Below, in pieces: positions 1 to 64,000 of a stretch of DNA of 64,000 nt; the stretch's first letter is position 1; every line of letters begins with the position of its first letter. Source of the DNA: Actinomycetospora soli (GTDB lineage: Bacteria > Actinomycetota > Actinomycetes > Mycobacteriales > Pseudonocardiaceae); contig NZ_JAJNDA010000009.1 of NCBI RefSeq assembly GCF_021026295.1, positions 62,001 to 126,000 on the forward strand, given 5' to 3'. The notes beneath the pieces were generated by a model, which saw only the letters and a list, made by a program, of their open reading frames with translations, was not told where the DNA came from and did not search any database. A program made the translations under genes and the position numbers.

Positions 1-1
1 G

Positions 2-583
2 CTGGAGGCGGGAGGTGTTCCCGACGACGGGTCGGGGCCGGTCCAGGAGTGCGGTGCCGGCCTCGTGCGGGTGCGCTCGACGTCGCGGTTGTCGTTCGAG
101 GCGCCGCCGCTGGTGCGCTCGGGGCCGGTCGACGCGGCGGACCTCGCCGTGCTGACGGCGGGGCTCGGCGTCGACGAGGTGGTCGACGCGGCCTGGGTGG
201 ACAACGGGCCGGGGTGGGTCGCGCTGCTGCTGCCCGACGCGGCGACCGTGCTCGCCCTCGAACCCGACCTGCGGTCGCTGGCCGAGCACGAGCTGAGCCA
301 CGCGGTCGGGGTGGTGGGCCCGCACCCGGCCGGGTCGGAGGTCGCGTTCGAGGTGCGGGCGTTCGTGCCCGCGATGGGCGTCGGCGAGGACCCGGTGACG
401 GGCTCGCTCAACGCGGGCCTGGCGCAGTGGCTGGTCCCGGCCGGGCACGCCCCGTCGTCGTACGTGGCGGCGCAGGGGACGGCGCTCGGGCGACGCGGGC
501 GGGTTCACGTCGAGGACGCCGGCGAGACGGTGCTGATCGGCGGCGACACGGTGGTGGGGGTGTCGGGGACGCTCGCGGTGTGA
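2..583 (+). CDS. PhzF family protein, 3' part (5' end outside the window)
   Basis: The frame is open from the first bases and ends at TGA 581-583. It shows the C-terminal half of a PhzF-fold protein: QECGAGLVRVR near the left edge and GEDPVTGSLNAGLAQWL further on, the latter being the typical conserved GEDPATG-type motif of the family. PhzF relatives are isomerases or epimerases of diaminopimelate-epimerase fold; most bacterial homologues have no assigned substrate. About 193 codons are present, against 270-300 for the family, so the N-terminal domain and its catalytic Glu lie upstream of the window. It converges on the next gene, with an inverted repeat between them. The family assignment is firm; the substrate is unknown. 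Confidence 0.85.
   Translation: MEAGGVPDDGSGPVQECGAGLVRVRSTSRLSFEAPPLVRSGPVDAADLAVLTAGLGVDEVVDAAWVDNGPGWVALLLPDAATVLALEPDLRSLAEHELSHAVGVVGPHPAGSEVAFEVRAFVPAMGVGEDPVTGSLNAGLAQWLVPAGHAPSSYVAAQGTALGRRGRVHVEDAGETVLIGGDTVVGVSGTLAV
19..32 (+). repeat. Copy of the dispersed 14-mer TCCCGACGACGGGT
   Basis: Exact copy inside the PhzF-like gene, where it is read as VPDDGS. Other exact copies are at 10882, 30152, 40838, 45704, 50244, 60669 and 60694, in either orientation. Confidence 0.7.
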
Positions 584-617
584 GGCAGCGGCGCCCGGGT
601 CGCCGACCCGTCCGCGA

Positions 618-669
618 GAGGTGCACCAGGCAGGATCCGGGACCGCTGGACCTGCCCTGTGTGCACCTC
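618..669. terminator. Inverted repeat between convergent genes, probable bidirectional terminator
   Basis: A 9-nt arm (GAGGTGCAC, 618-626) pairs with 661-669. An inner stem of CAGGCAGG (627-634) pairs with the segment at 651-659 with one bulge. It lies just after the PhzF stop and before the stop of the convergent acetyltransferase. No T tract follows, as is usual for high-GC actinobacteria. Confidence 0.5.
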
Positions 670-679
670 GCGCCCGGGC

Positions 680-1198
680 TCACCGCTCGAGCGCCAGCAC
701 CACCACCTCGCGCACGGAGCCGTCCCGGAGCCGCCGGGCCGGGTCGACATGGTCCTCGACGAACCCCGCCCTCCGCGCCACGCCCAGCGACGCCACGTTG
801 GCCGGCTCGATCGTCAGCTCCAGACGTCGGCAGCCTCGCTCGGCGAACGCCCAGGCGGCCACCGTCGCCAACGCGTCGGCGGTCCACCCGCGCCCCCGCA
901 CCTCCGGCGTGCACCAGTAACCGACCTCGCCCACGCCCTCCCGGATGTGCAGCAGCGCCATGCTCCCCGCCACCCGCCCCGGCTCGGCCAGGCCCTCGAC
1001 GCAGAACGACGCCCCGCCCTCGGCCTCGACGTCGTCGATGTGGTGGGCCAGGAACCAGTCGGCGTCCTCGCGGCGGTAGGGGGAGGGCACGGTCGTGAAG
1101 CGCTGCACGTCGGCGTCCTGGCACGCCCGGAAGATCGCCTCGGCGTCGTCGTCGCGCCAGGGTCGGAGTCGGGTCAGCGCACCCAGCAGCACGGTCAC
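680..1198 (-). CDS. GNAT acetyltransferase, RimJ/RimL type
   Basis: 172 residues with the RimJ/RimL-like GNAT pattern: an N-terminal LTRLRPWRDDDAEAIF strand-helix, a central GYWCTPEVRGRGWTADAL (acetyl-CoA binding V-x-x-x-x-R-G-x-G/W motif), and the closing N-VASLGVARRAGF segment. Such enzymes transfer an acetyl group from acetyl-CoA to a protein N-terminus or small amine; the acceptor cannot be read from sequence. The GTG start at 1198 is only 17 bp from the divergent GNAT start at 1216, so the transcripts probably have very short or no leaders. Confidence 0.85.
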   Translation of the reverse strand: MTVLLGALTRLRPWRDDDAEAIFRACQDADVQRFTTVPSPYRREDADWFLAHHIDDVEAEGGASFCVEGLAEPGRVAGSMALLHIREGVGEVGYWCTPEVRGRGWTADALATVAAWAFAERGCRRLELTIEPANVASLGVARRAGFVEDHVDPARRLRDGSVREVVVLALER

Positions 1199-1215
1199 GG
1201 GTCCATCATCACCAC

Positions 1216-1668
1216 GTGCGCATCCGAGATCTGGCGCCCGACGAGCACGACGCGGCGATCGCCCTGTGGCACGCCGCCGGGCTCACCCGACCCTGGAACG
1301 ACCCGCGCTCCGACCTCGACCGCGCCCTCGCCGGGCCCTCCTCCACGGTCCTCGCCGCGGTGTCCGACGACGACGGTCTCCTCGGAACGGTCATGGTCGG
1401 CCACGACGGGCACCGCGGCTGGATGTACTACCTCGCCGCGGCGGTCCGCGGCCGCGGCGTGGGACGGGCGCTCGTCGCCGCGGCGGAGGACCGGTTGGCC
1501 GCTCACGTCCCGAAGGTCCAGCTCATGGTGCGGGCCGACAACGAGGCCGCCGCGGCCTTCTACGGCCGCCTCGGCTACGCGCGCTCCGACGTCACGGTGT
1601 GGCAGCGGGTGATCCCCGACGACCCCGCGCGACCGGGGTCCCCGACGCTCCTAGGCTCTCGGGAGTGA
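1216..1668 (+). CDS. GNAT acetyltransferase, YpeA-like
   Basis: 150 residues resembling YpeA-type GNAT proteins: IRDLAPDEHDAAIALWHAAG, then the diagnostic RPWNDPRSDLDRAL, the acetyl-CoA loop AAAVRGRGVGRALV, and a final NEAAAAFYGRLGY strand. The GTG start at 1216 gives the expected family start. Its stop codon (TGA 1666-1668) overlaps the GTG of the following esterase gene, indicating translational coupling. The acceptor substrate is unknown. Confidence 0.85.
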   Translation: MRIRDLAPDEHDAAIALWHAAGLTRPWNDPRSDLDRALAGPSSTVLAAVSDDDGLLGTVMVGHDGHRGWMYYLAAAVRGRGVGRALVAAAEDRLAAHVPKVQLMVRADNEAAAAFYGRLGYARSDVTVWQRVIPDDPARPGSPTLLGSRE

Positions 1669-2786
1669 AGTTCCCGATCCTGCGCCGCGTCCTGCGCGGC
1701 CTCGTCGGGCTGCCGCGTCCGCTCAAGCGTGCGATCGCCGGACGACGCGTGGAGCTCGACGGCCAGGTCCTCGACCTCGACGTCCAGATGGTCATCAAGC
1801 TCATCTCGCTGGCCGCGAACCCCGGGGAGGACCCACCCCTGTCCGACCAGCGCCGGCTCACCGACGAGGCCGCCACCGGGCTCGCCGAGGTGACCCGCGG
1901 CGTCGTCAGCCGGTCGCTGACGATCCCGGTGCCGGTCGGCCCGTCCCGCGAGGTGCCCGGCACCCTCGACGCGCGGCTCTACGAGCCGGTCGACGTCGCC
2001 GGGGGGACCGCGGGCCTGCTCGTGTTCTTCCACGGCGGCGGGTTCGCGCTGGGCAGCGTCGCCTCGGGCGACCCGCTCTGCCGGGCTCTCGCGCAGCAGG
2101 CGGGCGCCCGGGTGCTCTCGGTCGAGTACCGCCTGGCGCCGGAGCACCCTTTCCCGGCCGGCCTGGCCGACGCCGTCGCCGCGCTGCGCCACGTCGTGGC
2201 CCGTCGCGAGGAGTTCCGGGCGGGGGCGATCGCCGTGGGCGGCGACTCCGCGGGGGCCAACCTCGCGCTCACCGCGGCCCACCAGCTGGCCCGGCGCGGC
2301 GAGCCGACGGCGGAGTTCGTCCTCGCGCTCTACCCGGTCACCGACGCCGGCCGCCAGGGCGGGTCGCGCGAGATGTTCTCGGTCGGGTTCGGGCTGCGCA
2401 CCCAGGACGTCGAGTGGTTCGAGGGCCTCTACCTGCCCGACGGGCTCGACCCGATCCGTCCGACGGCCCTGCTCGAGGCGGACGACCTCGCCGTCATGCC
2501 GCCCTGCTACGTCGCCACCGCCGGGTTCGACCCGCTGCGCGACGAGGGCGAGGAGCTGGTCACGGCGCTGCGGGGGGTCGGCGTGCCGGTCGTGGCCCGC
2601 CGCTTCCCGGGCCTCGTCCACGGCTACGCGGGCTTCGCCGGGCTGATCCCGGCCGCCCGGGACGCCGTGCTCGACGCCGCCTCCGCCCTGCGGGCGGGCA
2701 TCGCGCTCACGGGCGCGCACCCGTCGTCGGGGACGATGGCCCTGGACACCCCGGGCGTGGAGGACCGCGGGGCGGGTATCTCCTGA
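1665..2786 (+). CDS. Alpha/beta hydrolase, HSL (fold-3) carboxylesterase
   Basis: About 373 residues from GTG 1665, which overlaps the upstream stop as GTGA. The HSL-family signature is clear: oxyanion motif FFHGGGFALGS near residue 120, nucleophile elbow GDSAGANLAL near 195, a DPLRDEGEEL segment carrying the acidic residue, and catalytic His in LVHGYAGF. Family members hydrolyse short to medium acyl esters or lipids. No signal peptide is visible, so it is likely cytoplasmic. It is the middle gene of a run that ends with the START-like gene 2 bp downstream. Substrate unknown. Confidence 0.9.
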   Translation: MKFPILRRVLRGLVGLPRPLKRAIAGRRVELDGQVLDLDVQMVIKLISLAANPGEDPPLSDQRRLTDEAATGLAEVTRGVVSRSLTIPVPVGPSREVPGTLDARLYEPVDVAGGTAGLLVFFHGGGFALGSVASGDPLCRALAQQAGARVLSVEYRLAPEHPFPAGLADAVAALRHVVARREEFRAGAIAVGGDSAGANLALTAAHQLARRGEPTAEFVLALYPVTDAGRQGGSREMFSVGFGLRTQDVEWFEGLYLPDGLDPIRPTALLEADDLAVMPPCYVATAGFDPLRDEGEELVTALRGVGVPVVARRFPGLVHGYAGFAGLIPAARDAVLDAASALRAGIALTGAHPSSGTMALDTPGVEDRGAGIS

Positions 2787-2788
2787 GC

Positions 2789-3226
2789 ATGGCGGGACCC
2801 GTGAAGGAATCGATCTCCATCGCTGCACCGGTGTCGGCCGTGATCGACGTCGTGTCGGACCTCGAGAACACCGACCGGTGGGCGAACGAGGCGAAGGGCG
2901 CGGAGGTGCAGGCCCGCGGCGACGACGGCCGGCCCTCCCGGATCAAGGTCACGCTCGGCGCGATCGGGTTCACCACGGCCGCGGAGTACGAGGTGGCCTA
3001 CACCGACTCGTCGGTGACGCTGACCTGCACCGGCGACGGCGGACGGCTGATCCGGGAGAGCGTGATCAGCTACGAGGCCGCCGAGTCGGGCGACGGGACC
3101 GAGCTGACGATGACCTCCACGATGGAGGTCACCGTCCCCGTGCCCGAGTGGGGCCTCGAGCGGGCGATGGGCCGCTCGGCCCGCAAGAACCTGGCGTCGG
3201 TCAAGAAGGACGCCGAACGGTCCTGA
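2789..3226 (+). CDS. SRPBCC (START-like) domain protein
   Basis: 145 residues matching the polyketide cyclase/dehydrase type of START-like fold: SISIAAPVSAVIDVVSDLEN at the N-terminus, alternating strands, and a long C-terminal helix with RSARKNLASVKKDAE. This single-domain form is common in actinobacteria and is thought to bind a hydrophobic ligand; few members have a known job. The ATG at 2789 follows the esterase stop by two bases, so the two are surely co-transcribed. It ends 4 bp before the convergent aldo/keto reductase stop. Confidence 0.8.
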   Translation: MAGPVKESISIAAPVSAVIDVVSDLENTDRWANEAKGAEVQARGDDGRPSRIKVTLGAIGFTTAAEYEVAYTDSSVTLTCTGDGGRLIRESVISYEAAESGDGTELTMTSTMEVTVPVPEWGLERAMGRSARKNLASVKKDAERS

Positions 3227-3230
3227 CGGC

Positions 3231-4229
3231 TCAGTGCCGCAGGGCGCCCATCATCGCGGACGGGTAGCGGTCGCCGGTGGCGGCGCCCAGCGGCGCGGCC
3301 TCGTCGATCGCGGCGAGCTCGTCGGCGGTGAGGGTCACGTCCACCGCGGACACGTTCTCCTCGAGGTAGTGGCGGCGCTTGGTGCCGGGGATCGGCACGA
3401 CGCCGGGTGCGATCTGCTTCGCGAGCACCCAGGCCAGCGCGAGGACCGTCGTCGGGACGCCCTTCGACGCCGCGATCTCCTCCACCCGCTCCAGCACGCG
3501 CAGGTTGGCCTGCAGCGCGTCGCCGGAGAAGCGCGGTGCGTTGCGGCGCCAGTCGCCCTCGGGGAGGTCGTCGGCGCTGCGGATGTCGCCGGACAGGAAT
3601 CCGCGACCGAGCGGGCTGTAGGGCACGAAGCCGATGCCGAGCTCGCGGCAGACGTCGAGCACGCCGTCGTCCTCGACCTCGCGGGTGAACAGCGAGTACT
3701 CGGTCTGCACCGCGCTGACCGGCGCGACCTCGTGCGCCCGGCGGATCGTCTCCGGCGCCGCCTCGGAGATGCCGAGGTAGCGCACCTTCCCGGCGGCCAC
3801 GAGCTCGCCGAGGGCGCCCCAGGTGTCCTCGATCGGCACCGTGGGGTCGACCCGGTGCTGGTAGTAGAGGTCGACGTGGTCGACGCCGAGGCGCGCCAGG
3901 GACGCGTCGATCGCCTGCCGCAGGTACTCCGGCGACCCGTCGACGCGGCCGGCGGGCTTCCCGTCCGGCGCGACGGCGTTGCCGAACTTCGTCGCGATCT
4001 GCACCTCGTCGCGGTGCGCGCGCAGCTCGCGGCCCACCAGCTCCTCGTTGGTCCGCGGGCCGTAGATGTCCGCGGTGTCGAAGAACGTCACGCCGAGCTC
4101 GAGGGCCCGGGCGATCGTCGCGCGCGACTCGTCGTCGTCCTGCCCGCCGTAGGCGTAGGTCATGCCCATGCACCCGAGACCGAGCGCGGACACCGTGAGG
4201 CCCTGGGATCCGAGGGATCGTTGCTCCAT
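3231..4229 (-). CDS. Aldo/keto reductase
   Basis: 332 residues of the AKR TIM-barrel type that reduces aldehydes or ketones with NADPH. The catalytic tetrad is visible: D51 and Y56 in [10 protein letters not shown]81 in IATKFG, H125 in YYQHRVD. The C-terminal [15 protein letters not shown] is the typical cofactor-binding stretch of the AKR13-like, YajO-related subgroup. It starts 9 bp after the stop of the FAD dehydrogenase gene, so both probably form one transcript. The physiological carbonyl substrate is not predictable. Confidence 0.93.
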
Positions 4230-4238
4230 GCCCCGGGA

Positions 4239-5882
4239 CTACCCCGCGAGCGACCGCCCGACCGTGCGGCCGCTGAACAGGCAGCCGCCGAGGAAGGTGC
4301 CCTCGAGCGAGTTGTACCCGTGCACGCCGCCGCCCCCGAAGCCCGCGGCCTCGCCCGCGGCGTACAGCCCCGGGACGGGCGTGCCGTCGACCCCGAGCAC
4401 CCGCCCGGCGAGGTCGGTGTGCAGCCCACCGAGCGTCTTGCGGGTGAGGACGTGCAGCTTCACCGCGACGAGCGGGCCGGCCGCCGGGTCGAGCAGCCGG
4501 TGCGGCGGCGCGACTCGGATGAGCCGGTCGCCGAGGTAGCCGCGCGCGTTGCGGATCGCGGCGAGCTGGGCGTCCTTGCCGTAGGGGTTGTCGAGCTCGC
4601 GGTCGCGGGCGACGACCTCCCGCTCCACGTCCTCGAGGCGCAGCAGCGGCTCGGGGGTCAGCGCGTTCATCCGGTCGACGAGCTCGGCGAGCGTCGCGGC
4701 CTGCACGAAGTCCGCGCCGCGGCGCTGGAACTCGCCGACCGGGCCGGTCGGGCCGGGTCGCCCGCGCTGCAGCGTCAGCCGGATGTCGCGGCCGGTGAGG
4801 TCGGGGTTCTGCTCGGACCCGGAGAGCGCGAACTCCTTCTCCAGGATCCGCTGCGTGGTGACGAACCAGGAGTGGTCGTGCCCGGTGGCCCGCAGGTGCG
4901 CGAGCGTCGCCAGGGTGTCCGAGCCGGGGAACAGCGGCGCCGGCAGCCGGTGCCCGGTCGCGTCGAACCACATCGACGAGGGCCCGGGCAGGATGCGGAT
5001 GCCGTGCAGCGGCCAGACCGGCGAGTGGTTGGCGATGCCCTCGACGTAGTGCCACATCCGGTCGCGGTGGACGACCGCGCCGCCCGCCGCCTCGGCGATG
5101 CCGATCATCCGGCCGTCCACGTGCGCCGGGACCCCGGAGATCATCGTCTCCGGCGGCGTCCCGAGGCGGGCCGGCCAGTACTTGCGTACTGCCTCGTGGT
5201 CCCCGCCGATGCCCCCGCTCGTGACGACGACCGCGCCCGCGGCGACCTCGAAGCTGCCGGCCTCGGTCCGGGAGCTGGACTGCCCGCGGGAGACGTCGCT
5301 GGGCTCGAGCACCGCGCCGGCCACCCCGGTGACCACACCCGCCGTCGTGACGACCCGGTCGACCCGGTGCCGGAACCGGATCTCGACCCGCCCCTCGGCC
5401 ACCGCCGCCCGCACCCGCCGGGCGAACGGCTCGACGAGGCCGGGCCCGGTGCCCCAGGTGATGTGGAAGCGCGGGACGGAGTTGCCGTGCCCGGTCGCGG
5501 AGCCGGAGCCGCGCTCGGCCCACCCGACGACGGGGAAGAGCCGCACCCCCTGCGCGCGCAGCCAGGACCGCTTCTCCCCGGCCGCCCACTCGACGTAGGC
5601 GCGGGCCCAGGCGCGGCCGTGCTCGTCGCCGGTCGCGTCGAACCGGGCCGAGTTCTGCCAGTCCGACCAGGCGAGGTCGAACGAGTCGTGGATGCGCAGC
5701 CGGCGCTGCTCCGGCGAGTCGACGAGGAACAGCCCGCCGAACGACCACCAGGCCTGGCCGCCGAAGGAGGCCTCCGGCTCCTGGTCGAGCAGGACCACCC
5801 GACGGCCGGCGTCGGCGAGTTCGGCGGTGGCGACGAGGCCGGACAGGCCGGCCCCGACGACGACGACGTCAGGAGCGCTCAC
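4239..5882 (-). CDS. FAD-binding dehydrogenase, fumarate reductase/ketosteroid dehydrogenase-like
   Basis: 547 residues. The N-terminal Rossmann motif VVVVGAGLSGLVATAELA binds FAD. GQAWWSFGGLFLV near residue 45 and the C-terminal GEAAGFGGGGVHGYNSLEG are hallmarks of the FAD-binding dehydrogenase group annotated in many actinobacteria and distantly related to ketosteroid delta-1-dehydrogenases. It probably desaturates or reduces a hydrophobic substrate; which one is unknown. GTG start at 5882, 22 bp after the Rpf-like gene; the reductase follows 9 bp downstream, suggesting a three-gene unit. Confidence 0.88.
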   Translation of the reverse strand: MSAPDVVVVGAGLSGLVATAELADAGRRVVLLDQEPEASFGGQAWWSFGGLFLVDSPEQRRLRIHDSFDLAWSDWQNSARFDATGDEHGRAWARAYVEWAAGEKRSWLRAQGVRLFPVVGWAERGSGSATGHGNSVPRFHITWGTGPGLVEPFARRVRAAVAEGRVEIRFRHRVDRVVTTAGVVTGVAGAVLEPSDVSRGQSSSRTEAGSFEVAAGAVVVTSGGIGGDHEAVRKYWPARLGTPPETMISGVPAHVDGRMIGIAEAAGGAVVHRDRMWHYVEGIANHSPVWPLHGIRILPGPSSMWFDATGHRLPAPLFPGSDTLATLAHLRATGHDHSWFVTTQRILEKEFALSGSEQNPDLTGRDIRLTLQRGRPGPTGPVGEFQRRGADFVQAATLAELVDRMNALTPEPLLRLEDVEREVVARDRELDNPYGKDAQLAAIRNARGYLGDRLIRVAPPHRLLDPAAGPLVAVKLHVLTRKTLGGLHTDLAGRVLGVDGTPVPGLYAAGEAAGFGGGGVHGYNSLEGTFLGGCLFSGRTVGRSLAG

Positions 5883-5904
5883 GTCGCCATCATGCCAAGT
5901 CGGA

Positions 5905-6324
5905 TCAGCGCATCCCGAGCTTCTTGGTGCAGGTCGGCCAGGCCTTCCAGCCCTGCTCGGCCTGGACCTTCTTCGCCACGGCGATCTGCTCCTCGCGGCT
6001 GGCCTCGTCGGCGGAGTCCGCGTACTTCTTCCCGCCGAACGCCTTCCACGTGGAGTCGGTGAACTGCAGGCCGCCCTTGAAGCCGTTGCCGGTGTCGGCG
6101 TCCCAGTTGTTGGTCGACTCGCACTTGGCGAGCCGGTCCCACGTCGCGTTGCTCTGCGGCGAGGCCTCGGCGGACGGCGCGGCCATCGCGGTGCCGGCCA
6201 GGGCGACCGGCGCGGTCACCGTCGCGGCGACGACGCCGACCTTGAGCGAGGCGAGGGCGAGGCTGCCCGTGGTGTCCGCGAGGTTCTCGGACAGGGTGGA
6301 CGGCTTGCGGTGGCGACCAGACAT
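5905..6324 (-). CDS. Secreted Rpf-type transglycosylase (resuscitation-promoting factor-like)
   Basis: 139 residues from ATG 6324. Residues 1-48 hold a basic start (MSGRHRKPSTLSENL) and a hydrophobic stretch ending TAMAAPSAEA, a secretion signal. The remainder is one Rpf domain, with WDRLAKCESTNNW carrying the catalytic Glu, GGLQFTDSTWKAFGG, and a C-terminal Cys pair (AKCES, WPTCTKK) likely disulphide-linked. Rpf proteins cleave peptidoglycan glycan strands and promote regrowth of dormant cells. There is no LysM, G5 or DUF348 accessory domain. An in-frame extension to 6420 exists but lacks signal-peptide character, so I chose 6324. Confidence 0.9.
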   Translation of the reverse strand: MSGRHRKPSTLSENLADTTGSLALASLKVGVVAATVTAPVALAGTAMAAPSAEASPQSNATWDRLAKCESTNNWDADTGNGFKGGLQFTDSTWKAFGGKKYADSADEASREEQIAVAKKVQAEQGWKAWPTCTKKLGMR

Positions 6325-6525
6325 ACGTCGGCTCCAAGTCGAGTCGGGGACACTCGGGCCGGGGTGCGTGGGGAGCGGACCGGCAGCCGGGACCGTAATC
6401 GAACCGAGACCAAGCGTCACCTCGTGTGACCGGACGGCCGCCGTGTGTCGCGGTGAGTGGCCGACCGGGGGCGGTGGGCGGCGAACGGAGCAACCCCCAC
6501 ACGGCTGAATCGGCCGAACGGGCGC

Positions 6526-7464
6526 TCAGCGCACGAAGCCGACCGCGGCCCAGTGACCCCGCGGGTCGGTCGGGGCCGGGGGACGCCCGGCCTCCGGTCG
6601 CCACTCGCCGGCCCACGTCAGCCCGGGCTCGACGAGGTCGGTGACGGCGACGATGCGGGCGACCTCGTCCCGCGTGCGCGGCCGCGGCGCGCTGTGGGCG
6701 TAGCGCGCGGTCAACCGCTCCACGTGCGCGGTGGCCCGCCCGTCGTCGGCGGTGAAGTGCGAGACGGCCAGCGCGCTGCCCGGGGCGAGCCGCGCCACGT
6801 ACCGCTCGACGAGTCCGGCCGCGTCGTCGCGCACGTGCTGCAGGACCGAGAAGGCGAGGAGCCCCACGGGGCGGCGCAGGTCGAGCAGGCCGCGCACCCC
6901 CGGCGCGGACAGGACGGCGTCGACGTCGGCGACGTCGGCCGTGCTGTAGCTCGCGGTGGGCACGTCGGCGAGCAGCGCCTGGCCGTGCGCGGCCGCGATC
7001 GAGTCCACGTCGGTGTAGGCGACCCGCGCCGCGGAGCGGCTGCGGGCGACGACCTCGTGGACGTTGCCCATCGTCGGGACGCCGGACCCGAGGTCGAGGA
7101 ACTGGTCGATGCCGGCCGCGAGCAGGAACCGCACCGCGCGCCGCAGGAAGGCGCGGTTCTCGCGGGCGAGGGTCACGACGTCCCCGGAGGTCCGGGTCAG
7201 CTCGTCGCCGAGGCGGCGGTCGACCGCGCCGTGGGCCGCCCCGCCGAGCAGGTAGTCGTAGACCCGCGCCGAACTCGGACGCTCGAACTCCTCGGGCACG
7301 ACGCGCGGGCGGCCGTCCTCGCCGGCGGGCCGGCCGGACTGGCCCGGCACCGCGCCGGGTGGGAGACCGAGCGCGGCCCGGGGCGCCACCGCCCGCTCGG
7401 CCACCTCGGCGGACGGGGTCGCGGCGGGCGGCGCGGGCCGGCGGCGGCGCGGCGGTCCGAGCAC
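6526..7464 (-). CDS. SAM-dependent methyltransferase, DUF574 (Methyltransf_19) family
   Basis: 312 residues. The DUF574 core begins near residue 60 with RPSSARVYDYLLGG, followed by FLDLGSGVPTMGNVHEV (SAM-binding loop), AYTDVDSIAAAHG, and a C-terminal DLVEPGLTWAGEWRP. This family is greatly expanded in actinomycetes and its substrates are unknown. The first 50 or so residues are Pro/Arg-rich and may be disordered or belong to a wrong upstream start; no better start is obvious before the conserved core. Confidence 0.9.
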   Translation of the reverse strand: MLGPPRRRRPAPPAATPSAEVAERAVAPRAALGLPPGAVPGQSGRPAGEDGRPRVVPEEFERPSSARVYDYLLGGAAHGAVDRRLGDELTRTSGDVVTLARENRAFLRRAVRFLLAAGIDQFLDLGSGVPTMGNVHEVVARSRSAARVAYTDVDSIAAAHGQALLADVPTASYSTADVADVDAVLSAPGVRGLLDLRRPVGLLAFSVLQHVRDDAAGLVERYVARLAPGSALAVSHFTADDGRATAHVERLTARYAHSAPRPRTRDEVARIVAVTDLVEPGLTWAGEWRPEAGRPPAPTDPRGHWAAVGFVR

Positions 7465-7780
7465 GCTGCCACCTCCGACGTGACGCTCCCGGGCGGGGGC
7501 GGTCGTGGGGCCAGTAGGCGGCGGTGCGCGGGTGGTGTCAAACGGGCAGCACGGACGGTCCAGCGAATCCGGGCCACGACGACCCCGAACAGTGAGCGGA
7601 CTGTCCGGAAAACGCTGCCGCTGTCCGACGGGTACGGCTCGCCACGACCGTTGCGCTCACCGACGGTCACCGGTCACGACTGGGTCACACCGGGGCCCGT
7701 CCGAGCTGTTGGGAGAGGGTTCGACGGGAGGTCACGTCGTCGTCGCTCACCCGGACCTCACGGCGGCGAACGTCCACAGC
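7465..7780. other. Intergenic region upstream of the lipid operon
   Basis: About 316 bases between two divergent genes, which must contain promoters for both the DUF574 methyltransferase and the lipid operon. GGTCAC recurs near 7670-7690 and 7733, but I see no convincing operator, promoter hexamer pair or RNA element. Confidence 0.4.
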
Positions 7781-8989
7781 GTGCGCGTCGCGGTCGTGAC
7801 CGAGTCCTTCCTGCCCCAGGTCAACGGGGTCACGAACTCGGTCCTGCAGGTCATCGCCCATCTCCGTCGACGGGGCCACGACGCCCTCGTCCTGGCCCCG
7901 GGCGTCGGCCCCGACGAGGTGGAGGGCACCCCGGTCATCCGGGTGCCCGCGCTCGACCTCGCCGTGGTCGACAGCCTCCCGGTCGGCGTCCCCACCCCGG
8001 CGGTCCGTGCGACCCTCGAGGAGTACCGGCCGGACGTCGTCCACCTCGCCTCGCCCTTCGTGCTGGGCGCCCGCGCGATCACCGCGGCCCGCCGGATGTC
8101 GGTGCCGACGGTCGCGGTCTACCAGACCGACGTGGCGGGGTTCGCCGCCTCGTACGGCGTCGGGCTCACCGCCCGGGCGGCCTGGCGCTGGACGCGCCGC
8201 CTGCACAGCCGTGCCGACCGCACGCTCGCCCCGTCGGCGTGGGCCGTCGACGCCCTGCGCGAGCACGGCGTCCCGCGGGTGCACCGGTGGGGGCGCGGGG
8301 TGGACACCGCCCGGTTCCGCCCGGCGTCGGAGCACGCCGACCACGGGGCCGCCGCGGCGGCCCTGCGCCGCGAGCTCGCCCCGCGCGGCGAGATGCTCGT
8401 CGGCTACGTCGGCCGCCTCGCGCACGAGAAGCAGGTCGAGCGGCTCGCCGCGCTCGCCGGGCTGCCCGGCGTCCGCACCGTCGTCGTCGGCGACGGGCCC
8501 GCCCGGGGACGCCTCGCCGAGCTGCTGCCCGACGCCGCGTTCCTCGGCTTCCGGGGCGGCGCGGACCTGGCCACCGCCTACGCCGCCCTCGACGCCTTCG
8601 TGCACACCGGCCCGTTCGAGACCTTCTGCCAGACCGTGCAGGAGGCCAAGGCCTCCGGGCTCCCGGTGATCGCCCCGGACGCGGGCGGCGCCCGCGACCT
8701 GGTCGAGCCCGGCGCCACCGGCTGGCTCTTCGACGTCGACGACCCCGCGGGCGGCGACCTGCGTGAGCGGGTCCGGGCCTGGCGCGACGACCCGGCGCTC
8801 CGACGTCGGACCGGCCTCGCCGCCCGCGCGTCCACCACCGGCCGCACCTGGCCCGCCGTGTGCGAGGAGCTGCTCGGGCACTACACGGCCCTGACCGACC
8901 GCACCGCCGACGATTCACGCGGAGCACACCGCGTCGTCATGCGCGGGTCGGCGCAGCGGCGCTCGGGCACCGTAGACACCGCGGCATGA
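7781..8989 (+). CDS. mgtA: GT4 glycosyltransferase, GDP-mannose-dependent mannosyltransferase (MgtA/PimB-like)
   Basis: About 402 residues from GTG 7781 (VRVAVVTESFLPQVNGVTNS). This start and the following HLRRRGHDALVLAPG closely resemble mycobacterial MgtA (Rv0557, once named PimB). The C-terminal half has the GT-B donor site: GYVGRLAHEKQVERL, PFETFCQTVQEAKASGLPV with the E-x7-E motif, and the final GATGWLF. Such enzymes mannosylate lipid acceptors at the inner membrane. Its stop overlaps the ATG of the OlsB-like gene as ATGA, tying it to amino-acid-lipid synthesis, so its acceptor here could be an ornithine-type lipid (inference). The gene symbol is by similarity. Confidence 0.8.
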   Translation: MRVAVVTESFLPQVNGVTNSVLQVIAHLRRRGHDALVLAPGVGPDEVEGTPVIRVPALDLAVVDSLPVGVPTPAVRATLEEYRPDVVHLASPFVLGARAITAARRMSVPTVAVYQTDVAGFAASYGVGLTARAAWRWTRRLHSRADRTLAPSAWAVDALREHGVPRVHRWGRGVDTARFRPASEHADHGAAAAALRRELAPRGEMLVGYVGRLAHEKQVERLAALAGLPGVRTVVVGDGPARGRLAELLPDAAFLGFRGGADLATAYAALDAFVHTGPFETFCQTVQEAKASGLPVIAPDAGGARDLVEPGATGWLFDVDDPAGGDLRERVRAWRDDPALRRRTGLAARASTTGRTWPAVCEELLGHYTALTDRTADDSRGAHRVVMRGSAQRRSGTVDTAA

Positions 8990-9819
8990 CCAGCACCGAG
9001 GTCCTGCTCACGACCGGGACCGGCCCGGCCGCCCCGGCCGGTCCCGCCCCGGCCCGGGACGACATCGCGCGGCCGGAGGACTCCGGGCGCTACAGCCTGC
9101 TCGTCTCACGCGACTCCGACGCCGTGCGCGCCGCGCAGCGGCTGCGCCACGACGTGTTCGCCGTCGAGCAGGGCGCCCGCCTCGCTCCCGGCACCGCGGC
9201 CGACGAGGGCCGCGACGAGGACCGCTTCGACGCCTTCTGCGACCACCTCATGGTCCGCGACGACACCGACGGCTCGATCGTCGGCACCTACCGCATGCTC
9301 ACCCCGGAGGGCGCGCTCGAGGCGGGCGGGCTGTACTCCGACACCGAGTTCGACCTGCGTCGACTCGACCCGCTGCGCCCGCGCCTCGTCGAGGTCGGGC
9401 GCTCCTGCGTGCACCCCGACCACCGCACCGGCACCGTGCTCTCCCTCGTCTGGGCCGGGATGTGGCGCTACCTGGTCCTCTCCGGGCACCGCTGGCTGAT
9501 CGGCTGCGCCAGCGTGCCGCTGACCGACGCCGGCGAGCTGCCCGGAGCGGTGTGGTCGCTGGTCCGCGAGAAGCACTACGCCCCCGACGAGCGTCGGGTC
9601 GTCCCGCACCGCCCGGCTCCCGTCGGTCCGGACGAGGGGCGCCGCGCGGCCCGCGCGCAGACCCCGCCGCTGCTGCGCGGCTACCTGCGCCTCGGCGCCG
9701 AGATCGGCGGGGCGCCCGCGGTCGACCACGACTTCGGCGTCGCCGACCTGCTCGTCCTGCTCGACCACACCGCGATCGACCCGCGCTGGCGCCGCCACCT
9801 GCTGGGGGAGGACGGATGA
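8986..9819 (+). CDS. olsB: OlsB-like N-acyltransferase (lyso-ornithine lipid synthesis)
   Basis: 277 residues of the GNAT-like OlsB family, which joins a 3-hydroxyacyl chain from ACP to the alpha-amino group of ornithine. Seen motifs: RLRHDVFAVEQGARL, FDAFCDHLMVRD, GTYRMLTPEGA, VEVGRSCVHPDHRTG and LIGCASVPLTDAG, all positioned as in OlsB. Residues 1-35 are a Pro/Ala-rich lead not expected in the family. Overlaps both neighbours by 4 nt (ATGA). The amino acid substrate is inferred from family, not proven. Confidence 0.82.
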   Translation: MTSTEVLLTTGTGPAAPAGPAPARDDIARPEDSGRYSLLVSRDSDAVRAAQRLRHDVFAVEQGARLAPGTAADEGRDEDRFDAFCDHLMVRDDTDGSIVGTYRMLTPEGALEAGGLYSDTEFDLRRLDPLRPRLVEVGRSCVHPDHRTGTVLSLVWAGMWRYLVLSGHRWLIGCASVPLTDAGELPGAVWSLVREKHYAPDERRVVPHRPAPVGPDEGRRAARAQTPPLLRGYLRLGAEIGGAPAVDHDFGVADLLVLLDHTAIDPRWRRHLLGEDG

Positions 9820-10733
9820 CGAGCTGGTTGCCGTCCTCGCCCTGCACCCCGGCCTGCCTGCCCGCTCCCCGTCCCGACGCCGGGTGGGCCCGGTTCCGGC
9901 GTCGGCTGCGGACCGTCGCGCGGATGACCGCCCTCGTCGCGGTGCTGCTCGTCGGCGTGCCGCTCGCGGCGCTCGCCCCGCTGCTCGGGCCGCGCCGCGT
10001 CGGCCGGGTGCAGGCGCTGTGGTGCTCCGCACTGCTCGGCGCCGCCGGGGTCACCGTGCGCGTCACCGGTCCGCGCCCGGTCGCCGGGTCGCTCGTCGTC
10101 GCCAACCACGTCTCCTGGCTCGACGTGCTCGCCCTGAACCGCATCACCCCGGTCCGCATGCTCGCCAAGGTCGAGGTGCGCACCTGGCCGCTGATCGGGG
10201 CGATGGCCGCCCGCGTCGGCACCGTGTTCCTCGAGCGGGACCGGCTCCGGGCCCTGCCCGCCGCGGTGGCCGCCGTCGCCGACGCCCTGCGCGACGGGGG
10301 CTGCGTCGGGGTGTTCGCCGAGGGCACCACCCGGTGCGGGCGCGACCTCGGCCGCTTCCGGCCCGCCGCCTTCCAGGCCGCCCTCGACGCGGGCGCGCCG
10401 GTCGTACCGGTGGCGCTGTCCTACGCCGACGCCGGCGGGACCGTCGACGCCACCGCCGCGTTCGTGGGGGACGACGACCTGTTCTCCTCGCTGCTGCGGG
10501 TCGCCGCCGCACCGCGCACCGTCCTCACCGTGCGGGTGCTGCCCGCGTGGACCGGCGCGGTCGACCGGTGCCCCGGTGACCGCACCCCCGTCCGCCGGGC
10601 CTGCGCCCGCGCGGCGTCGACGGCGATCGGGGCGGCACTGCCCGCCGCCGCGGCCGACCCCCGGCCGCTCCCGTCCGTGCACGTCGTGGCGCACCCGGTG
10701 GTGCGCCGTCCGGAGGTGACCCGTGCCGCCTGA
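9816..10733 (+). CDS. olsA: OlsA/PlsC-like 1-acyl-sn-glycerol-3-phosphate-type O-acyltransferase
   Basis: 305 residues. One membrane segment (ALVAVLLVGVPLAALAPLLG, residues 40-60) precedes the PlsC-type domain with NHVSWLD (H-x4-D catalytic motif), an EGTT motif, and VVPVALSYAD. In this context it should add the second acyl chain to lyso-ornithine lipid, as OlsA does; a role as a general lysophosphatidate acyltransferase cannot be excluded. The ATG at 9816 overlaps the OlsB stop, and the downstream methyltransferase GTG lies inside its last codons. Confidence 0.85.
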   Translation: MTSWLPSSPCTPACLPAPRPDAGWARFRRRLRTVARMTALVAVLLVGVPLAALAPLLGPRRVGRVQALWCSALLGAAGVTVRVTGPRPVAGSLVVANHVSWLDVLALNRITPVRMLAKVEVRTWPLIGAMAARVGTVFLERDRLRALPAAVAAVADALRDGGCVGVFAEGTTRCGRDLGRFRPAAFQAALDAGAPVVPVALSYADAGGTVDATAAFVGDDDLFSSLLRVAAAPRTVLTVRVLPAWTGAVDRCPGDRTPVRRACARAASTAIGAALPAAAADPRPLPSVHVVAHPVVRRPEVTRAA

Positions 10734-11376
10734 CCACGACCGGGTCCCGACGCGCGGGTGGCGCGACGACGCCCGGTTCGCCGCCCAGTTCGTGCGGGCC
10801 CCGGTGGCGACCGCCTCGGTGTGGCCGAGCTCGACCGCCCTCGCGCGCACCGTCGCGGACGCGGCGCTGGGGCCGGCCGGGACCCGTCGTCGGGAACGGC
10901 CCGTCGTCGTGGAGCTCGGTGCCGGGTCCGGGGCCTTCACCCTGGAGCTGGCGCGGCGCCTCGAGGGCCGGGGACGGCACCTGGCCGTCGAGCTGAACCC
11001 CGCGCTGGCCCACCACCTGGCGGCCCGGCTGCCGACCGTGGAGGTGGTCCCGGCCGACGTCGCGGAGCTGCCGACGCTGCTCGCGGTGCGCGGGCTGCCC
11101 GCGGTCGGGGGCGTCGACGTCGTGGTGAGCGGACTGGGCTGGTCCGCGACGCGCCCCGGGCGGGACGACTCGTTGCTGCCGGTCGTGGCGACCACGCTCG
11201 CCGACGACGGCGTGTTCGTGCAGTTCGGATACTCCTTCACCCGCTGGGCGGGCCCGGCCCGCGCGCTCGAGCAGGAGCTCCACGAGCTCTACGGCGAGGT
11301 CACCACCGGCCCCACCGTGTGGCGCAACCTGCCGCCCGCCGTCGTGCACCGCGCCGCCCGCCCGGTCCGGACATGA
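10723..11376 (+). CDS. SAM-dependent methyltransferase, phospholipid N-methyltransferase (PmtA)-like
   Basis: 217 residues. VATASVWPSSTALARTVAD, then VVELGAGSGAFTLELARRL and ADVAELPTLL follow the layout of bacterial PmtA-type lipid methyltransferases (a pre-motif helix with PSS, then the SAM loop). PmtA methylates phosphatidylethanolamine; relatives (OlsG) in planctomycetes methylate the ornithine-lipid headgroup. The GTG start at 10723 lies 11 nt inside the olsA-like gene, so translation is coupled. A role in methylating the ornithine headgroup is inference from context. It contains a copy of the dispersed 14-mer. Confidence 0.72.
   Translation: MPPDHDRVPTRGWRDDARFAAQFVRAPVATASVWPSSTALARTVADAALGPAGTRRRERPVVVELGAGSGAFTLELARRLEGRGRHLAVELNPALAHHLAARLPTVEVVPADVAELPTLLAVRGLPAVGGVDVVVSGLGWSATRPGRDDSLLPVVATTLADDGVFVQFGYSFTRWAGPARALEQELHELYGEVTTGPTVWRNLPPAVVHRAARPVRT
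10882..10895 (-). repeat. Copy of the dispersed 14-mer
   Basis: Exact copy (as ACCCGTCGTCGGGA on this strand) inside the PmtA-like gene, translated there as TRRRE. Confidence 0.7.
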
Positions 11377-11377
11377 C

Positions 11378-11422
11378 ACCGGCCCGGCCCCGGGAGCCGT
11401 CGGCTCCCGGCGCCGGGCCGGT
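11378..11422. terminator. Strong GC hairpin between convergent genes
   Basis: Arms of about 20 nt at 11378-11398 and 11402-11422 are complementary apart from one or two bases, with a 3-4 nt loop. It starts right at the end of the lipid operon and faces the end of the DUF4190 gene, so it likely ends transcription from both sides. Confidence 0.65.
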
Positions 11423-11440
11423 CATCTCCCCCCCTCGGGA

Positions 11441-12292
11441 TCAGCCGCTGATCACCGTCGACGCCACCTCGGCCATGGCCGGGTTGTCGGTGTCGAACGC
11501 CGAGGCGGCGGCCTGCATCGAGCTCTGGGTCGTCGCCTTCCCCATGGCGTCGAGGTCGGCGAGCACCTTGTCGACGGCCGGGATCAGCCGGGCGTCGACC
11601 TCGGCGCGCTGCTCGGCCGGCAGGTCGGCCGCCACGACGGTGTCGCGGAACGTCTGCACCGCGGCGCGGTACTCGGCGAGGTCGGCCTTGAGCTCGCTGA
11701 TCTGGTCGTGCGCCTCGAAGTTCTGCGTCAGCGTCTGGTTGGCGCCGATGAGGTCGAGGTAGGCGCTGAGCAGGTCGGCCTGCCCGCTGCTGCTGCCGGT
11801 GCCGGTGGTGCCCGCCGTGCCGGGGGCGGTCGCGGCGGGGGCCGGCGAGCTCGCGGCCGGGACCGGCGCGGGAGCCGGGGCCGGACCCGACGTGTACGTC
11901 ACCGTGGTGACCATCGAGAGCACGAGGATCGTCGAGACGATGCCCATCAGGGTGAACACGATGCCGAGCGCGATGCCGGTCGTGGCGAGGCCGCGACCCC
12001 GCTCCCCGGTGCGGGCGATCTGCCGCCGCGAGATCGCGCCGAGCACGATCGCCACCGGCGAGACGACGAACGCCGACACCACCGAGAGCCAGGACAGCGT
12101 GTTCAGCGGGGGCTCCGGGGCGACCGGACCGACGGCCCCGGGGACGGTCCCGGCGGGAGCCGCGTAGCCCGCCGTGGGCGGCGGCCACCCCGGGTTCTGG
12201 ACCCCGGGTGTGCCACCCGCGGGAGTGGTGACGTCGGCGTCCACGGAGGCGTCGATCATCGGGGTGACGGGGCGGTCGAGGTGCTGCGTCAT
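11441..12292 (-). CDS. DUF4190-type membrane protein with soluble helical C-terminal domain
   Basis: 283 residues from ATG 12292. Residues 1-60 are Pro/Gly-rich. Two membrane helices follow (about 65-90 and 105-130), flanking the DUF4190 signature GAISRRQIARTGERGRGLAT. A Pro/Ala linker leads to a roughly 110-residue helical domain starting QADLLSAYLDLIGANQTL, presumably outside the membrane. Proteins of this shape are frequent in actinobacteria and have no established function. Monocistronic; an AT-richer promoter stretch lies upstream. Confidence 0.75.
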   Translation of the reverse strand: MTQHLDRPVTPMIDASVDADVTTPAGGTPGVQNPGWPPPTAGYAAPAGTVPGAVGPVAPEPPLNTLSWLSVVSAFVVSPVAIVLGAISRRQIARTGERGRGLATTGIALGIVFTLMGIVSTILVLSMVTTVTYTSGPAPAPAPVPAASSPAPAATAPGTAGTTGTGSSSGQADLLSAYLDLIGANQTLTQNFEAHDQISELKADLAEYRAAVQTFRDTVVAADLPAEQRAEVDARLIPAVDKVLADLDAMGKATTQSSMQAAASAFDTDNPAMAEVASTVISG

Positions 12293-12667
12293 GGCGGTCT
12301 CCCTGGTCGGCCGGCGGGTCCGGCGGTGGCTCCGGGCGGTGCCGGGTACGGGAGTACCGTCACTCTTCGTGCATCGAATTGCCAAGCGATCCGGACAATA
12401 GCCACCCGTTCGGCCCAGTACCAATCACAATGAGCGATAACAGCAGGTCAGCCCGTGGTGGTGGACCGGTGCCGTGTACGGTCCGGCCACCGTCACGACG
12501 GTGGGTCCGACCACCTGCCCCCGCCGTCGGCCACCGAGACGCGGTGCGCGATGGTGTGTCGCGACCGGGGAGGAGCACGTCGCCCGGTCACGACGGGACC
12601 GGCCGGCCCGTCCGGGCCCGGTCGCACCGAGACCACGAACCTGTGCAGGTGAGGAGAGAGGGAGACC
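12293..12667. other. Divergent promoter region of the DUF4190 gene and mihF
   Basis: 375 bases. The stretch 12355-12450 is visibly less GC-rich than its surroundings (TTCGTGCATCGAATTGCC and CCAATCACAATGAGCGATAA lie there), consistent with promoters. A GAGGAGAGAGGGAGA ribosome-binding stretch sits directly before the mihF ATG. I cannot assign -35/-10 boxes with confidence. Confidence 0.45.
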
Positions 12668-12979
12668 ATGCCACTCCCCACGTTGACCCCCGAGCAGCGC
12701 GAGGCCGCCCAGGCGAAGTCCCGCGAGGCCCGTCAGGCCCGCTCGGCCCTGCTCGCCGGGATCAAGAGCGGTGACGAGACCATCCCGGCCGTGCTGGACC
12801 GCGGCAAGGAGGACCCGATCGCCGGCAAGACCAAGGTCTCGCAGCTCGTGCGCGCGCTGCCGGGGTACGGCCCCGCCAAGGCCGCCGCGGTCCTGGAGCA
12901 GGCCGGCATCCCCGAGGATCGGCGTGTCGCCGGGCTCGGCGCCCGCCAGAAGGAGGCGCTGGTCTCGGCCCTCGGCTGA
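12668..12979 (+). CDS. mihF: Integration host factor, actinobacterial type (mIHF)
   Basis: 103 residues, the normal length for mIHF. Seen: PLPTLTPEQREAAQAKSREA at the N-terminus, KVSQLVRALPGYGPAKA (helix-two-turn-helix DNA-binding unit) and a final RVAGLGARQKEALV. mIHF is a nucleoid-associated protein that bends DNA and supports Lsr2-like chromosome organisation. In most actinobacteria it precedes gmk and rpoZ; here it stands alone with its own terminator, so it may be a second copy. Preceded by a long purine-rich ribosome-binding site. Confidence 0.93.
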   Translation: MPLPTLTPEQREAAQAKSREARQARSALLAGIKSGDETIPAVLDRGKEDPIAGKTKVSQLVRALPGYGPAKAAAVLEQAGIPEDRRVAGLGARQKEALVSALG

Positions 12980-12994
12980 GCCCACCCGCTCGTA

Positions 12995-13040
12995 CGACGA
13001 CGGGCCCGGTCACCTCGTGAGGTGGCCGGGCCCGTCGTCG
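12995..13040. terminator. Hairpin terminator after mihF
   Basis: 21-nt arms at 12995-13015 and 13020-13040 with one G-T pair and a 4-nt loop. The convergent lyase gene ends 14 bp beyond, so the hairpin serves both. Confidence 0.75.
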
Positions 13041-13053
13041 TCGTGGGGGACCG

Positions 13054-14262
13054 TCAGTCGGTGCCGCCCGGGAGGTCCTTGCTGACCGAGCCGAGGCTGG
13101 TGCCGATCGCCCAGCTGCCGAACGAGAGCTTGCCGGCCTGGCCGATGGAGCTGTCGCGGTAGATGCCGGTCTTCACGTAGCTGTCCTTGCCCTCGTAGAG
13201 GGTTCCCGACGGCGGGGCGAAGTCGGCGAAGCGCTGCACACCGTCCTGCCAGGCGCTGACGGTCCCGTCGGAGGACGAGAACTTCACCTTGAGCACGATG
13301 TGGGTCCACTGGCCGGGCGTGGCCGGCCCGACCTCGCGGGAGAACCCGCCGCCGTCCCCGTCGATCAGGAACTTCCCGTCCTGGACCTTGAGCTCGAGCG
13401 GCGGCGTGCCGGTGCCGTCGTTCTTGAACTGCGTGATCACCTGCCAGTCCGAGGTGTTCACCGGGAAGTCCGGGGCGAGGCGCACCGAGAAGCCGAAGTA
13501 GTACTCGTCGCCCTCGGACAGGCTCTTGAAGTCCGGTTCGACCTCCGAGCGCTTCCCGCCGCCGGGCATGAGGAAGTTGAGCAGCCCACCGGCGAGGGTC
13601 GGCGACTTGGCGCCCTGGTTGTTCCACGGCGTCGACTTGAAGTTCGACAGCCCCGCCTCGCGGAAGTCCGCCGACCAGAGCGTCCGGCCGCCGTCGTCCC
13701 GCCGGGCGGGGGCCTCGGTGGTGGTGGGGGCCTCGGTGGTGGTGGTGGTCGGGGCCGGCGCGGTGGTGTGCGGGACGACCTGCGGGGCGACCGCCTCCGA
13801 GACCCCGGCGGGGGCGACGGCGAGGGTGTCCGGCCGGGCCAGCTCGCCGGTGTCGGCGGGCGGGTCGGCGAGGAACGACGGTCCGGTGCTCGCCGCGGCC
13901 ACGCTGGCGCCCGCGAGGGCACCGAACAGGGCGAGGGCGCCGGCGGCGCGGGTGGGCGTGAGCGCCCGGCCCCGGGGGGCGCGGTGGGTGCGGGACGACG
14001 GGGCCGGAGCCGCCGTCGTGGCGGGATGCTGACGTCGGACGTCAGCGGTGGGCCACGGCTGCGCCCCGGTGGCGGCCGTCGGCTCCGTGCCGCGCGCCTC
14101 GGCGGCGGCCCGGGCGATGGCGGCGAGGTCGAGCGGGGTGGTCGCCGGGTCGCCGCGGTGCCGACCACCACCGTAGGGGCGTGGTCCGGTCGCCGGGGCG
14201 TCCAGCGCCGCGGGCCAGGACCCGGTCCGGGGGGTCTGGCCCCCGGAGCGATGTCGAGCCAT
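13054..14262 (-). CDS. Membrane-anchored or secreted polysaccharide lyase (heparin lyase I-like, PF14099 type)
   Basis: About 402 residues from ATG 14262. A basic, Pro-rich cytoplasmic part of roughly 100 residues precedes one membrane segment (AAGALALFGALAGASVAAAS), then a Pro/Thr linker (TTTTTEAPTTTEAP), then a jelly-roll domain of about 210 residues starting LWSADFREAGLSNF. The domain shows RSEVEPDF, DEYYFGFSVRLAPDF, WQVITQF, and WTHIVLKVKF, as in the heparin-lyase-I-like family that cleaves uronate-containing polysaccharide by beta-elimination. The long cytoplasmic lead is odd for a secreted enzyme; a later start would leave a normal signal peptide. Confidence 0.72.
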   Translation of the reverse strand: MARHRSGGQTPRTGSWPAALDAPATGPRPYGGGRHRGDPATTPLDLAAIARAAAEARGTEPTAATGAQPWPTADVRRQHPATTAAPAPSSRTHRAPRGRALTPTRAAGALALFGALAGASVAAASTGPSFLADPPADTGELARPDTLAVAPAGVSEAVAPQVVPHTTAPAPTTTTTEAPTTTEAPARRDDGGRTLWSADFREAGLSNFKSTPWNNQGAKSPTLAGGLLNFLMPGGGKRSEVEPDFKSLSEGDEYYFGFSVRLAPDFPVNTSDWQVITQFKNDGTGTPPLELKVQDGKFLIDGDGGGFSREVGPATPGQWTHIVLKVKFSSSDGTVSAWQDGVQRFADFAPPSGTLYEGKDSYVKTGIYRDSSIGQAGKLSFGSWAIGTSLGSVSKDLPGGTD

Positions 14263-14716
14263 GGGTCGGTCCTCGGTCGTGGCGCACGGGACCCGGCCGG
14301 AAGGGGGAGCGAGCCGGTGCCGCGACGGGATGCCGCGGCGTGTCCGCCTGTCCCGCACCGGTTCGGGGGGCCGGGCTCGCCGGGACAGGCGGGCGCGTCG
14401 AGTCCGGGACCGTCACCACGTCGGGTGGCGATCACGTCCCACCGTAGGGAAGTCCCCGCGGCCCCGTCGCGCGGGCGCGAAGCCCGCGCGCAGGGACCGG
14501 ATCACGAATCGGTCACGTTCTGCCTGCTCACGGCCCGGTCGCGGTCGCGAGACGTGCAGGTCACGGCGGAGGGCCGTGGTGACGAGTGACACACGTCACC
14601 GTCAAGTTGCTCCGAACGGCTCCCGAGCAGGGCGTCGACCCCCCTGGACCCGTTCGTCGGCGTCCGTACCATCGTCTGCCGAGGCCCCGCGCGACCCCCG
14701 ACGCGAGACGAGGACC
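14263..14716. other. Divergent intergenic region with a small perfect palindrome
   Basis: 454 bases between divergent genes. At 14586-14599 is GTGACACACGTCAC (5-nt arms), nested within GGTGACG (14578) and CGTCACC (14594). It may be an operator for either gene. Nothing else is recognisable. Confidence 0.4.
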
Positions 14717-15430
14717 ATGACCGACGCTGCCTTCGACCCGCGCGACCTGCTCCCCGGATCGCGGGGTGAGCACCGGCTGCAGGAACGGCTCGGCACCACC
14801 GCGCGCGCCGAGCGCTTCTACGACGACCAGGTCCGCGACCGGCTGCTCCCGACGATGGTCGACTTCGTCCGGCGCATGAGCATGCTCTTCGTGGCGACCT
14901 CCGACGGCCACGGCGAGTGCGACTCGTCGCTGCGGGCGGGGCCCGAGGGCTTCGTGGAGGTGCTCGACGAGCGCCACGTGGCCTACCCCGAGTACCGCGG
15001 CAACGGGGTGATGGCGAGCCTGGGCAACATCGCCGAGAACCCGCACGTCGGGCTCATGATGGTCGACTTCGTCGAGGACCTGATCGGGCTGCACGTCAAC
15101 GGCACCGCCCGGGTCGTCGAGGACGCCGAGCTGCGCGACGAGTACCCCGACCTGCCCTCCGACCCGGTGCCCGGGCGGCGGGCCGACCTCTGGGTGGTGG
15201 TCGAGGTCGAGGAGGCCTACATCCACTGCCGCAAGCACATCCCCCGCATGGTCCCCGCCGACCGCCGCCGCCGGTGGGGCACCGATGCCACGGCGCCCAA
15301 GGGCGGCGACTTCTTCGGCTCGGCCGCGACCCGACGGGCCGAGCAGGCCGCCGACGCGGCGGAGGGGGACCGGGCGACCCAGGTCACGTCCCCGGCCGAC
15401 GAGCGCGAGGGGGCGGGCGCGGCATCCTGA
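14717..15430 (+). CDS. Pyridoxamine 5'-phosphate oxidase-family flavin-binding protein
   Basis: 237 residues of the split-barrel PNPOx-like fold. DFVRRMSMLFVATSDGHGEC begins the barrel; VAYPEYRGNGVMASLGNIAENPHVGLMMVDF is a conserved FMN/F420-site region; EAYIHCRKHIPRM ends it. These proteins bind FMN or F420 and reduce varied small molecules; this pyridoxamine-oxidase subgroup is mostly uncharacterised. The C-terminal 40 residues are charged and probably flexible. ATG 14717 follows an AGACGAGGACC ribosome site. The MBL gene begins 4 bp after the stop. Confidence 0.82.
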   Translation: MTDAAFDPRDLLPGSRGEHRLQERLGTTARAERFYDDQVRDRLLPTMVDFVRRMSMLFVATSDGHGECDSSLRAGPEGFVEVLDERHVAYPEYRGNGVMASLGNIAENPHVGLMMVDFVEDLIGLHVNGTARVVEDAELRDEYPDLPSDPVPGRRADLWVVVEVEEAYIHCRKHIPRMVPADRRRRWGTDATAPKGGDFFGSAATRRAEQAADAAEGDRATQVTSPADEREGAGAAS

Positions 15431-15434
15431 CCGG

Positions 15435-16484
15435 ATGAGCGACGCGCCCGACCGCCACGCCTGGAGCCGACCCGAGCCGGAACAGGTGGCGCCCGGCGTG
15501 CTGCGGGTCCCGCTCCCGCTGCCGATGGACGCGCTGCGGGCGGTCAACGTCTACGTGCTCGCCGAGCCCGGACGGCTGACCCTGGTGGACGGCGGCTGGA
15601 CCCTGACGACCGCCCGCGAGGTGCTCGAGGGCGCGCTCGCCTCCTCCGGGGCCGCCATCTCCGACGTCGGCCGCTTCCTCGTCACGCACATGCACCGCGA
15701 CCACTACACGCAGGCGGTCGCGCTGCGCCGCGAGACCGGAGCCGAGGTGCTCCTGGGCGCGGGCGAGCGGGACTCGCTGGAGCTCATGGCGACCCGACCC
15801 GCGCCGATGGGTGCGCAGCTCGCCGGGCTGCGGGTCGCCGGGGCGGGAGCGCTCGCCGACGAGATCGCGGGGACGATCCCCGCGCCGACCCCCGAGGAGA
15901 TGGCCGACTACGCGCTGCCCGACCGCTGGCTCGACGACGGGGAACGCGTCGCGGTGGGCGACCGGACCCTGACCGCGCTCGAGACCCCCGGCCACACCCG
16001 CGGCCACCTGGTCTTCGAGGCCGACGGCACGGGGGACGCCGAGCCGCTGCTCTTCGCGGGGGACCACGTGCTGCCGCACATCACCCCGTCGATCGGCTTC
16101 GAGCCGGACGCCCGGCCGGGCGCCCTGCAGCGCTTCCTGACCTCCCTGGCGCGGCTGCGCGAGCGGCCCGACCGTCGCCTGCTGCCGGCCCACGGCCCGG
16201 TCGCGCCCAGCGTGCACGCGCGCGTCGACGCGCTGCTCGACCACCACGACGCCCGGCTGGCCGAGATCGAGCGGCACGTCGTGACCGGCGACGTCACGGC
16301 CGCCGAGGTCGCGCGCGCGATGACCTGGACGCGGCGGGAGAGCAAGCTCGACGACCTCGAGGGGTTCCACAAGGTGCTCGCGATCCTCGAGACCGACGCC
16401 CACCTCGAGGTGCTCGGCGCCCAGGGCCGGCTGCGGCGGGTCGTCGGCGAGGACGGCGTCGCCCGGCACGCGGTCGGGAGCTGA
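15435..16484 (+). CDS. Metallo-beta-lactamase fold hydrolase
   Basis: 349 residues. The zinc-binding motif THMHRDHYT near residue 93, a second metal ligand in TPGHTRGHLVF, an Asp in FAGDHVLPHITPSI, and a late LPAHGP His complete the MBL site. The winged-helix-like C-terminal segment (EVARAMTWTRRES...) is the form seen in LACTB2-type proteins. The function is likely hydrolysis of a thioester or lactone-type bond, but the substrate is unknown. Co-transcribed with the PNPOx-like gene 4 bp upstream. Confidence 0.88.
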   Translation: MSDAPDRHAWSRPEPEQVAPGVLRVPLPLPMDALRAVNVYVLAEPGRLTLVDGGWTLTTAREVLEGALASSGAAISDVGRFLVTHMHRDHYTQAVALRRETGAEVLLGAGERDSLELMATRPAPMGAQLAGLRVAGAGALADEIAGTIPAPTPEEMADYALPDRWLDDGERVAVGDRTLTALETPGHTRGHLVFEADGTGDAEPLLFAGDHVLPHITPSIGFEPDARPGALQRFLTSLARLRERPDRRLLPAHGPVAPSVHARVDALLDHHDARLAEIERHVVTGDVTAAEVARAMTWTRRESKLDDLEGFHKVLAILETDAHLEVLGAQGRLRRVVGEDGVARHAVGS

Positions 16485-16605
16485 CGGCCGGGCGGCCTCC
16501 GGCCGCACCCGTCGTCGGTGACGGGAACCGGGGCCTCACGCCGGGCGGTTACGCTGGAGAGCCCTCACAGGAGCAGGCACGCACGAGCGCGAACGAAGGT
16601 CGTCC

Positions 16606-19086
16606 TTGTCCCACCCCGCCTCCCCCGCAGCGCCGGAGATCGAGCCGGTCGGAGATCCGGTCGCCGCCGAGCAGCCGTACGTGACGATGCTCTACGGGCG
16701 GCTCGACGCGCGCCGCACGGAGACCGCCGGGCTGCTCGCGCGGGTGCTGCGCGACGAGACCACCGGCACGCCCCAGGCCGTCTCCGAGCGGGACGCGGCC
16801 GCGGCGATGTACTCCGAGCAGCTCGCGACGCTCTCCGCGGTCGAGGAGGGGCTGTGCTTCGGGCGGCTCGACGTCGAGCCCGAGGCCCTCCTCCCCCGGG
16901 GGGACGCGACGGCCGCCGACCCGGAGACGCCCGGTTTCGACCAGGAGACGGTGTACATCGGCCGGCTCGGACTCCTCGACGAGGACCACGACTACGAGCC
17001 GCTGCTCATCGACTGGCGCGCCCCCGTCGCGCGGCCGTACTACACCGCGACGGCCGCCAGCCCGGACGGCATCCGGCGTCGGCGCCACCTGCGCACCCGC
17101 AGCCGCAAGGTGCTCGCGGTCGACGACGAGATCCTCGACCTCGCCGAGGCCGCCGCCTCCGCGGGCGCCCAGCGCGGGGGGCTCACCGGCGAGGCCACCC
17201 TGCTGGCCGCGCTGACCGCCGGGCGCACCGGCCGGATGGGCGACATCGTCGCCACCATCCAGGCCGAGCAGGACCGCATCATCCGCTCCGGGGTCAACGG
17301 CGTCCTCGTCGTCGAGGGCGGCCCCGGCACCGGGAAGACCGCCGTCGCGCTGCACCGGGCGGCCTACCTGCTGTACACCCACCGCCGGCAGCTCGCGAAG
17401 CGCGGCGTGCTCGTCGTCGGGCCGAACCCGACCTTCCTGCGCTACATCGAGCAGGTCCTGCCGTCCCTCGGCGAGACCTCGGTGCTCCTGCAGACGGTCG
17501 GCGAGCTCTACCCCGGGCTGGCCGCGCAGGGGCACGAGGCGCCGGAGCGGTCGGCCCGCAAGGGCGACCTGGACATGGCGAAGGTCCTCGCCGCCGCCGT
17601 CCGGGACCGCCAGGAGCTGCCGCGTCGCCCCGTCCGGCTCGTCGTCGACGGGGAGCCGGTGGAGATCGACCGCGACCTCGTGGCGCAGGCCCGCACCCGG
17701 GCGCGCCGCACCCGGCGGCCGCACAACGACGCCAAGCGCACCTTCCTGCGGGAGGCCGTCGACCTGCTCGCGCGCCGCGAGCGCGACCGGATCTCGAGCC
17801 AGGGCTCGCACCCCGACGTGCCCGGGTCCGACCGGCGGCTGCTCGACCGGGGCGACCTCGCCGACATCCGGCAGACGATGCGGGACGACGCCGACCTCAT
17901 GGCCGCGCTCGACGCCTTCTGGCCGACGCTGACCCCGCCGCAGCTGCTCGCGGACCTGTTCACCGACCCGAAGCGGATCACCGCCGCCACCCGGGGCTGG
18001 TCCGACGCCGACCGCGCGCTGCTGCGCCGCGACTCCGGCCCGCGCCACCCGCTCGACCCGCAGTGGTGGACGCCGGCGGACGCGGTCCTGCTCGACGAGG
18101 CCGCCGAGCTGCTCGGCGAGGACGACACCGCCGAGCGGGAGCGGGCGGAGCGCAAGCGCGAGGCCGACGAGGCCTACGCCGCCGGCGTGCTGGAGATCCT
18201 CGCGATGGAGGAGGACTGGGACCCGGAGCTGCTGCGCCCCACCGACGTCGTCGACGCCTCCGTGCTCGCCGACCGCAGCCGCGAGGTGTCCTACGCCAGC
18301 GCCGCCGAGCGGGCCGCCGAGGACCGCACGTGGACCTTCGGCCACGTCATCGTCGACGAGGCGCAGGAGCTCTCGCCCATGGCGTGGCGGGTGCTCATGC
18401 GCCGCTGCCCGAGCCGGTCGATGACGCTGGTCGGCGACGTCGCCCAGACCGGCGCCCGCGACGGCGCCTCGTCCTGGCACGCGGTGCTCTCGCCCTACGT
18501 CGCGGCCCGGTGGCGCCGCGAGTCGCTGACGGTCAACTACCGCACCCCGGCCGAGATCGCGGCCGTCGCGGCCGACGTGCTCGCCGCGATCGACCCCGGG
18601 CAGAAGCCGCCCGAGTCGGTCCGGGAGTCCGGGGTGGCGCCCCGCGCGGTCGCCACCGATCCCGAGGCGCTGGACCACCAGGTGGCCACCACCGCCCGGG
18701 CCGCCGCCGACGAGGTGGTCGACGCCGAGGGCAACGGCCGGGTGGCGGTGCTCGCGCCGGAGAGCCGGGTCGAGGCGCTGCGGTCGCGGCTGCTCGCCGA
18801 CGGTCTCCTCGCCGGGGACGGTGCGGCCGCGGAGGACGAGCGCGGCGGCTCCGACCTCGAGGTGGCCGTCGTGGTCTCCACGGTGTCCGACGCCAAGGGC
18901 CTGGAGTTCGACGCCGTCGTGCTGGTCGACCCGGACGGGATGATCACGGAGTCGCCGCGCGGGCTCAACGACCTCTACGTGGCGCTCACCCGGGCGACCC
19001 GCTCGCTCGACGTCGTGCACCCCGGCCCGCTCCCGTCGGTGCTCGCGGCCCTCGGGCGCCCCGGGGTCGACACGCCCGGCGGCTGA
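16606..19086 (+). CDS. helD: HelD/HelR-type RNA polymerase-recycling helicase-like ATPase
   Basis: 826 residues from TTG 16606, preceded by GAAGG. An N-terminal part with EQPYVTMLYGRLD and a long EQLATLSAVEEGLCFGRLD helix precedes the superfamily-1 core: Walker A GGPGTGKTAVALHRAAY near residue 240, Walker B IVDEAQELSPMAWRVL near 582, and late motifs VSTVSDAKGLEFDAVV and LYVALTRATRSLD. Actinobacterial HelD (class II) releases stalled RNA polymerase from nucleic acid; the HelR branch protects polymerase from rifamycins. I see no clear rifamycin-associated palindrome in the 120 bases upstream, so HelD versus HelR remains open. Confidence 0.88.
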   Translation: MSHPASPAAPEIEPVGDPVAAEQPYVTMLYGRLDARRTETAGLLARVLRDETTGTPQAVSERDAAAAMYSEQLATLSAVEEGLCFGRLDVEPEALLPRGDATAADPETPGFDQETVYIGRLGLLDEDHDYEPLLIDWRAPVARPYYTATAASPDGIRRRRHLRTRSRKVLAVDDEILDLAEAAASAGAQRGGLTGEATLLAALTAGRTGRMGDIVATIQAEQDRIIRSGVNGVLVVEGGPGTGKTAVALHRAAYLLYTHRRQLAKRGVLVVGPNPTFLRYIEQVLPSLGETSVLLQTVGELYPGLAAQGHEAPERSARKGDLDMAKVLAAAVRDRQELPRRPVRLVVDGEPVEIDRDLVAQARTRARRTRRPHNDAKRTFLREAVDLLARRERDRISSQGSHPDVPGSDRRLLDRGDLADIRQTMRDDADLMAALDAFWPTLTPPQLLADLFTDPKRITAATRGWSDADRALLRRDSGPRHPLDPQWWTPADAVLLDEAAELLGEDDTAERERAERKREADEAYAAGVLEILAMEEDWDPELLRPTDVVDASVLADRSREVSYASAAERAAEDRTWTFGHVIVDEAQELSPMAWRVLMRRCPSRSMTLVGDVAQTGARDGASSWHAVLSPYVAARWRRESLTVNYRTPAEIAAVAADVLAAIDPGQKPPESVRESGVAPRAVATDPEALDHQVATTARAAADEVVDAEGNGRVAVLAPESRVEALRSRLLADGLLAGDGAAAEDERGGSDLEVAVVVSTVSDAKGLEFDAVVLVDPDGMITESPRGLNDLYVALTRATRSLDVVHPGPLPSVLAALGRPGVDTPGG

Positions 19087-19290
19087 GCCCTACCGGGCGG
19101 TCGGCGCAGCCGGGGCGTCCGCTCCGTCACGATCCGGACACCCCTGCTCACGGAGGCGTAACGACGCGCGTCCAGGACCCGACGTCGTCGTTGACCAGGG
19201 ATGAACCCCGGACGGGTCCGTGCGTAGCGCGGACGCGGACCCGGGTACGGGGGGATGATGGACCCCGCGGAGAGGACAGGGGGTGGCGCC

Positions 19291-20838
19291 GTGAGCACGA
19301 CCGAGGCCGGGCCGCCCACCGTCGTGGGGGGCCGCTACACCGTCGGCGACCTCATCGGCCGCGGCGGCGCCGCGGACGTCTACCGCGCCCGCGACGAGCT
19401 GCTGGGCCGCGACGTCGCGATCAAGATGTTCGGCACGGGCGGCGAGGTGGTCGCGGCGGCGAACGCCGAGGCCGAGCGGGCCCCCGACGAGGCGCCCGCT
19501 CCCGACGACGCCGCCGCGCGCTACGGCCGCGGGGACGGCGGCTCAGGGCCGCGCCCCTCGGCGCCGCCCGCCGAGCTCGTGGGGGACCTCGAGGAGGGCT
19601 CCGACGCCCGCAACCGCCGCGAGGTGCTCACGCTCGCCGCGCTGTCGCACCCCGGTCTCGTGACGGTCTACGACGTCGGCGACGACCGCGGCCGCGCCTA
19701 CTTCGTCATGCAGCTCATCGAGGGGGACACCCTCGCCCAGCGGATCCGCCGCGGGCCGCTGCCGCTCGGCGACGTCGTCGCGCTCGGAGCCGCCCTCGCC
19801 GACGCGCTCGGCTACGTGCACCGCCGCGGCGTGGTGCACCGCGACGTCAAGCCCGGCAACGTCCTGCTCGACGCCGAGGGCCGCGCCCACCTCTCCGACT
19901 TCGGGATCGCCGCGGTGCGCGACGCCGCCCCGGTCACCGCCGCGGGCATGGTCATCGGCACGGCGTCCTACCTGAGCCCGGAGCAGGTGCGCGGCGAGTC
20001 GGTGACGCCCGCCGTCGACGTCTACGCCCTCGGTCTGGTGCTCATCGAGTGCCTCACCGGGCGCCGCGAGTACCCGGGCAACGCCCTCGAGGCCGCGGTC
20101 GCCCGCCTGCACCGCCGTCCCGCCGTGCCCACCCAGCTCCCCGACTCGCTGCGCACCCTGCTCGTCGCGATGACCGCGGACGAGCCGGCGGCCCGCCCCG
20201 AGGCCGACGAGGTGCTCGCCGCCATGCGGACCGTGTCCCGGGAGATCGGGCTCGACGCCGAGACGGTCCTGTCGCCGGCGTTGATGGCCGCCCCCACGGG
20301 CGCGGTCCCGCTCGCCGCCGGACCCGCCGCCCACGCCTCGGGGCCGCTGACCGCGGCCGGGGCGCCGACCGGACCCGCCGTCGTCGGTCCGCCGACCGGT
20401 GCGTCCACCTCTCCCGGGCGCCGGCGCGGGCTGCTCGTCGCGGTCGGGGTGGCGCTGGCCGCGGTGCTCGTGGCCGGGTCGGCGCTGGCGTACACCCTGG
20501 TGGCAGGGGCCCGCGCCACGCCGCTGCCGAGCGTGCCCAGCACGATCCCGCCGCCCCCGGCGCCCGCCGTCGTGGTGCCGACCACCACCGAGGCACCCGA
20601 GCGGGTGGAGTCGACCCGGCCGCGCGTGACGACCACGCGGGCCCGGGTGCGCACCACGACGCCGACCCCCACGCCGGTGGCGCCGGTCCCGGTGCCCGTG
20701 CCGCCGGTCGCCACGACCCCCGTCGCGCCGCCGGTGACCACCACCGAGGCGCCCCGGTCCGAGACCCCGCCGACGAGCGACCCGACGGCACCCGACTCGC
20801 CGGTCGCGCCCCGGCAGGCCCTCGCCGCGGGCGGCTGA
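19291..20838 (+). CDS. Membrane Ser/Thr protein kinase (Pkn type)
   Basis: About 515 residues from GTG 19291, preceded by AGGACAGGGGG; ATGs at 19255/19258 are alternatives. Hanks motifs are complete: glycine loop IGRGGAADVY, K45 in DVAIK, HRDVKPGN (183-190), DFG (203-205), and SPEQ. Between K45 and the helix-C Glu (E111) lies an unusual insertion of about 45 residues rich in Ala, Pro and acidic residues. A membrane helix spans about 380-405, then an external Pro/Thr tail without PASTA repeats. The gene ends exactly where convergent eccB ends (TGATCA). Targets unknown. Confidence 0.9.
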   Translation: MSTTEAGPPTVVGGRYTVGDLIGRGGAADVYRARDELLGRDVAIKMFGTGGEVVAAANAEAERAPDEAPAPDDAAARYGRGDGGSGPRPSAPPAELVGDLEEGSDARNRREVLTLAALSHPGLVTVYDVGDDRGRAYFVMQLIEGDTLAQRIRRGPLPLGDVVALGAALADALGYVHRRGVVHRDVKPGNVLLDAEGRAHLSDFGIAAVRDAAPVTAAGMVIGTASYLSPEQVRGESVTPAVDVYALGLVLIECLTGRREYPGNALEAAVARLHRRPAVPTQLPDSLRTLLVAMTADEPAARPEADEVLAAMRTVSREIGLDAETVLSPALMAAPTGAVPLAAGPAAHASGPLTAAGAPTGPAVVGPPTGASTSPGRRRGLLVAVGVALAAVLVAGSALAYTLVAGARATPLPSVPSTIPPPPAPAVVVPTTTEAPERVESTRPRVTTTRARVRTTTPTPTPVAPVPVPVPPVATTPVAPPVTTTEAPRSETPPTSDPTAPDSPVAPRQALAAGG

Positions 20839-22248
20839 TCAGCTCAGGGGCCGCGTCGCGGCCTCGACCGAGAGCGGTGCCCCCGTCGGCAGCAGCCCGA
20901 TGACGGCCTGCGGGGCCGCGGTGAGGGTCCCGCCCAGTCCGAGCGCGGCCGCGGTCGGCGCGTCGGGCACACCGTGGACGGAGCCGGTGGCCGCGACGAC
21001 GACCAGGGCCCCGTCCTCCTCGCGCACCGCGATCCCCGTGCCGGGGAGCACCGCCCGGTCGGCGCGGTCGCCCGACCCGTCGGCCTGACGCAGGGCGACG
21101 CCCGGCGGCAGCGGGTCCGCCACCACGGTCACGCCCGCGCCGGGGCCCGCGCCGCGGTCGGCGCAGGCGGTCGGTGCCCGGTCCGGCGGCAGCGGCACGG
21201 GCGCCGGGTCGGGGTAGGCGGCGACGTCGACGGCCCGCGAGACGGGGGTGCTCGCCACCTGCGCGGGTGAGACCGTCGGGATCGGGACGCCGGCGAGCGC
21301 GGGGTCGTCGAGGCGGATCAGGCGCGCGAGGAGCTCGGGCACCACCTCGACGCCGTCGGTGAGCACCAGCAGGTAGGTGTCGGTGCTGCCGGCGCCGACG
21401 AGCCGGACGACGCCGCCGGCCCGCTCCCCGGCGAGGTCGACCGGCACCGGGGCGCCGCGGCGCGGGATCACGGGCGGCGTGATCGGCGGGGCCTCGGGCA
21501 GCGCGCTCAGGAACCCGCTGCTCGCGGGCCGCGGGAGCAGCCCGCCGAGTCCGAGGGCCTCCACGACGGCGGGTCGGGTGACGTCGAGCCGAGCCCGTGT
21601 GCCGCCGGAGACGAGCCACGTCCCGCCGGCCCGGTCCACCACGACGAGGCCCTCGGCCGGCGCGAGCGGACGCCCCGGCGGGCGGGGGCCGGCGAGCACC
21701 GTGGTCGTCGTGCGGGGGCGGGCCGCGTCGGGGACGGGGTCGGTGGTGTCGCAGACCGACCAGACCGCCGGCCCGGGGAGGTCGGGCGGCGGGAGCACGG
21801 GGGCGTCCACGATCCCGACCGGCCGGGCCCGCGGTGCGGCGGCGAGCACGTCGTCGTCGATCTCCACCGGGTCGGCCGGCACCGGTGCCCCGGCGACGGC
21901 CGCCGCCGCGAGCCGCGCCGACGCCAGGTTGGGGACCCCGATGAGGGCGGGCGGATCGGCCCGCGTCACCACGGCCAGCGCCCCGGACCGCTCGGCCACC
22001 ACGATCGCCGCGGTGCGCCAGTCGGCCGGCCGGTGCACGGCCCCGATCACGGCGGCCGCCCCCAGCCCCAGCGCGGCGAGCAGCGCGCCCGCGATCGTGG
22101 CGCGGGAGTGGGAGCGCAGCGGGTCGACCGCCGGCGCCGGGTCGCGCCGGACGAGCGCCGAGGTGAGACGGCGGGCCGAGAAGCGTGCCGCGGCCACCTG
22201 ACCCGTCGTCGCACCGCGGCGGCCGGGGGACTCGGGCGGGGCGGTCAT
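20839..22248 (-). CDS. eccB: Type VII secretion component EccB
   Basis: 469 residues. The start shows the EccB pattern TTGQVAAARFSARRLTSALVRRD, a single membrane helix (TIAGALLAALGLGAAAVIG, about 50-70), and a large external domain with VCDTT, TYLLVLTDGVEVVP, and a final ALGLGGTLTAAP...ATRPLS. EccB forms the periplasmic-side part of the ESX membrane complex with EccC, EccD and EccE. None of those partners lies in the window, so this copy is either an orphan or serves an ESX locus elsewhere. Key repeat-domain features look intact. Confidence 0.9.
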   Translation of the reverse strand: MTAPPESPGRRGATTGQVAAARFSARRLTSALVRRDPAPAVDPLRSHSRATIAGALLAALGLGAAAVIGAVHRPADWRTAAIVVAERSGALAVVTRADPPALIGVPNLASARLAAAAVAGAPVPADPVEIDDDVLAAAPRARPVGIVDAPVLPPPDLPGPAVWSVCDTTDPVPDAARPRTTTTVLAGPRPPGRPLAPAEGLVVVDRAGGTWLVSGGTRARLDVTRPAVVEALGLGGLLPRPASSGFLSALPEAPPITPPVIPRRGAPVPVDLAGERAGGVVRLVGAGSTDTYLLVLTDGVEVVPELLARLIRLDDPALAGVPIPTVSPAQVASTPVSRAVDVAAYPDPAPVPLPPDRAPTACADRGAGPGAGVTVVADPLPPGVALRQADGSGDRADRAVLPGTGIAVREEDGALVVVAATGSVHGVPDAPTAAALGLGGTLTAAPQAVIGLLPTGAPLSVEAATRPLS

Positions 22249-22288
22249 GGTCCCGCCGATCGTGGCACACCGGCCGGGTGCGGGTGCC

Positions 22289-22759
22289 CTACTTCGGCGG
22301 ACGCGGGGAGACGCGGAGGTGGATCGAGGCGTGCACGGCCTCGGTGCCGCGGTCGTCCCGGATCGCGACCTCCACCGTGACGTCCTCCTTGTCCGGGCCG
22401 AACTGCGGCGGGGTCGCCCACTGCGCGTCGGCGGTGACCGCGGTCTTCGCGGTGGCGAGGTAGCGGACCTCCATGCCGATCGGGATCCAGCGGTGGTGCG
22501 GCGGCACCGCGGCCTCGGCGAGCACCCCCATCGCGTACTCGGCGAGGTTGCACGAGGCGATGGCGTGCACGGTGCCGAGGTGGTTGTGCACGAGCCACCA
22601 CTTCGCCATCCGCACCCGGCTGTGCTTCGCGTCGAGCTCGGAGATGACCGGGGCCGCCGTCAGGAAGTACGGCGCCCGCAGCCACACCGCGCCGCTGACG
22701 AGCAGCCGGCCGGGCAGTGAGCCGGAGAGACGGTTCCACGAGGACAGGACGGCGCTCAT
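22289..22759 (-). CDS. Hotdog-fold protein, DUF4442
   Basis: 156 residues. SWNRLSGSLPGRLLVSGAVW, VWLRAPYFLTAAP, the central HNHLGTVHAIASCNLAEYAMG (hotdog helix), and RYLATAKTAVTADA are as in DUF4442 proteins, a thioesterase-like family related to YiiD. It may hydrolyse or bind acyl-CoA; no activity can be stated. Starts 41 bp upstream of EccB, on the same strand, so the two may share a transcript. Confidence 0.82.
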   Translation of the reverse strand: MSAVLSSWNRLSGSLPGRLLVSGAVWLRAPYFLTAAPVISELDAKHSRVRMAKWWLVHNHLGTVHAIASCNLAEYAMGVLAEAAVPPHHRWIPIGMEVRYLATAKTAVTADAQWATPPQFGPDKEDVTVEVAIRDDRGTEAVHASIHLRVSPRPPK

Positions 22760-22824
22760 GCCCCGAGAACCTACTCATGGGTAACCGATGGTGCACACAG
22801 GTCCGGCGAGGAGGGTCGCGCCCG

Positions 22825-23940
22825 ATGCGGTCCCTCCTCGTGCTCCTCGCCGCGCTCCTCGTGCTCGGGGCCGCGGCCGACGCCCCCGCGACGCCGCTCG
22901 CGCCCGTGTCCCTCGCCGTGCCGCCGATGGGAGTGAACGACTGGAACGCGACCGGCTGCACCGACGCGTTCGACGAGGCCTGGATGCACGCGCAGGCCGA
23001 CGCGCTGGTGTCCACCGGTCTGCGCGACCTCGGCTACCGCGACGTCGACCTCGACGACTGCTGGGCGGCGCCGCAGCGCGTGGACGGCCGCCTCGTGGCC
23101 GATCCCGTCCGCTTCCCGCACGGCATCGCGGCCCTGGCCGACGACCTGCACGCCCGCGGTCTGCGTCTGGGCCTGTACACCAGCGCCGGGACCATGACCT
23201 GCGACCCGCGCGGGTTCCCGGCCTCCCTCGGTCACGAGACGGCCGACGCCGCGACCTTCGCGGCGTGGGGCGTGGACTACGTCAAGGAGGACGACTGCTC
23301 CACCGCAGGCACCGACGCGATCGCGCGCTACACCGCGATGGCGACCGCGCTGCGGGCCACCGGGCGCCCCGTCGTGTTCGCGGTCTGCGACAAGGGGAAC
23401 TCGGCGCCGTGGCGCTGGGCGCCCGGGATCGCCCAGGTCTGGCGCACCACCCACGACGTGGCCGACGACTGGGGGTCCGTCGCGGACATCGTCCGTCGGA
23501 CGACCGCGATCCCCGTCGTGCGCGGGAACGACCCGGACATGCTCGAGGTGGGGAACGGCGGCCTCACCCCGACCGAGCAGGCCACGCAGATGGCGGTCTG
23601 GTCGATGCTCGGCGCGCCGCTGCTGGCCGGCACCGACCTCGCCGCGGCGGCCCGGACCGACCCGGCGACGATCGCACTGCTCGGGAACCGCGTCCTCGTC
23701 GCGATCGACCAGGACCCGGCCTGGTCCACCCCCGCCGTGACCTGGGACGGGAACCGGCTGACCCTGCGCCGAGGCCTCGCGGACGGCCGCACCGCCGTCT
23801 CGGTGACGGCGCTCGGGGACGCCCCGGAGGCGGTGCCCGCCGGGGTCGCGGGACGCGACGTCGTGGCCGGGGGCACGGTGGCCCCGCGGACGGTGGTGCC
23901 CCCGCACGCCACCGTGGTCGTCGTCGGACGATTCCGGTGA
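22825..23940 (+). CDS. Secreted glycoside hydrolase family 27 (alpha-galactosidase type)
   Basis: 371 residues with a signal peptide (RSLLVLLAALLVLGAAADAP). The GH27 barrel is clear: PPMGVNDWNATGC, DLGYRDVDLDDCW, GLRLGLYTSAGTMTC, nucleophile region YVKEDDCS (the Asp two after Lys), and acid/base NDPDMLEVGNGGLT. A small C-terminal beta domain follows. GH27 enzymes release terminal alpha-galactose or alpha-N-acetylgalactosamine; the KED variation in the nucleophile motif does not remove the Asp. No sugar transporter is adjacent, so it likely acts alone outside the cell. Confidence 0.9.
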   Translation: MRSLLVLLAALLVLGAAADAPATPLAPVSLAVPPMGVNDWNATGCTDAFDEAWMHAQADALVSTGLRDLGYRDVDLDDCWAAPQRVDGRLVADPVRFPHGIAALADDLHARGLRLGLYTSAGTMTCDPRGFPASLGHETADAATFAAWGVDYVKEDDCSTAGTDAIARYTAMATALRATGRPVVFAVCDKGNSAPWRWAPGIAQVWRTTHDVADDWGSVADIVRRTTAIPVVRGNDPDMLEVGNGGLTPTEQATQMAVWSMLGAPLLAGTDLAAAARTDPATIALLGNRVLVAIDQDPAWSTPAVTWDGNRLTLRRGLADGRTAVSVTALGDAPEAVPAGVAGRDVVAGGTVAPRTVVPPHATVVVVGRFR

Positions 23941-24047
23941 CCGGAACGTTCGACACTCTTCTGGTGCACAACGAGGGTTATGGAACATGACGGCCGGGCA
24001 TCTCAGGAGCGCAGCGGCATGGCGCCGCGGACCTGGAGGAGCACCCG

Positions 24048-24437
24048 ATGCCCAGCACCCCACGCCCCGAGCCGGTCGCCGTACCGGGTCTCCCGCTGCG
24101 CGAGTGCTCCCCGGCCGCTCTCGCCGAACGGCTCCTGCCGATCCTGCGCGAGCTGCCGTTCCCGGCGCGGCGCTGGCAGATCCTCACCGCCGGTGACCTC
24201 TACGGCTGCGACACGGTGACCCGCGAGCTGCTCGGCCGGGTGCCCGAGGCCGACTACGCCTCGGCCTCCGACGTCCTCGGGGTGCTCGCTGCGGTGCTCT
24301 CCGGCCGCCCGCTGCCGCTCACCCCCGCGATGCGCGGCCCCGTCCCGGCCGGGCGGGTCGCACGCCCGGTCGCCGGGCGCCCCGTCGCCCCGGCCCGGGT
24401 CCCGCACCGCGCCCTCGCCGCGAGGCGTCCCGCGTAG
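24048..24437 (+). CDS. Small DUF2795-like protein
   Basis: 129 residues from ATG 24048 with a GGAGGA ribosome site. Residues 25-75 (LRELPFPARRWQILTAGDLY, then LLGRVPEADYASASDVLGVL) match the pattern of DUF2795, in which FPA...D-L is followed by a helix and a D/E-Y-x-S-x-x-D-V segment. The C-terminal 50 residues are Arg/Pro/Ala-rich. DUF2795 has no known function. A second member is at 60717-60926. Confidence 0.65.
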   Translation: MPSTPRPEPVAVPGLPLRECSPAALAERLLPILRELPFPARRWQILTAGDLYGCDTVTRELLGRVPEADYASASDVLGVLAAVLSGRPLPLTPAMRGPVPAGRVARPVAGRPVAPARVPHRALAARRPA

Positions 24438-24452
24438 GTGCGCTTCGCGCGC

Positions 24453-24492
24453 GTGAGTAGTTCCGACGGTGACAGCCGTCAGAACTACTCAC
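24453..24492. terminator. Palindrome between convergent genes, overlapping the methyltransferase stop
   Basis: 17-nt arms at 24453-24469 and 24476-24492 with one mismatch and a 6-nt loop. It begins GTGAGTAGTTC and ends GAACTACTCAC, poorer in GC than the surroundings. The TAG stop of the minus-strand methyltransferase (24485-24487) lies inside the right arm. Similar in style to the palindromes at 50118 and 62754. Confidence 0.65.
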
Positions 24493-25240
24493 ACGGCGCA
24501 GCCCCCTCGAGCGTCCACCGCCGGGCCACCGTCTCGAACGGCACCTCGACGGGATCGGGTCCGGCCACGAGCTCGTCGAGCCGTGCCCGGGCGGCGTCGA
24601 ACACCTCCCGCTGCGCGGCAGGGTCCAGCTCGAGCACCCCGCTGTAGGTGCAGACCATGCCGGCGATCTCGTCGCGGGTCATCGTCCGGGTCCAGCGCAC
24701 GTGGACCGCGGTGGGCGTGTCGTCGACGAACCCGTGCCCCTCGGGCAGCGTGCACGCGAAGCCGCGGCGGGAGAGGCGGGCGGACCCGTCGGTCGCGGCG
24801 CGCCCGATGGTGCGGACGTCGTCGACCCAGTCGACGGTCGGGTCCGCCCGGCTCCACAGCAGGCCCAGCGTGCCCCCGGGGCGCAGCACGCGGGCGATCT
24901 CGGCGGTGGCGGCCTCGGCGTCGAACCAGTGCCAGGCCGACGAGGCGAGCACGGCGTCGACGCTGCCGTCGCGCAGCGGCAGGTGCTCCGCGGCGCCCTG
25001 CGCGCGCGCCGCGCCGTCGACCCGGGCGAGCATCCGGGCGTCGGGCTCGATCGCGATCACGACGGCGGGCGGGGTCGGGCGGGCGAGGAGCGCGCGGGTC
25101 ACGAGGCCGGTGCCCGCGGCGAGGTCGACGACGGTCGCGGCCCGCTCGGGCAGGACGCGGTCGAGGGCCTCGGGGTGCGGGGTGGGGCGGTAACGGTCGT
25201 AGTCCGCGGCGCGGAGGCCGAACGACGTTGCACGGGGCAC
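24485..25240 (-). CDS. Class I SAM-dependent methyltransferase (type 11)
   Basis: 251 residues. FGLRAADYDRYRPTPHPEAL, then VVDLAAGTGLVTRALLA (SAM loop), VIAIEPDARMLARV, and SSAWHWFDAEAATAEIARVL with LRPGGTLGLLW follow the common UbiE-like small-molecule methyltransferase layout. The HWF motif is typical of trans-aconitate methyltransferase-like actinobacterial members. The substrate is unknown. Divergent from the MFS transporter, start codons about 110 bp apart. Confidence 0.85.
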   Translation of the reverse strand: MPRATSFGLRAADYDRYRPTPHPEALDRVLPERAATVVDLAAGTGLVTRALLARPTPPAVVIAIEPDARMLARVDGAARAQGAAEHLPLRDGSVDAVLASSAWHWFDAEAATAEIARVLRPGGTLGLLWSRADPTVDWVDDVRTIGRAATDGSARLSRRGFACTLPEGHGFVDDTPTAVHVRWTRTMTRDEIAGMVCTYSGVLELDPAAQREVFDAARARLDELVAGPDPVEVPFETVARRWTLEGAAPCE

Positions 25241-25352
25241 GACCCGACGCTAGGCGTGCCGGGCGCCGTCGGAAACACCGCGCGTGGGACGTTCCGATCG
25301 TCCTAACCTCGGCCGATCGTCTCTGTCGGGGGGTGGCTCTACCGTGCGCGGC

Positions 25353-26684
25353 ATGCGAGCGATCCGGCCGTTGCGGCACCCGGCGTACCGGTGGTTGGCG
25401 GGCAACCTCGCCTTCTCGGTCCTCGCCGAGGGCCTGTGGGTCGTGGCGCTGGTGTGGCAGGTCGTCGCGCTGGGTGGCGGGCCGGCGCAGCTGTCGGTGA
25501 TCAGTGCCGCCCTGGCCGTCGGGGTCCTGGTCACGGCCCTGCCGGGCGGCGTCCTGGCCGACCGGGTGCCGCAGCGTCGGATCCTGGTCCTCGTGGCTGC
25601 CCTCCAGGCCGGGGCGGTCGGTGTGGTGGCGGCGCTGTCGGTCGCCGGCCTGCTCGGCTGCGCCGCCCTGACCGTCGCGGCCCTCCTGATCGGCGTCGCG
25701 GGCGGCCTCATGTTCCCGGCCTACTCCGCGCTGGTGCCGCGGCTGGTCCCCGCCGACGAGCTGCAGGCGGTCAACGGGCTGGAGGGCATGCTGCGGCCGG
25801 CGCTGCTCAACGCCGGCGGGCCCGCCCTCGCGGGCGTGGTCGTCGCCGCGGCCGGGCCCGGGCCGGCGCTGGCGGTGGTCGCCGCGGCCGCGGCCGCCGC
25901 GCTCGTCTGCGCGGTCGGACTGCCGCGTGCCGCCCCACCGGCCGCCGGGACCGGCGAGGAGAGCTCGACCGGCTCGCCGCTCGCCGACCTGCGCGAGGGC
26001 CTCCGCTACATGCTGCGCACCCGGTGGCTGCTGGTGACCCTGCTGTTCGCCTCGGCGATGATCCTCGTGGTGCTCGGGCCGATGGAGGTGCTGGTGCCCT
26101 TCGCGGTCAAGGACCGGGCGGGCGGCGGGCCGGCCGAGCACGCCTTCGTCCTCGCCATGTTCGGGCTCGGCGGGTTCGTCGGGTCGTTCCTCGCCGGGTC
26201 GATGCGCCCGCCGCGGCGCTACCTCACCGCGATGATCTCGGTGTGGGCGGTCGGCTGCCTGCCGATGGCGGTGTTCGGTCTCGCGGGCTCGCTGGCGCCG
26301 ATGGCAGTGGCGGCGTTCGTCGTCGGGGTGCTGTTCAACGCCCCGCAGGTGCTGTGGGGGACGCTGCTGCAGCGGCGGGTCCCGCGCGCGCTGCTGGGGC
26401 GGGTGTCGAGTCTGGACTTCTTCGTCTCACTGGCGTTCATGCCGGTGTCGATGGCGTTGGCCGGGCCGGTGAGCACCGCGGTCGGGCTGACGCCGGTGTT
26501 CCTCGTCGCGGGGATCGCCCCGGTGCTGATCGGTGCGGTCGCGCTGCTGCTCGGGCGGCTCGGCCCGGACGAGCTCGCCCACCCCATGGACGGCTTGGAC
26601 GGGGCCGACGCCGACGCCGACGGCCCGGCCACCGTGGTGGCCGGGCCGAGGGAGGAGGAGGTCAGCCCGCGGTCGGCGCGGTGA
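25353..26684 (+). CDS. MFS transporter (MFS_3, EntS-like drug/siderophore exporter group)
   Basis: 443 residues with about 12 membrane helices. The N-terminus RAIRPLRHPAYRWLAGNLAFS and the loop GGVLADRVPQRRILV (A-type MFS motif G-x-x-x-D-R) are typical of the DHA3/EntS subgroup, which exports siderophores or macrolides. The C-terminal 30 residues are acidic. ATG 25353 is chosen; GTG 25344 is possible. The 3' end overlaps the convergent GT39 gene by 23 bp. No biosynthetic cluster nearby indicates a substrate. Confidence 0.87.
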   Translation: MRAIRPLRHPAYRWLAGNLAFSVLAEGLWVVALVWQVVALGGGPAQLSVISAALAVGVLVTALPGGVLADRVPQRRILVLVAALQAGAVGVVAALSVAGLLGCAALTVAALLIGVAGGLMFPAYSALVPRLVPADELQAVNGLEGMLRPALLNAGGPALAGVVVAAAGPGPALAVVAAAAAAALVCAVGLPRAAPPAAGTGEESSTGSPLADLREGLRYMLRTRWLLVTLLFASAMILVVLGPMEVLVPFAVKDRAGGGPAEHAFVLAMFGLGGFVGSFLAGSMRPPRRYLTAMISVWAVGCLPMAVFGLAGSLAPMAVAAFVVGVLFNAPQVLWGTLLQRRVPRALLGRVSSLDFFVSLAFMPVSMALAGPVSTAVGLTPVFLVAGIAPVLIGAVALLLGRLGPDELAHPMDGLDGADADADGPATVVAGPREEEVSPRSAR

Positions 26685-28746
26685 GGTCGTAGACCGTCTG
26701 CCCGCCGACGGTGGTCGCCGTGTAGTGCTCGGACACCCAGGTCGTGATCTGCGTGCCGACCGAGTCGGAGCCGCCCTGGCCGCCCATGCCGCCGCCGTCA
26801 CCGGAGGCGAGCAGGTAGTGGACCTCGCCCGCGGCGACCATGGCCTGGAACTGCTCGAGGGTCGGCGCCGCGTCGGAGCCGCTCCACCCGCCGATCGCCA
26901 TGACGGCCGTGCCGGTGGAGAGCTCCAGCGAGGCCGCGCTCTGCGAGCCGACCACCGCGGCCGACCAGGTGGTGCCGGCCTGCTGCAGCAGCGTGGTGAG
27001 CTCGGCGGAGGTCGTCAGGCCACCGGGGCCGCCCTGAGCGCCCCCGCCCTGGCCGCCCGGTTGCCCGGACCCGGCGTCGGGACGCTGACCCGAGGGCGGC
27101 TGACCCCCCTGCCCGCCCTGACCACCGGGTCCACCCTGACCGCCGGGACCGCCGCCCGCTCCGCCGTCGGCACTCGCCGGACCGGCCGAGACGATCGAGC
27201 CGGAGTGGGTCGTGGCGGCCGTGTCCAGCGCGTAGGCCACCGAACCGCCTGCCCCGGCCAGCACGGCCCCGACCAGCAGCACCGGCAGCGCGCGGTGCGC
27301 CCAGGCGCGGCGGGTCACCGCGCCGGCGAGCAGCCCGAGGACCGCGACGACGCCGACGACCGCGACGACCCAGCGCAGCCAGGGCAGGAACTCGGGCGTG
27401 CGACGCAGCAGCACGACGCTCCACGCGGTCGTGGCGGCGAGGGCGGCGACGAGCGCGAGGCGGGCGGTCCAGAGCTCGCGGCGGCGCCACAGCAGGCCCC
27501 CGCCGACGGCCAGGGTCCCGGCCAGACCCGGCGCCATCGCCACCGCGTAGTAGGCGTGCACGGTCCCGCTCATGAAGCTGAACACCAGCGCGTGCACCAG
27601 CAGCCAGCCGCCCCAGAGGACGAGCCCGGCCCGGGTGCGGTCGGTCCGCCCGGCCCGCCGCGTGATCCAGAGGCCCGCGACCAGCACGATCAGCGCGGCC
27701 GGCAGCAGCCAGCTGATCTGGCCGCCGAACGACTCGTTGAACATCCGGGTGATCCCGGTCGAGCCGCCGAAGCCGGTGTTGCCGGAGCCGCCGCCGGGGC
27801 CGCCGCTGCCGCCGCCGTTGCCCGAGCCGCCGAGGATGCGGCCGAGCCCGTTGTAGCCGAGCACGAGGTCGAGGAAGGAGTTGTCGGTCGAGCCGCCGAT
27901 GTAGGGGCGCTCGGAGGCCGGCCACAGGTCGACCAGCAGCACGTACCAGCCGGTCGAGACGACCATGGCGACCAGACCGACCGCCAGCAGCGCGAGCCGC
28001 CGTCGCCAGGACACGGCGGCGGCCAGCACGATCACGGCGGCGAGCGCGGGCAGGACGAGCCAGGCCTGCAGCATCTTCGTCAGGAAGCCGAGGCCGAGCA
28101 GGGCGCCGGTCGCGGCGGTCCACCCGAGGCCGGCCCGGCGGTGCGCGACGTCGACCGCGCGGACCGTGGTGTACGCGGCGGCGGTCATGGCGAGCACGAG
28201 CAGGGCGTCGGGGTTGTTGAAGCGGAACATGAGGACCGCCACCGGCGTGAGCGCCAGCAGGGCCCCCGCCGCGAGCCCGGCACCGGGGCCGGCCCAACGG
28301 CGCACGGCCGCGCGCAGCAGGGCCACCGACGCGATGCCCATGAGCGCCTGCGGCACGAGCATCGACCACGCGCCGAAGCCGAACAGGCGTCCGGACAGAC
28401 CCATGACCCACAGTGCGGCCGGGGGCTTGTCGACGGTGATGAAGTTCGACGCGTCCAGGGACCCGAACAGCCAGGCCTTCCACGACTGCGTGCCCGCCTG
28501 GACCGCGGCGGCGTAGAACTCGTTGGCGGTGCCGCTCGCGCCCAGGTCCCAGAGGTAGAGCAGGGCTGTCCCGACGAGCAGCGTCAGGAGCAGGGGGCGT
28601 TCCCAGGGCGGGGCGTCGTCCGGGCCGCGCCACCGGGCGCGGGGCGGGCGGGCGTGACGGGCCCCGGCCCGCGCGTCCGGCGCCGACCGGGGTGCCGGAC
28701 GGGGTGCGGGCCGCGCGGCGGCACGCAGGTGGGTCGTCGTGGTCAT
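26662..28746 (-). CDS. ArnT/YkcB-like GT39 membrane glycosyltransferase
   Basis: 694 residues. A basic N-terminus precedes 10-12 membrane helices. LLYLWDLGASGTANEFYAAA, the D-K-P-P element in FITVDKPPAALWVMGL, and IGGSTDNSFLDLVLGYNG mark the YkcA/B-type polyprenyl-phosphate sugar transferases. A Gly-rich loop lies near residue 300 and a Gly/Pro/Gln-rich linker near 530. The external C-terminal domain (LLQQAGTTWSAAVVGSQSAA...) ends the protein. A paralogue is at 40791-42848. It probably moves a lipid-linked sugar to an envelope glycopolymer; donor and acceptor are unknown. Confidence 0.85.
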   Translation of the reverse strand: MTTTTHLRAAARPAPRPAPRSAPDARAGARHARPPRARWRGPDDAPPWERPLLLTLLVGTALLYLWDLGASGTANEFYAAAVQAGTQSWKAWLFGSLDASNFITVDKPPAALWVMGLSGRLFGFGAWSMLVPQALMGIASVALLRAAVRRWAGPGAGLAAGALLALTPVAVLMFRFNNPDALLVLAMTAAAYTTVRAVDVAHRRAGLGWTAATGALLGLGFLTKMLQAWLVLPALAAVIVLAAAVSWRRRLALLAVGLVAMVVSTGWYVLLVDLWPASERPYIGGSTDNSFLDLVLGYNGLGRILGGSGNGGGSGGPGGGSGNTGFGGSTGITRMFNESFGGQISWLLPAALIVLVAGLWITRRAGRTDRTRAGLVLWGGWLLVHALVFSFMSGTVHAYYAVAMAPGLAGTLAVGGGLLWRRRELWTARLALVAALAATTAWSVVLLRRTPEFLPWLRWVVAVVGVVAVLGLLAGAVTRRAWAHRALPVLLVGAVLAGAGGSVAYALDTAATTHSGSIVSAGPASADGGAGGGPGGQGGPGGQGGQGGQPPSGQRPDAGSGQPGGQGGGAQGGPGGLTTSAELTTLLQQAGTTWSAAVVGSQSAASLELSTGTAVMAIGGWSGSDAAPTLEQFQAMVAAGEVHYLLASGDGGGMGGQGGSDSVGTQITTWVSEHYTATTVGGQTVYDLTAPTAG

Positions 28747-28935
28747 GGTGTCGACCCTCGTGGCCGTCGATGTCCGGTTCCTGGGCCGTCGTTGTGGGGC
28801 GGCTGTGAGCGGCTGGACCGATCAGGTCTCGGGCGCGTGAGCTGTGCCGGCGCCGGATCACGATCGGGTCTCGACCTCGAGGGTTACGTCCGATCTCACG
28901 GTGACGATCGGGCGTGGACGGGGAACCATGACGAG

Positions 28936-30231
28936 GTGAGCGGAACCACGAACGGGCGGCGTGTGCGCGTGGCCCTGCGCGCCGTCGTCGTGGCGGTCTC
29001 GCTCGCCGTGCTCTCGGCCTCCGCGTTCGCCTGGGTACAGGTCCGTTTCCTGGATCGATCCACCGCGTCGGCCTCGGTGATCCAGGGAGCGGTGCCGGCG
29101 GGCCCCGCGGCCGAGCAGAACATCCTGCTGCTCGGCGTGGACAGCCGGACCGACCCGCAGGGCAACCCGCTCCCGCCGGACCTGCTCGCGGCCCTGCACG
29201 CGGGTGACACCGGCGACGGGGGCGACACCGCCGACTCCATCACCGTGGTGCACATCCCGGCCGGCGGCGGTCGGGCGACCGCGATCTCGATCCCGCGCGA
29301 CTCCTACGTCCAGCTGGCCGACGGCTACGGGAAACACAAGATCAACTCGGCGTACTCGCGAGCGGCCGCGTTCACCACCGAGTCGCTCACCGAGAACTCC
29401 GCGGGCGGGGCCGCGACCTCGCCCTTCGCCCCGGAGTCGGCCGGCCCTGGCTCGCCCGACGACCCGGCCGTGCGACGCGCGGCCCTGGAGGCCGGCGCCC
29501 GCACCACGATCGCGACGGTCGAGGCCCTCACCGGGCTGCCGATCACCCACTACGCCTCGGTCAATCTCGCGGGCTTCGCCGACGTCAGCCAGGCCCTCGG
29601 CGGCGTGCCGGTGTGCCTGCGGGCCCCCGTCGACGACCCCTTCTCCGGGCTGCGCCTGCCCGCCGGCCCCCAGGAGGTCGCGGGCGCCGAGGCGCTCGCC
29701 TTCGTGCGGCAGCGCCACGGCCTCCCCGGCGGCGACCTCGACCGGATCACGCGCCAACAGACCTTCCTCGCGAGCGCGACCCGGCAGCTCCTCTCGGCCG
29801 GCACGCTCGCGAACCCGTTCGCCCTCGACCGGCTCACGGGCGTCCTGTCCCGCTCGGTGACCCTCGACGCGAACTGGGACGTGCTCTCCTTCGCCGGGCA
29901 GCTGCAGGGCCTGACGGCGGGCGCGGTCACCTTCCGCACCATCCCCACCGGCGACACCGAGCTCGCCACCGCCTCCGACGGCACCGCCGTGGAGGTCGAC
30001 CCGGTGGCCGTCCGACAGTTCGTCGACGACTCGATCGCGGTCGACGGCGGCCGGCCGCTGCCGGTCCCGCAGCCGATCGGCTGGTCGGACGCCGCGCGGG
30101 AGCACGCGGCCGAGGCGGGGGACGACGGGGCCTCCGACGAGGACCGGACCGTCCCGACGACGGGTGCGGTCGCGGCGCCCGTGCCGGTCACGCCGCCGAT
30201 CACCGCCGCGGCGCCGGGGTGCATCAACTGA
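28936..30231 (+). CDS. LytR-CpsA-Psr (LCP) family cell wall ligase
   Basis: About 431 residues from GTG 28936 (the start is uncertain; a GTG 27 bp later is possible). One membrane helix (ALRAVVVAVSLAVLSASAFAW) is followed by the LCP domain: NILLLGVDSR, DSITVVHIPAGGGRATAISIPRDSYV, KINSAYSRAA, and FVRQRHGLPGGDLDRITRQQ. LCP enzymes attach glycopolymers such as arabinogalactan or teichoic acid to peptidoglycan. An extra acidic Ser/Gly loop (about residues 155-185) interrupts the domain. Divergent from the GT39 gene; the two may act on the same envelope polymer (inference). Confidence 0.88.
   Translation: MSGTTNGRRVRVALRAVVVAVSLAVLSASAFAWVQVRFLDRSTASASVIQGAVPAGPAAEQNILLLGVDSRTDPQGNPLPPDLLAALHAGDTGDGGDTADSITVVHIPAGGGRATAISIPRDSYVQLADGYGKHKINSAYSRAAAFTTESLTENSAGGAATSPFAPESAGPGSPDDPAVRRAALEAGARTTIATVEALTGLPITHYASVNLAGFADVSQALGGVPVCLRAPVDDPFSGLRLPAGPQEVAGAEALAFVRQRHGLPGGDLDRITRQQTFLASATRQLLSAGTLANPFALDRLTGVLSRSVTLDANWDVLSFAGQLQGLTAGAVTFRTIPTGDTELATASDGTAVEVDPVAVRQFVDDSIAVDGGRPLPVPQPIGWSDAAREHAAEAGDDGASDEDRTVPTTGAVAAPVPVTPPITAAAPGCIN
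30152..30165 (+). repeat. Copy of the dispersed 14-mer TCCCGACGACGGGT
   Basis: Exact copy inside the C-terminal part of the LCP gene, read as VPTTG. Confidence 0.7.
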
Positions 30232-30298
30232 GCGCTGGCGTCGGGGCCGCGGTCCTGGTGCGATGGGCGCTCGGTGACCGGCAGTCCCAGGAGGCGCG

Positions 30299-31057
30299 AT
30301 GCTGACCCGGATCGACCTGAACGCCGACGCGGGGGAGAGCCTCGGGCTCTGGACGCTCGGGCACGACACCGCGCTCATGGAGCACGTGACCTCGGTGAAC
30401 GTCGCCTGCGGCTACCACGCGAGCGACCCGGTGACGATGCGCGAGGCGGTGCGCACCGCCGCCGCGACGAACACCGCGATCGGGGCCCACCCGGGCCTGC
30501 CCGACCTCGTGGGCTTCGGCCGCCGGCGCATGGCGCTGCGCCCGGACGAGGCCGCGCAGATCGTCGTCTACCAGGTGGGGGCCCTGCAGGCGACGGCTGC
30601 GGTGGAGGGCGCCGAGGTGGTGCACGTGAAGCCGCACGGCGCCCTCTACGGCATGGCGCTGACCGACGACGCCATCACCACCGCGATCACCGAGGCCGTG
30701 CTGCGCCTCGACCCGGACCTGATGCTGTTCTGGCTCGCCGGGCCCACCGCCGACCTCGCGCGCTCCCTCGGCGCGAAGGTGGCCCGCGAGGGGTTCGCCG
30801 ACCTCGAGTACGACGACGAGGCCCACATCATCGTCGAGCCCCGGCCGATGGCGAAGGACCCGGCCGCCGTCGCGCAGCAGGCCGTGGACCTGCTGGAGGG
30901 GCACGTGACCTCGACGTCCGGGAAGCACCTGGACGTCGAGGTCGACACCATCTGCCTGCACGGCGACCGCCCGAACTCGCCGGACATCTGCGCGGCGATC
31001 GTCGCGCGGTTCGACGAGCTGGGCGTCGAGCGGGTGCCCGCGCTGCAGCTCGTCTAG
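30299..31057 (+). CDS. pxpA: PxpA (LamB/YcsF), 5-oxoprolinase subunit A-like
   Basis: 252 residues, full length. RIDLNADAGESLG at the start, NVACGYHASDP, IGAHPGLPDLVGFGRR, VKPHGALYG and CLHGDRP are the family's conserved metal/active-site motifs. PxpA works with PxpB and PxpC in ATP-dependent opening of 5-oxoproline to glutamate. Here PxpB, PxpC and two biotin proteins are encoded on the opposite strand and converge on this gene; both stop codons share CTAG at 31054-31057. That arrangement means pxpA is separately transcribed from its presumed partners. Confidence 0.92.
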   Translation: MLTRIDLNADAGESLGLWTLGHDTALMEHVTSVNVACGYHASDPVTMREAVRTAAATNTAIGAHPGLPDLVGFGRRRMALRPDEAAQIVVYQVGALQATAAVEGAEVVHVKPHGALYGMALTDDAITTAITEAVLRLDPDLMLFWLAGPTADLARSLGAKVAREGFADLEYDDEAHIIVEPRPMAKDPAAVAQQAVDLLEGHVTSTSGKHLDVEVDTICLHGDRPNSPDICAAIVARFDELGVERVPALQLV

Positions 31058-32391
31058 CCGAGGAGCCGCTCGAGGGTCGTGATGTCGTGGGTGCCGTCGA
31101 CGAGCGCGGGCTCGTCGACGAGGCGCCGGTGCAGCCCGAGCGTGGTCGGCACCCCCTCGACGCGGTACTCGGCGAGCGCGCGGCGGGCCCGGGCGAGGGC
31201 CGTCGCGCGGTCCGGTCCCCAGACCGCGAGCTTCGCGACCATCGAATCGTAGAACGGCGGGATCACGTCGCCGACGGCGAGCGCGGTGTCCACCCGCACG
31301 CCCGGGCCGCCGGGCAGCTCGAGCGCGGTGATCTCGCCGGGGCTGGGCAGGAAGTCGTCGTCGGGGTCCTCGGCGTTGACCCGGAACTCGACGGCGCTGC
31401 CGCGGACCGCCACCTCGTCCTGGGTCACCGAGAGCGGGCGGCCGTCGGCGACGCGCAGCTGCTCGGCGACGAGGTCCACCCCGGTAACCAGCTCACTGAC
31501 CGGGTGCTCGACCTGGATGCGGGTGTTCATCTCGATGAAGAAGAACTCCCCCTCCTCGACGAGGAACTCCACCGTGCCGGCGCCGACGTATCCGACCTCC
31601 CGGGCGAGGTCCGCGGCCGCGGTGCACATCCGCTCCCGCAACGCCGGGTCGAGCCCGGGCGCGGGCGCCTCCTCCACCAGCTTCTGCCGCCGGCGCTGCA
31701 GCGAGCAGTCCCGCTCGCCGACGTGCACCACCGCGCCGTGGCGGTCGGCGAGCACCTGCACCTCGACGTGCTTGGGGGCCCGCAGCATCCGCTCCAGGTA
31801 GACCGCGTCCGACCCGAACGCCGACGCCGCCTCGCGGCGGGCCTCGTCGACCACGCGCCGCAGCTCGTCGTCGTCCGACGCCGGACGGATGCCGCGGCCC
31901 CCGCCGCCCGCGGACGCCTTGACCAGGACCGGGTAGCCGACCTCGGCGGCCGCCGCGACCGCGTCGTCGACCGAGGCGACCACCCCGCTGCCGGGCACCA
32001 CCGGCACCCCGGCCGCCTGCGCCGTCGCGCGGGCGGTCGCCTTGTCGCCCATCCGCTCGATGACCTCGGCCGCGGGGCCGACCCAGGTGAGGCCGGCGTC
32101 GGCGACGGCGCGGGCGAAGGCGGCGTTCTCGGAGAGGAAGCCGTAGCCGGGGTGGACGGCGTCCGCGTCCGACTCCCGCGCGGCCGCGAGGAGCGCCTCG
32201 GCGTTGAGGTAGCTCTTCCCGGCCGACGACTTCCCGACGTGCACGGCCGCGTCGGCGTGCCGCACGTGCGCGGCGCCGGCGTCCGCGTCGGAGTACACGG
32301 CCACCGCGCGCAGCCCGAGGTCCCGGCAGGCCCGCACGACCCGCAGGGCGATCTCGCCGCGGTTGGCGACCAGGACCGACCTGATCGTCAC
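31054..32391 (-). CDS. Biotin carboxylase subunit (AccC-like) of a split biotin-dependent enzyme
   Basis: 445 residues, the length of a free-standing biotin carboxylase. IRSVLVANRGEIALRVVRA begins the fold; KASAGGGGRGIRP is the ATP-grasp glycine loop; HVEVQVLADRHGAVVHVGERDCSLQRRRQKL and FIEMNTRIQVEHPV are catalytic segments. GTG 32391 overlaps the carrier-protein stop as GTGA. It carboxylates biotin on the adjacent carrier with ATP and bicarbonate. The usual acetyl-CoA carboxyltransferase subunits are absent; the neighbouring PxpB/PxpC (AHS1/AHS2) proteins match the carboxyltransferase part of urea carboxylase, so the acceptor is probably an amide (inference). Confidence 0.9.
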   Translation of the reverse strand: MTIRSVLVANRGEIALRVVRACRDLGLRAVAVYSDADAGAAHVRHADAAVHVGKSSAGKSYLNAEALLAAARESDADAVHPGYGFLSENAAFARAVADAGLTWVGPAAEVIERMGDKATARATAQAAGVPVVPGSGVVASVDDAVAAAAEVGYPVLVKASAGGGGRGIRPASDDDELRRVVDEARREAASAFGSDAVYLERMLRAPKHVEVQVLADRHGAVVHVGERDCSLQRRRQKLVEEAPAPGLDPALRERMCTAAADLAREVGYVGAGTVEFLVEEGEFFFIEMNTRIQVEHPVSELVTGVDLVAEQLRVADGRPLSVTQDEVAVRGSAVEFRVNAEDPDDDFLPSPGEITALELPGGPGVRVDTALAVGDVIPPFYDSMVAKLAVWGPDRATALARARRALAEYRVEGVPTTLGLHRRLVDEPALVDGTHDITTLERLLG

Positions 32392-32627
32392 GTGTCCAGC
32401 TCCACCAGCTCCTGACCGATGGTCACCTCGTCCTCGTCGTCCACGTGCCAGGTCGAGACCGTGCCCGCGGCGTCCGCCTTCACCTCGCGGTAGGTCTTCA
32501 TCACCTCGATCAGCCCGATGACGTCGCCCTCGGCGACCGTGGCGCCGTCGGCGACGTAGGGCTCGGCGTCGGGGGAGGGCTTGCGGTAGAAGACGCCCGG
32601 GGTCTTCGCGGTGATGGTGTGTCCCAT
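32388..32627 (-). CDS. Biotin carboxyl carrier-type protein
   Basis: 79 residues, a bare biotinyl domain. The biotin-accepting lysine lies in LIEVMKTYREV, and flanking DGATVAEGDVIGLIEV and VTIGQELVELD complete the fold. It lacks the long N-terminal thumb and Pro/Ala linker of AccB from acetyl-CoA carboxylase. It lies 9 bp after pxpC and overlaps the biotin carboxylase gene, so it is the mobile arm of the same enzyme. Confidence 0.9.
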   Translation of the reverse strand: MGHTITAKTPGVFYRKPSPDAEPYVADGATVAEGDVIGLIEVMKTYREVKADAAGTVSTWHVDDEDEVTIGQELVELDT

Positions 32628-32636
32628 GGGTGCTCC

Positions 32637-33608
32637 TCAGGCCAGCGCGGTGCGGATGCGGTCGAGCTGGGCGGCCCGGTCGCGGCGGATGGTCAGGGCC
32701 TCGTCGAGGTCGACGGCGACGAAGCGCGTGCGGTCGCCGGTCTTGGTCTGGGCGAGGCGGTCGCGGTCGACCGAGACGACGGTGCCGAGGGTGGCGTAGC
32801 CGCCCCCGGTGACCGCGTCCTGCAGCAGGACGATCGGCTCCACCCCGCCGGGGACCTGGACCGACCCGACGGGGTAGCCGCAGTCGGTGACGTTGGCCGG
32901 GTCGCTGCCCGCCCCGAACGGCTGCTCGCGCGGCACGAACTCCAGCTCCGCCCCGCGGTAGCGGTACCCGACCCGGTTGGCGTCGGGCGTCACCTTCCAG
33001 GCGGTGTCGGTGAACCGCTCGAGGCTGTCCGGGGTGAGCCGGTAGCTGTGCAGGCCCACGAGCAGGCGCAGCTCGGCGATCTCCGGGTAGGTCGGCACGT
33101 CGTCGTCGGACAGCCGCCGGCCCGCCCGCGGGGACACGGCGTCGTCGCCCAGGGTCAGCTCGTCGCCCTCGGCGAGGCCACGGCCGCCGAAGCCGCCCAT
33201 CCCGACGAGGGTGTAGGTCGAGCGGCTGCCGTAGACCGCCGGGACGTCGATGCCGCCCGCGACCGCGACGTAGGGCCGCGCCCCGCCCGTGAGCTGCCCG
33301 AAGGCGAGGGTCTGCCCCGCCCGGACCGCGACCGACTCCCACGTGGGGACCGCCTCGCCGTCGAGCGTGGCCGGGATGTCCGCGCCGGTCACCGCGATCA
33401 CGGTGTCCGCGGTGAACTCCAGCGTCGGGCCGAGGTAGACCGCCTCCAGCGCCGCGGCGCCGGGCGCGTTGCCCACCAGGGCGTTGCCCACGTGGTAGGC
33501 GAACGAGTCCAGCGCCCCGGAGGGCGGGAAGCCGATCGCGTAGTGCCCGAAGCGGCCGGTGTCCTGCACGGTCGTCTCGAGGCCGGGGTCGTGCACGAGG
33601 ATGCTCAT
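32637..33608 (-). CDS. pxpC: PxpC (KipA/AHS2), 5-oxoprolinase subunit C / biotin-dependent carboxyltransferase family
   Basis: 323 residues. ILVHDPGLETTVQDTGRFGH, GFPPSGALDSFAYHVGNALVG (PxSGxxD motif), AVTGADIPATLDG, and a late GGYATLGTVVSVDRDRLAQ are family signatures. The AHS2 domain forms, with AHS1, the carboxyltransferase of urea carboxylase and the catalytic half of prokaryotic 5-oxoprolinase. ATG 33608 overlaps the pxpB stop by 4 nt, showing coupling. Confidence 0.92.
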   Translation of the reverse strand: MSILVHDPGLETTVQDTGRFGHYAIGFPPSGALDSFAYHVGNALVGNAPGAAALEAVYLGPTLEFTADTVIAVTGADIPATLDGEAVPTWESVAVRAGQTLAFGQLTGGARPYVAVAGGIDVPAVYGSRSTYTLVGMGGFGGRGLAEGDELTLGDDAVSPRAGRRLSDDDVPTYPEIAELRLLVGLHSYRLTPDSLERFTDTAWKVTPDANRVGYRYRGAELEFVPREQPFGAGSDPANVTDCGYPVGSVQVPGGVEPIVLLQDAVTGGGYATLGTVVSVDRDRLAQTKTGDRTRFVAVDLDEALTIRRDRAAQLDRIRTALA

Positions 33609-34510
33609 CGGTACAGGGCCTCCAGCATCGCGGCGTTCGTGCCGTCCGGGTCGGCGAGGAAACGGCTCGGCGAGAAGTCCACGGGGGCGGTGCGGTAGCG
33701 CCACTGCTTCGCGGCGACCTGCTCGCGGACCTCGTCGTACCCGGCCTCGTCGACGCGACGGAAGTTGATGACGTCGCCGTGGCGGAAGAACACCACGGAG
33801 TCGTTCTCCGCGAAGTCCGGCTGCTCCTGCGCGGCGTCGAAGATCGGGGCCGGGGCGGAGCCGAACAGCTGGTACCCGCCGGCGCCCTTCACCGGGTAGA
33901 TCACCGCGAACGCGCCCCCGAAACCGAAGGCGCGCTCCGGGGTCTCGGTCCGCGGCCGGATGTACTTCGGCACCTCGACCTGGCGTTCCCGGGGGACGAG
34001 CTGGAAGCACCAGGGCAGGCCGGGGACGAACCCCATCATCGTGACGAGGTACGGCGAGCCGGCGAGTGCGTCGATGAACGCCTCGGTGGTGTCGTAGCCG
34101 TTGATCCGGGCCCCGTAGTCGAGGTCGGTGCCGTTCGGGTCCTGGTGGCGGTCCCGGAACTTCATGAGGACCTCGTGGGTCCACGGGTCGTTCAGCATGA
34201 TCGGCACGTCGACGATGCGGGTGTCGATGGTGAACGACGGGTCCGCGGACGCCTTGTCCCCGACCTCGGACTCGATGCGCTGCAGCTCCCGCACGAGGTC
34301 GCGCGGGTGGAGCCGGTCGGGGTCGACCCGCACCATGTACGACGCGTTCGACGGGCAGATCTCCTCGACGCCCGGGATCGCCTCCTCGGCGAGGCGCCGC
34401 GTGATCGCCAGCGCGGTGAAGTGCGCGGGCAGGCTCATCGCGGTGGACACCTCGGCGTAGACGAACTCGTCGCCGCCGTGGTCGTAGCGGATGCCCTCGT
34501 GCTCGGCCAT
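33605..34510 (-). CDS. pxpB: PxpB (KipI/AHS1), 5-oxoprolinase subunit B-like
   Basis: 301 residues, longer than the roughly 230-240 of B. subtilis KipI, by an N-terminal extension and an insert. EEICPSNASYMVRVDPDRLHPRDL, then AGSPYLVTMMGFVPGLPWCF (the MGFxPGxP motif) and PVKGAGGYQLFGSAP are the AHS1 core. It pairs with PxpC. A kinase-inhibitor (KipI) role is not likely because no sporulation kinase is involved. TGA of the molybdopterin subunit and ATG of this gene share one base (TGATG at 34512-34508). Confidence 0.9.
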   Translation of the reverse strand: MAEHEGIRYDHGGDEFVYAEVSTAMSLPAHFTALAITRRLAEEAIPGVEEICPSNASYMVRVDPDRLHPRDLVRELQRIESEVGDKASADPSFTIDTRIVDVPIMLNDPWTHEVLMKFRDRHQDPNGTDLDYGARINGYDTTEAFIDALAGSPYLVTMMGFVPGLPWCFQLVPRERQVEVPKYIRPRTETPERAFGFGGAFAVIYPVKGAGGYQLFGSAPAPIFDAAQEQPDFAENDSVVFFRHGDVINFRRVDEAGYDEVREQVAAKQWRYRTAPVDFSPSRFLADPDGTNAAMLEALYR

Positions 34511-36873
34511 CAGGACACCTTGGCCGCGTCGGCGAGGGCGCGCCAGACCTGCTGCGGCGTCGTCGGCATGTCGAGGTGGGTCACCCCGCGTGCCGCGACC
34601 GCGTCGATCACCGCGTTCACGACGGCGGGGGAGGACCCGATGGCCCCCGACTCGCCGATGCCCTTGACGCCCATCGGATTGGTCGGCGACGGCGTGACCC
34701 GCTGCTCGAGGTCGAAGCCCGGCAGGTCGGAGGCCGCGGGGATGGCGTAGTCGGCCATCGTCGCGGTCGTCGGCTGCCCGGCCTCGTCGTAGGTGGCGTG
34801 CTCGTAGAGCGCCTGCGCGATGCCCTGCGCGATGCCGCCGTGCAGCTGCCCGTCGACGATCGTCGGGTTGACGATCCGCCCGCAGTCGTCGACGGCGACG
34901 AACCGGCGGATCGTCGTGAAGCCGGTCTCGGTGTCCACCTCGACCACGCAGACGTGCGTGCCGAACGGCCACGTGAAGTTCGGCGGGTCGAAGTGGTAGT
35001 CGGCCGTGAGGTTCGGCTCCATGCCCTCGGGCAGATTCGCGGCGAGGGAGGCCGCCCCGGCCACCTCCTGGATGGTCACCGCGGCGTCGGTGCCCCGCAC
35101 CGCGAACCGGCCGTCGGCGAAGTCGAGGTCCTCCTCGGCGGCCTCGAGCAGGTGCGCCGCGATCGTCCGGGCCTTCGAGACCACCTTCTCGGCGGCTCCG
35201 AACACCGCGGTCCCGCCGACGGCGAGGCTGCGCGATCCGTAGGTGTCGCGGCCGAACGGCGCGATCATCGTGTCCGAGTGCAGCACCTCGATGTCGGCGG
35301 GATCGATGCCGAGGGCGTCGGCGGTGATCTGCGCCCACGCCGTCTCGTGGCCCTGGCCGTGCGGGCTGGTGCCGGTGACCACCTCGGCCCGCCCGGCGGT
35401 CGTCATGCGGACGGTCGCGGCCTCCCAGCCGCCGGACTGCAGCCGGACGCCCGCCGCCACCTTGGACGGGGAGAGCCCACCGGACTCGGTGAAGTTGCCG
35501 ATCCCGATGCCCAGCTCGACGTGGTCGCCCCGGCGGCGGCGCTCGGCCTGCTCGGCGCGCAGGGCGTCGTAGTCGACGAGCTCGAGCGCCCGGCGCATGC
35601 AGGGCTCGTAGTCCCCGGAGTCGTAGAGCACCCCGCTCGGCACCGTGCGCGGCTCGGAGAACGCCGGGTGCAGGTTGCGCAGCCGCAGTTCGGCGGGGTC
35701 CATCTCCAGCGCGCGGGCGAGGTCGTCGAGGATGCGCTCGTGGGCGTAGGCCGCCTCCGAGCGGCCCGCGCCGCGGTAGGCGTCGGTCGGGGTGAGGTTG
35801 GTGAACACCCCGCGGCACTCGAAGTCGTAGGCGCCGAAGTCGTAGAGCCCGCAGTAGGTGAACGCGCCGAACACGGCGATGCCGGGCGTGAGCAGCTGCA
35901 GGTAGGCGCCCATGTCGGCGACCAGCCGGATGCGCATGCCGAGGATGCGGCCGTCCTTCGTCGCCCCGACGGTCATGTACTGGACCTGACCGCGCCCGTG
36001 GGTGGTGGCGACGTGGTGCTCGGACCGGGTCTCGGTCCACTTCACCGGCTTCCGCAGCCGCCGCGCGAGGACGAGGGCCAGTGCCTCCTCGGCGTAGACG
36101 TTGAGCTTCGCGCCGAACCCACCGCCGACGTCGGGGGCGACGACGCGGAGCTTGGTGTCGGACACCCCGCAGATCGCCGCGAGGATGTCGCGGACGAAGT
36201 GCGGCACCTGCGTCGCGGTGTGGACGGTGAAGCCGCCGCCGTACGCGTCGGGCGTGACGACCACGGCGCGCGTCTCCATCGGGCTCGGCAGCACGCGCTG
36301 CTGCACGTAGCGGCCCTCGACGACGACGTCGGCCTCGGCGAACGCCGCGTCGACGTCCCCGACGGCGAGCGGCCAGGTGTAGCAGTGGTTGGTGCCGAAC
36401 TGCTCGTGCACCAGTGGCGCGCCCGGCTCCAGCGCGGCCTCCACGTCCACGACGGCGGGCAGCTCGTCGTAGTCGACGACCACCAGTTCGCTCGCGTCGC
36501 GGGCCGCCGTCGGGCTCGTCGCCACGACGACCGCGACGCCGTCCCCGACGTGGTTGACCTCCCCGCGGGCCAGCGGCATGTGCTCGGGCACGAGGATGTC
36601 CTCGGTGACCGGCCACCCCGTCGGGATGCCGGCGACGAACTCGCCGGCGACGTCCTCGCCGGTGAGCACCGCGACCACGCCCGGGTGCTCCCGCGCGGCC
36701 GTGGTGTCGATCCCGGTGATCCGGGCGTGGGCCACGGGGCTGCGGACGATCGCGAGGTGCACGGTGCCGGGCGGGGTGATGTCGTCGGTCCAGGTCCCCC
36801 GACCGGTGAGGAGGGCCTCGTCCTCCCGGCGCGGGAGGCTCTGTCCGACGAAGGGCGATCTGGTCTGGGTCAC
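34510..36873 (-). CDS. Molybdopterin-binding large subunit of a xanthine dehydrogenase/CO dehydrogenase-family hydroxylase
   Basis: 787 residues, full length for CoxL-like subunits. VGQSLPRREDEALLTGRGTW begins the a/b hammerhead domain; APDVGGGFGAKLNVYAEEA and GTSPHGQGHETAWAQI bind the Mo cofactor; GVKGIGESGAIG holds the catalytic Glu. The active-site loop is AYRGAGR, the form II type, not AYxCSFR of true CO dehydrogenase. Such enzymes hydroxylate aldehydes or N-heteroaromatics. The usual FAD and 2Fe-2S subunits are not adjacent, so they must be elsewhere. First gene of the five-gene biotin/oxoprolinase operon. Confidence 0.9.
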   Translation of the reverse strand: MTQTRSPFVGQSLPRREDEALLTGRGTWTDDITPPGTVHLAIVRSPVAHARITGIDTTAAREHPGVVAVLTGEDVAGEFVAGIPTGWPVTEDILVPEHMPLARGEVNHVGDGVAVVVATSPTAARDASELVVVDYDELPAVVDVEAALEPGAPLVHEQFGTNHCYTWPLAVGDVDAAFAEADVVVEGRYVQQRVLPSPMETRAVVVTPDAYGGGFTVHTATQVPHFVRDILAAICGVSDTKLRVVAPDVGGGFGAKLNVYAEEALALVLARRLRKPVKWTETRSEHHVATTHGRGQVQYMTVGATKDGRILGMRIRLVADMGAYLQLLTPGIAVFGAFTYCGLYDFGAYDFECRGVFTNLTPTDAYRGAGRSEAAYAHERILDDLARALEMDPAELRLRNLHPAFSEPRTVPSGVLYDSGDYEPCMRRALELVDYDALRAEQAERRRRGDHVELGIGIGNFTESGGLSPSKVAAGVRLQSGGWEAATVRMTTAGRAEVVTGTSPHGQGHETAWAQITADALGIDPADIEVLHSDTMIAPFGRDTYGSRSLAVGGTAVFGAAEKVVSKARTIAAHLLEAAEEDLDFADGRFAVRGTDAAVTIQEVAGAASLAANLPEGMEPNLTADYHFDPPNFTWPFGTHVCVVEVDTETGFTTIRRFVAVDDCGRIVNPTIVDGQLHGGIAQGIAQALYEHATYDEAGQPTTATMADYAIPAASDLPGFDLEQRVTPSPTNPMGVKGIGESGAIGSSPAVVNAVIDAVAARGVTHLDMPTTPQQVWRALADAAKVS

Positions 36874-36966
36874 GGCACGACTCCCGGGACGGCGTGTCGG
36901 TGGTCTCGATCACACTGACCTGAATGTCGGGATCCGTCCAGCCCTGCCGTCGGGCGCCGCGAGGTG

Positions 36967-37620
36967 CTAGGGGCGGCGCCGCGCGGCGCGCACCCACAGC
37001 CCGCCGACGACCGCCAGGACGACGATCACGACGACGGTGAGGAGCTGGGACACGGCGACGCCGACGCTGACCGGGAGCGCCAGGACCAGGGGCACCCGCA
37101 GCAGCGCCTCGGCGAGCAGCCCGACGCCCCACATCGCCGTCATCCCCCGCAGGGTCCGGCGCACCGCGGGCTCCTCCGCGTAGCGGCGGCGCAGCTCCGT
37201 CGCGCGGGCGGACCCGGTGCTCTCGAGCGCGGCGAGCACGAGCGGCCGCCCGCGGACGAGGCTGACCAGGAAGGCGACGCCCACCACGGCGGTGCCCACG
37301 GAGTCCTTGAGCAGCATCAGCTTCGGGTCGCCGGTCACGAACGAGGCGGCGAGCCCGACCCCGTAGACGCCGAGCATCACCGCCGCGAACGCACTGATCC
37401 GCCGGGCCCGGATCGCGACCGCCGCCATCCGCGCGCCCGCGGCCACGGTCGCGGCGAGCAGGGCGGTGGTGTCGCCGACGCCGAGCGCGTGCAGGCCGTA
37501 GTAGGTGCCCAGCGGCAGGCCGACGTCGAGGAGCAGACCCTGCAGGCCCTGCCGGACGTCGGCCCGGGGCGAGGTGGCGGGGGCCGTGGTGGTCGCGGTG
37601 GTGGTCGCCGTGGTGGTCAT
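36967..37620 (-). CDS. VC0807-family membrane protein
   Basis: 217 residues from ATG 37620 (a GTG at 37629 is also possible). The N-terminus is Thr/Ala-rich. About five to six hydrophobic helices follow, with LGTYYGLHALGV, ISAFAAVMLGVYGVGLAASF, GDPKLMLLKDSVGTAVVGVAF and RPLVLAALESTGSARATELR, the pattern of the VC0807 family of unknown function. Located between the Mo-enzyme operon and htrA, with 93 bp upstream of that operon; no link to either is evident. Confidence 0.75.
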   Translation of the reverse strand: MTTTATTTATTTAPATSPRADVRQGLQGLLLDVGLPLGTYYGLHALGVGDTTALLAATVAAGARMAAVAIRARRISAFAAVMLGVYGVGLAASFVTGDPKLMLLKDSVGTAVVGVAFLVSLVRGRPLVLAALESTGSARATELRRRYAEEPAVRRTLRGMTAMWGVGLLAEALLRVPLVLALPVSVGVAVSQLLTVVVIVVLAVVGGLWVRAARRRP

Positions 37621-37697
37621 GTCGACCACCCTGCGCGGCGGCCGCGGCCGGCACGTCGGCCGCGGGGTGGAGGCGGGGTGGAGATCCTCGCCCGACG

Positions 37698-37745
37698 ACG
37701 AACGGGCCGCCCGTCACGGTCGATCGTGACGGACGGCCCGTTCGT
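37698..37745. terminator. Long hairpin downstream of the HtrA-like gene
   Basis: 21-nt arms at 37698-37718 and 37725-37745 with one G-T position and a 6-nt loop. It begins 15 bp past the protease stop codon and so is placed as that gene's terminator. It also lies upstream of the VC0807 gene. Confidence 0.75.
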
Positions 37746-37759
37746 GGGTCGGACCCGGC

Positions 37760-39217
37760 TCAGCTCGAGGGCGCCCGCTCCGTGCCGAGGGTGACCTGGA
37801 CCTGGCGGGGCGCGGCGTTGCCCGACTGCACGGTCAGCGTCACCTGCGCGCCCGGGTTCTGGGCGCGGACGGCGGCGACGAGGGCGTCACCGTCGTCGAT
37901 GACGCGGTCGTTCACCTTCGTCACCACGTCGCCCTGCGCGAGCCCGGCGCCGGCGGCCGGACCGCCGGGGGTGACGGCGGCGATCGTCGCACCGTTCGCG
38001 TCCGCCCCCTGCTGACCCGACGCGACCTGGACGCCGAGGACCGCCTGCGTGGCGAAGCCCTGCTGCGCGAGCTGGTCGCCGATGCGCTTGGCCTGGTTGA
38101 TCGGGATCGCGAAGCCGAGGCCGATCGAGCCGCCCTGCTGGCCGGAGGAGGAGCCGCCGAGCGTCGCGATCGAGCTCGTGATGCCCACGACGCGACCGTT
38201 CATGTCGACGAGCGCGCCGCCGGAGTTGCCGGGGTTGATCGCGGCGTCGGTCTGGATGGCGTCGGTGACGGTCGCCTGGCCGGAGCCCTCGCCGCCCGCC
38301 ACGACCGGGCGGTTGAGCGCGGAGACGATGCCGCTGGTGACGGTGCCCGAGAGGCCGAGCGGCGACCCGACCGCGACCACGCCCTGCCCGACCTGCAGCT
38401 GCGACGAGTCGCCCAGCTCGACGGGCGTGAGGCCGGAGACGCCGACGGCGCGCACCACGGCGAGGTCGGCGCTCACGGCCGTGCCGACCACCTGGACCTG
38501 CGCGGTCTGCCCGTTCTGGAACACCGCCTCCAGCTGGGGCGCGGCCTGCTGTTGCTGCTGCTGACCACCGCCGAGCAGGCCGCCGAGCCCGCCGAGGCCG
38601 CCCGAGGACTGCTGCTGGGGCCGGCCGGCCTCGAGCACGTGGGCGTTGGTGAGGATGAGGCCGTCGGCGGAGATGACGATCCCGGAGCCCTCACCCGAGG
38701 CGCCCCGCAGCTGCACGACGCTCGGCAGCACCTTCTGCGCCACCGCCTCGACGGAGCCCGCGGCCGCGGGGGCGGCGGACGAGGAGGACTCCGTGGTGCC
38801 GGAGAGCACCGAGGAGCCGCCGGCCGAGGACGCGGCCTCGTAGCCGACGACCCCGCCGATCCCGCCCGCCACGAGCAGGGCGGCGAGAGCGGCCGAGACC
38901 AGCACGAGGGGGCTGCGCCGCTTCCGGCCACCCCCGCCGTCCCCGCCGCCGTAGGACGGCTCCCGAGTGGTCGGCGGCGGCGGGCCGGCGGGCGTCCCCG
39001 GCGTTCCCGACGGCGGGCCGGGCTGCCAGTGCTGGCCCGTCGGCTGGTTCCACGAGCCGGACGGCTGGTCGGCGCGCGGCATCGTCGCGGTGCCGCCCTG
39101 GGCGGGGTCCTCGTAGCGCACGCCGCCGGCAGCGGACCCGTCACGCGGGACAGGGCCGGCGGAGTGGGCGGGTTCGCCGGACTGCGGGGGCCGGGCGAAC
39201 GGGTCCTGGTCGGTCAT
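37760..39217 (-). CDS. HtrA/DegP-like membrane-anchored serine protease with PDZ domain
   Basis: 485 residues from ATG 39217. A Pro/Gly/Gln-rich cytoplasmic region (1-100) leads to one membrane helix (PLVLVSAALAALLVAGGIGG). The trypsin-like domain has His in ILTNAHV, Asp in SADLAVVRAVG, and Ser in NPGNSGGALVD. A PDZ domain follows (VTPGGPAAGAGLAQGDVVTK). A Gln/Gly-rich insert (LLGGGQQQQQQAAP) sits between His and Asp. These proteases degrade or refold damaged envelope proteins; mycobacterial PepD/HtrA are relatives. Confidence 0.92.
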   Translation of the reverse strand: MTDQDPFARPPQSGEPAHSAGPVPRDGSAAGGVRYEDPAQGGTATMPRADQPSGSWNQPTGQHWQPGPPSGTPGTPAGPPPPTTREPSYGGGDGGGGRKRRSPLVLVSAALAALLVAGGIGGVVGYEAASSAGGSSVLSGTTESSSSAAPAAAGSVEAVAQKVLPSVVQLRGASGEGSGIVISADGLILTNAHVLEAGRPQQQSSGGLGGLGGLLGGGQQQQQQAAPQLEAVFQNGQTAQVQVVGTAVSADLAVVRAVGVSGLTPVELGDSSQLQVGQGVVAVGSPLGLSGTVTSGIVSALNRPVVAGGEGSGQATVTDAIQTDAAINPGNSGGALVDMNGRVVGITSSIATLGGSSSGQQGGSIGLGFAIPINQAKRIGDQLAQQGFATQAVLGVQVASGQQGADANGATIAAVTPGGPAAGAGLAQGDVVTKVNDRVIDDGDALVAAVRAQNPGAQVTLTVQSGNAAPRQVQVTLGTERAPSS

Positions 39218-39443
39218 GGAAGCGAGGTTTCCCGCGTCGGCTGTGGAGTCACTGTGGACGAGTCTGCAAAGTTCCTGAGAGACGGACATCACCTCCGCGT
39301 GGAACCGGACACCGGGGCCCACAGCTCGCACACAGGTCTCCTCCAGCCCGCGGACATGCCCGCTGTCGACGCTGATCGGCATGCACAGGGCGATCACAGG
39401 CGAGGCCCACCGATCGTCCACGTCCGACTCCGACGGTGGGGAC

Positions 39444-40697
39444 ATGACCGCAACGCTCGCAGCTGCCCGGGCCCTGCCCCGCCCGGCCGTCGAGGCCGCC
39501 CCCGACACCCCGGTGCTCGACGTCGTCGTGCCCGTCCACAACGAGGAGCGCGACCTCGGCCCCTGCGTCGAACGGCTGCACGCCCACCTCGCGGCCGCCT
39601 TCCCCTACCGGTTCCGCATCACCGTGGCGGACAACGCCTCGACCGACCGCACCCTCGTCGTCGGGAAGGACCTCGCCGCGCAGTACGACGAGGTCCGGAT
39701 CGTCCACCTCGACGAGAAGGGCCGCGGGCGGGCGCTGCGCGCGGTGTGGTCGGCCTCCGACGCGCCGGTGCTGGCCTACATGGACGTCGACCTGTCGACC
39801 GACCTCGCCGCGCTCCTCCCGCTGGTCGCCCCGCTGATCTCCGGGCACTCCGACCTGGCGATCGGCTCGCGCCTGTCCCGCGCCTCGCGCGTGGTCCGCG
39901 GCGCGAAGCGCGAGATCATCTCCCGCTGCTACAACGTGCTCCTGCGCGGCACGCTGCGCGCCCGGTTCTCCGACGCGCAGTGCGGGTTCAAGGCGATCCG
40001 GCGCGACGTGGCGCAGCGGCTGCTCCCGCTCGTCGAGGACACCGGCTGGTTCTTCGACACCGAACTGCTCGTGCTCGCCGAGCGCTCCGGGCTGCGCATC
40101 CACGAGGTGCCGGTGGACTGGGTCGACGACCCCGACTCCCGCGTCGACGTCGTGGCCACCGCCGTCGCGGACCTCAAGGGCGTCGCCCGGGTGGGGAGGG
40201 CGCTCGCGACGGGTGCGCTGCCGGTCGCGCAGCTGCGGCAGGAGTTCGGCCGGGAACCGTTGGGCCGAGCCGACGAGACCGCGGGCGTCGCCCCCGGGAC
40301 CACCGCCCAGATCGTGCGCTTCGCCGCGATCGGCGTCGTCTCGACCCTCGCGTTCCTGCTGCTCTACTCGCTGTTCCGCACCACCCTGCCCGCGCAGGTG
40401 TCGAACCTGCTCGCGCTCGTGATCACCGCGGTCGGCAACACCGCCGCGAACCGCCGGCTCACCTTCGGCATCCGCGGGCGCCGCCACGCGACCCGCAGCC
40501 AGGTCGAGGGACTCGTCGTCTTCGGGCTCGGCCTCGTCCTGACGTCGGGCTCGCTCGCCCTGCTCGACGTCCTCGCCCCCGGCGCCTCGCACGCCGTGGA
40601 GCTGCTCACCCTCGTCATCGCGAACCTCGTCGCGACCCTGCTCCGCTTCGTCGCCTACCGCGCCTGGGTGTTCCACCCGCGCCGCCAGTCCGCCTGA
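39444..40697 (+). CDS. Fused GT2 glycosyltransferase and GtrA flippase-like protein
   Basis: 417 residues from ATG 39444. Residues 30-270 are a dolichyl/polyprenyl-phosphate sugar synthase-like GT2 domain: LDVVVPVHNEERDLGPCV, VADNASTDRTL, AYMDVDLSTDL (DxD), QCGFKAIRRDVA. Residues 295-410 are a four-helix GtrA domain (IVRFAAIGVVSTLAFLLLY, GNTAANRRLTFGIRG, RFVAYRAWVF). It likely makes a polyprenyl-phosphate-linked hexose and helps it cross the membrane. The GT39 transferase gene starts 93 bp downstream and is a natural user of that donor (inference). Confidence 0.9.
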   Translation: MTATLAAARALPRPAVEAAPDTPVLDVVVPVHNEERDLGPCVERLHAHLAAAFPYRFRITVADNASTDRTLVVGKDLAAQYDEVRIVHLDEKGRGRALRAVWSASDAPVLAYMDVDLSTDLAALLPLVAPLISGHSDLAIGSRLSRASRVVRGAKREIISRCYNVLLRGTLRARFSDAQCGFKAIRRDVAQRLLPLVEDTGWFFDTELLVLAERSGLRIHEVPVDWVDDPDSRVDVVATAVADLKGVARVGRALATGALPVAQLRQEFGREPLGRADETAGVAPGTTAQIVRFAAIGVVSTLAFLLLYSLFRTTLPAQVSNLLALVITAVGNTAANRRLTFGIRGRRHATRSQVEGLVVFGLGLVLTSGSLALLDVLAPGASHAVELLTLVIANLVATLLRFVAYRAWVFHPRRQSA

Positions 40698-40790
40698 CGC
40701 CCCTCCCGGTGCAAGCAATGCGTCACCGCGTGCACTGAACGCCAGGAAATCCACACCGTCGATCCGCTCGCCAGGAGCCCGCACCCCGCC

Positions 40791-42848
40791 ATGAGCACCG
40801 TCGCCGACGCGCCCGCGTCGACCGCCCCGCCCGAACCACCCGTCGTCGGGAACACCCCGGCCGATCCGCGCTGGGTCCGGCCCACCTTCTGGGTCCTGCT
40901 CGCCGCCACCGCGGTGACCTACCTGTGGAACCTCGGCGCCTCCGGCTACGCCAACTCGTTCTACGCGGCCGCCGTGCAGGCCGGGACGCAGTCGTGGAAG
41001 GCCTGGCTGTTCGGCGCGCTGGACGCCCCGGGCCTCATCACCGTCGACAAGCCCCCGGCCTCGTTGTGGGTCATGGCGCTGTCGGGGCGGATCTTCGGGT
41101 TCTCGTCGTGGTCGCTGCTCGTGCCGCAGGCGCTGATGGGCGTCGCGTCGGTCGCGTTGGTGTACGTGACGTGTCGACGCTGGTCGGGGCCCCGGACGGC
41201 CCTCGCCGCGGCTGCGCTGCTGGCCTTCATGCCGGTCGCCGCGCTCATGTTCCGGTTCGACAATCCCGACGCGATGCTCGTGCTCTGCATGGTCGCCGCC
41301 GCGGCCGTGACGGTGCGGGCGGTCGACGCGGCCGGCACCCGGGCGGGTACCTGGTGGCTCGTCGCGGCGGGCGCGCTGGTCGGGCTCGGGTTCCTGACGA
41401 AGCAGCTGCAGGTCATGCTCGTCGTCCCCGGTCTCGCCCTCGTGTACGCGGTCGTCGCGCCCACCACGCTGCGACGGCGGATCGGTGACCTGCTGGCCGC
41501 GGGGGTCGCGGTCGTCGTCTCCGCCGGCTGGTACGTCGCGCTCGTCGAGCTGTGGCCCGCGGCCGACCGGCCCTACATCGGCGGGTCGACGGACAACTCC
41601 CTGCTCGAGCTCGCCCTCGGTTACAACGGCTTGGGTCGCATCCTCGGCAACGAGCGCGGTGGCGGTGGCGGTGGCGGTGCCGGGGCCGGGCCGGGCGGGA
41701 TGCCGGGTGGGATGCCGGGTGGGATGCCGGGGGGCGGGATGCCGCCCGGCGGAGGCCCCGGCGGCGGCGGGTTCGGCGGGTCGCCGAGCCCCTGGCGGAT
41801 GCTCACCGCGGAGTTCTCCGGCAACGCGTCCTGGCTGCTGCCGGCCGGGTTCGTGCTGCTCGTGGCCGGTCTGTGGTTCACCCGCCGCGCGCCGCGGACC
41901 GACCGGACCCGCGGGCTGCTGCTCCTCGGCGGCGCGTGGATGCTCGTCCACACCGTCGTCTTCTCCGCGATGAGCGGGATCATCCACCCCTACTACACGG
42001 TTGCGCTCGCCCCCGGCGTCGCCGTCACGGCCGCCGCCGGCGCGTCGGTCCTGTGGCGCGCCCGGGCGTCGCTCGGGGCCCGGATCGTGCTCGCGGTCGT
42101 CGTGCTCGGGACCGCGGTGTGGAGCGCCGTCGTCCTGACCCAGGCGGACGCGCTGTCCTGGCTGCGCTGGGTCGTCGTGGTCGCCGGGGTCCTCGGCGCG
42201 GTCGGGCTGCTGCTGCCGCGGCTGACCGGACGGCGCGTCGGCGCGGTGGCGGTCGCCGTGCTCGCGCTGATCGGGACGGTCGGCGCCTCGACCGCCTTCG
42301 CCGCGGTGACCGCCGCGACGCCGCACCAGGGCTCGATCGTCTCCGCCGGGGCGAACTCCGGGATGGGCGGACCCGGCGGGATGCGACGCGGTGACGACCG
42401 ACGTCCCGGTGGTCAGCGCGGTGGCCCGGAGGGCGAACAGGCCTCGCCGCAGCTCGTCGCGCTGCTGCAGGGCGCCGGCACCCGGTGGGCGGCCGCGACC
42501 ACGGGCGCCATGAGCCAGGCCTCGATCCAGCTCGCCGCGGGCGTGCCGGTGATGGCCCTCGGCGGCTTCAGCGGGAGCGACCCGGCGCCCACGCTCGCCC
42601 AGTTCCAGGAGGACGTCGCGACCGGCCAGGTCCGGTACTTCGTCCAGGGCGGAGGCCCCGGCGGCGGGGGACCGGGTGGTTTCGCGACGCCGGGTGGGGC
42701 CGGTTCCGGCACGGACCGCGCCGACCGCGGTGGGTTCGGCGGCGGCCGCGGTACGAGCGGTGAGATCGCCACGTGGGTCACGACCCACTTCACGAGGATC
42801 GACGTGGGCGGGAGGACCGTCTACGACCTGGGCCGTCCGCTCGCCTGA
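40791..42848 (+). CDS. ArnT/YkcB-like GT39 membrane glycosyltransferase (paralogue)
   Basis: 685 residues and the same plan as the protein at 26662-28746: VTYLWNLGASGYANSFYAAA, ITVDKPPASLWVMAL, SLLVPQALMGVASVALVYV, IGGSTDNSLLELALGYNGLG. A loop after the last motif is almost pure Gly/Met/Pro, made by in-frame copies of a 12-15 nt unit (41695-41745). The external C-terminal domain starts LLQGAGTRWAAATTG. It probably takes a polyprenyl-phosphate sugar from the preceding GT2-GtrA protein and transfers it outside the membrane. One dispersed 14-mer copy lies near its start. Confidence 0.86.
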   Translation: MSTVADAPASTAPPEPPVVGNTPADPRWVRPTFWVLLAATAVTYLWNLGASGYANSFYAAAVQAGTQSWKAWLFGALDAPGLITVDKPPASLWVMALSGRIFGFSSWSLLVPQALMGVASVALVYVTCRRWSGPRTALAAAALLAFMPVAALMFRFDNPDAMLVLCMVAAAAVTVRAVDAAGTRAGTWWLVAAGALVGLGFLTKQLQVMLVVPGLALVYAVVAPTTLRRRIGDLLAAGVAVVVSAGWYVALVELWPAADRPYIGGSTDNSLLELALGYNGLGRILGNERGGGGGGGAGAGPGGMPGGMPGGMPGGGMPPGGGPGGGGFGGSPSPWRMLTAEFSGNASWLLPAGFVLLVAGLWFTRRAPRTDRTRGLLLLGGAWMLVHTVVFSAMSGIIHPYYTVALAPGVAVTAAAGASVLWRARASLGARIVLAVVVLGTAVWSAVVLTQADALSWLRWVVVVAGVLGAVGLLLPRLTGRRVGAVAVAVLALIGTVGASTAFAAVTAATPHQGSIVSAGANSGMGGPGGMRRGDDRRPGGQRGGPEGEQASPQLVALLQGAGTRWAAATTGAMSQASIQLAAGVPVMALGGFSGSDPAPTLAQFQEDVATGQVRYFVQGGGPGGGGPGGFATPGGAGSGTDRADRGGFGGGRGTSGEIATWVTTHFTRIDVGGRTVYDLGRPLA
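40838..40851 (-). repeat. Copy of the dispersed 14-mer
   Basis: Exact copy inside the start of the GT39 paralogue, read there as PPVVGN. Confidence 0.7.
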
Positions 42849-42975
42849 GGGCGTGCGGAGCGGGTCGACGCGGCGGTGTCCTGCCCCCCGGGACACCGTC
42901 GCGTCGGCGTGTCCGGCGCGGATCCCACAGACGGCGCTCAGGCTGCGTCCAGGTCCGCGGCGCAGCATCGCTGCC

Positions 42976-43452
42976 ATGAGGTTCTCGCTGCGGTCCGGGC
43001 GGCACGCCGTTCCCCACCCGCGGACGCCGGAGCCGGTCGTGCGGGAGCCGCATCCCGGCGCACCGCTCCCGGTGTCGCCGGCCCCCGACCCCCGGCTCGA
43101 CGACGATGCCCCCGCGACGGTCGAGGTCGTCGCGTCCCGCTCGACGGCCCGGCTGCTCGGCGAGGTGGCCCCGGCGAGCTGGCGGGTCGTCGCCACCGAG
43201 CGTCCCTCGCACCACCCCTGCGTCGACTTCGTCGTGCTCGTCGAGCCCGACCCCGCCGTCGTGGTCGACGTGATCGAGCGCCAGCCCGGTGCCGAGGTGG
43301 TCGTGCTCCTCGCCCGCCAGGCCCCGACCGAGCGGATCGTGACGATGCTCGACGCCGGCGTCTCGATCTGCCTGCGGGAGAGCCCGGCCCGGCTCGTGGC
43401 GGGCCACATGGTGGCGCGGCGGCGCCGTGGGCGGTCGCCGGTGCGGGGCTGA
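42976..43452 (+). CDS. Unknown protein with degenerate response-regulator receiver-like region
   Basis: 158 residues from ATG 42976. The first 50 are Pro/Arg-rich. Residues 75-145 (VDFVVLVEPDPAVVVDVIE, EVVVLLARQAPTERIVTMLD, AGVSICLRESPARLVAGHM) resemble the last half of a NarL-type receiver domain, but the phosphoacceptor Asp context and the conserved Lys (here Arg in CLRES) are changed, and there is no DNA-binding domain. It is therefore probably not phosphorylated. The match is weak and the function unknown. A hairpin follows 12 bp after the stop. Confidence 0.6.
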   Translation: MRFSLRSGRHAVPHPRTPEPVVREPHPGAPLPVSPAPDPRLDDDAPATVEVVASRSTARLLGEVAPASWRVVATERPSHHPCVDFVVLVEPDPAVVVDVIERQPGAEVVVLLARQAPTERIVTMLDAGVSICLRESPARLVAGHMVARRRRGRSPVRG

Positions 43453-43464
43453 GGCCCGCACGAT

Positions 43465-43508
43465 GTCAGTGGCACGGAGCGCCCTGACGGGCCCGCGGTG
43501 CCACTGAC
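43465..43508. terminator. Hairpin after the receiver-like gene
   Basis: Perfect 11-nt arms (GTCAGTGGCAC at 43465-43475 and its complement at 43498-43508) with a 22-nt loop, directly after the upstream stop and before the Excalibur gene. Confidence 0.6.
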
Positions 43509-43636
43509 TTCTGCCCGGCAGCAGGTGGCCGGCGTCGGCGTCCGGATCCGGACGATGTAACGCCAACGGGATCTCCGGGCGATGCGCCCCTCGAACGGAC
43601 CTGCGACGACGCGGGTCGGCGAGTCGAGGAGAGCAC

Positions 43637-44750
43637 GTGAGGGTTGGCAGGGGGACCCGCGCCGCCGCGGTCCTGATGGCGGGTCTGGTCGGCGCGGCGG
43701 TGATCGCGCCGGGCGTGGCGTTCGCGCAGGCGACCACGCAGGCGGCGTGCGTCGCCGAGAACGGTACGTGGGACGGAACGACCTGCACCCCCGCCTCCGC
43801 ACCCGACTCCACGGGCGACGGCGGCAGCTCCACCACCGGCACCCCGAGCGACGCGACGGTCGAGCTGACGCCGTCGACCCTGCCGTCCGTCCCGGCAACG
43901 CCCGACTCGCCGACCTCCGATGTCCCGGACACCAGCACGACGACGACGCCGGAGAGCGCCGACGCCACGGAGAACGCAGAGGCCCAGGAGCAGGCCGCCG
44001 ACGACGCCGCCGCGAAGGACGCGGCCGACGCGGTCGCGGCGCAGCAGGTCGCCGCCTCGGCCGTGAGCCCCGCGGAGGTCACCGACTCCCTGCGGAACCT
44101 CACCGGGCTCGACCTCGTGTCGGGCCTGCCCATCGCCGACGCCCTCGAGGACCTGCCGACCGGCAACCTCGACCTCGGCGATCTCGAGATCCCGGAGTTC
44201 CCCCTCGTCCGGCTCCTTCTCGAGCCCGCGGGACGCCTGTCTGTTCCTGGCCAGCAAGGTCACCGTCGACGACGCGATCAAGGGCGCGGTCGGCCAGCAG
44301 TTCGCCTCGTTCTGCGGCGCCCTGCCGGGCTCGTTCGACCCGTCGACCGGCTACGGCAGCCTCCCGGACCTCGTCGTCGTGGTCGACCGGCTCTGCCACC
44401 ACCTCAAGGACACGCACCACCATCACCACCGGGGTGCCTGGTACTCGCGTGACCTCGACTGCGGTGACTTCGACACCCAGGACGCCGCGCAGGCCGTCTA
44501 CGAGGCCGACCGCTCCGACCCGAACAACCTCGACGGCGACAACGACGGCGTCGCGTGCGAGGACAACCCGGACGGCTACCGGACCGTCGTCGCGGACTAC
44601 GACGGCTACCCCCAGGGCGGCGTCGCGACCGGCGACTCCCTCCCGGGCGGTGCGTCCGGCGGTGCGGCCGCCCTCGCGGGTCTCGGCGTCGCGAGCCTGA
44701 CCGGCGCCACCCGCCGTCGGGACGAGGACGAGCACGAGGAGCTGGTGTGA
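43637..44750 (+). pseudogene. Excalibur-domain surface protein, frameshifted in a C run
   Basis: GTG 43637 with a GAGGAGAGC ribosome site opens a secreted protein: signal region ending GVAFAQATT, then a Ser/Thr/Pro/Asp-rich stalk and an Ala-rich helix. The frame continues as far as EIPEF, then runs into Arg/Pro-rich nonsense. Dropping one C from the five-C run at 44200-44204 restores a sensible continuation ([19 protein letters not shown]), then [17 protein letters not shown] and an Excalibur calcium-binding motif [14 protein letters not shown]...[15 protein letters not shown], ending at 44750. The tail SLPGG, a hydrophobic run and RRR resemble a degenerate sortase signal. A sequencing error, true mutation or +1 slippage would all explain it. 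Confidence 0.75.
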
Positions 44751-45364
44751 CGCGCACCCGCTCGCCCCTCCTGGTCTGGGCCCTCGCGGCGCTCGCCGCC
44801 GTGATCGCCCTGACGGTCCTCATGAACGTCGGTCCGAGCTCGGCGCGCACCGGCACGTCTACGGTCTCGGTGCCGGCCGGGGCGGCGACCGAGGCGCTGC
44901 CGCTGGCGGCGTCCGCGCCGGTCGGGATCGAGATCCCGGCGATCGGGGTGACCCGGGACTCGGTGATGAAGCTCGGCTACAACGAGGACCTGTCGCTGCA
45001 GGTCCCCACGGACGCCGCGACGGTGGGCTGGTTCTCCCGCGGCGCCGCCCCCGGGACGAACGGGCCCGCGGTCTTCGCCTCGCACGTGAACTACAAGGGC
45101 GTCGAGGGCGGGTTCGCGCACCTCGACGCGCTCACCGCCGGCGACGAGATCCTGGTGCACCGGGCGGACGGGTCCGCCGTGGTGTTCGTCGTCGACCGGG
45201 TGGAGCAGGCATCGAAGCAGGCCTTCCCCACCGCCCAGGTCTACGGCCCGACCGGGGACGCCCAGATCCGGCTGATCACCTGCGGCGGGGACTTCGACGC
45301 CTCCCGGCGCAGCTACGAGGACAACGTCATCGTCTTCGGGCACGCCGAGCGCGCCTGGCGGTAG
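44747..45364 (+). CDS. Class F sortase
   Basis: 205 residues from GTG 44747, overlapping the Excalibur stop as GTGA. One N-terminal membrane helix ([19 protein letters not shown]), then the sortase barrel: [17 protein letters not shown], catalytic His in FASHVNY, Cys in LITCGGDFD, Arg in SRRSYEDN. Class F sortases of actinobacteria cleave LPxTG-like signals and join proteins to the wall. The gene directly upstream is the obvious substrate candidate. Confidence 0.92.
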
Positions 45365-45406
45365 CTCTCTCACGTCATCCTCAGGTCCGGCGGGGACCCT
45401 GGACGC

Positions 45407-46060
45407 ATGACCACCCTCGCGACGCGGCCCACCGTCCCGCTGCATCCGGTCGTCCGGCCCGGCGGGGGGTGGGCCGCGCGCGTGGTCGGCGGGCTCGTGC
45501 TCGCGGTGCTCGGGACGGTCGTCACGGCGGCGAGCTGGCTGCTGCTGGTCGACTCCGCCTCCGGTCGACGCCTCGACCACACGGTGATGGTCGCCGTCGA
45601 GGACGTGTTCTCCGGGGTGCGCGGCGACGTCCTGGACCTGTTGCGGGTGGTCAGCGTGGCCTCGGTCGGGCTGGCCCTGCTCGCGATCGCGGTGATCGGG
45701 CTGTCCCGACGACGGGTCGGTGCGGTCGCCGCGGGCATCACGCTGGTGCTCGTGAGCCAGGCGATCACGCAGGGCCTCAAGGCGGTGCTGCCCCGCGAGG
45801 GCGCGGGCGAGAACTCGCTGCCGAGCGGGCACGTGACCGTGATCAGCGCGCTCGTCGTCGCGACCGTGCTCGTGCTGCCCGCCGCGCTGCGCTACGTGGC
45901 CGCGGCCGCGGGCCTCGTCGTGATCGCCGGGGCGTCGGTCGCGGTGGTCGCCGCGGGCTGGCACCGGCCCGGGGACGTGCTCGCCGCCTACGGGGTGATC
46001 GCGGCGGTCGGGGGCGGGCTGCTCGTGCTGGACGGACTGCGGCGGGCCCTGACCTCCTGA
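45407..46060 (+). CDS. PAP2-family membrane phosphatase
   Basis: 217 residues and five to six membrane helices. The phosphatase motifs are KAVLPREGAGENSLPSGH (with K-x6-RE in place of K-x6-RP) and a final GWHRPGDVLAAYG carrying the catalytic His and Asp. Such enzymes dephosphorylate undecaprenyl pyrophosphate or phosphatidic acid. The E for P change in motif one is a mild deviation. A 14-mer copy occurs inside (45704). Confidence 0.85.
   Translation: MTTLATRPTVPLHPVVRPGGGWAARVVGGLVLAVLGTVVTAASWLLLVDSASGRRLDHTVMVAVEDVFSGVRGDVLDLLRVVSVASVGLALLAIAVIGLSRRRVGAVAAGITLVLVSQAITQGLKAVLPREGAGENSLPSGHVTVISALVVATVLVLPAALRYVAAAAGLVVIAGASVAVVAAGWHRPGDVLAAYGVIAAVGGGLLVLDGLRRALTS
45704..45717 (+). repeat. 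Copy of the dispersed 14-mer TCCCGACGACGGGT
   Basis: Exact copy inside the PAP2 gene, read as SRRRV. Confidence 0.7.
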
Positions 46061-46087
46061 CGCCGTCCTGCCGCGTGGGCGGGACCC

Positions 46088-46831
46088 TCAGACCGGCGCG
46101 CTCGCGTCCACGACCCGGATGCCGCCCAGGGAACGCTCGGAGACGTCCGACCACCCGAGGTCGCGCAGCGCGCCCGAGAGCTCGCCCGGCCCGAAGAACC
46201 GCGCCTGGCCGACCCGGGCGAACAGCTCGCTCAACGGTCGCAGCAGGCCCGGCGCGTGGGCCGGCACCGCGAAGGCCGCGGTCCCCGCGGGCCGCAGGAC
46301 CCGGGTGATCTCCCCGAGCGCGGTGGGCAGGTCGGGGACCAGGTGCAGGCACAGCGAGCAGGACACGGCGTCCACCGCGGCGTCGCGGTACGGCAGCGCC
46401 ATGGCGTCGACGCGGGCGAAGTCGACCTGCGCGAAGGCGGTCGACCGGGCGGCGCGCGCGAGCATCGACTCGGAGAGGTCCGCCGCGAGCACCAGGCCCC
46501 GGCGCCCGACCGCCCGGGCGAGCCGGCGGGTGAGGGTGCCCGGGCCGCAGGCCAGGTCGAGCACCGTCTCGCCGCCGACGAGGCCGAGGCGCTCGTCGAC
46601 CCGGTAGAAGGCGCGCAGGTTGCCGCCGCCGACCAGGCCGGGGACGTAGGCCTCCACCCGGTCGCCCACCGCGAGCAGCCCGTCGTAGCCGCTCGCACCC
46701 GACGTCGACTCCCACGCGTCCTGGATGCGACCGCGCGAGCCGGGCCGGCCGTGCACGAGGTCGAGCCACGGACCGCTCGTGTCGGCGGGGACGTCGTCGA
46801 GCAGGGCCAGCTGCCGGTCCCGCGCGGTCAC
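46088..46831 (-). CDS. Class I SAM-dependent methyltransferase
   Basis: 247 residues from GTG 46831, overlapping the acyltransferase stop as GTGA. YVPGLVGGGNLRAFYRVDER precedes the SAM loop VLDLACGPGTLTRRLARA, then LAADLSESMLARA, and CSLCLHLVPDLPTALGEITRVL. The layout is UbiE/MenG-like. Because it is translationally coupled to a WS/DGAT gene, it may act on a lipid or fatty acyl substrate, but that is only inference. Confidence 0.85.
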   Translation of the reverse strand: MTARDRQLALLDDVPADTSGPWLDLVHGRPGSRGRIQDAWESTSGASGYDGLLAVGDRVEAYVPGLVGGGNLRAFYRVDERLGLVGGETVLDLACGPGTLTRRLARAVGRRGLVLAADLSESMLARAARSTAFAQVDFARVDAMALPYRDAAVDAVSCSLCLHLVPDLPTALGEITRVLRPAGTAAFAVPAHAPGLLRPLSELFARVGQARFFGPGELSGALRDLGWSDVSERSLGGIRVVDASAPV

Positions 46832-48315
46832 GACCCGTCCGGGGAGTGCAGGGCGTGGAACTCCTCGGCGATGAGGTCGACCAGGCGGCGCAGGTCCGGC
46901 ACGAGGCGGGCGCAGGACACGAGGCCGATGTCGACCGACCCGTCGTAGCTCTGCACCGTGATGTTCAGGCCCTGGCCGTCGGCGACCGCGCTCACCGGGT
47001 AGTAGTGCCGCGCCCGCGCCCCGGACATGTACAGCGGCTCCTGCGGGCCGGGCACGTTCGAGACGATCACGTTGAACGGGACGAGGCCGCGGGCCGCCGT
47101 CCGCGTCGTGACCCGGCTGATCAGCGTGGTCAGCGCCGGGACGCCCAGGCTCGCGCCCTCCGGGGCGAGTGCGCCGGGCGTCGCCCGGAACACCGCCTTC
47201 GCGGTCTGCAGGGCGCGGTGCGACGCGGCGAGGCGCTCGTCGCGATCGGCGACGTCGGTCGGCAGGGACGCGACGGTGGCCGACACCCGGTTCGTCCACC
47301 TGTCCGGCTCCCCGCCGGTGCGCAGCGAGACCGGGATCATCGCCGAGAGCGGGGCGTCGGGCAGCGCGTCGTGCTCGAGCAGGTAGGTGCGCAGCGCGCC
47401 CGCGCAGGCGGCGACCACGACGTCGTTCACGGTGGCGTCGTGCGCCTTCCCGGCGGCCTTCACCTCGTCGAGGGGCACCGAACGCCGGGCGAACCGGCGG
47501 TAGCGGCTGACCGGGGCGTTGAACGGCGTCGCCGGGGCGGGGGTCGCGGGCAGTCGGGGCGACTCGGCGTCGCCGTCGCGTGCGCGCCCGACGTTGAGCA
47601 CCGCGCCGAGCTGTCCGCGCAGGCTGCGCCGGACCCGGTCGGCGAGGTCGATGACGGCGGGATGGCGCGTCGCGGTCGCGACCTGCTGCCCGGCCTGCGC
47701 GGCGAGCAGCAGCGCCCGGCCGGGGCGCTGGAGGCCGTGCCAGGCGGCGCGCCCGAGCAGCCCCGGGAACGACGGCGGGTCCTCCGGGCTCCACCGTCCG
47801 GCGTCGGACGGCCGCTCCGCGTCCGGGGCGTCGTCGAGCATGAGCGTGAGCAGCTCCGCGCCGGAGGCCCCGTCGACCGCCGCGTGGTGGACCATCGTCA
47901 GCAGCGCGAACCGGCCGTGCGGGGACTCCTCGGTGGGCGCGAGCCCCTCGATGACGTGCGAGACCCACAGCGGGTGCTCGCGGTCCATCGGACCGGCGAT
48001 GAGTCGCCCGACGAGCTCGTCGAGCTGCTCGTCCGTGCCGGGCGGCGGCACCGCCGAGTGCCGGACGTGGAAGTCCAGGTCGAAGTCGGGGTCGGCGATC
48101 CAGTACGGGTGGTCCAGTCCGAGCGGCACCTCCACCAGCCGCCGCCGGAGCGGTTCGAGCAGGTGCAGGCGGTCGGCGAGCTGGCGGCGCCAGGCCGTGA
48201 AGGGCTCGTAGTCCGGGTCCGGCTTGTCGAGCACCACGAGTTGGCTGACGTGGGTGAACTGGTGGTCGTCCTCGGCGGCGAGGAACACCGCGTCCAGACC
48301 CGACAACTGCTGCAC
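46828..48315 (-). CDS. Wax ester synthase/diacylglycerol acyltransferase (WS/DGAT)
   Basis: 495 residues from GTG 48315 (QQLSGLDAVFLAAEDDHQ, the standard family start). The catalytic MVHHAAVDGAS (HHxxxDG) lies near residue 143; PLSAMIPVSLRT and the C-terminal NVIVSNVPGPQEPLYMSG and GLNITVQSYDG are conserved. These enzymes esterify acyl-CoA with diacylglycerol or fatty alcohol to make storage triglyceride or wax. Full length. Confidence 0.93.
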   Translation of the reverse strand: MQQLSGLDAVFLAAEDDHQFTHVSQLVVLDKPDPDYEPFTAWRRQLADRLHLLEPLRRRLVEVPLGLDHPYWIADPDFDLDFHVRHSAVPPPGTDEQLDELVGRLIAGPMDREHPLWVSHVIEGLAPTEESPHGRFALLTMVHHAAVDGASGAELLTLMLDDAPDAERPSDAGRWSPEDPPSFPGLLGRAAWHGLQRPGRALLLAAQAGQQVATATRHPAVIDLADRVRRSLRGQLGAVLNVGRARDGDAESPRLPATPAPATPFNAPVSRYRRFARRSVPLDEVKAAGKAHDATVNDVVVAACAGALRTYLLEHDALPDAPLSAMIPVSLRTGGEPDRWTNRVSATVASLPTDVADRDERLAASHRALQTAKAVFRATPGALAPEGASLGVPALTTLISRVTTRTAARGLVPFNVIVSNVPGPQEPLYMSGARARHYYPVSAVADGQGLNITVQSYDGSVDIGLVSCARLVPDLRRLVDLIAEEFHALHSPDGS

Positions 48316-48577
48316 GCGTCTCCTCCCACCGGCCCCGACGCCCTGTGGGCAGGAGTCTGGTCGGTGGCGGGGACGGCGGCCAGTCGGCCGAGTCCTGACC
48401 ACGGAGAGCGAGATGCGGTGACGCACGGTGTCACCGGGTCGGCGGATCCAGAAAGTCGCGACGTCGCCCGTAACGGTGGCGCGCCGGGCGCGTTAGGGGC
48501 TCTGAGTGGTCATGCCGCCGTACGTCGGGGGACGGCGGCGGGCCCGGAGGACGACATCCGCTTCGGAGAGGAACCCC

Positions 48578-49192
48578 ATGGCTCGCCCGCGCCACGCCAT
48601 GCGTGTGCACCCCCTGCGTTCGAAGGGCGTGGTCGTCGGTGTCCCCGTCGCGGCCGCGGTCGCGTTCGGTGCGCACTCGGTGCTGGGCGTCACGCCCCTC
48701 TCCGACCAGCAGGACGTCCCCGCGAGCGCGGCGGCGCCGTCGGCGGCCCCGCTGCAGAGCTACGGCCTGGCGGCCACGCCGCCGCCCACGACGCTCGACC
48801 TGCTCTCCGCGCCCGGTGACGAGACCCCGGCGTCGGCCCCGACCGCCGACGCGTCGTCCTCGCCCGCGACGCGCGCCGACACGACCACGACGAAGATCGC
48901 GGGCGGTCGGGCGACCGGCGCGTCGGCGGCGCCCACCGCGCAGGCCGAGACGCTCCCGATCGCGGCCCCGGCCGCCGCGCCTGCACCGTCGATGATGACG
49001 TTCTCCGGCGGCGACGCCCCGCAGGCGCGGACGGCCGCCGCCGCGCCGCAGCGGTCCGCCCCGCAGGAGCAGGTCGCGTCCCAGCCGCAGGCGGCCGAGG
49101 ACGACGGCGGGTCGCAGCGCTCCTCGGGCGGGGCGCTGCTCGGACTCGACCTCGGCGTCGCGAAGGTCTCGGTGCTCTCCTTCGGCGGGTGA
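48578..49192 (+). CDS. Small secreted Ala/Pro/Ser-rich protein of unknown function
   Basis: 204 residues from ATG 48578, with a GGAGAGG ribosome site. A basic start and hydrophobic segment (VVVGVPVAAAVAFGAHSVLG) suggest export or a membrane anchor. The rest is a low-complexity chain rich in Ala, Pro, Ser and Thr, without Cys, ending in GGALLGLDLGVAKVSVLSFGG-like hydrophobic residues. I recognise no domain. It may be a wall-spanning protein. Confidence 0.6.
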   Translation: MARPRHAMRVHPLRSKGVVVGVPVAAAVAFGAHSVLGVTPLSDQQDVPASAAAPSAAPLQSYGLAATPPPTTLDLLSAPGDETPASAPTADASSSPATRADTTTTKIAGGRATGASAAPTAQAETLPIAAPAAAPAPSMMTFSGGDAPQARTAAAAPQRSAPQEQVASQPQAAEDDGGSQRSSGGALLGLDLGVAKVSVLSFGG

Positions 49193-49229
49193 TCGACCGG
49201 CGGACCGGCCTGCGGAAGGATGCCGGTCC

Positions 49230-50111
49230 ATGAGCAAGGCCCTCGACGAACTCGTCGGTGACGTCCTGGACCTCGAGGACATCGAGCGCGACATCTTCCG
49301 CGGCCGCAGCCCGCAGGAGTCGTTGCTGCGTGTCTTCGGCGGCCAGGTCGCCGCCCAGGCGATGGTGGCCGCCGGGCGCACGGTCGACGACGACCGCGCC
49401 GTCCACTCCCTGCACGGCTACTTCCTGCGCCCGGGCGACCCGTTCGCCCCGATCGTCTACGAGGTCGACCGGGCCCGCGACGGCCGGTCGTTCACCACGC
49501 GCCGGGTCACCGCGGTGCAGCACGGCGAGACGATCTTCACGATGTCGGCGTCGTTCCAGCGCCCGGAGGAGGGCGTGGAGCACCAGGCGCCGATGCCGGA
49601 GACCCCCGGCCCGGACGGGCTCGCGCGCCGGGACATGCCGCCGGTCCCTGCCGACCGCCCCGCCTGGACGACGACGGGCAAGGCGCTGACCTGGCCGCTC
49701 GACGTCCGCTACGTCGATCACGCGCCGTGGGACGACACCGCCGACCGTCCGCCCCGCAACCGGGTCTGGATCCGCGCGGACGGCGACCTGCCCGACCCGT
49801 CCGCCCCGGGCGGGCGGCTGCTGCACGTCTGCGTGCTGACCTACGCCAGCGACCTTACCCTGCTCGAGGCGGCCGTCTTCCCGCACGTGCAGGGCGGCGC
49901 CGCGGCCCGCGACGTCAGCCTCGCGAGCCTCGACCACGCCGTCTGGTTCCACCGGCCGTTCCGCGCCGACGACTGGCTGCTCTACGTGCAGGAGTCACCG
50001 AACGCGGGCGGCGGGCGCGGCCTCGCGTCGGGCCGGCTCTACCGCGCCGACGGGACCCTGGTGGCGAGCGTCGTGCAGGAGGGCCTCATCCGGCGTCGCC
50101 GCCCGGCCTGA
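49230..50111 (+). CDS. tesB: Acyl-CoA thioesterase II (TesB)
   Basis: 293 residues, a double hotdog. N-terminal hotdog: FRGRSPQESLLRVFGGQVAAQAM, VHSLHGYFLRPGDP, and RDGRSFTTRRVTAVQ. C-terminal hotdog: ASLDHAVWFHRPFRADDWLLY with the catalytic Asp, then QESPNAGGGRGLASGRLY and VASVVQEGLIR with the catalytic Gln. It hydrolyses acyl-CoA to free fatty acid and CoA in the cytoplasm. Followed by a long palindrome. Confidence 0.95.
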   Translation: MSKALDELVGDVLDLEDIERDIFRGRSPQESLLRVFGGQVAAQAMVAAGRTVDDDRAVHSLHGYFLRPGDPFAPIVYEVDRARDGRSFTTRRVTAVQHGETIFTMSASFQRPEEGVEHQAPMPETPGPDGLARRDMPPVPADRPAWTTTGKALTWPLDVRYVDHAPWDDTADRPPRNRVWIRADGDLPDPSAPGGRLLHVCVLTYASDLTLLEAAVFPHVQGGAAARDVSLASLDHAVWFHRPFRADDWLLYVQESPNAGGGRGLASGRLYRADGTLVASVVQEGLIRRRRPA

Positions 50112-50117
50112 CCCGCG

Positions 50118-50172
50118 TGGCAGGAAAGCGTCGTTGCTGTCACGCGGTGACAGCAACGACGCTTTCCTGCCA
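50118..50172. repeat. Perfect long palindrome between convergent genes (family member 1)
   Basis: Two perfectly complementary 26-nt arms (50118-50143 and 50147-50172) with a 3-nt loop, GCG. The right arm (GTGACAGCAACGACGC...) is identical to the one at 62785-62810. It lies between the tesB stop and the end of the BVMO gene. It may act as a terminator, but the sequence identity with the second copy points to a mobile or dispersed repeat. Confidence 0.85.
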
Positions 50173-50198
50173 TCGGGCGGGGCGGCACCGGGAGGTGC

Positions 50199-51725
50199 TC
50201 AGACCGGGGACGGGACCGCCGCGCGGGCATCCGGGCCGGCCGCACCCGTCGTCGGGAAGTCCGCGGCGCGGCCGAAGAACTCGAAGTCCTCGGGTCGGAA
50301 GCGTCGGGTCTCGGCCCAGTACCGCACGGTGAAGCCGGGCCAGATGGTCCGGTTCACCCCGGCGGAGTCGAGGTACCACGACGTGCAGCCCCCGCGTGTC
50401 CAGATGCCCTTCTCCAGGCGTTCCATGACGGCGGCGTTGGACCGCTGCATCACCTCGGAGCGGACGTCGAGGCCCGAGCAGCCGTAGCCGTGGACCGCCG
50501 AGATCGCCTGGGCGACGTAGCGCGCCTGGCACTCGATCATGAACACGACGGAGTTGTGGCCGAGACCGGTGTTCGGGCCGAGCAGGAGGAACAGGTTCGG
50601 GAAGTCGGTGACCGTGATCCCGTAGTGCGTCCGCATCCCGAGGTCGCCCCACGTCTCGCGCAGGGTGCGCCCGCCGCGGCCGGTGAACGTCAGGCCTTCG
50701 AAGGCGTCGGTGACGTGGAAGCCGGTGCCGTAGATGATGACGTCGGCCGGGTGCTCGACGCCGTCGTGGTCGACCACGCCGTGCTCGGTCACCTCGGCGA
50801 TCCCGCTCGACACCACGTCGACGTTCGGGCGCGCGAGGGCCGGGTAGTAGTCGTTCGACACGAGCACCCGCTTGCAGCCCAGCGAGTAGCGCGGGGTCAG
50901 CCGGTCGACGAGGTCCGGGTCGGAGATCGAGCGTTCGATGTGCTTGCGCGCCACCCACTCGGCGGGGCGCAGCAGCTCCGGTCGGCTCATGAACCCGAAC
51001 GCCCGGGACTCGAGGCCGGCGTAGAGCGCGGCCCGGTACGCGCGCTGCACGACCGGCGCCTTCTCGAAGAGCCGCTTGCGCCACTCGCCGATCGGGTGGT
51101 CGCCCTTCGGCAGCACCCACGCCGGGGTCCGCTGGAAGAGCGTGAGCTGCGCGGCGAGCGGGGCGATGCGGGGCACGAACTGGATCGCGCTGGCCCCGGT
51201 CCCGACGACCGCCACGCGCTTGCCGCGCAGGTCCACGTCGTGGCGCCACTGCGCCGAGTGGAACGTCTCGCCGCGGAAGCGCTCCGCGCCCGGCAGCGTC
51301 GGCGTCGACGGCAGGTGCAGGGCGCCCACGCCGGAGATCAGGAAGCGGCAGCGGTACTCACCGGTCGTCGTGTGGACCGTCCAGGTCCGCGACTCCTCGT
51401 CCCACGTCGCGCCGGTCATCTCCGTGGAGAACCGGACGAGCCGACGCAGGTCGTGCCGGTCGGCGAGCCGCTCGAGGTAGTCGTGGATCTCCGGCTGGGG
51501 CGAGTACGAGCGCGACCAGTCCGGGTTCGGGTCGGTCGAGAGCGAGTACATGTGCGACGGGATGTCGCACGCGCACCCGGGGTAGGTGTTGTCCCGCCAC
51601 GTGCCCCCGACGCCGCGGTCGGCCTTCTCCAGGATCACGACGTCGGTGATCCCCGCCTCGCGCAGCGCGAGCGCCTGCCCGAGCCCGGAGAACCCGGTCC
51701 CGACGATCACGACCTCACTGAACAA
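50199..51725 (-). CDS. FAD/NADPH-dependent Baeyer-Villiger monooxygenase
   Basis: 508 residues from TTG 51725, supported by an AAGGAGG ribosome site 7 bases upstream. FAD motif VVIVGTGFSGLGQALALRE, then GGTWRDNTYPGCACDIPSH, the BVMO fingerprint FRGETFHSAQWRHD, a second Rossmann motif VAVVGTGASAIQFVP, and YGTGFHVTDAF. Such enzymes insert oxygen next to a ketone to give an ester. The alpha/beta hydrolase gene directly upstream overlaps by 11 nt and could cleave that ester. Third gene of the operon. Confidence 0.93.
   Translation of the reverse strand: MFSEVVIVGTGFSGLGQALALREAGITDVVILEKADRGVGGTWRDNTYPGCACDIPSHMYSLSTDPNPDWSRSYSPQPEIHDYLERLADRHDLRRLVRFSTEMTGATWDEESRTWTVHTTTGEYRCRFLISGVGALHLPSTPTLPGAERFRGETFHSAQWRHDVDLRGKRVAVVGTGASAIQFVPRIAPLAAQLTLFQRTPAWVLPKGDHPIGEWRKRLFEKAPVVQRAYRAALYAGLESRAFGFMSRPELLRPAEWVARKHIERSISDPDLVDRLTPRYSLGCKRVLVSNDYYPALARPNVDVVSSGIAEVTEHGVVDHDGVEHPADVIIYGTGFHVTDAFEGLTFTGRGGRTLRETWGDLGMRTHYGITVTDFPNLFLLLGPNTGLGHNSVVFMIECQARYVAQAISAVHGYGCSGLDVRSEVMQRSNAAVMERLEKGIWTRGGCTSWYLDSAGVNRTIWPGFTVRYWAETRRFRPEDFEFFGRAADFPTTGAAGPDARAAVPSPV
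50244..50257 (-). repeat. Copy of the dispersed 14-mer
   Basis: Exact copy inside the 3' end of the BVMO gene, read on the minus strand as FPTTG. Confidence 0.7.
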
Positions 51726-52680
51726 GGGACGCCTCCTTCTCGACGGCAGGTGCGGGGACGCCGGCGGCCTCGAGGAGGCCCTGCAGGTGCGCGGCCACCT
51801 CCGGCGACCGTTCGAAGGTGATCATGTGGCCCGCGCCCGGGAGCACGACGAGCTCGGCGTCGGGCAGGGCGGCGGCGATGGTGTGCGCGTGGTCGACCGG
51901 GCAGAGCCGGTCCCGCGAGCCCACGAGGACCACCGTCGGGACGCCGTGCAGCGACTCCAACGACGACGTCCGCCGGTGCTCGCCGATCGAGTTGCGGAAG
52001 GCGAGGACGGCGACCGGGTCGGCCGCGAAGGTCTGCTCGGCGACGCTGAGCACGTCCGCGCGGCGGGGCCGGCGGCCGAACACGAGGGCCTGCACGAGCG
52101 GCGCGAGGGCGATCGACCGCGCGTGGGTGCCGCTGCCCTCGGGATCGGCGCGCGCGACCGGCGCCCGGTTGCCCAACGAGGCCAGGAACGGCATCACGGC
52201 GCGCTCCCCGTGGGCGACGAAGGCGCCCCGGCGGCCGGGCAGGCCGAGGGTCAGCTCGGCCATGTCGTCGCTGGCGGTCGCGACGAAGCCGGCGCCGCGC
52301 ACCCGCTCGCGCACCAGGTCGGGGTGCCGCTCGGCCAGCGCCATGAGCGTCATGCCGCCCATGGAGTGGCCGGCGAGGACCACCGGACCGTCGACGTGGT
52401 CGCGCAGCAGGGCCGCGAGGTCGTCGGCGGCCTTGCCGATCGTGGACGCGTGCTCGCCGCCGGACTCCGACCCGCCGTGCCCGCGGTGGTCGTAGCGCAC
52501 GATCTCGCTCGTCACGCCCGCGCGGCGCAGGTCGCGGACGACGCGGTCCCAGGTCCGGAGATCCTGGGACCAGCCGTGGGCGAGGACCAGGGTGGGCACA
52601 CCGGCCGTCCGGGACCCGCTCCGCGCCACGCGCAGCGTGATCCCGGTGGCGAGGGACAGCGGACCGACGGATTCGTCCAT
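51715..52680 (-). CDS. Alpha/beta hydrolase
   Basis: 321 residues from ATG 52680. VLAHGWSQDLRTWDRV (oxyanion), nucleophile GHSMGGMTLMALA near residue 95, VGSRDRLCPVDHA carrying the acid, and GAGHMITFERSPEV with the catalytic His. The mid region (residues 130-190) is a cap. It is likely an esterase or lactonase that handles the product of the neighbouring monooxygenase (inference). It starts 2 bp after the diiron gene and overlaps the BVMO start. Confidence 0.9.
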   Translation of the reverse strand: MDESVGPLSLATGITLRVARSGSRTAGVPTLVLAHGWSQDLRTWDRVVRDLRRAGVTSEIVRYDHRGHGGSESGGEHASTIGKAADDLAALLRDHVDGPVVLAGHSMGGMTLMALAERHPDLVRERVRGAGFVATASDDMAELTLGLPGRRGAFVAHGERAVMPFLASLGNRAPVARADPEGSGTHARSIALAPLVQALVFGRRPRRADVLSVAEQTFAADPVAVLAFRNSIGEHRRTSSLESLHGVPTVVLVGSRDRLCPVDHAHTIAAALPDAELVVLPGAGHMITFERSPEVAAHLQGLLEAAGVPAPAVEKEASLVQ

Positions 52681-52682
52681 GA

Positions 52683-53597
52683 TCACTTCTCCAGCAGGAA
52701 GGACTTCTTCCACAGGGCCTTACCCGGTCCGGCGACCATCCCCGCCTCGTCCAGGAACGCGAGGATCTTCTCGCCGCCGAAGCGGATCATCTCGCGGTGG
52801 TGCGGGTTGGCCAGCGCGGCGCGGCGGCCCTCGGCGGGGTCGATCCCGACGGCGGCGTAGACCTTCGGGTTGATCAGGCTGCGGACCACGAAGAACGACG
52901 TGAAGGCGCACATGAAGCGCTGGTAGGCGAGCTCGGCGCGGGAGAGCTCGGCGAGGCCGCGCGTGACCTCGTCGCGGGCGAAGGCGACGTGGCGCGCCTC
53001 CTCCATGATGTGGATGCGGTTGACCTGGCGCATCAGCGGCTGGATGCGGTCGTCGTTCGCCTGCTCGCGCTGCAGGCGGTCGAGCACCTCCTCGGCGACG
53101 AGGATCGAGGCGTACGCGGCCGGGCCCCAGTTGACGACCGAGAACAGCTTGCCGAGCTGGTGCACGAACGGGATCGGGCCGTAGGGCTCGACCCCGGCGC
53201 GGTGCACGAGCCGCGCGAACATCTGGGAGTGCCGGCACTCGTCGGCGACCTCGGTGAGGGCCCACTGGGCGCGCTCGCTGGTCGGGTCGTCGGCGTAGAA
53301 GTCCTTGAGCAGCCGCTGCATCAGCAGGGTCTCGAACCAGAGCCCGACGCTCGCGACGCTGCAGGCCTCGTGCTTGCCGAGCTCGATGCGCTGCTCCGGG
53401 GTCAGGCGCTCCCACAGCTCGGTGCCGTAGAGCGACACGCGGTGCTCGGGCACCCAGATCTTCCCGTCGACCAGCGGCGCGTCCCAGTCGATGTCGACGT
53501 CCGGGTCGTAGGACTTCTTGGCGGCGGAGCGCAGCAGGCGCGCCGCGACGGCCTGACCGTCGGGGTCGCTGGGGCGGGTCGTCGCGGGCGCCGACAT
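52683..53597 (-). CDS. AurF-like diiron oxygenase
   Basis: 304 residues. The four-helix diiron site is visible: ADECRHSQMF (ExxH) near residue 118, ILVAEEVLDRL, and HIMEEARHVAFARDE (ExxH) near 205. AurF-type enzymes oxidise aromatic amines or hydroxylate with a carboxylate-bridged Fe2 centre. NWGPAAYASILVAEE and KVYAAVGIDPAEGRR are common to mycobacterial homologues of unknown substrate. First gene of the operon; divergent from TetR with an operator-like palindrome between. Confidence 0.85.
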   Translation of the reverse strand: MSAPATTRPSDPDGQAVAARLLRSAAKKSYDPDVDIDWDAPLVDGKIWVPEHRVSLYGTELWERLTPEQRIELGKHEACSVASVGLWFETLLMQRLLKDFYADDPTSERAQWALTEVADECRHSQMFARLVHRAGVEPYGPIPFVHQLGKLFSVVNWGPAAYASILVAEEVLDRLQREQANDDRIQPLMRQVNRIHIMEEARHVAFARDEVTRGLAELSRAELAYQRFMCAFTSFFVVRSLINPKVYAAVGIDPAEGRRAALANPHHREMIRFGGEKILAFLDEAGMVAGPGKALWKKSFLLEK

Positions 53598-53724
53598 GGC
53601 GTCGTCCTCTCGATGGCCTCACGGAGGCGTCGTACGGGGGAGCAGCTGAGGGGTACGAACTGTATCCCCAACTTCTTGTACGTCTTACCGCTGGTAACCG
53701 TAACTGGTGGTAGCGTCTTCGCCC
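53598..53724. promoter_or_regulatory. Divergent promoter with TetR operator candidate TTACCGCTGGTAA
   Basis: 127 bases between the AurF-like and tetR starts. Bases 53640-53710 are clearly less GC-rich than elsewhere. At 53685-53697 is a perfect palindrome with 5-nt arms (TTACC, GGTAA) around GCT. GTAAC follows at 53700. This is a natural target for the adjacent TetR-type regulator and would control both directions. Confidence 0.6.
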
Positions 53725-54483
53725 ATGGCCGACGGTGTCAAGCCGACGCGGGGCGGTAAGCCCCCATCTCGTGACGGGCGTCGCACCCGCTGGACGAAGC
53801 ACCGTGAGGAGCGGCGGGCCGAGTTCGTCGAGGCCGCGATGCGGGTCCTCGCCGAGGTCGGACCCGACTTCGGGATCGAGCAGGTGGCGATCGAGGCCGG
53901 CGTCACGAAGCCGGTGCTCTACCGCCACTTCTCCGACAAGGCCGACCTCGTCGAGGCCATGGGTGAGCGCGGGACGCACATCCTGCTCGACCGGCTGATC
54001 CCCGCGCTGAACTCGGAGGAGGCCCCGCTCCCGCGCATCCGCAAGTCGATCGACGCGGTGCTCGGGACGCTCGAGGACTACCCGAACCTCTACTGGGTGC
54101 TGGCCCGCCACGGCCACGGCCAGGAGGTGGTCCAGGCCGACAAGGAGATCATCGCGACGGCCCTGTCCGCCCTGCTCGGGGACTACCTGCGGGCGTTCGG
54201 GCTGGACTCCGGCGCCGCCGAGCCGTGGGCGTACGGCGTCGTCGGGCTCGTGCAGAACACCGCGGAGTGGTGGCTGGAGCGGCGCTCGATGAGCCGCGAC
54301 TCGGTGACCGAGTACCTGACCATGCTCGTCTGGGCGGCGATCGACGGGTTCGCGCGCCAGCGCGAGGTCGTCATCGACCCGAACGTGCCGCTGGAGATCA
54401 ACAAGGTGATCCAGATGTCTCCCGGAGGATCGTCCGGGAGCAGCGAGTCCGATGTCGCCGAGGCTGGGAACGGGGATCGATGA
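53725..54483 (+). CDS. TetR/AcrR-family transcriptional regulator
   Basis: 252 residues from ATG 53725. The N-terminal 30 residues are basic. HTH: AAMRVLAEVGPDFGIEQVAIEAGVTKPVLYRHFSDK is the recognisable TetR DNA-binding stretch (quoted in part: GVTKPVLYRHFSDK). The ligand-binding half has helices ending in SVTEYLTMLVWAAIDGF. The C-terminal tail is Ser/Gly-rich. Likely represses the divergent oxidation operon and its own two-gene partner unit; the ligand is unknown. Overlaps the DUF4873 gene as ATGA. Confidence 0.9.
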   Translation: MADGVKPTRGGKPPSRDGRRTRWTKHREERRAEFVEAAMRVLAEVGPDFGIEQVAIEAGVTKPVLYRHFSDKADLVEAMGERGTHILLDRLIPALNSEEAPLPRIRKSIDAVLGTLEDYPNLYWVLARHGHGQEVVQADKEIIATALSALLGDYLRAFGLDSGAAEPWAYGVVGLVQNTAEWWLERRSMSRDSVTEYLTMLVWAAIDGFARQREVVIDPNVPLEINKVIQMSPGGSSGSSESDVAEAGNGDR

Positions 54484-54803
54484 CGACCACCGATCACGAC
54501 GACGATGACGACGGGTACCGCGGTCCCGCCTCGCTGCGGTTGGCCGACGGCCAGGTGCTCGAGGTCGAGGTGACGCTGCGCGGGTACGTCGAGCCGCTCG
54601 ACGGCCGCTACCACTGGTACGGCCGCGTGGCCGTGCACGCGGAGCTCGAGACCCTGCTGGGCGGACGGCGCGCGCAGGCCGTCGTGTCGACGCCGCAGGG
54701 CGAGGCGGCGGGGGAGCTCTCCGACGTCGACCCGTGGGGCCGCTACCGGATCACCGGCGTCTCCACGCCGCCGTTCGCCGTGGGCACGGAGGTGTCGGCA
54801 TGA
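54480..54803 (+). CDS. DUF4873-domain protein
   Basis: 107 residues. DDGYRGPASLRLADGQVLEV and LRGYVEPLDGRYHWYGRV, then AAGELSDVDPWGRYRITG are the DUF4873 features. In other actinobacteria this domain is found beside or fused to flavin monooxygenases. Function unknown; probably an accessory to the divergent monooxygenase system. Overlaps both neighbours by 4 nt. Confidence 0.82.
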   Translation: MTTTDHDDDDDGYRGPASLRLADGQVLEVEVTLRGYVEPLDGRYHWYGRVAVHAELETLLGGRRAQAVVSTPQGEAAGELSDVDPWGRYRITGVSTPPFAVGTEVSA

Positions 54804-55321
54804 GCGAGCGCGACGCGATCATCGACGCCATCGCCTCCCCGCAGCGCGCGGTCCGCGACATCTCCGGTCTGATCGGCGACCGCGTCGCCTTCGGACCGGT
54901 GCCCGCGGGGCCCGGCGGCATGGCCACCGCCACGGCCGTCGGCACGGTCGGCGCCCTGCGGGGACGCCAGCAGGGGCACGGCCGGACCGAGGTGCACGTC
55001 CCGGTCCACCTCGACGTCACCGTCGACCTCGGTGCCCGCACCGTCCCGGTCGACGCCCGCATGACGGTCCGCATCGGACTCGAGGCCTGCCTCGCGCCCG
55101 ACGCCGACCACATCGTCGTCGAGGTCGACGAGATCGGCCCGGGCGACATCGCGCTGGAGACGAAGACCTCCGGCATCGGCGGTGTCCTCGTGCGGCGGCT
55201 CGGCAACCTCGACGCCGAGATCCGCCACCACGTGATCGGCTACGTCACCGAGATCCTGGCCTCCCCCGAGGCCCGCGACCTGCGGCGCATCGATCTCGAC
55301 GAGGCGTCGGACACCGCGTAG
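54800..55321 (+). CDS. Conserved protein of unknown function in the TetR-DUF4873 unit
   Basis: 173 residues from ATG 54800, coupled to DUF4873 (ATGA). AIIDAIASPQRAVRDISGLIGDR is a helix; the middle (EVHVPVHLDVTVDLGARTVP, RMTVRIGLEACLAPDADHIVVEVDEI) looks like antiparallel strands of a lipid-binding-like barrel; GNLDAEIRHHVIGYVTEILA is the last helix. No family recognised with confidence. Its fixed place after DUF4873 suggests a related role. Confidence 0.65.
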   Translation: MSERDAIIDAIASPQRAVRDISGLIGDRVAFGPVPAGPGGMATATAVGTVGALRGRQQGHGRTEVHVPVHLDVTVDLGARTVPVDARMTVRIGLEACLAPDADHIVVEVDEIGPGDIALETKTSGIGGVLVRRLGNLDAEIRHHVIGYVTEILASPEARDLRRIDLDEASDTA

Positions 55322-55329
55322 CGGCCGCC

Positions 55330-55363
55330 GTGCCACCGGTCATGACGTCAGGACCGGTGGCAC
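55330..55363. terminator. Hairpin between convergent genes
   Basis: Perfect 12-nt arms (GTGCCACCGGTC at 55330-55341 and its complement at 55352-55363) and a 10-nt loop, 8 bp after the stop at 55321. The minus-strand acidic-protein gene ends 76 bp further on. Confidence 0.7.
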
Positions 55364-55438
55364 GTCACCGAGTGGCGCGGTCCCGACGTCGGGGATGAGC
55401 GGTCGCCGCGGCCTTGCGCCCGGCTCGGCGGACCGCAC

Positions 55439-56644
55439 TCAGCCGGAGCGACGACGGGCCGGCCGGTCGGACGCCGAGCGTCGCGGGGTCTGGCGGGCGT
55501 TCTCCGCGTCGTCGGTCCGGATGACGTCCGACGTCGAGCGCCGCGGTCGCTGCCCTCCGTTCCGCGTGCCGGTCGCGGACCACTGGGGCTTGTCCGAGTC
55601 GGCGCGACCCGACTGCTGTCCGCCGGTCCGGGTGCCGGTCGCGGACCGTTGGGGCTTGTCCGAGTCGGCGCGACCCGGTCGCTCCCGACGCGAGGACTGC
55701 TCGCCCGTCCCGGTCCGGCTGCGGCGTCGTGTGGCGGTGCCGTCCTCGGGGTCGTCCCGGCCACTGCTGTCCGCGTCGGCGATGGAGCTCCCGACCTGTT
55801 CGTCGACGTCGGACGTGGTGTTACCCGTGTCCTCGTCCTGGTCGTCGTCCTCGTCGTCGTCCGACGAGCTCGCGGCGTCGTCGTCCTCCCCGGCGTCCTC
55901 GGATGCCTCGTCGGTGTCCCAGCCGTCGTCGGAGTCCGTGTCCGTGTCGTCGATCTGCTCGTCGTCGGAGTCGTCGTCGGAGTCGTCGTCGGCGGTCAGT
56001 CCGGTGTCCTCGGCCTGCCCGGTGTCGGCGTCGGTCTCGTCGGCGTCGGTGTCGGTGTCGTCCGACTCCTCGTCGCCGGCGTCCTCCACGGAGTCCTCGT
56101 CCTCCGCGGACTCATCGGTCGTGGCGCTTTCCTCGCTGTCCTCGGCGACCCCGTCGGACTCATCGGTCTCGTCGGACTCAGCTGACTCGTCGTCGGTGTC
56201 CACGGTCGCGTCGGCCTGGTCGTCGGCGTCCTCCGCCACGACGTTCTCGCCATCGGCGTCCTGCTCGTCGGCGTCCTGATCGTCGGCGTCCTGCTCGTCG
56301 GCGTCCTGGTCCTCGGCGTCCTCCGCCACGACCTCCTCGCCGTCGTCGTCCTGCTCGCCGGCGAGCGTGTCGCCGTCGGTGTCGACGTCGGCCTCCGGGA
56401 CGGCGCTCTCGGCGTCGCCCTCCGGCGGCGCGTCCGACCCCGCCCGGCGGCCCTCGCCCGACTCGCCCGCCGGGATCATCGCCACCGCCTCGCCCGGCGC
56501 GAGGATCGCGTGCGCGAACCGTCGTTGGGCAGCGAGCATCCGCTCGAGGACGTCGAACATGTCGTCCACCAGGACGGCGGCCGCCGTGCGGTCCGGCCGG
56601 GGGAAACCGCCCAGCAGGCGGATGGTGTCGTCGGGCTCGCTCAT
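55439..56644 (-). CDS. Disordered protein with acidic middle and basic tail, unknown function
   Basis: 401 residues from ATG 56644, with a GAGGAG ribosome site. Residues 1-52 (DTIRLLGGFPRPDRTAAAVL, then MFDVLERMLAAQRRFAHAIL) form a foldable helical head. Residues 70-300 are dominated by Asp, Glu, Ser, Thr and Ala with hardly a basic residue, including QDADE-type pentads encoded by a 15-bp tandem repeat near 56255-56312. Residues 305-401 are basic (RRRSRTG, RRERPGR, a twofold repeat around ADSDKPQ, RRSASDRPARRR). Such opposite charge blocks suggest phase separation or scaffold behaviour. No family recognised. Confidence 0.75.
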   Translation of the reverse strand: MSEPDDTIRLLGGFPRPDRTAAAVLVDDMFDVLERMLAAQRRFAHAILAPGEAVAMIPAGESGEGRRAGSDAPPEGDAESAVPEADVDTDGDTLAGEQDDDGEEVVAEDAEDQDADEQDADDQDADEQDADGENVVAEDADDQADATVDTDDESAESDETDESDGVAEDSEESATTDESAEDEDSVEDAGDEESDDTDTDADETDADTGQAEDTGLTADDDSDDDSDDEQIDDTDTDSDDGWDTDEASEDAGEDDDAASSSDDDEDDDQDEDTGNTTSDVDEQVGSSIADADSSGRDDPEDGTATRRRSRTGTGEQSSRRERPGRADSDKPQRSATGTRTGGQQSGRADSDKPQWSATGTRNGGQRPRRSTSDVIRTDDAENARQTPRRSASDRPARRRSG

Positions 56645-56792
56645 GGCACTCCTCGTCCGTGGTCCGCGGGGGCGCTCCCCGGGATGCGCGGGCGTGCCCG
56701 CTCCGTGGGGTCGCCTGACCGTCGAGGCGCGAAGTGGGTGCCGAGGGCGGAGCGCCGTCGACCGAACCGCCGCGGCGCCCGCGCATCTGCGG

Positions 56793-57325
56793 CGTCGCCG
56801 TGCCAGCGTCTGCCGGATCGGTCCGCGGTCAGCTTGTCGTGGGCCCTTGGCGGTCGCCCCGGGTCTTGTCGTGGTGATTCACCACGACAAGGTGGCCGGT
56901 GGGTGGGCGCAGGCCGCGACAAGGTGGCTGGGGTCGGCCGGTGGGTGGGCGCAGGCCGCGACAAGGTGGCTGGGGTCGGCTGGTGGCTGGGGGTCGCCGT
57001 GTCCGCGTGTGCCGGATCGGTCTGCGGTCAGCTTGTCGTGGGCTCTTGACGGTCGGCCCGGGTCTTGTCGTGGTGATTCACCACGACAAGGTGGCCGGTG
57101 GGTGGGCGCAGGCCGCGACAGGGTGGCTGGGGTCGGCTGGTGGCTGGGGGTCGCCGTGTCCGCGTGTGCCGGATCGGTCCGCGGTCAGCTTGTCGTGGGC
57201 CCCTGGGGGTCGGTCCGGATCTTGTCGTGGTGATTCACAACGACAAGGTGGCCGGCGGGTGGGCGCAGGCCGCGACAAGGTGGCCCGGGGCGGTCGGCGG
57301 GTGGCAGTAGGCCGCGACATGGCGG
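56793..57325. repeat. Tandem array of about 157-bp units carrying CTTGTCG boxes
   Basis: Three units begin at GCCGGATCG 56812, 57011 and 57168. The first is 42 bp longer because a segment at 56898-56939 is repeated at 56940-56981. Each unit holds CTTGTCGTGG, then a 27-nt palindrome with 13-nt arms (56865-56891, 57064-57090; 57221-57247 has one mismatch), then further CGACAAG boxes. About twelve exact boxes occur at 56833, 56865, 56885, 56917, 56959, 57032, 57064, 57084, 57189, 57221, 57241 and 57273. No coding potential is convincing. It lies upstream of the acidic-protein gene. Confidence 0.85.
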
Positions 57326-57387
57326 GCGCCGGCCACCACGGTCGGACGCCCCCGGAAGGCGACCCGACCCGCCGTCGGGAACGCCAC

Positions 57388-58743
57388 CTACGTCGGGCGC
57401 ACCAGGTCCATGAACGCCGCGCGGTCGACGACCTTCACGCGCGGCCGACCGCCGGGCTCCCCGGCGGCCCGCTCGTGGGCGTCGATGGCCTCCCAGCCGT
57501 CGAGGTCGACGAGGTCGGAGCAGCGGCCCGACAGCCACTCCTCGACCTCTTCCGCGCTCGCGACGGACGCGCCGTCGCGGGCGCCGGTCGCGAGGTCGGC
57601 GAGCAGCCCGCGGACGGTCTCGTTGGCGTCCTTGCGGTTCGTGCCGATGATCCCGGTGGGGCCCCGCTTGATCCAGCCGACGACGTACTCGCGCTCCCGG
57701 CCCTCGATGCGGCCCTCGGTGTGCGGGATCGTCCCCGAGCCCTCGTCGAAGGGGACCCCGGGCAGCGCCATGCCCTTGTAGCCGACCGCCCGGAACACGA
57801 GGCCGCACTCGACGGTCTCGCGCTCCCCGGTGTCGACGGGCCGCACCCGGCCGTCGTCGGAGGTCTCGAGCCGGTTGACGGCGAGCTCGACGCCCGTCAC
57901 CGGCCCGTCCTCGCCGTCGCCCAGGAGGCGCAGCGGCGAGCGCAGGAAGCGGAACTCCATGCGGCGGGCCGCGTCGGGGTCGGGGCCGCGCTCGGCCCAG
58001 CCCCGCAGGATCTCCACGTTGCGCCGGGTGCCCTTGGCCAGCTCGGCGTCGCCGTCGGCGGACGGGATCTGGGCCGGATCGACCACCGTGGTCAGCCCCT
58101 CGATGTCGTCGAGCTCCCGCAGCTCGGTGGTGGTGAAGGCGGCCTCGACGGGCCCGCGCCGGCCGCACACCACGACCTCGCGCACCGCGGAGCCCACGAA
58201 CCCCTCGATCGCGTGGTCGGCGGTGTCGGTGGCGCGCAGGTCGGCCTCGCCGAGCAGCAGCATGCGGGCCACGTCCAGCGCCACGTTGCCGGCGCCGATC
58301 ACGACGGCGCGGTCGGCGGAGAGGTCGGGATCGAGGTCCACGTAGTCGGGGTGGCCGTTGTACCACCCGACGAAGTCCACCGAGGCGAGGCTGCCGGGGC
58401 GGTCCTCGCCTTCGATGCCGAGCCGGCGCTCGGTCTGCGAACCCACCGCGTAGATCACGGCGTCGTAGCGGTCGAGGAGCTCGTCGACGGTCACGTCCTC
58501 GCCGATGTGCACGTGTCCGAAGAACCGGAACCCGGGCCGGGCCGCGATCTTCTCGTACTGGTTGCTCACCGACTTGATCTTCGGGTGGTCGGGGGCGACC
58601 CCGGCGCGGACCAGACCCCACGGGGTGGCCAGCCGGTCGTACATGTCGACCCGGACCGGTGGGTCCTCCGAGTCGAGGAGGGCGCCCGCCGCGTAGAACC
58701 CCGACGGGCCCGAGCCGACGATCGCCACGGCATGGGTCCTCAT
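57388..58743 (-). CDS. fprA: NADPH-ferredoxin reductase FprA
   Basis: 451 residues from ATG 58743. VAIVGSGPSGFYAAGALL (FAD), TPWGLVRAGVAPDHPKIKSV and the NADPH motif VVIGAGNVALDVARMLL match FprA of mycobacteria and mammalian adrenodoxin reductase. GWIKRGPTGIIGTNRKDANE near the C-terminus is fully conserved. It passes electrons from NADPH to ferredoxin, for example for cytochrome P450s or the oxygenases in this window. Length normal. Confidence 0.95.
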   Translation of the reverse strand: MRTHAVAIVGSGPSGFYAAGALLDSEDPPVRVDMYDRLATPWGLVRAGVAPDHPKIKSVSNQYEKIAARPGFRFFGHVHIGEDVTVDELLDRYDAVIYAVGSQTERRLGIEGEDRPGSLASVDFVGWYNGHPDYVDLDPDLSADRAVVIGAGNVALDVARMLLLGEADLRATDTADHAIEGFVGSAVREVVVCGRRGPVEAAFTTTELRELDDIEGLTTVVDPAQIPSADGDAELAKGTRRNVEILRGWAERGPDPDAARRMEFRFLRSPLRLLGDGEDGPVTGVELAVNRLETSDDGRVRPVDTGERETVECGLVFRAVGYKGMALPGVPFDEGSGTIPHTEGRIEGREREYVVGWIKRGPTGIIGTNRKDANETVRGLLADLATGARDGASVASAEEVEEWLSGRCSDLVDLDGWEAIDAHERAAGEPGGRPRVKVVDRAAFMDLVRPT

Positions 58744-58911
58744 GTCGTGATCCTGTCGGAGGCGGGCGTGATCCGCACCCCCTCCTCCGGGAGAGGCGCC
58801 ACGCCGACGATCGGGTGCGCCCCCGGGGACGGCGCGTCGGAAAACGGCCCTCGATCGAGTCATCACTCCATGCGGCATCAGGCCTGTGGAGGCGCCCGAC
58901 CTGCGCCGACG

Positions 58912-59151
58912 ATGTCAGTGATGATCAGGAACGGGCAGCATGCGTCGTGGCGTCGGGGCCGGGAGGTCCTCGACGACTACGACCTCGACCGCGTGCTCAC
59001 GGAGGAGCTGGCGGACGACCTCGTCAACGAGCTCGCCTGCCTGCGCCCCCGGCGCGGGCGCCCCGCCTGTGCGGTGGGCGCACCGCTGCCCGCGCCGGCG
59101 CCGGTCCGCCGGCCCCGCCTGCAGGTGATCCGGGGCGGGCTCGCCGACTAG
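58912..59151 (+). CDS. Small protein of unknown function
   Basis: 79 residues from ATG 58912. The middle (REVLDDYDLDRVLTEELADD) is an amphipathic acidic helix; the C-terminus is Arg/Pro-rich. Its TAG stop shares CTAG (59148-59151) with the TAG of the convergent methyltransferase. Whether it is expressed is not certain; no family is recognised. Confidence 0.5.
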   Translation: MSVMIRNGQHASWRRGREVLDDYDLDRVLTEELADDLVNELACLRPRRGRPACAVGAPLPAPAPVRRPRLQVIRGGLAD

Positions 59152-59861
59152 CGCTTCACCGCGGCGAGCACCAGGTAGTACAGCTCGTGGCCGGCCATCG
59201 AGAGTCGGTGACGGAAGGAGCGGCGCACCACGATCTCGGTGTCCGAGCGGGCCGCGATCATCGCCTCCACGTCGGACACGTCGTGGTCGTCGGGGGCGTC
59301 CTTGAGGGTGAGCGCCAGGACCGAACCCGCCGGGAACGCCGACCAGAGCTCGTCGAGGGCGTCCACCGGCACGTGCCCCTCGCCGACCGCCCCGGCGGCG
59401 ACCAGCGCGTTCAGTCGCTCCTCGCCGACCAGTCGGGCGACCTCGGCGCTCTCCAGCCGCTCGCCGACCAGGTAGTGCGCGTACAGCCCCGGACGGTCGC
59501 GGTGCGCGGCGTCGCGGGCCTCCGGGATCCCGTCCGCGCCGACCACCACGGTGACGCCCCGCGCGCGCAGCTCCTCGCCGACGACCCCGTTGCCCGCCCC
59601 GAGGTCGAACGCGCGCAGGTCGGCCGCCGCGACGTCGAGCGCGGCGCCCGCCTCCACCGCGGCGTCGGCGACGGTCGCGGGCGAGGCGCACTCCAGCTGC
59701 CGCTGGACGACCTCCTCGTAGAGCCCCGGCACGTCGTAGACGGTCGCGTAGTCGTGCAGCGTCACCCGCTCGGTCCCGCCGTCGCGGTGGAGCAGGAACT
59801 GCTCCTCGCCCTGGCGGCGGCCGGGGGTGGGGTCGAGTTCGACGGTGAACGGAGCGGTCAT
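59148..59861 (-). CDS. SAM-dependent methyltransferase-like protein
   Basis: 237 residues from ATG 59861. FLLHRDGGTERVTLHDYATV, VYDVPGLYEEVVQRQLECAS, then FDLGAGNGVVGEELRARGV (SAM loop) and GADGIPEARDAA. LALTLKDAPDDHDVSDVEAM and the final HELYYLVLAAVKR end the fold. It resembles actinobacterial class I methyltransferases with a short N-terminal extension. Substrate unknown. Confidence 0.78.
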   Translation of the reverse strand: MTAPFTVELDPTPGRRQGEEQFLLHRDGGTERVTLHDYATVYDVPGLYEEVVQRQLECASPATVADAAVEAGAALDVAAADLRAFDLGAGNGVVGEELRARGVTVVVGADGIPEARDAAHRDRPGLYAHYLVGERLESAEVARLVGEERLNALVAAGAVGEGHVPVDALDELWSAFPAGSVLALTLKDAPDDHDVSDVEAMIAARSDTEIVVRRSFRHRLSMAGHELYYLVLAAVKR

Positions 59862-60050
59862 GGCCTCATCGTGGCCGCCACCGCTCCCCGTGGCACGGCC
59901 GATGTGTCGTTGCTCCCCCGACCGTTTCCCGGCGGCGCGCGGGCGTCCACCCTGCAGACAGCGCCGCCGACGCCGCCCGCGCACGTCGTCCCACCGCCGA
60001 TCCCTGCCGTGGACCACCCACCCGGGATCGCCGACGACAGGAGGCTCGCC

Positions 60051-60275
60051 ATGAGCACGTCGTCCCCCGCCCACGCCCTGCTGCGGCCGGCGCAGTCCCG
60101 CGCCGCCGAGGTCCCGGCCCCCGACCGGGAGCACGCCGCGACCGTCGTCGCGGACCTGCTGCACCGCGAGTGCACCGAGTGGAGCTGGACCTCGCACCGC
60201 CCGGAAGCGCACCGGGCGGACGCCCGACGCATCGTCGGCGCCCTGTGCCGCGAGGGATGGGCGCCCGTCTCGTAG
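60051..60275 (+). CDS. Small protein of unknown function
   Basis: 74 residues from ATG 60051, preceded by a perfect AGGAGG at 60039-60044. The C-terminal half (ATVVADLLHRECTEWSWTSH, then RADARRIVGALCREGW) looks like two short helices with Trp and Cys. No family recognised. Confidence 0.6.
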   Translation: MSTSSPAHALLRPAQSRAAEVPAPDREHAATVVADLLHRECTEWSWTSHRPEAHRADARRIVGALCREGWAPVS

Positions 60276-60294
60276 GGAGCGCTCGAGCTCTCGA

Positions 60295-60311
60295 TGTCTC
60301 GCGACGAGACA
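60295..60311. promoter_or_regulatory. Perfect palindrome TGTCTCG-CGA-CGAGACA, operator candidate
   Basis: 7-nt arms around CGA, 84 bp before the GTG of the next gene and just upstream of an AT-richer GGTAGGCTGATAGG stretch that could be a -10 region. The position suggests regulation of the small gene at 60395. Confidence 0.5.
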
Positions 60312-60394
60312 GAACCCGGTAGGCTGATAGGCCGATCGGCGCAGGGTCGGACACGTTACGGGCGAGTCCCCCGGCGTCAGCGGGGAGGAACGTC

Positions 60395-60661
60395 GTGACT
60401 ACCTGGGACATCGACGGCCGTCAGGTGCGGGAGTCGAGCCGGCGCTCCGGGGCCGTCTGGACCTGGCAGTCGCTGAGCGAGCAGCCCATCGACTACGAGA
60501 TCGAATGGGTCCAGGAGAAGGACGTCTTCCTCTACGGCACCCGCGTGCGACCGGGCGGGTGGAACGTCTCACGCCTCGACGAGTCCGTGTGGAGCAACGA
60601 CGGCACCCTCGAGGGCGCGCGGGAGATCGTCGAACGGCGCCTCCCGACGATGCCCCGGTAG
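60395..60661 (+). CDS. Small Trp-rich protein of unknown function
   Basis: 88 residues from GTG 60395 with a GGGGAGGAA ribosome site. Contains TTWDIDGRQVRESSRRSGAV, WTWQSLSEQPIDYEIEWVQE and LYGTRVRPGGWNVSRLDESV, rich in Trp with alternating strands. No known family recognised. The leader carries the palindrome at 60295 and the gene is followed by a strong hairpin. Confidence 0.65.
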   Translation: MTTWDIDGRQVRESSRRSGAVWTWQSLSEQPIDYEIEWVQEKDVFLYGTRVRPGGWNVSRLDESVWSNDGTLEGAREIVERRLPTMPR

Positions 60662-60668
60662 CACGACG

Positions 60669-60707
60669 TCCCGACGACGGGTCCGGCGTCCGGACCCGTC
60701 GTCGGGA
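60669..60707. terminator. Hairpin built from two inverted copies of the 14-mer
   Basis: Perfect 18-nt arms (60669-60686, 60690-60707) with a 3-nt loop. Each arm contains one full copy of the dispersed 14-mer (60669-60682 and 60694-60707). It lies between convergent genes and probably ends transcription. Confidence 0.8.
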
Positions 60708-60716
60708 ACGGGACCG

Positions 60717-60926
60717 CTAGGAGCCCCCGCCGAGCACGCCGGCCTCGCTGAGCTTCTTCATGACGGCGTTCGGGCCGTCGAACTGCTCCTTGTCGAGCCC
60801 GCGGAGGGACTCGACCAGCTGGTCGTCGGCGCCCTTCGACTTCGCGTGCTCGGCCAGCTCGTCCGGTCCCCCCGGGTAGTCGAAACCGCCGAGGGACTTC
60901 TGTACCTGCGTGACGTCGTAACCCAT
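60717..60926 (-). CDS. DUF2795 protein
   Basis: 69 residues from ATG 60926. YDVTQVQKSLGGFDYPGGPD, then ELAEHAKSKGADDQLVESLR and LDKEQFDGPNAVMKKLSEAG follow the DUF2795 pattern throughout. The family is widespread in actinobacteria; function unknown. The HAD gene starts 35 bp away on the other strand. Confidence 0.88.
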   Translation of the reverse strand: MGYDVTQVQKSLGGFDYPGGPDELAEHAKSKGADDQLVESLRGLDKEQFDGPNAVMKKLSEAGVLGGGS

Positions 60927-60961
60927 GGGCCGGGGATGGTCCACGGGGCGGACGGCCAATC

Positions 60962-61423
60962 GTGGAATCCTTCGTCCTCGTGCTGACGTGTCCCTGGTCG
61001 TGTGTCGTCTGGGATCTCGACGGCACGCTGCTCGAGCGTGGCTCCCCGACCCCGGTCCCGGGGGTCGAGGCCGTGCTCGCGGCCTGGTCCGCGGCCGGGG
61101 TGGAGATGGCCGTCGCGACCTCGGCCTCCACGGCCCTCGCCCGGCGGGTGGTGGACGAGCTCGGGTGGTCGGCCTGGTTCGGGCACGTCGCCGGCACGGG
61201 CCCCGGGGTCGCGGGCAAGGACGAGGTGCTCGTCGAGGCGCTGCTCGGGCTCGGCCGGGTCCTGCCCGGGGGCGCGGCCGGCGCCGCGATGATCGGGGAC
61301 GCCCCCACCGACGTGGCGGCGGCCCGGCGGCACGGGCTGACCGCGGTCGGCGTGACGTGGAGCGGGACGCCGGCCGACGTGCTGGGCGGCGCGGACCTGA
61401 TCTGGAGCCGCGTGCCGTCGTGA
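60962..61423 (+). CDS. Small HAD-family hydrolase
   Basis: 153 residues from GTG 60962. Motif I VVWDLDGTLLERG, motif II in AVATSAS, motif III Lys in GVAGKDEVLVEAL, and motif IV MIGDAPTDVAAARRHG are all there. The cap domain is minimal, so it is shorter than phosphoglycolate phosphatase-type members (200-230 residues). The end overlaps the dinB start by GTGA. Substrate unknown. Confidence 0.85.
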   Translation: MESFVLVLTCPWSCVVWDLDGTLLERGSPTPVPGVEAVLAAWSAAGVEMAVATSASTALARRVVDELGWSAWFGHVAGTGPGVAGKDEVLVEALLGLGRVLPGGAAGAAMIGDAPTDVAAARRHGLTAVGVTWSGTPADVLGGADLIWSRVPS

Positions 61424-62748
61424 CCGTCCCGACCGGCCGCTGGGTGGTCCACCTCGACCTCGACTCGTTCTTCGCCTCCGCCGAGCAGCTCACCCGGCCG
61501 ACCCTGCGCGGCCGCCCGGTGCTCGTCGGGGGACTGGGCCCGCGCGGCATCGTGGCGGGCGCGTCGGGTGAGGCGAAGGCGTTCGGCGCGCGGTCGGCGA
61601 TGCCCATGGCGCAGGCCCGCCGCGCGTGCCCGACGGCGGTCGCGCTGCCGCCGCGGACGGCGGTCTACCGGACGCTGTCGGAGTCGTTCTTCGCGGTCGT
61701 GCGCGCCGCCGCCCCGGTCCTCGAGCAGGTGGCCTACGACGAGACGTTCGCCGAACCCGCCGCGCTCGTGGGAGCGGGGGCCGACGAGGTGCGCGCCTGG
61801 GCCGAGGAGGTCCGCGCGCAGGTGCGGGAGGCGACGGGCCTGGCCGTGTCGGTGGGGGCGGGGTCGGGCAAGCAGGTCGCGAAGATCGCCTCGGGGCTGG
61901 CCAAGCCGGACGGCGTGCACGTCGTGGCGCACGGCGGGGAGCGGGCGCTGCTCGACCCGCTGCCGGTGCGCTCGCTGTGGGGCATCGGGCCGGTGGCCGA
62001 GACGGCGCTCGCGCGGGCCGGGGTCACGACGATCGCGGCGTTCGCGGCGATGCCGACCGCCGAGGTGACCGCCCTGCTGGGCTCCGCCGTCGGCTCGGCG
62101 CTGCACCGGCTCGCCCGCGGGATCGACGACCGCGCGGTGACCGAGCGCGGCGAGGCCAAGCAGGTCAGCGCGGAGACGACGTTCGACACCGACCTGTCCG
62201 ACGTCGCCGCGGTGCGCCGCGCCGTCGCCGACCTCGCGGCCTCGGCCCACCGGCGGCTCGTGGCCTCGCAGCGGGCGGCGCGCACGGTGACGGTGAAGGT
62301 CCGCGGTGGGGACTTCGTGACCCACACCCGCTCCGAGACGTCCTCGGTCGCCTCGACCGACCTGCCGGCCCTCACGGGGGTGGCGCAGCGGCTCGCCGTC
62401 GACGCGCTGCCCGACGCCGGTGTGCGGCTCGTCGGGGTCTCCTACGCCGGCCTGACGACCGCGGTGCAGGGCACGTTGTTCGAGACGGGGGACGAGGCAC
62501 CCGTGGCGCCCGCACCCGACGTCGGGACGGAGCTGGAGGAGGACCCGGCTCCGACGCCGGAGCGGGGGTGGCGCACCGGGGACGACGCCGCGCACCCCGA
62601 GCACGGGCACGGGTGGGTGCAGGGCGCCGGGCACGGCCGCGTCACGGTGCGGTTCGAGACGCGTTCGACCGGCCCGGGACGCGCGCGGACCTTCGCCGCG
62701 GACGACCCGGAGCTCACGCGGGCCGATCCGCTGGTGTCGTTGACCTGA
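61420..62748 (+). CDS. dinB: DNA polymerase IV (Y family)
   Basis: 442 residues from GTG 61420. VVHLDLDSFFASAEQL holds the first catalytic Asp, VAYDETFAEPA the second Asp/Glu pair. VGAGSGKQVAKIASGLAKPD and the HhH region GIGPVAETALARAGV are standard. The C-terminal extension (GWRTGDDAAHPEHGHGWVQG, then GRVTVRFETRSTGPGRARTF) is the actinobacterial form. It copies past damaged bases during replication. No LexA box was sought successfully upstream; the upstream partner is the HAD gene. Confidence 0.93.
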   Translation: MTVPTGRWVVHLDLDSFFASAEQLTRPTLRGRPVLVGGLGPRGIVAGASGEAKAFGARSAMPMAQARRACPTAVALPPRTAVYRTLSESFFAVVRAAAPVLEQVAYDETFAEPAALVGAGADEVRAWAEEVRAQVREATGLAVSVGAGSGKQVAKIASGLAKPDGVHVVAHGGERALLDPLPVRSLWGIGPVAETALARAGVTTIAAFAAMPTAEVTALLGSAVGSALHRLARGIDDRAVTERGEAKQVSAETTFDTDLSDVAAVRRAVADLAASAHRRLVASQRAARTVTVKVRGGDFVTHTRSETSSVASTDLPALTGVAQRLAVDALPDAGVRLVGVSYAGLTTAVQGTLFETGDEAPVAPAPDVGTELEEDPAPTPERGWRTGDDAAHPEHGHGWVQGAGHGRVTVRFETRSTGPGRARTFAADDPELTRADPLVSLT

Positions 62749-62753
62749 CATCG

Positions 62754-62812
62754 CGTGGCAGGAACGCGTCGTTGCTGCCACGCGGTGACAGCAACGACGC
62801 TTTCCTGCCACG
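62754..62812. repeat. Near-perfect long palindrome (family member 2)
   Basis: 28-nt arms (62754-62781, 62785-62812) with two mismatches and loop GCG. Its right arm shares 26 identical bases with the one at 50147-50172; its left arm differs from that copy at two bases. It lies 5 bp after the dinB stop and before the end of the ABC exporter gene. Confidence 0.85.
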
Positions 62813-62825
62813 GGGCGGGGCGCCC

Positions 62826-64000
62826 TCAGAGCAGCAGTTGCGATCGCGCGAGCTCGGCGTAGAGCGGGCTGGCGTCGAGCAGCTCGGTGTGCGTGCCGGT
62901 GGCGACCACCCGGCCGCCGTCGAGGACCACGATCTGGTCGCAGTCGACGACCGTGGAGAGCCGGTGCGCGACGATCAGCAGCGTCCGGTCGGCCGCGGCG
63001 GCGACGTCGATCGCCTCCTTGAGGGCCGCCTCGTTGCGGGCGTCGAGGCTCGCGGTGGGCTCGTCGAGCAGCATCAGCGACGGCTCGGCGAGCAGCGTGC
63101 GGGCGATGGCGAGGCGCTGGCGCTCGCCGCCCGAGAGCAGCACGCCGCCCTCGCCCACGGGCGCGTCCAGCCCGAGCGGGGACCGCGCGACGAGCCCGGA
63201 GAGGTTCACCGCCGCGAGGACCGCGAGCTGGTCGGTCTCGGGGGCGTCGGGGGCGGCGAGCACGAGGTTTCCCCGCAGCGTGCCGGCGAGTGCGGGGGAC
63301 TCCTGCTCGACGTAGCCCAGCCGCGCCCGCAGCGCGTCGCGGGGCCGGTCGCGCACGTCGACCCCGTCGACGAGGACGGCCCCCGCGGTGACGTCGTAGA
63401 ACCGCTCGACCAGGGCGAACACGGTCGACTTGCCGGCACCGGACGGGCCCACCAGCGCCGTGCGGGTGCCGCGCGGCACGGTGAACGACACCCCGCGCAG
63501 CACCGTGGTGCCGCCGGCGTAGCCGAAGTCGACGTCCCGCAGCTCCAGGGCCGGGGCGCTCGGGGCGGCGTCGGTGGCCGTCACGACGTCGCCCGCCGAC
63601 TCGGCGGGCAGCGCGGCCACCTCCTCGATCCGCGCGAGCGCACCGAGGCCGGTCTGCAGCTGCGTCCAGGCCTGGGTGAGCCGCGCGAACGGCAGGACGA
63701 GCAGGAAGAGGTAGAGCACGAAGGAGACCAGCTCGCCGACGGTGAGCTCGCCGGCCGCGACCCGGGCGCCCCCGATCCCGAGCACGGCGATGAACGAGCC
63801 CTGGGTCGCGATCGTCACGGCGGGCGAGACGAGGGCCTGCAGGCGGGCCGCGCGCACGCCCACCGCGTACGCGTCGGTGGCCGCGCCGACCACGCCCACC
63901 GCCTCGCGGTCGGTGGCACCGCTCGCGCGGATCGTGCGGACCGCTCCGAGCGCACGCTCCACGGCCGCGGTCATCTCGCCCACCCGCGCCTGGGAGAGCG
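62826..64000 (-). CDS. ABC exporter, fused permease and ATPase (5' end beyond the window)
   Basis: The frame stays open to the right edge, so the N-terminal part is missing. The visible permease part (GEMTAAVERALGAVRTIRAS, with helices FIAVLGIGGARVA and LVSFVLYLFLLVLPFARL) leads to a complete ATPase: Walker A GPSGAGKST, Q-loop VEQESPAL, signature LSGGERQRLAIAR, Walker B LMLLDEPTASLD, H-loop IVAHRLSTV. A half-size exporter of the MsbA/LmrA type, probably for a drug or lipid. Confidence 0.93.
   Translation of the reverse strand, partial: LSQARVGEMTAAVERALGAVRTIRASGATDREAVGVVGAATDAYAVGVRAARLQALVSPAVTIATQGSFIAVLGIGGARVAAGELTVGELVSFVLYLFLLVLPFARLTQAWTQLQTGLGALARIEEVAALPAESAGDVVTATDAAPSAPALELRDVDFGYAGGTTVLRGVSFTVPRGTRTALVGPSGAGKSTVFALVERFYDVTAGAVLVDGVDVRDRPRDALRARLGYVEQESPALAGTLRGNLVLAAPDAPETDQLAVLAAVNLSGLVARSPLGLDAPVGEGGVLLSGGERQRLAIARTLLAEPSLMLLDEPTASLDARNEAALKEAIDVAAAADRTLLIVAHRLSTVVDCDQIVVLDGGRVVATGTHTELLDASPLYAELARSQLLL

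Follow-up and report, generated by a model that had tools for sequence, protein, structure and literature searches.

Downstream of a CoxL-like molybdenum hydroxylase gene in Actinomycetospora soli, homologues of the 5-oxoprolinase subunits PxpA, PxpB and PxpC lie together with a biotin carboxylase (BC) and a small biotin carrier (BCCP), which raises the question of whether these genes encode a single biotin-dependent enzyme and what such an enzyme would act on. The locus lies within a 64,000-nucleotide stretch of contig NZ_JAJNDA010000009.1, referred to here as the window. On balance we favour, with rather more belief than doubt, a split biotin-dependent amide (lactam) hydrolase, in which a urea-carboxylase-like part would work with a PxpA hydrolase and CoxL would be the molybdenum subunit supplying the substrate.

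The gene block and its biotin proteins

Five genes stand head to tail on the minus strand, namely coxL (34510..36873, 787 aa, the large, molybdenum subunit of a xanthine-oxidase-family hydroxylase by Pfam and NCBIfam), pxpB (AHS1/CT_C_D; 33605..34510, 301 aa), pxpC (AHS2/CT_A_B; 32637..33608, 323 aa), BCCP (32388..32627, 79 aa) and BC (31054..32391, 445 aa), with successive gaps of -1, -4, +9 and -4 bp. On the plus strand, pxpA (LamB/YcsF; 30299..31057, 252 aa) converges on BC with a 4-bp overlap. The earlier note had described five fused minus-strand genes with a convergent PxpA, and this layout is confirmed by the coordinates, the overlaps and the Pfam domains: LamB_YcsF in PxpA, Biotin_carb_N/CPSase_L_D2/Biotin_carb_C in BC, Biotin_lipoyl in BCCP, CT_A_B in PxpC, CT_C_D in PxpB and Ald_Xan_dh_C/MoCoBD_1/MoCoBD_2 in CoxL. 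Outside the module, the genome carries a canonical pxpBC pair and a further pxpA. A tblastn search of the window locus for aminotransferase, amidase and biotin genes gave no match.

The biotin lysine of BCCP (Lys44 in the window copy) is present in all 53 relatives, and BC keeps 11 of 12 checked positions, the exception being His236, which is Arg in the window copy. BC passes NF006367 (640.5, cut-off 597) and BCCP passes NF005457 (112.6 bits, cut-off 87), a model named for acetyl-CoA carboxylase. These matches, together with the NCBI names of both proteins, are what would be expected of a spare acetyl-CoA carboxylase pair for fatty-acid synthesis that came to lie beside pxpBC by accident; we consider this highly improbable, as BC falls just below the accC model TIGR00514 (616.6 of 626.5), BCCP misses TIGR00531 (64.5 of 115.2), and pxpABC accompany the pair in all 14 plasmid regions that were hand-chosen from the matches and read, where the five genes together take up no more than about 10 kb. 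A fatty-acid acetyl-CoA carboxylase was rejected as the main reading, since the neighbouring carboxyltransferases belong to the urea-carboxylase/PxpBC type (CT_A_B, CT_C_D) and the set recurs with pxpABC.

The probable carboxyltransferase pair and PxpA

Lys182 of PxpB aligns with Lys1605 of the urea amidolyase of the yeast K. lactis, a residue given as the likely general base in the published study, where the K1605A change is severely inhibiting (PMC5770610). Canonical PxpB has Arg at this position in 31 of 31 rows, and in the PxpB alignment of the loci compared here the only Arg belongs to the canonical copy of this genome (L001 and L052, which are one gene). PxpB is also long: its 301 residues compare with 201 in that canonical copy and with 218 in the E. 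coli protein. Both PxpB and PxpC miss the cut-offs of their 5-oxoprolinase models (63.6 against 145.55 and 212.9 against 500, respectively) and score better against urea carboxylase, the single-gene scores on TIGR02712 being 523.2 for BC, 246.7 for PxpC and 96.2 for PxpB, none of which reaches the cut-off of 1303.85. The best structure match of PxpB, and the joint best of PxpC, is urea carboxylase/amidolyase. A PxpB/PxpC tree built with the Lys/Arg column excluded shows a three-way split, in which the module clade stands apart from canonical PxpBC and from urea carboxylase; it is a quick tree with SH-aLRT support only, with 15 near-copy loci left out and 14 canonical rows kept. The parts of the block, their conservation, the PxpB lysine and an ancestry separate from canonical PxpBC are established at the level of sequence.

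PxpA is known from a lactam, 5-oxoproline. The window protein passes the subfamily model NF003814 (276.9, cut-off 226) and reaches the cut-off of none of the three listed equivalog models. It has neither the Arg nor the Asn of canonical PxpA, the latter being found in 0 of 60 module-linked rows against 21 of 24 canonical rows. The replacement of Arg by Leu was tried as a marker of the whole module and rejected, since Arg is kept in Bacillota, Rubrobacter and most proteobacterial modules. Absence of Asn at the second site is the only PxpA residue feature common to the modules.

The subfamily match of PxpA, and the several loci where pxpABC lie together with no BC or BCCP nearby, could be accounted for by an ordinary PxpABC 5-oxoprolinase, with BC and BCCP either accessory to it or passengers with no connection to it. 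It is, however, an improbable explanation given the missed 5-oxoprolinase cut-offs, the Lys that PxpB has where canonical copies have Arg, the two altered PxpA residues, the separate canonical set in the same genome and the linkage of BC/BCCP to the module across four groups of organisms.

Distribution, neighbouring genes and CoxL

The set of pxpA, BCCP, BC, pxpB and pxpC, without coxL, recurs in Actinomycetota, Bacillota, Proteobacteria and haloarchaea, and because it does so in four major groups the module is more than a chance arrangement. A full-length coxL stands upstream of pxpB-pxpC-BCCP-BC at 10 of 15 other Actinomycetospora loci, directly adjacent in eight and with an insert of about 1.4 kb in two; at the remaining five it is split over two frames (one) or absent (four). 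The order coxL-pxpB-pxpC-BCCP-BC, for which the earlier note had proposed a gene-neighbourhood search, is thus kept in the genus, and the note's own ground for refutation, an order found in no other genome, does not hold. Three counts weigh against the favoured reading. BC is not nearby in 6 of 7 Bacillota loci, and five loci (L049, L050, L051, L078 and L079) have a Lys-type PxpB with neither BC nor BCCP nearby. BCCP proteins above the NF005457 cut-off occur in 39 of 298 genomes, and in 16 of these beside a module-type PxpB. Neighbour counts were taken from tblastn because our home-made ORF caller misses genes (as seen in L068, L083, L085 and L086); the L077 locus was read in pieces, and one scoring step covered three candidates per genome with E at most 1e-150, among the matches listed.

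The suggestion that the enzyme opens a ring in a carboxylation-dependent manner, and is not plain PxpABC, has gained from these comparisons and is the best reading because of the carboxyltransferase lysine of PxpB, the BCCP lysine, the BC residues and the conservation of BC, BCCP and PxpABC as a unit in bacteria and haloarchaea.

Neighbouring genes agree with this reading in part. A class-III aminotransferase is found near 22 of 62 loci, against six in the 6.5-Mb genome. The match counted at L107 is a fragment, and a separate annotated copy, itself cut, stands at the end of that locus. Among eight aminotransferases scanned, one passes a GABA-transaminase cut-off, and one haloarchaeal protein just passes a glutamate-1-semialdehyde aminomutase model. 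Locus L067 has a GABA transaminase above cut-off, a semialdehyde-dehydrogenase (SSADH-like) fragment and BioY, while L085 has an annotated bioB. Other neighbours could point to a carboxylase acting on an open-chain or ureide nitrogen compound (of the urea, guanidine, biuret or hydantoin type), with PxpA hydrolysing the product: in Haladaptatus (L107) a cytosine permease, an amidohydrolase and a Zn-dependent hydrolase stand beside the module, in Rhizobium (L109) a Zn-dependent hydrolase lies upstream, and urea carboxylase is the nearest relative in fold and among Lys-type proteins. We nevertheless judge this unlikely, if slightly less so than plain PxpABC, since the partner hydrolase is PxpA with no allophanate hydrolase, the module forms its own clade, and L067 carries GABA-pathway genes.

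At 26 of 62 loci the module has molybdenum hydroxylase subunits as neighbours, and these fall into three separate parts of the CoxL tree. That tree omits the duplicates L111-L116 and matches of at most 700 aligned columns (L054) and draws its unlinked rows only from within the order and from this genome. All 18 actinobacterial module-linked CoxL proteins fall in one clade (support 100/99) although they use three positions relative to the module, and two other kinds of molybdenum hydroxylase stand beside it in Bacillota and Diaphorobacter. The three label changes in the tree could in principle represent one gain and two losses. CoxM and CoxS were sought in the window with no match, their matches lying on other contigs of the genome. 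The active-site motif of form-I CO dehydrogenases is AYXCSFR. An aerobic CO dehydrogenase was rejected for the window CoxL, as it misses TIGR02416 (693, cut-off 991.15), has the motif AYRGAGR and has no adjoining CoxM/CoxS.

Whether CoxL belongs to the pathway can be argued both ways. It might be an independent enzyme that is co-transcribed with the module but does not help to make the substrate: the actinobacterial module-linked CoxL is a lone large subunit, it is lost in some sister species with the module kept, and at least two further CoxL in the genome are also without CoxM/CoxS matches nearby. That possibility is a serious one but doubtful, in view of the single clade, the two other hydroxylase kinds and a coxL Ka/Ks of about 0.2 against four relatives. 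The molybdenum hydroxylase partner proposed in the earlier note stands in so far as such subunits recur beside the module; coxL itself does not define the unit, since sister species keep the rest without it.

Proposed reaction and known systems

Complex formation, the reaction, the class of substrate and the role of CoxL are what we infer from these sequences. BC would carboxylate biotin on the small BCCP, spending ATP and bicarbonate, and PxpC with PxpB would act as carboxyltransferase, with Lys182 as general base, passing the carboxyl group to a cyclic amide, either at its ring nitrogen or at the lactim oxygen. With the ring carbonyl activated in this way, PxpA would cleave the C-N bond by hydrolysis, and loss of CO2 from the resulting N-carboxy compound would leave an open-chain amino acid; in some lineages this is probably an omega-amino acid, which a class-III aminotransferase would take over. 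As for CoxL, its most likely role is that of molybdenum subunit in a hydroxylase acting on an N-heterocycle or a cyclic imine: oxidation of the carbon beside the nitrogen would yield the cyclic amide, with CoxM/CoxS recruited from loci elsewhere.

More tentatively, and short of calling it probable, we propose that biotin enzymes built on KipI/KipA include a third, widespread class, in which carboxybiotin activates a lactam for hydrolysis by PxpA and a molybdenum hydroxylase feeds it in several lineages. If true, genes named as acetyl-CoA carboxylase subunits or 5-oxoprolinase in bacteria and haloarchaea would form one catabolic enzyme, biotin would have a new use in activating a lactam rather than adding carbon, several lineages would share an oxidise-then-open route for N-heterocycles, and a set of CoxL-like proteins that have yet to be characterised would gain a suggested physiological role.

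The open-licence literature searched yielded no paper dealing with a module of BC, BCCP and PxpABC, and the closest systems each share part of it. Caprolactamase CapAB opens a lactam in an ATP- and bicarbonate-related manner, with lactim carboxy activation among the mechanisms proposed (PMC8453981); it differs, however, in consisting of unrelated hydantoinase/oxoprolinase-type proteins without biotin. Urea carboxylase/amidolyase (TIGR02712; K. lactis 3va7, 5i8i) shares BC, BCCP, the KipA+KipI-type carboxyltransferase and its lysine, whereas the module is split over four genes, forms its own clade and has PxpA instead of an allophanate hydrolase domain. The PxpABC 5-oxoprolinase has homologous PxpA, PxpB and PxpC, but the module differs in the PxpB Lys for Arg, the longer PxpB, other PxpA residues and the presence of BC and BCCP in the operon. 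In PDB 9yx5, the long-chain acyl-CoA carboxylase of M. smegmatis, a PxpBC-type pair (MSMEG_0435-MSMEG_0436) is bound to a biotin carboxylase complex; this pair is Arg-type while the window PxpB is Lys-type, and Arg at this site may therefore not mean biotin-free. Lastly, CoxL (8uem) and quinoline 2-oxidoreductase (1t3q) belong to the same xanthine-oxidase family as the window CoxL, which differs from them as a lone large subunit below the CODH cut-off and tied to a biotin module.

Gene block and family assignment

The feature comprises six genes, with coxL, pxpB, pxpC, a 79-residue biotin carrier (BCCP) and biotin carboxylase (BC) all on the minus strand, spaced by -1, -4, +9 and -4 bp, and a convergent pxpA overlapping by 4 bp. 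This gene block, described in the earlier note, is confirmed, and the identities proposed there for all six genes are upheld by Pfam and NCBIfam. The window PxpA scores above one PxpA subfamily model and below all three equivalog models listed. Both PxpB and PxpC fall under the 5-oxoprolinase equivalog cut-offs, urea carboxylase scoring higher than 5-oxoprolinase for PxpB (96.2 vs 63.6 bits) and for PxpC (246.7 vs 212.9 bits), and CoxL lies under the CO-dehydrogenase cut-off. The small BCCP (32388-32627) belongs to NF005457, a family named acetyl-CoA carboxylase, and relatives of the module are accordingly labelled so in the plasmid records examined. YkcB/PMT_2-type mannosyltransferase-like genes are found on either flank of the region (26662-28746, minus strand; 40791-42848, plus strand), with an EccB-like type VII secretion gene farther away (20839-22248, minus strand).

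The 6.52 Mb genome also encodes a second PxpB-PxpC pair, located behind an Nramp-type gene on contig C5, and contig C41 carries another PxpA. All these copies are canonical in their residues, with arginine in PxpB and both arginine and asparagine in PxpA. Given this separate canonical set, the window block is not simply the organism's 5-oxoprolinase.

Active-site residues, phylogeny and spread

According to PMC5770610, the conserved Lys1605 of the urea carboxylase carboxyltransferase site is most likely the general base, and K1605A severely inhibits the enzyme. In a pairwise alignment, Lys182 of the window PxpB faces position 1012 of the solved K. lactis urea amidolyase (3va7), which is 1605 in full-length numbering. 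Among the alignment rows printed, lysine occupies this site in module members, urea carboxylases and Lys-type pairs without BC, and arginine is seen only in L001 and L052, both being the genome's own canonical copy. Arginine is present in 31 of 31 canonical PxpB (the matches to that canonical copy, plus E. coli) and, in the alignments printed, in the solved KipI, YbgJ and MSMEG_0435. A quick PxpC + PxpB tree, built without the lysine column, separated canonical proteins (14 rows), urea carboxylases (10, with two related pairs) and the module clade (53) at SH-aLRT values of 99-100.

The biotin lysine is kept in the window BCCP and in 53 of 53 relatives, and BC matches E. coli AccC at 11 of the 12 positions compared, the exception being His236, replaced by Arg. 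AlphaFold models of PxpB and PxpC (mean pLDDT 92.8 and 87.8) both have K. lactis urea amidolyase as best structural match, tied with E. coli YbgK for PxpC.

The window PxpB shares 97 % identity with its A. chiangmaiensis counterpart and 83-89 % with those of the other Actinomycetospora members found. In a sample of 298 genomes from the order, 20 have this subfamily (E at most 1.9e-80), after which hits fall to about 1e-30. An NF005457 BCCP adjoins it in 16 of these, which account for all but one (from the sampled genome G239) of the 17 strongest NF005457 matches (100 bits or more); since the family exceeds its cut-off in 39 of the 298 genomes, weaker members also occur away from the module. 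Named relatives include Rubrobacter, Nocardiopsis, Brevibacillus, Neobacillus, Ammoniphilus, Mycolicibacterium, Gordonia and Pseudonocardia. A PxpB match of any type was detected in 536 plasmid records (E at most 1e-5); in 14 of 14 regions hand-picked from the better hits (one Rubrobacter, seven haloarchaea, six proteobacteria), PxpA, BCCP, BC, PxpB and PxpC all lie within about 10 kb.

The composition varies, as BC is absent near the module in 6 of 7 Bacillota loci, where BCCP is present, pxpABC stands without nearby BC or BCCP in L049, L050, L051, L078 and L079, L044 gave neither a BCCP nor a PxpA hit, and in Gordonia (L080) a fused BC-BCCP lies downstream. Downstream of the module in Brevibacillus and Ammoniphilus lies another pxpBC pair of Lys type (L070:13211-17083, L071:14415-18237, L068:15173-16989), preceded in L070 by a sigma-54 activator, with a gene of the same cluster at that place in L071. 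The 52 kb Rubrobacter indicoceani plasmid NZ_CP031117.1 (L081) carries the whole module together with a lone CoxL that has 74 % identity to the window CoxL. A site-specific integrase on one side and trfA on the other suggest that the set is transferred as a unit.

The molybdenum subunit

Of 62 loci compared, 26 have coxL next to the module. They comprise the window locus and 10 more from Actinomycetospora, 5 from a related genus (one per genome), 7 from Bacillota, 2 from Rubrobacter (the R. marinus locus being read in pieces) and one from Diaphorobacter. Among the matches listed for the 298 genomes, six CoxL reach at least 60 % identity, all beside this PxpB, and no other listed CoxL lies within 25 kb of it, three candidates per genome being scored. 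The 18 actinobacterial linked CoxL form one clade (100/99) despite three placements of the gene, upstream of pxpB or downstream of either BC or BCCP; the 7 Bacillota proteins form a second clade and Diaphorobacter, on a very long branch, a third. CoxM and CoxS accompany CoxL in the Bacillota and Diaphorobacter loci. Queries from these loci detected no CoxM in the 18 actinobacterial loci, and CoxS only in L058, some 5.6 kb off. The window's genome yields 6 CoxM and 7 CoxS hits, every one on other contigs. It also has two further CoxL homologues without a nearby CoxM or CoxS hit (C1:147808-150084 and C33:35147-37411) and a CoxS hit (C11:209430-209666) whose contig gave no match to CoxL or CoxM.

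Against four relatives, coxL is constrained (Ka/Ks about 0.2 by a home-made NG86 calculation), but L033, L053, L056 and L057 lack the gene. In sister Actinomycetospora, its last 24 codons remain at L033:10288-10359 (96 % identity) and it is split across two frames at L054:7636-9970; a weak 26-residue match is seen at L053:9897-9974. coxL therefore looks useful, but separable from the module.

Neighbours, proposed reaction and known systems

A class-III aminotransferase match lies near the module in 22 of the 62 loci. Nine of these loci are from Actinomycetospora, 2 from genomes of a different genus in the family, 2 from Mycolicibacterium, one each from Gordonia, Pseudonocardia and an uncultured actinobacterium, and 6 from haloarchaeal plasmids. 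Because many of them are closely related, the number of events is smaller than 22; the window's 6.5 Mb genome has 6 such genes. The eight scanned fall in different subfamilies, one (L067) scoring 562.5 against a GABA-transaminase cut-off of 506.65 and another, from a haloarchaeon, just passing a glutamate-1-semialdehyde aminomutase model. Adjoining the L067 transaminase is a fragment nearest succinate-semialdehyde dehydrogenase (271.3 bits, below cut-off for its length). Amidase matches occur in 13 of 62 loci, and BioY and BioB in one each; the window locus matched none of these four neighbours. The biotin-related genes, a BioY-family transporter between BC and pxpB (L067:5234-5782) and an annotated bioB after pxpC in Acidiphilium (L085:9294-10274), belong to two unrelated lineages. 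The neighbours tend to favour a lactam as substrate, which would be opened to an omega-amino acid, and genes for biotin supply join the module occasionally. A ureide is also a possible substrate, for which the neighbourhood of Haladaptatus L107 speaks.

Three precedents bear on the mechanism. Biotin-borne carboxylation is established in urea carboxylase as activating nitrogen before hydrolysis (PMC5770610). In the canonical system, 5-oxoproline is assumed to be phosphorylated by PxpB and PxpC and then opened by PxpA (PMC13274462). For caprolactamase, carboxy activation of the lactim is among three mechanisms put forward (PMC8453981). In the mechanism proposed here, biotin-borne carboxylation would precede hydrolysis by PxpA. 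The earlier note's interpretation, carboxylation-dependent opening of a lactam or cyclic amide that a Mo-hydroxylase could supply, holds in part and is extended. The parts of the module, its residues, its conservation and its separate clade are observed, and the reaction, the lactam substrate and the contribution of CoxL are inferred.

Separate halves of the urea carboxylase carboxyltransferase were noted in 2011 in some bacteria and Thermococcales, and were then unstudied (PMC3199775). PDB 9yx5, for which no paper naming it was found in the open-licence literature searched, is titled as the M. smegmatis long chain acyl-CoA carboxylase complex with MSMEG_0435-MSMEG_0436 bound, and includes AccA3. 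The structure shows that a pair of PxpBC type is able to bind a biotin carboxylase complex, in favour of the general idea, but the pair concerned is Arg-type, unlike the Lys-type window PxpB, which weakens a rule that arginine excludes biotin.
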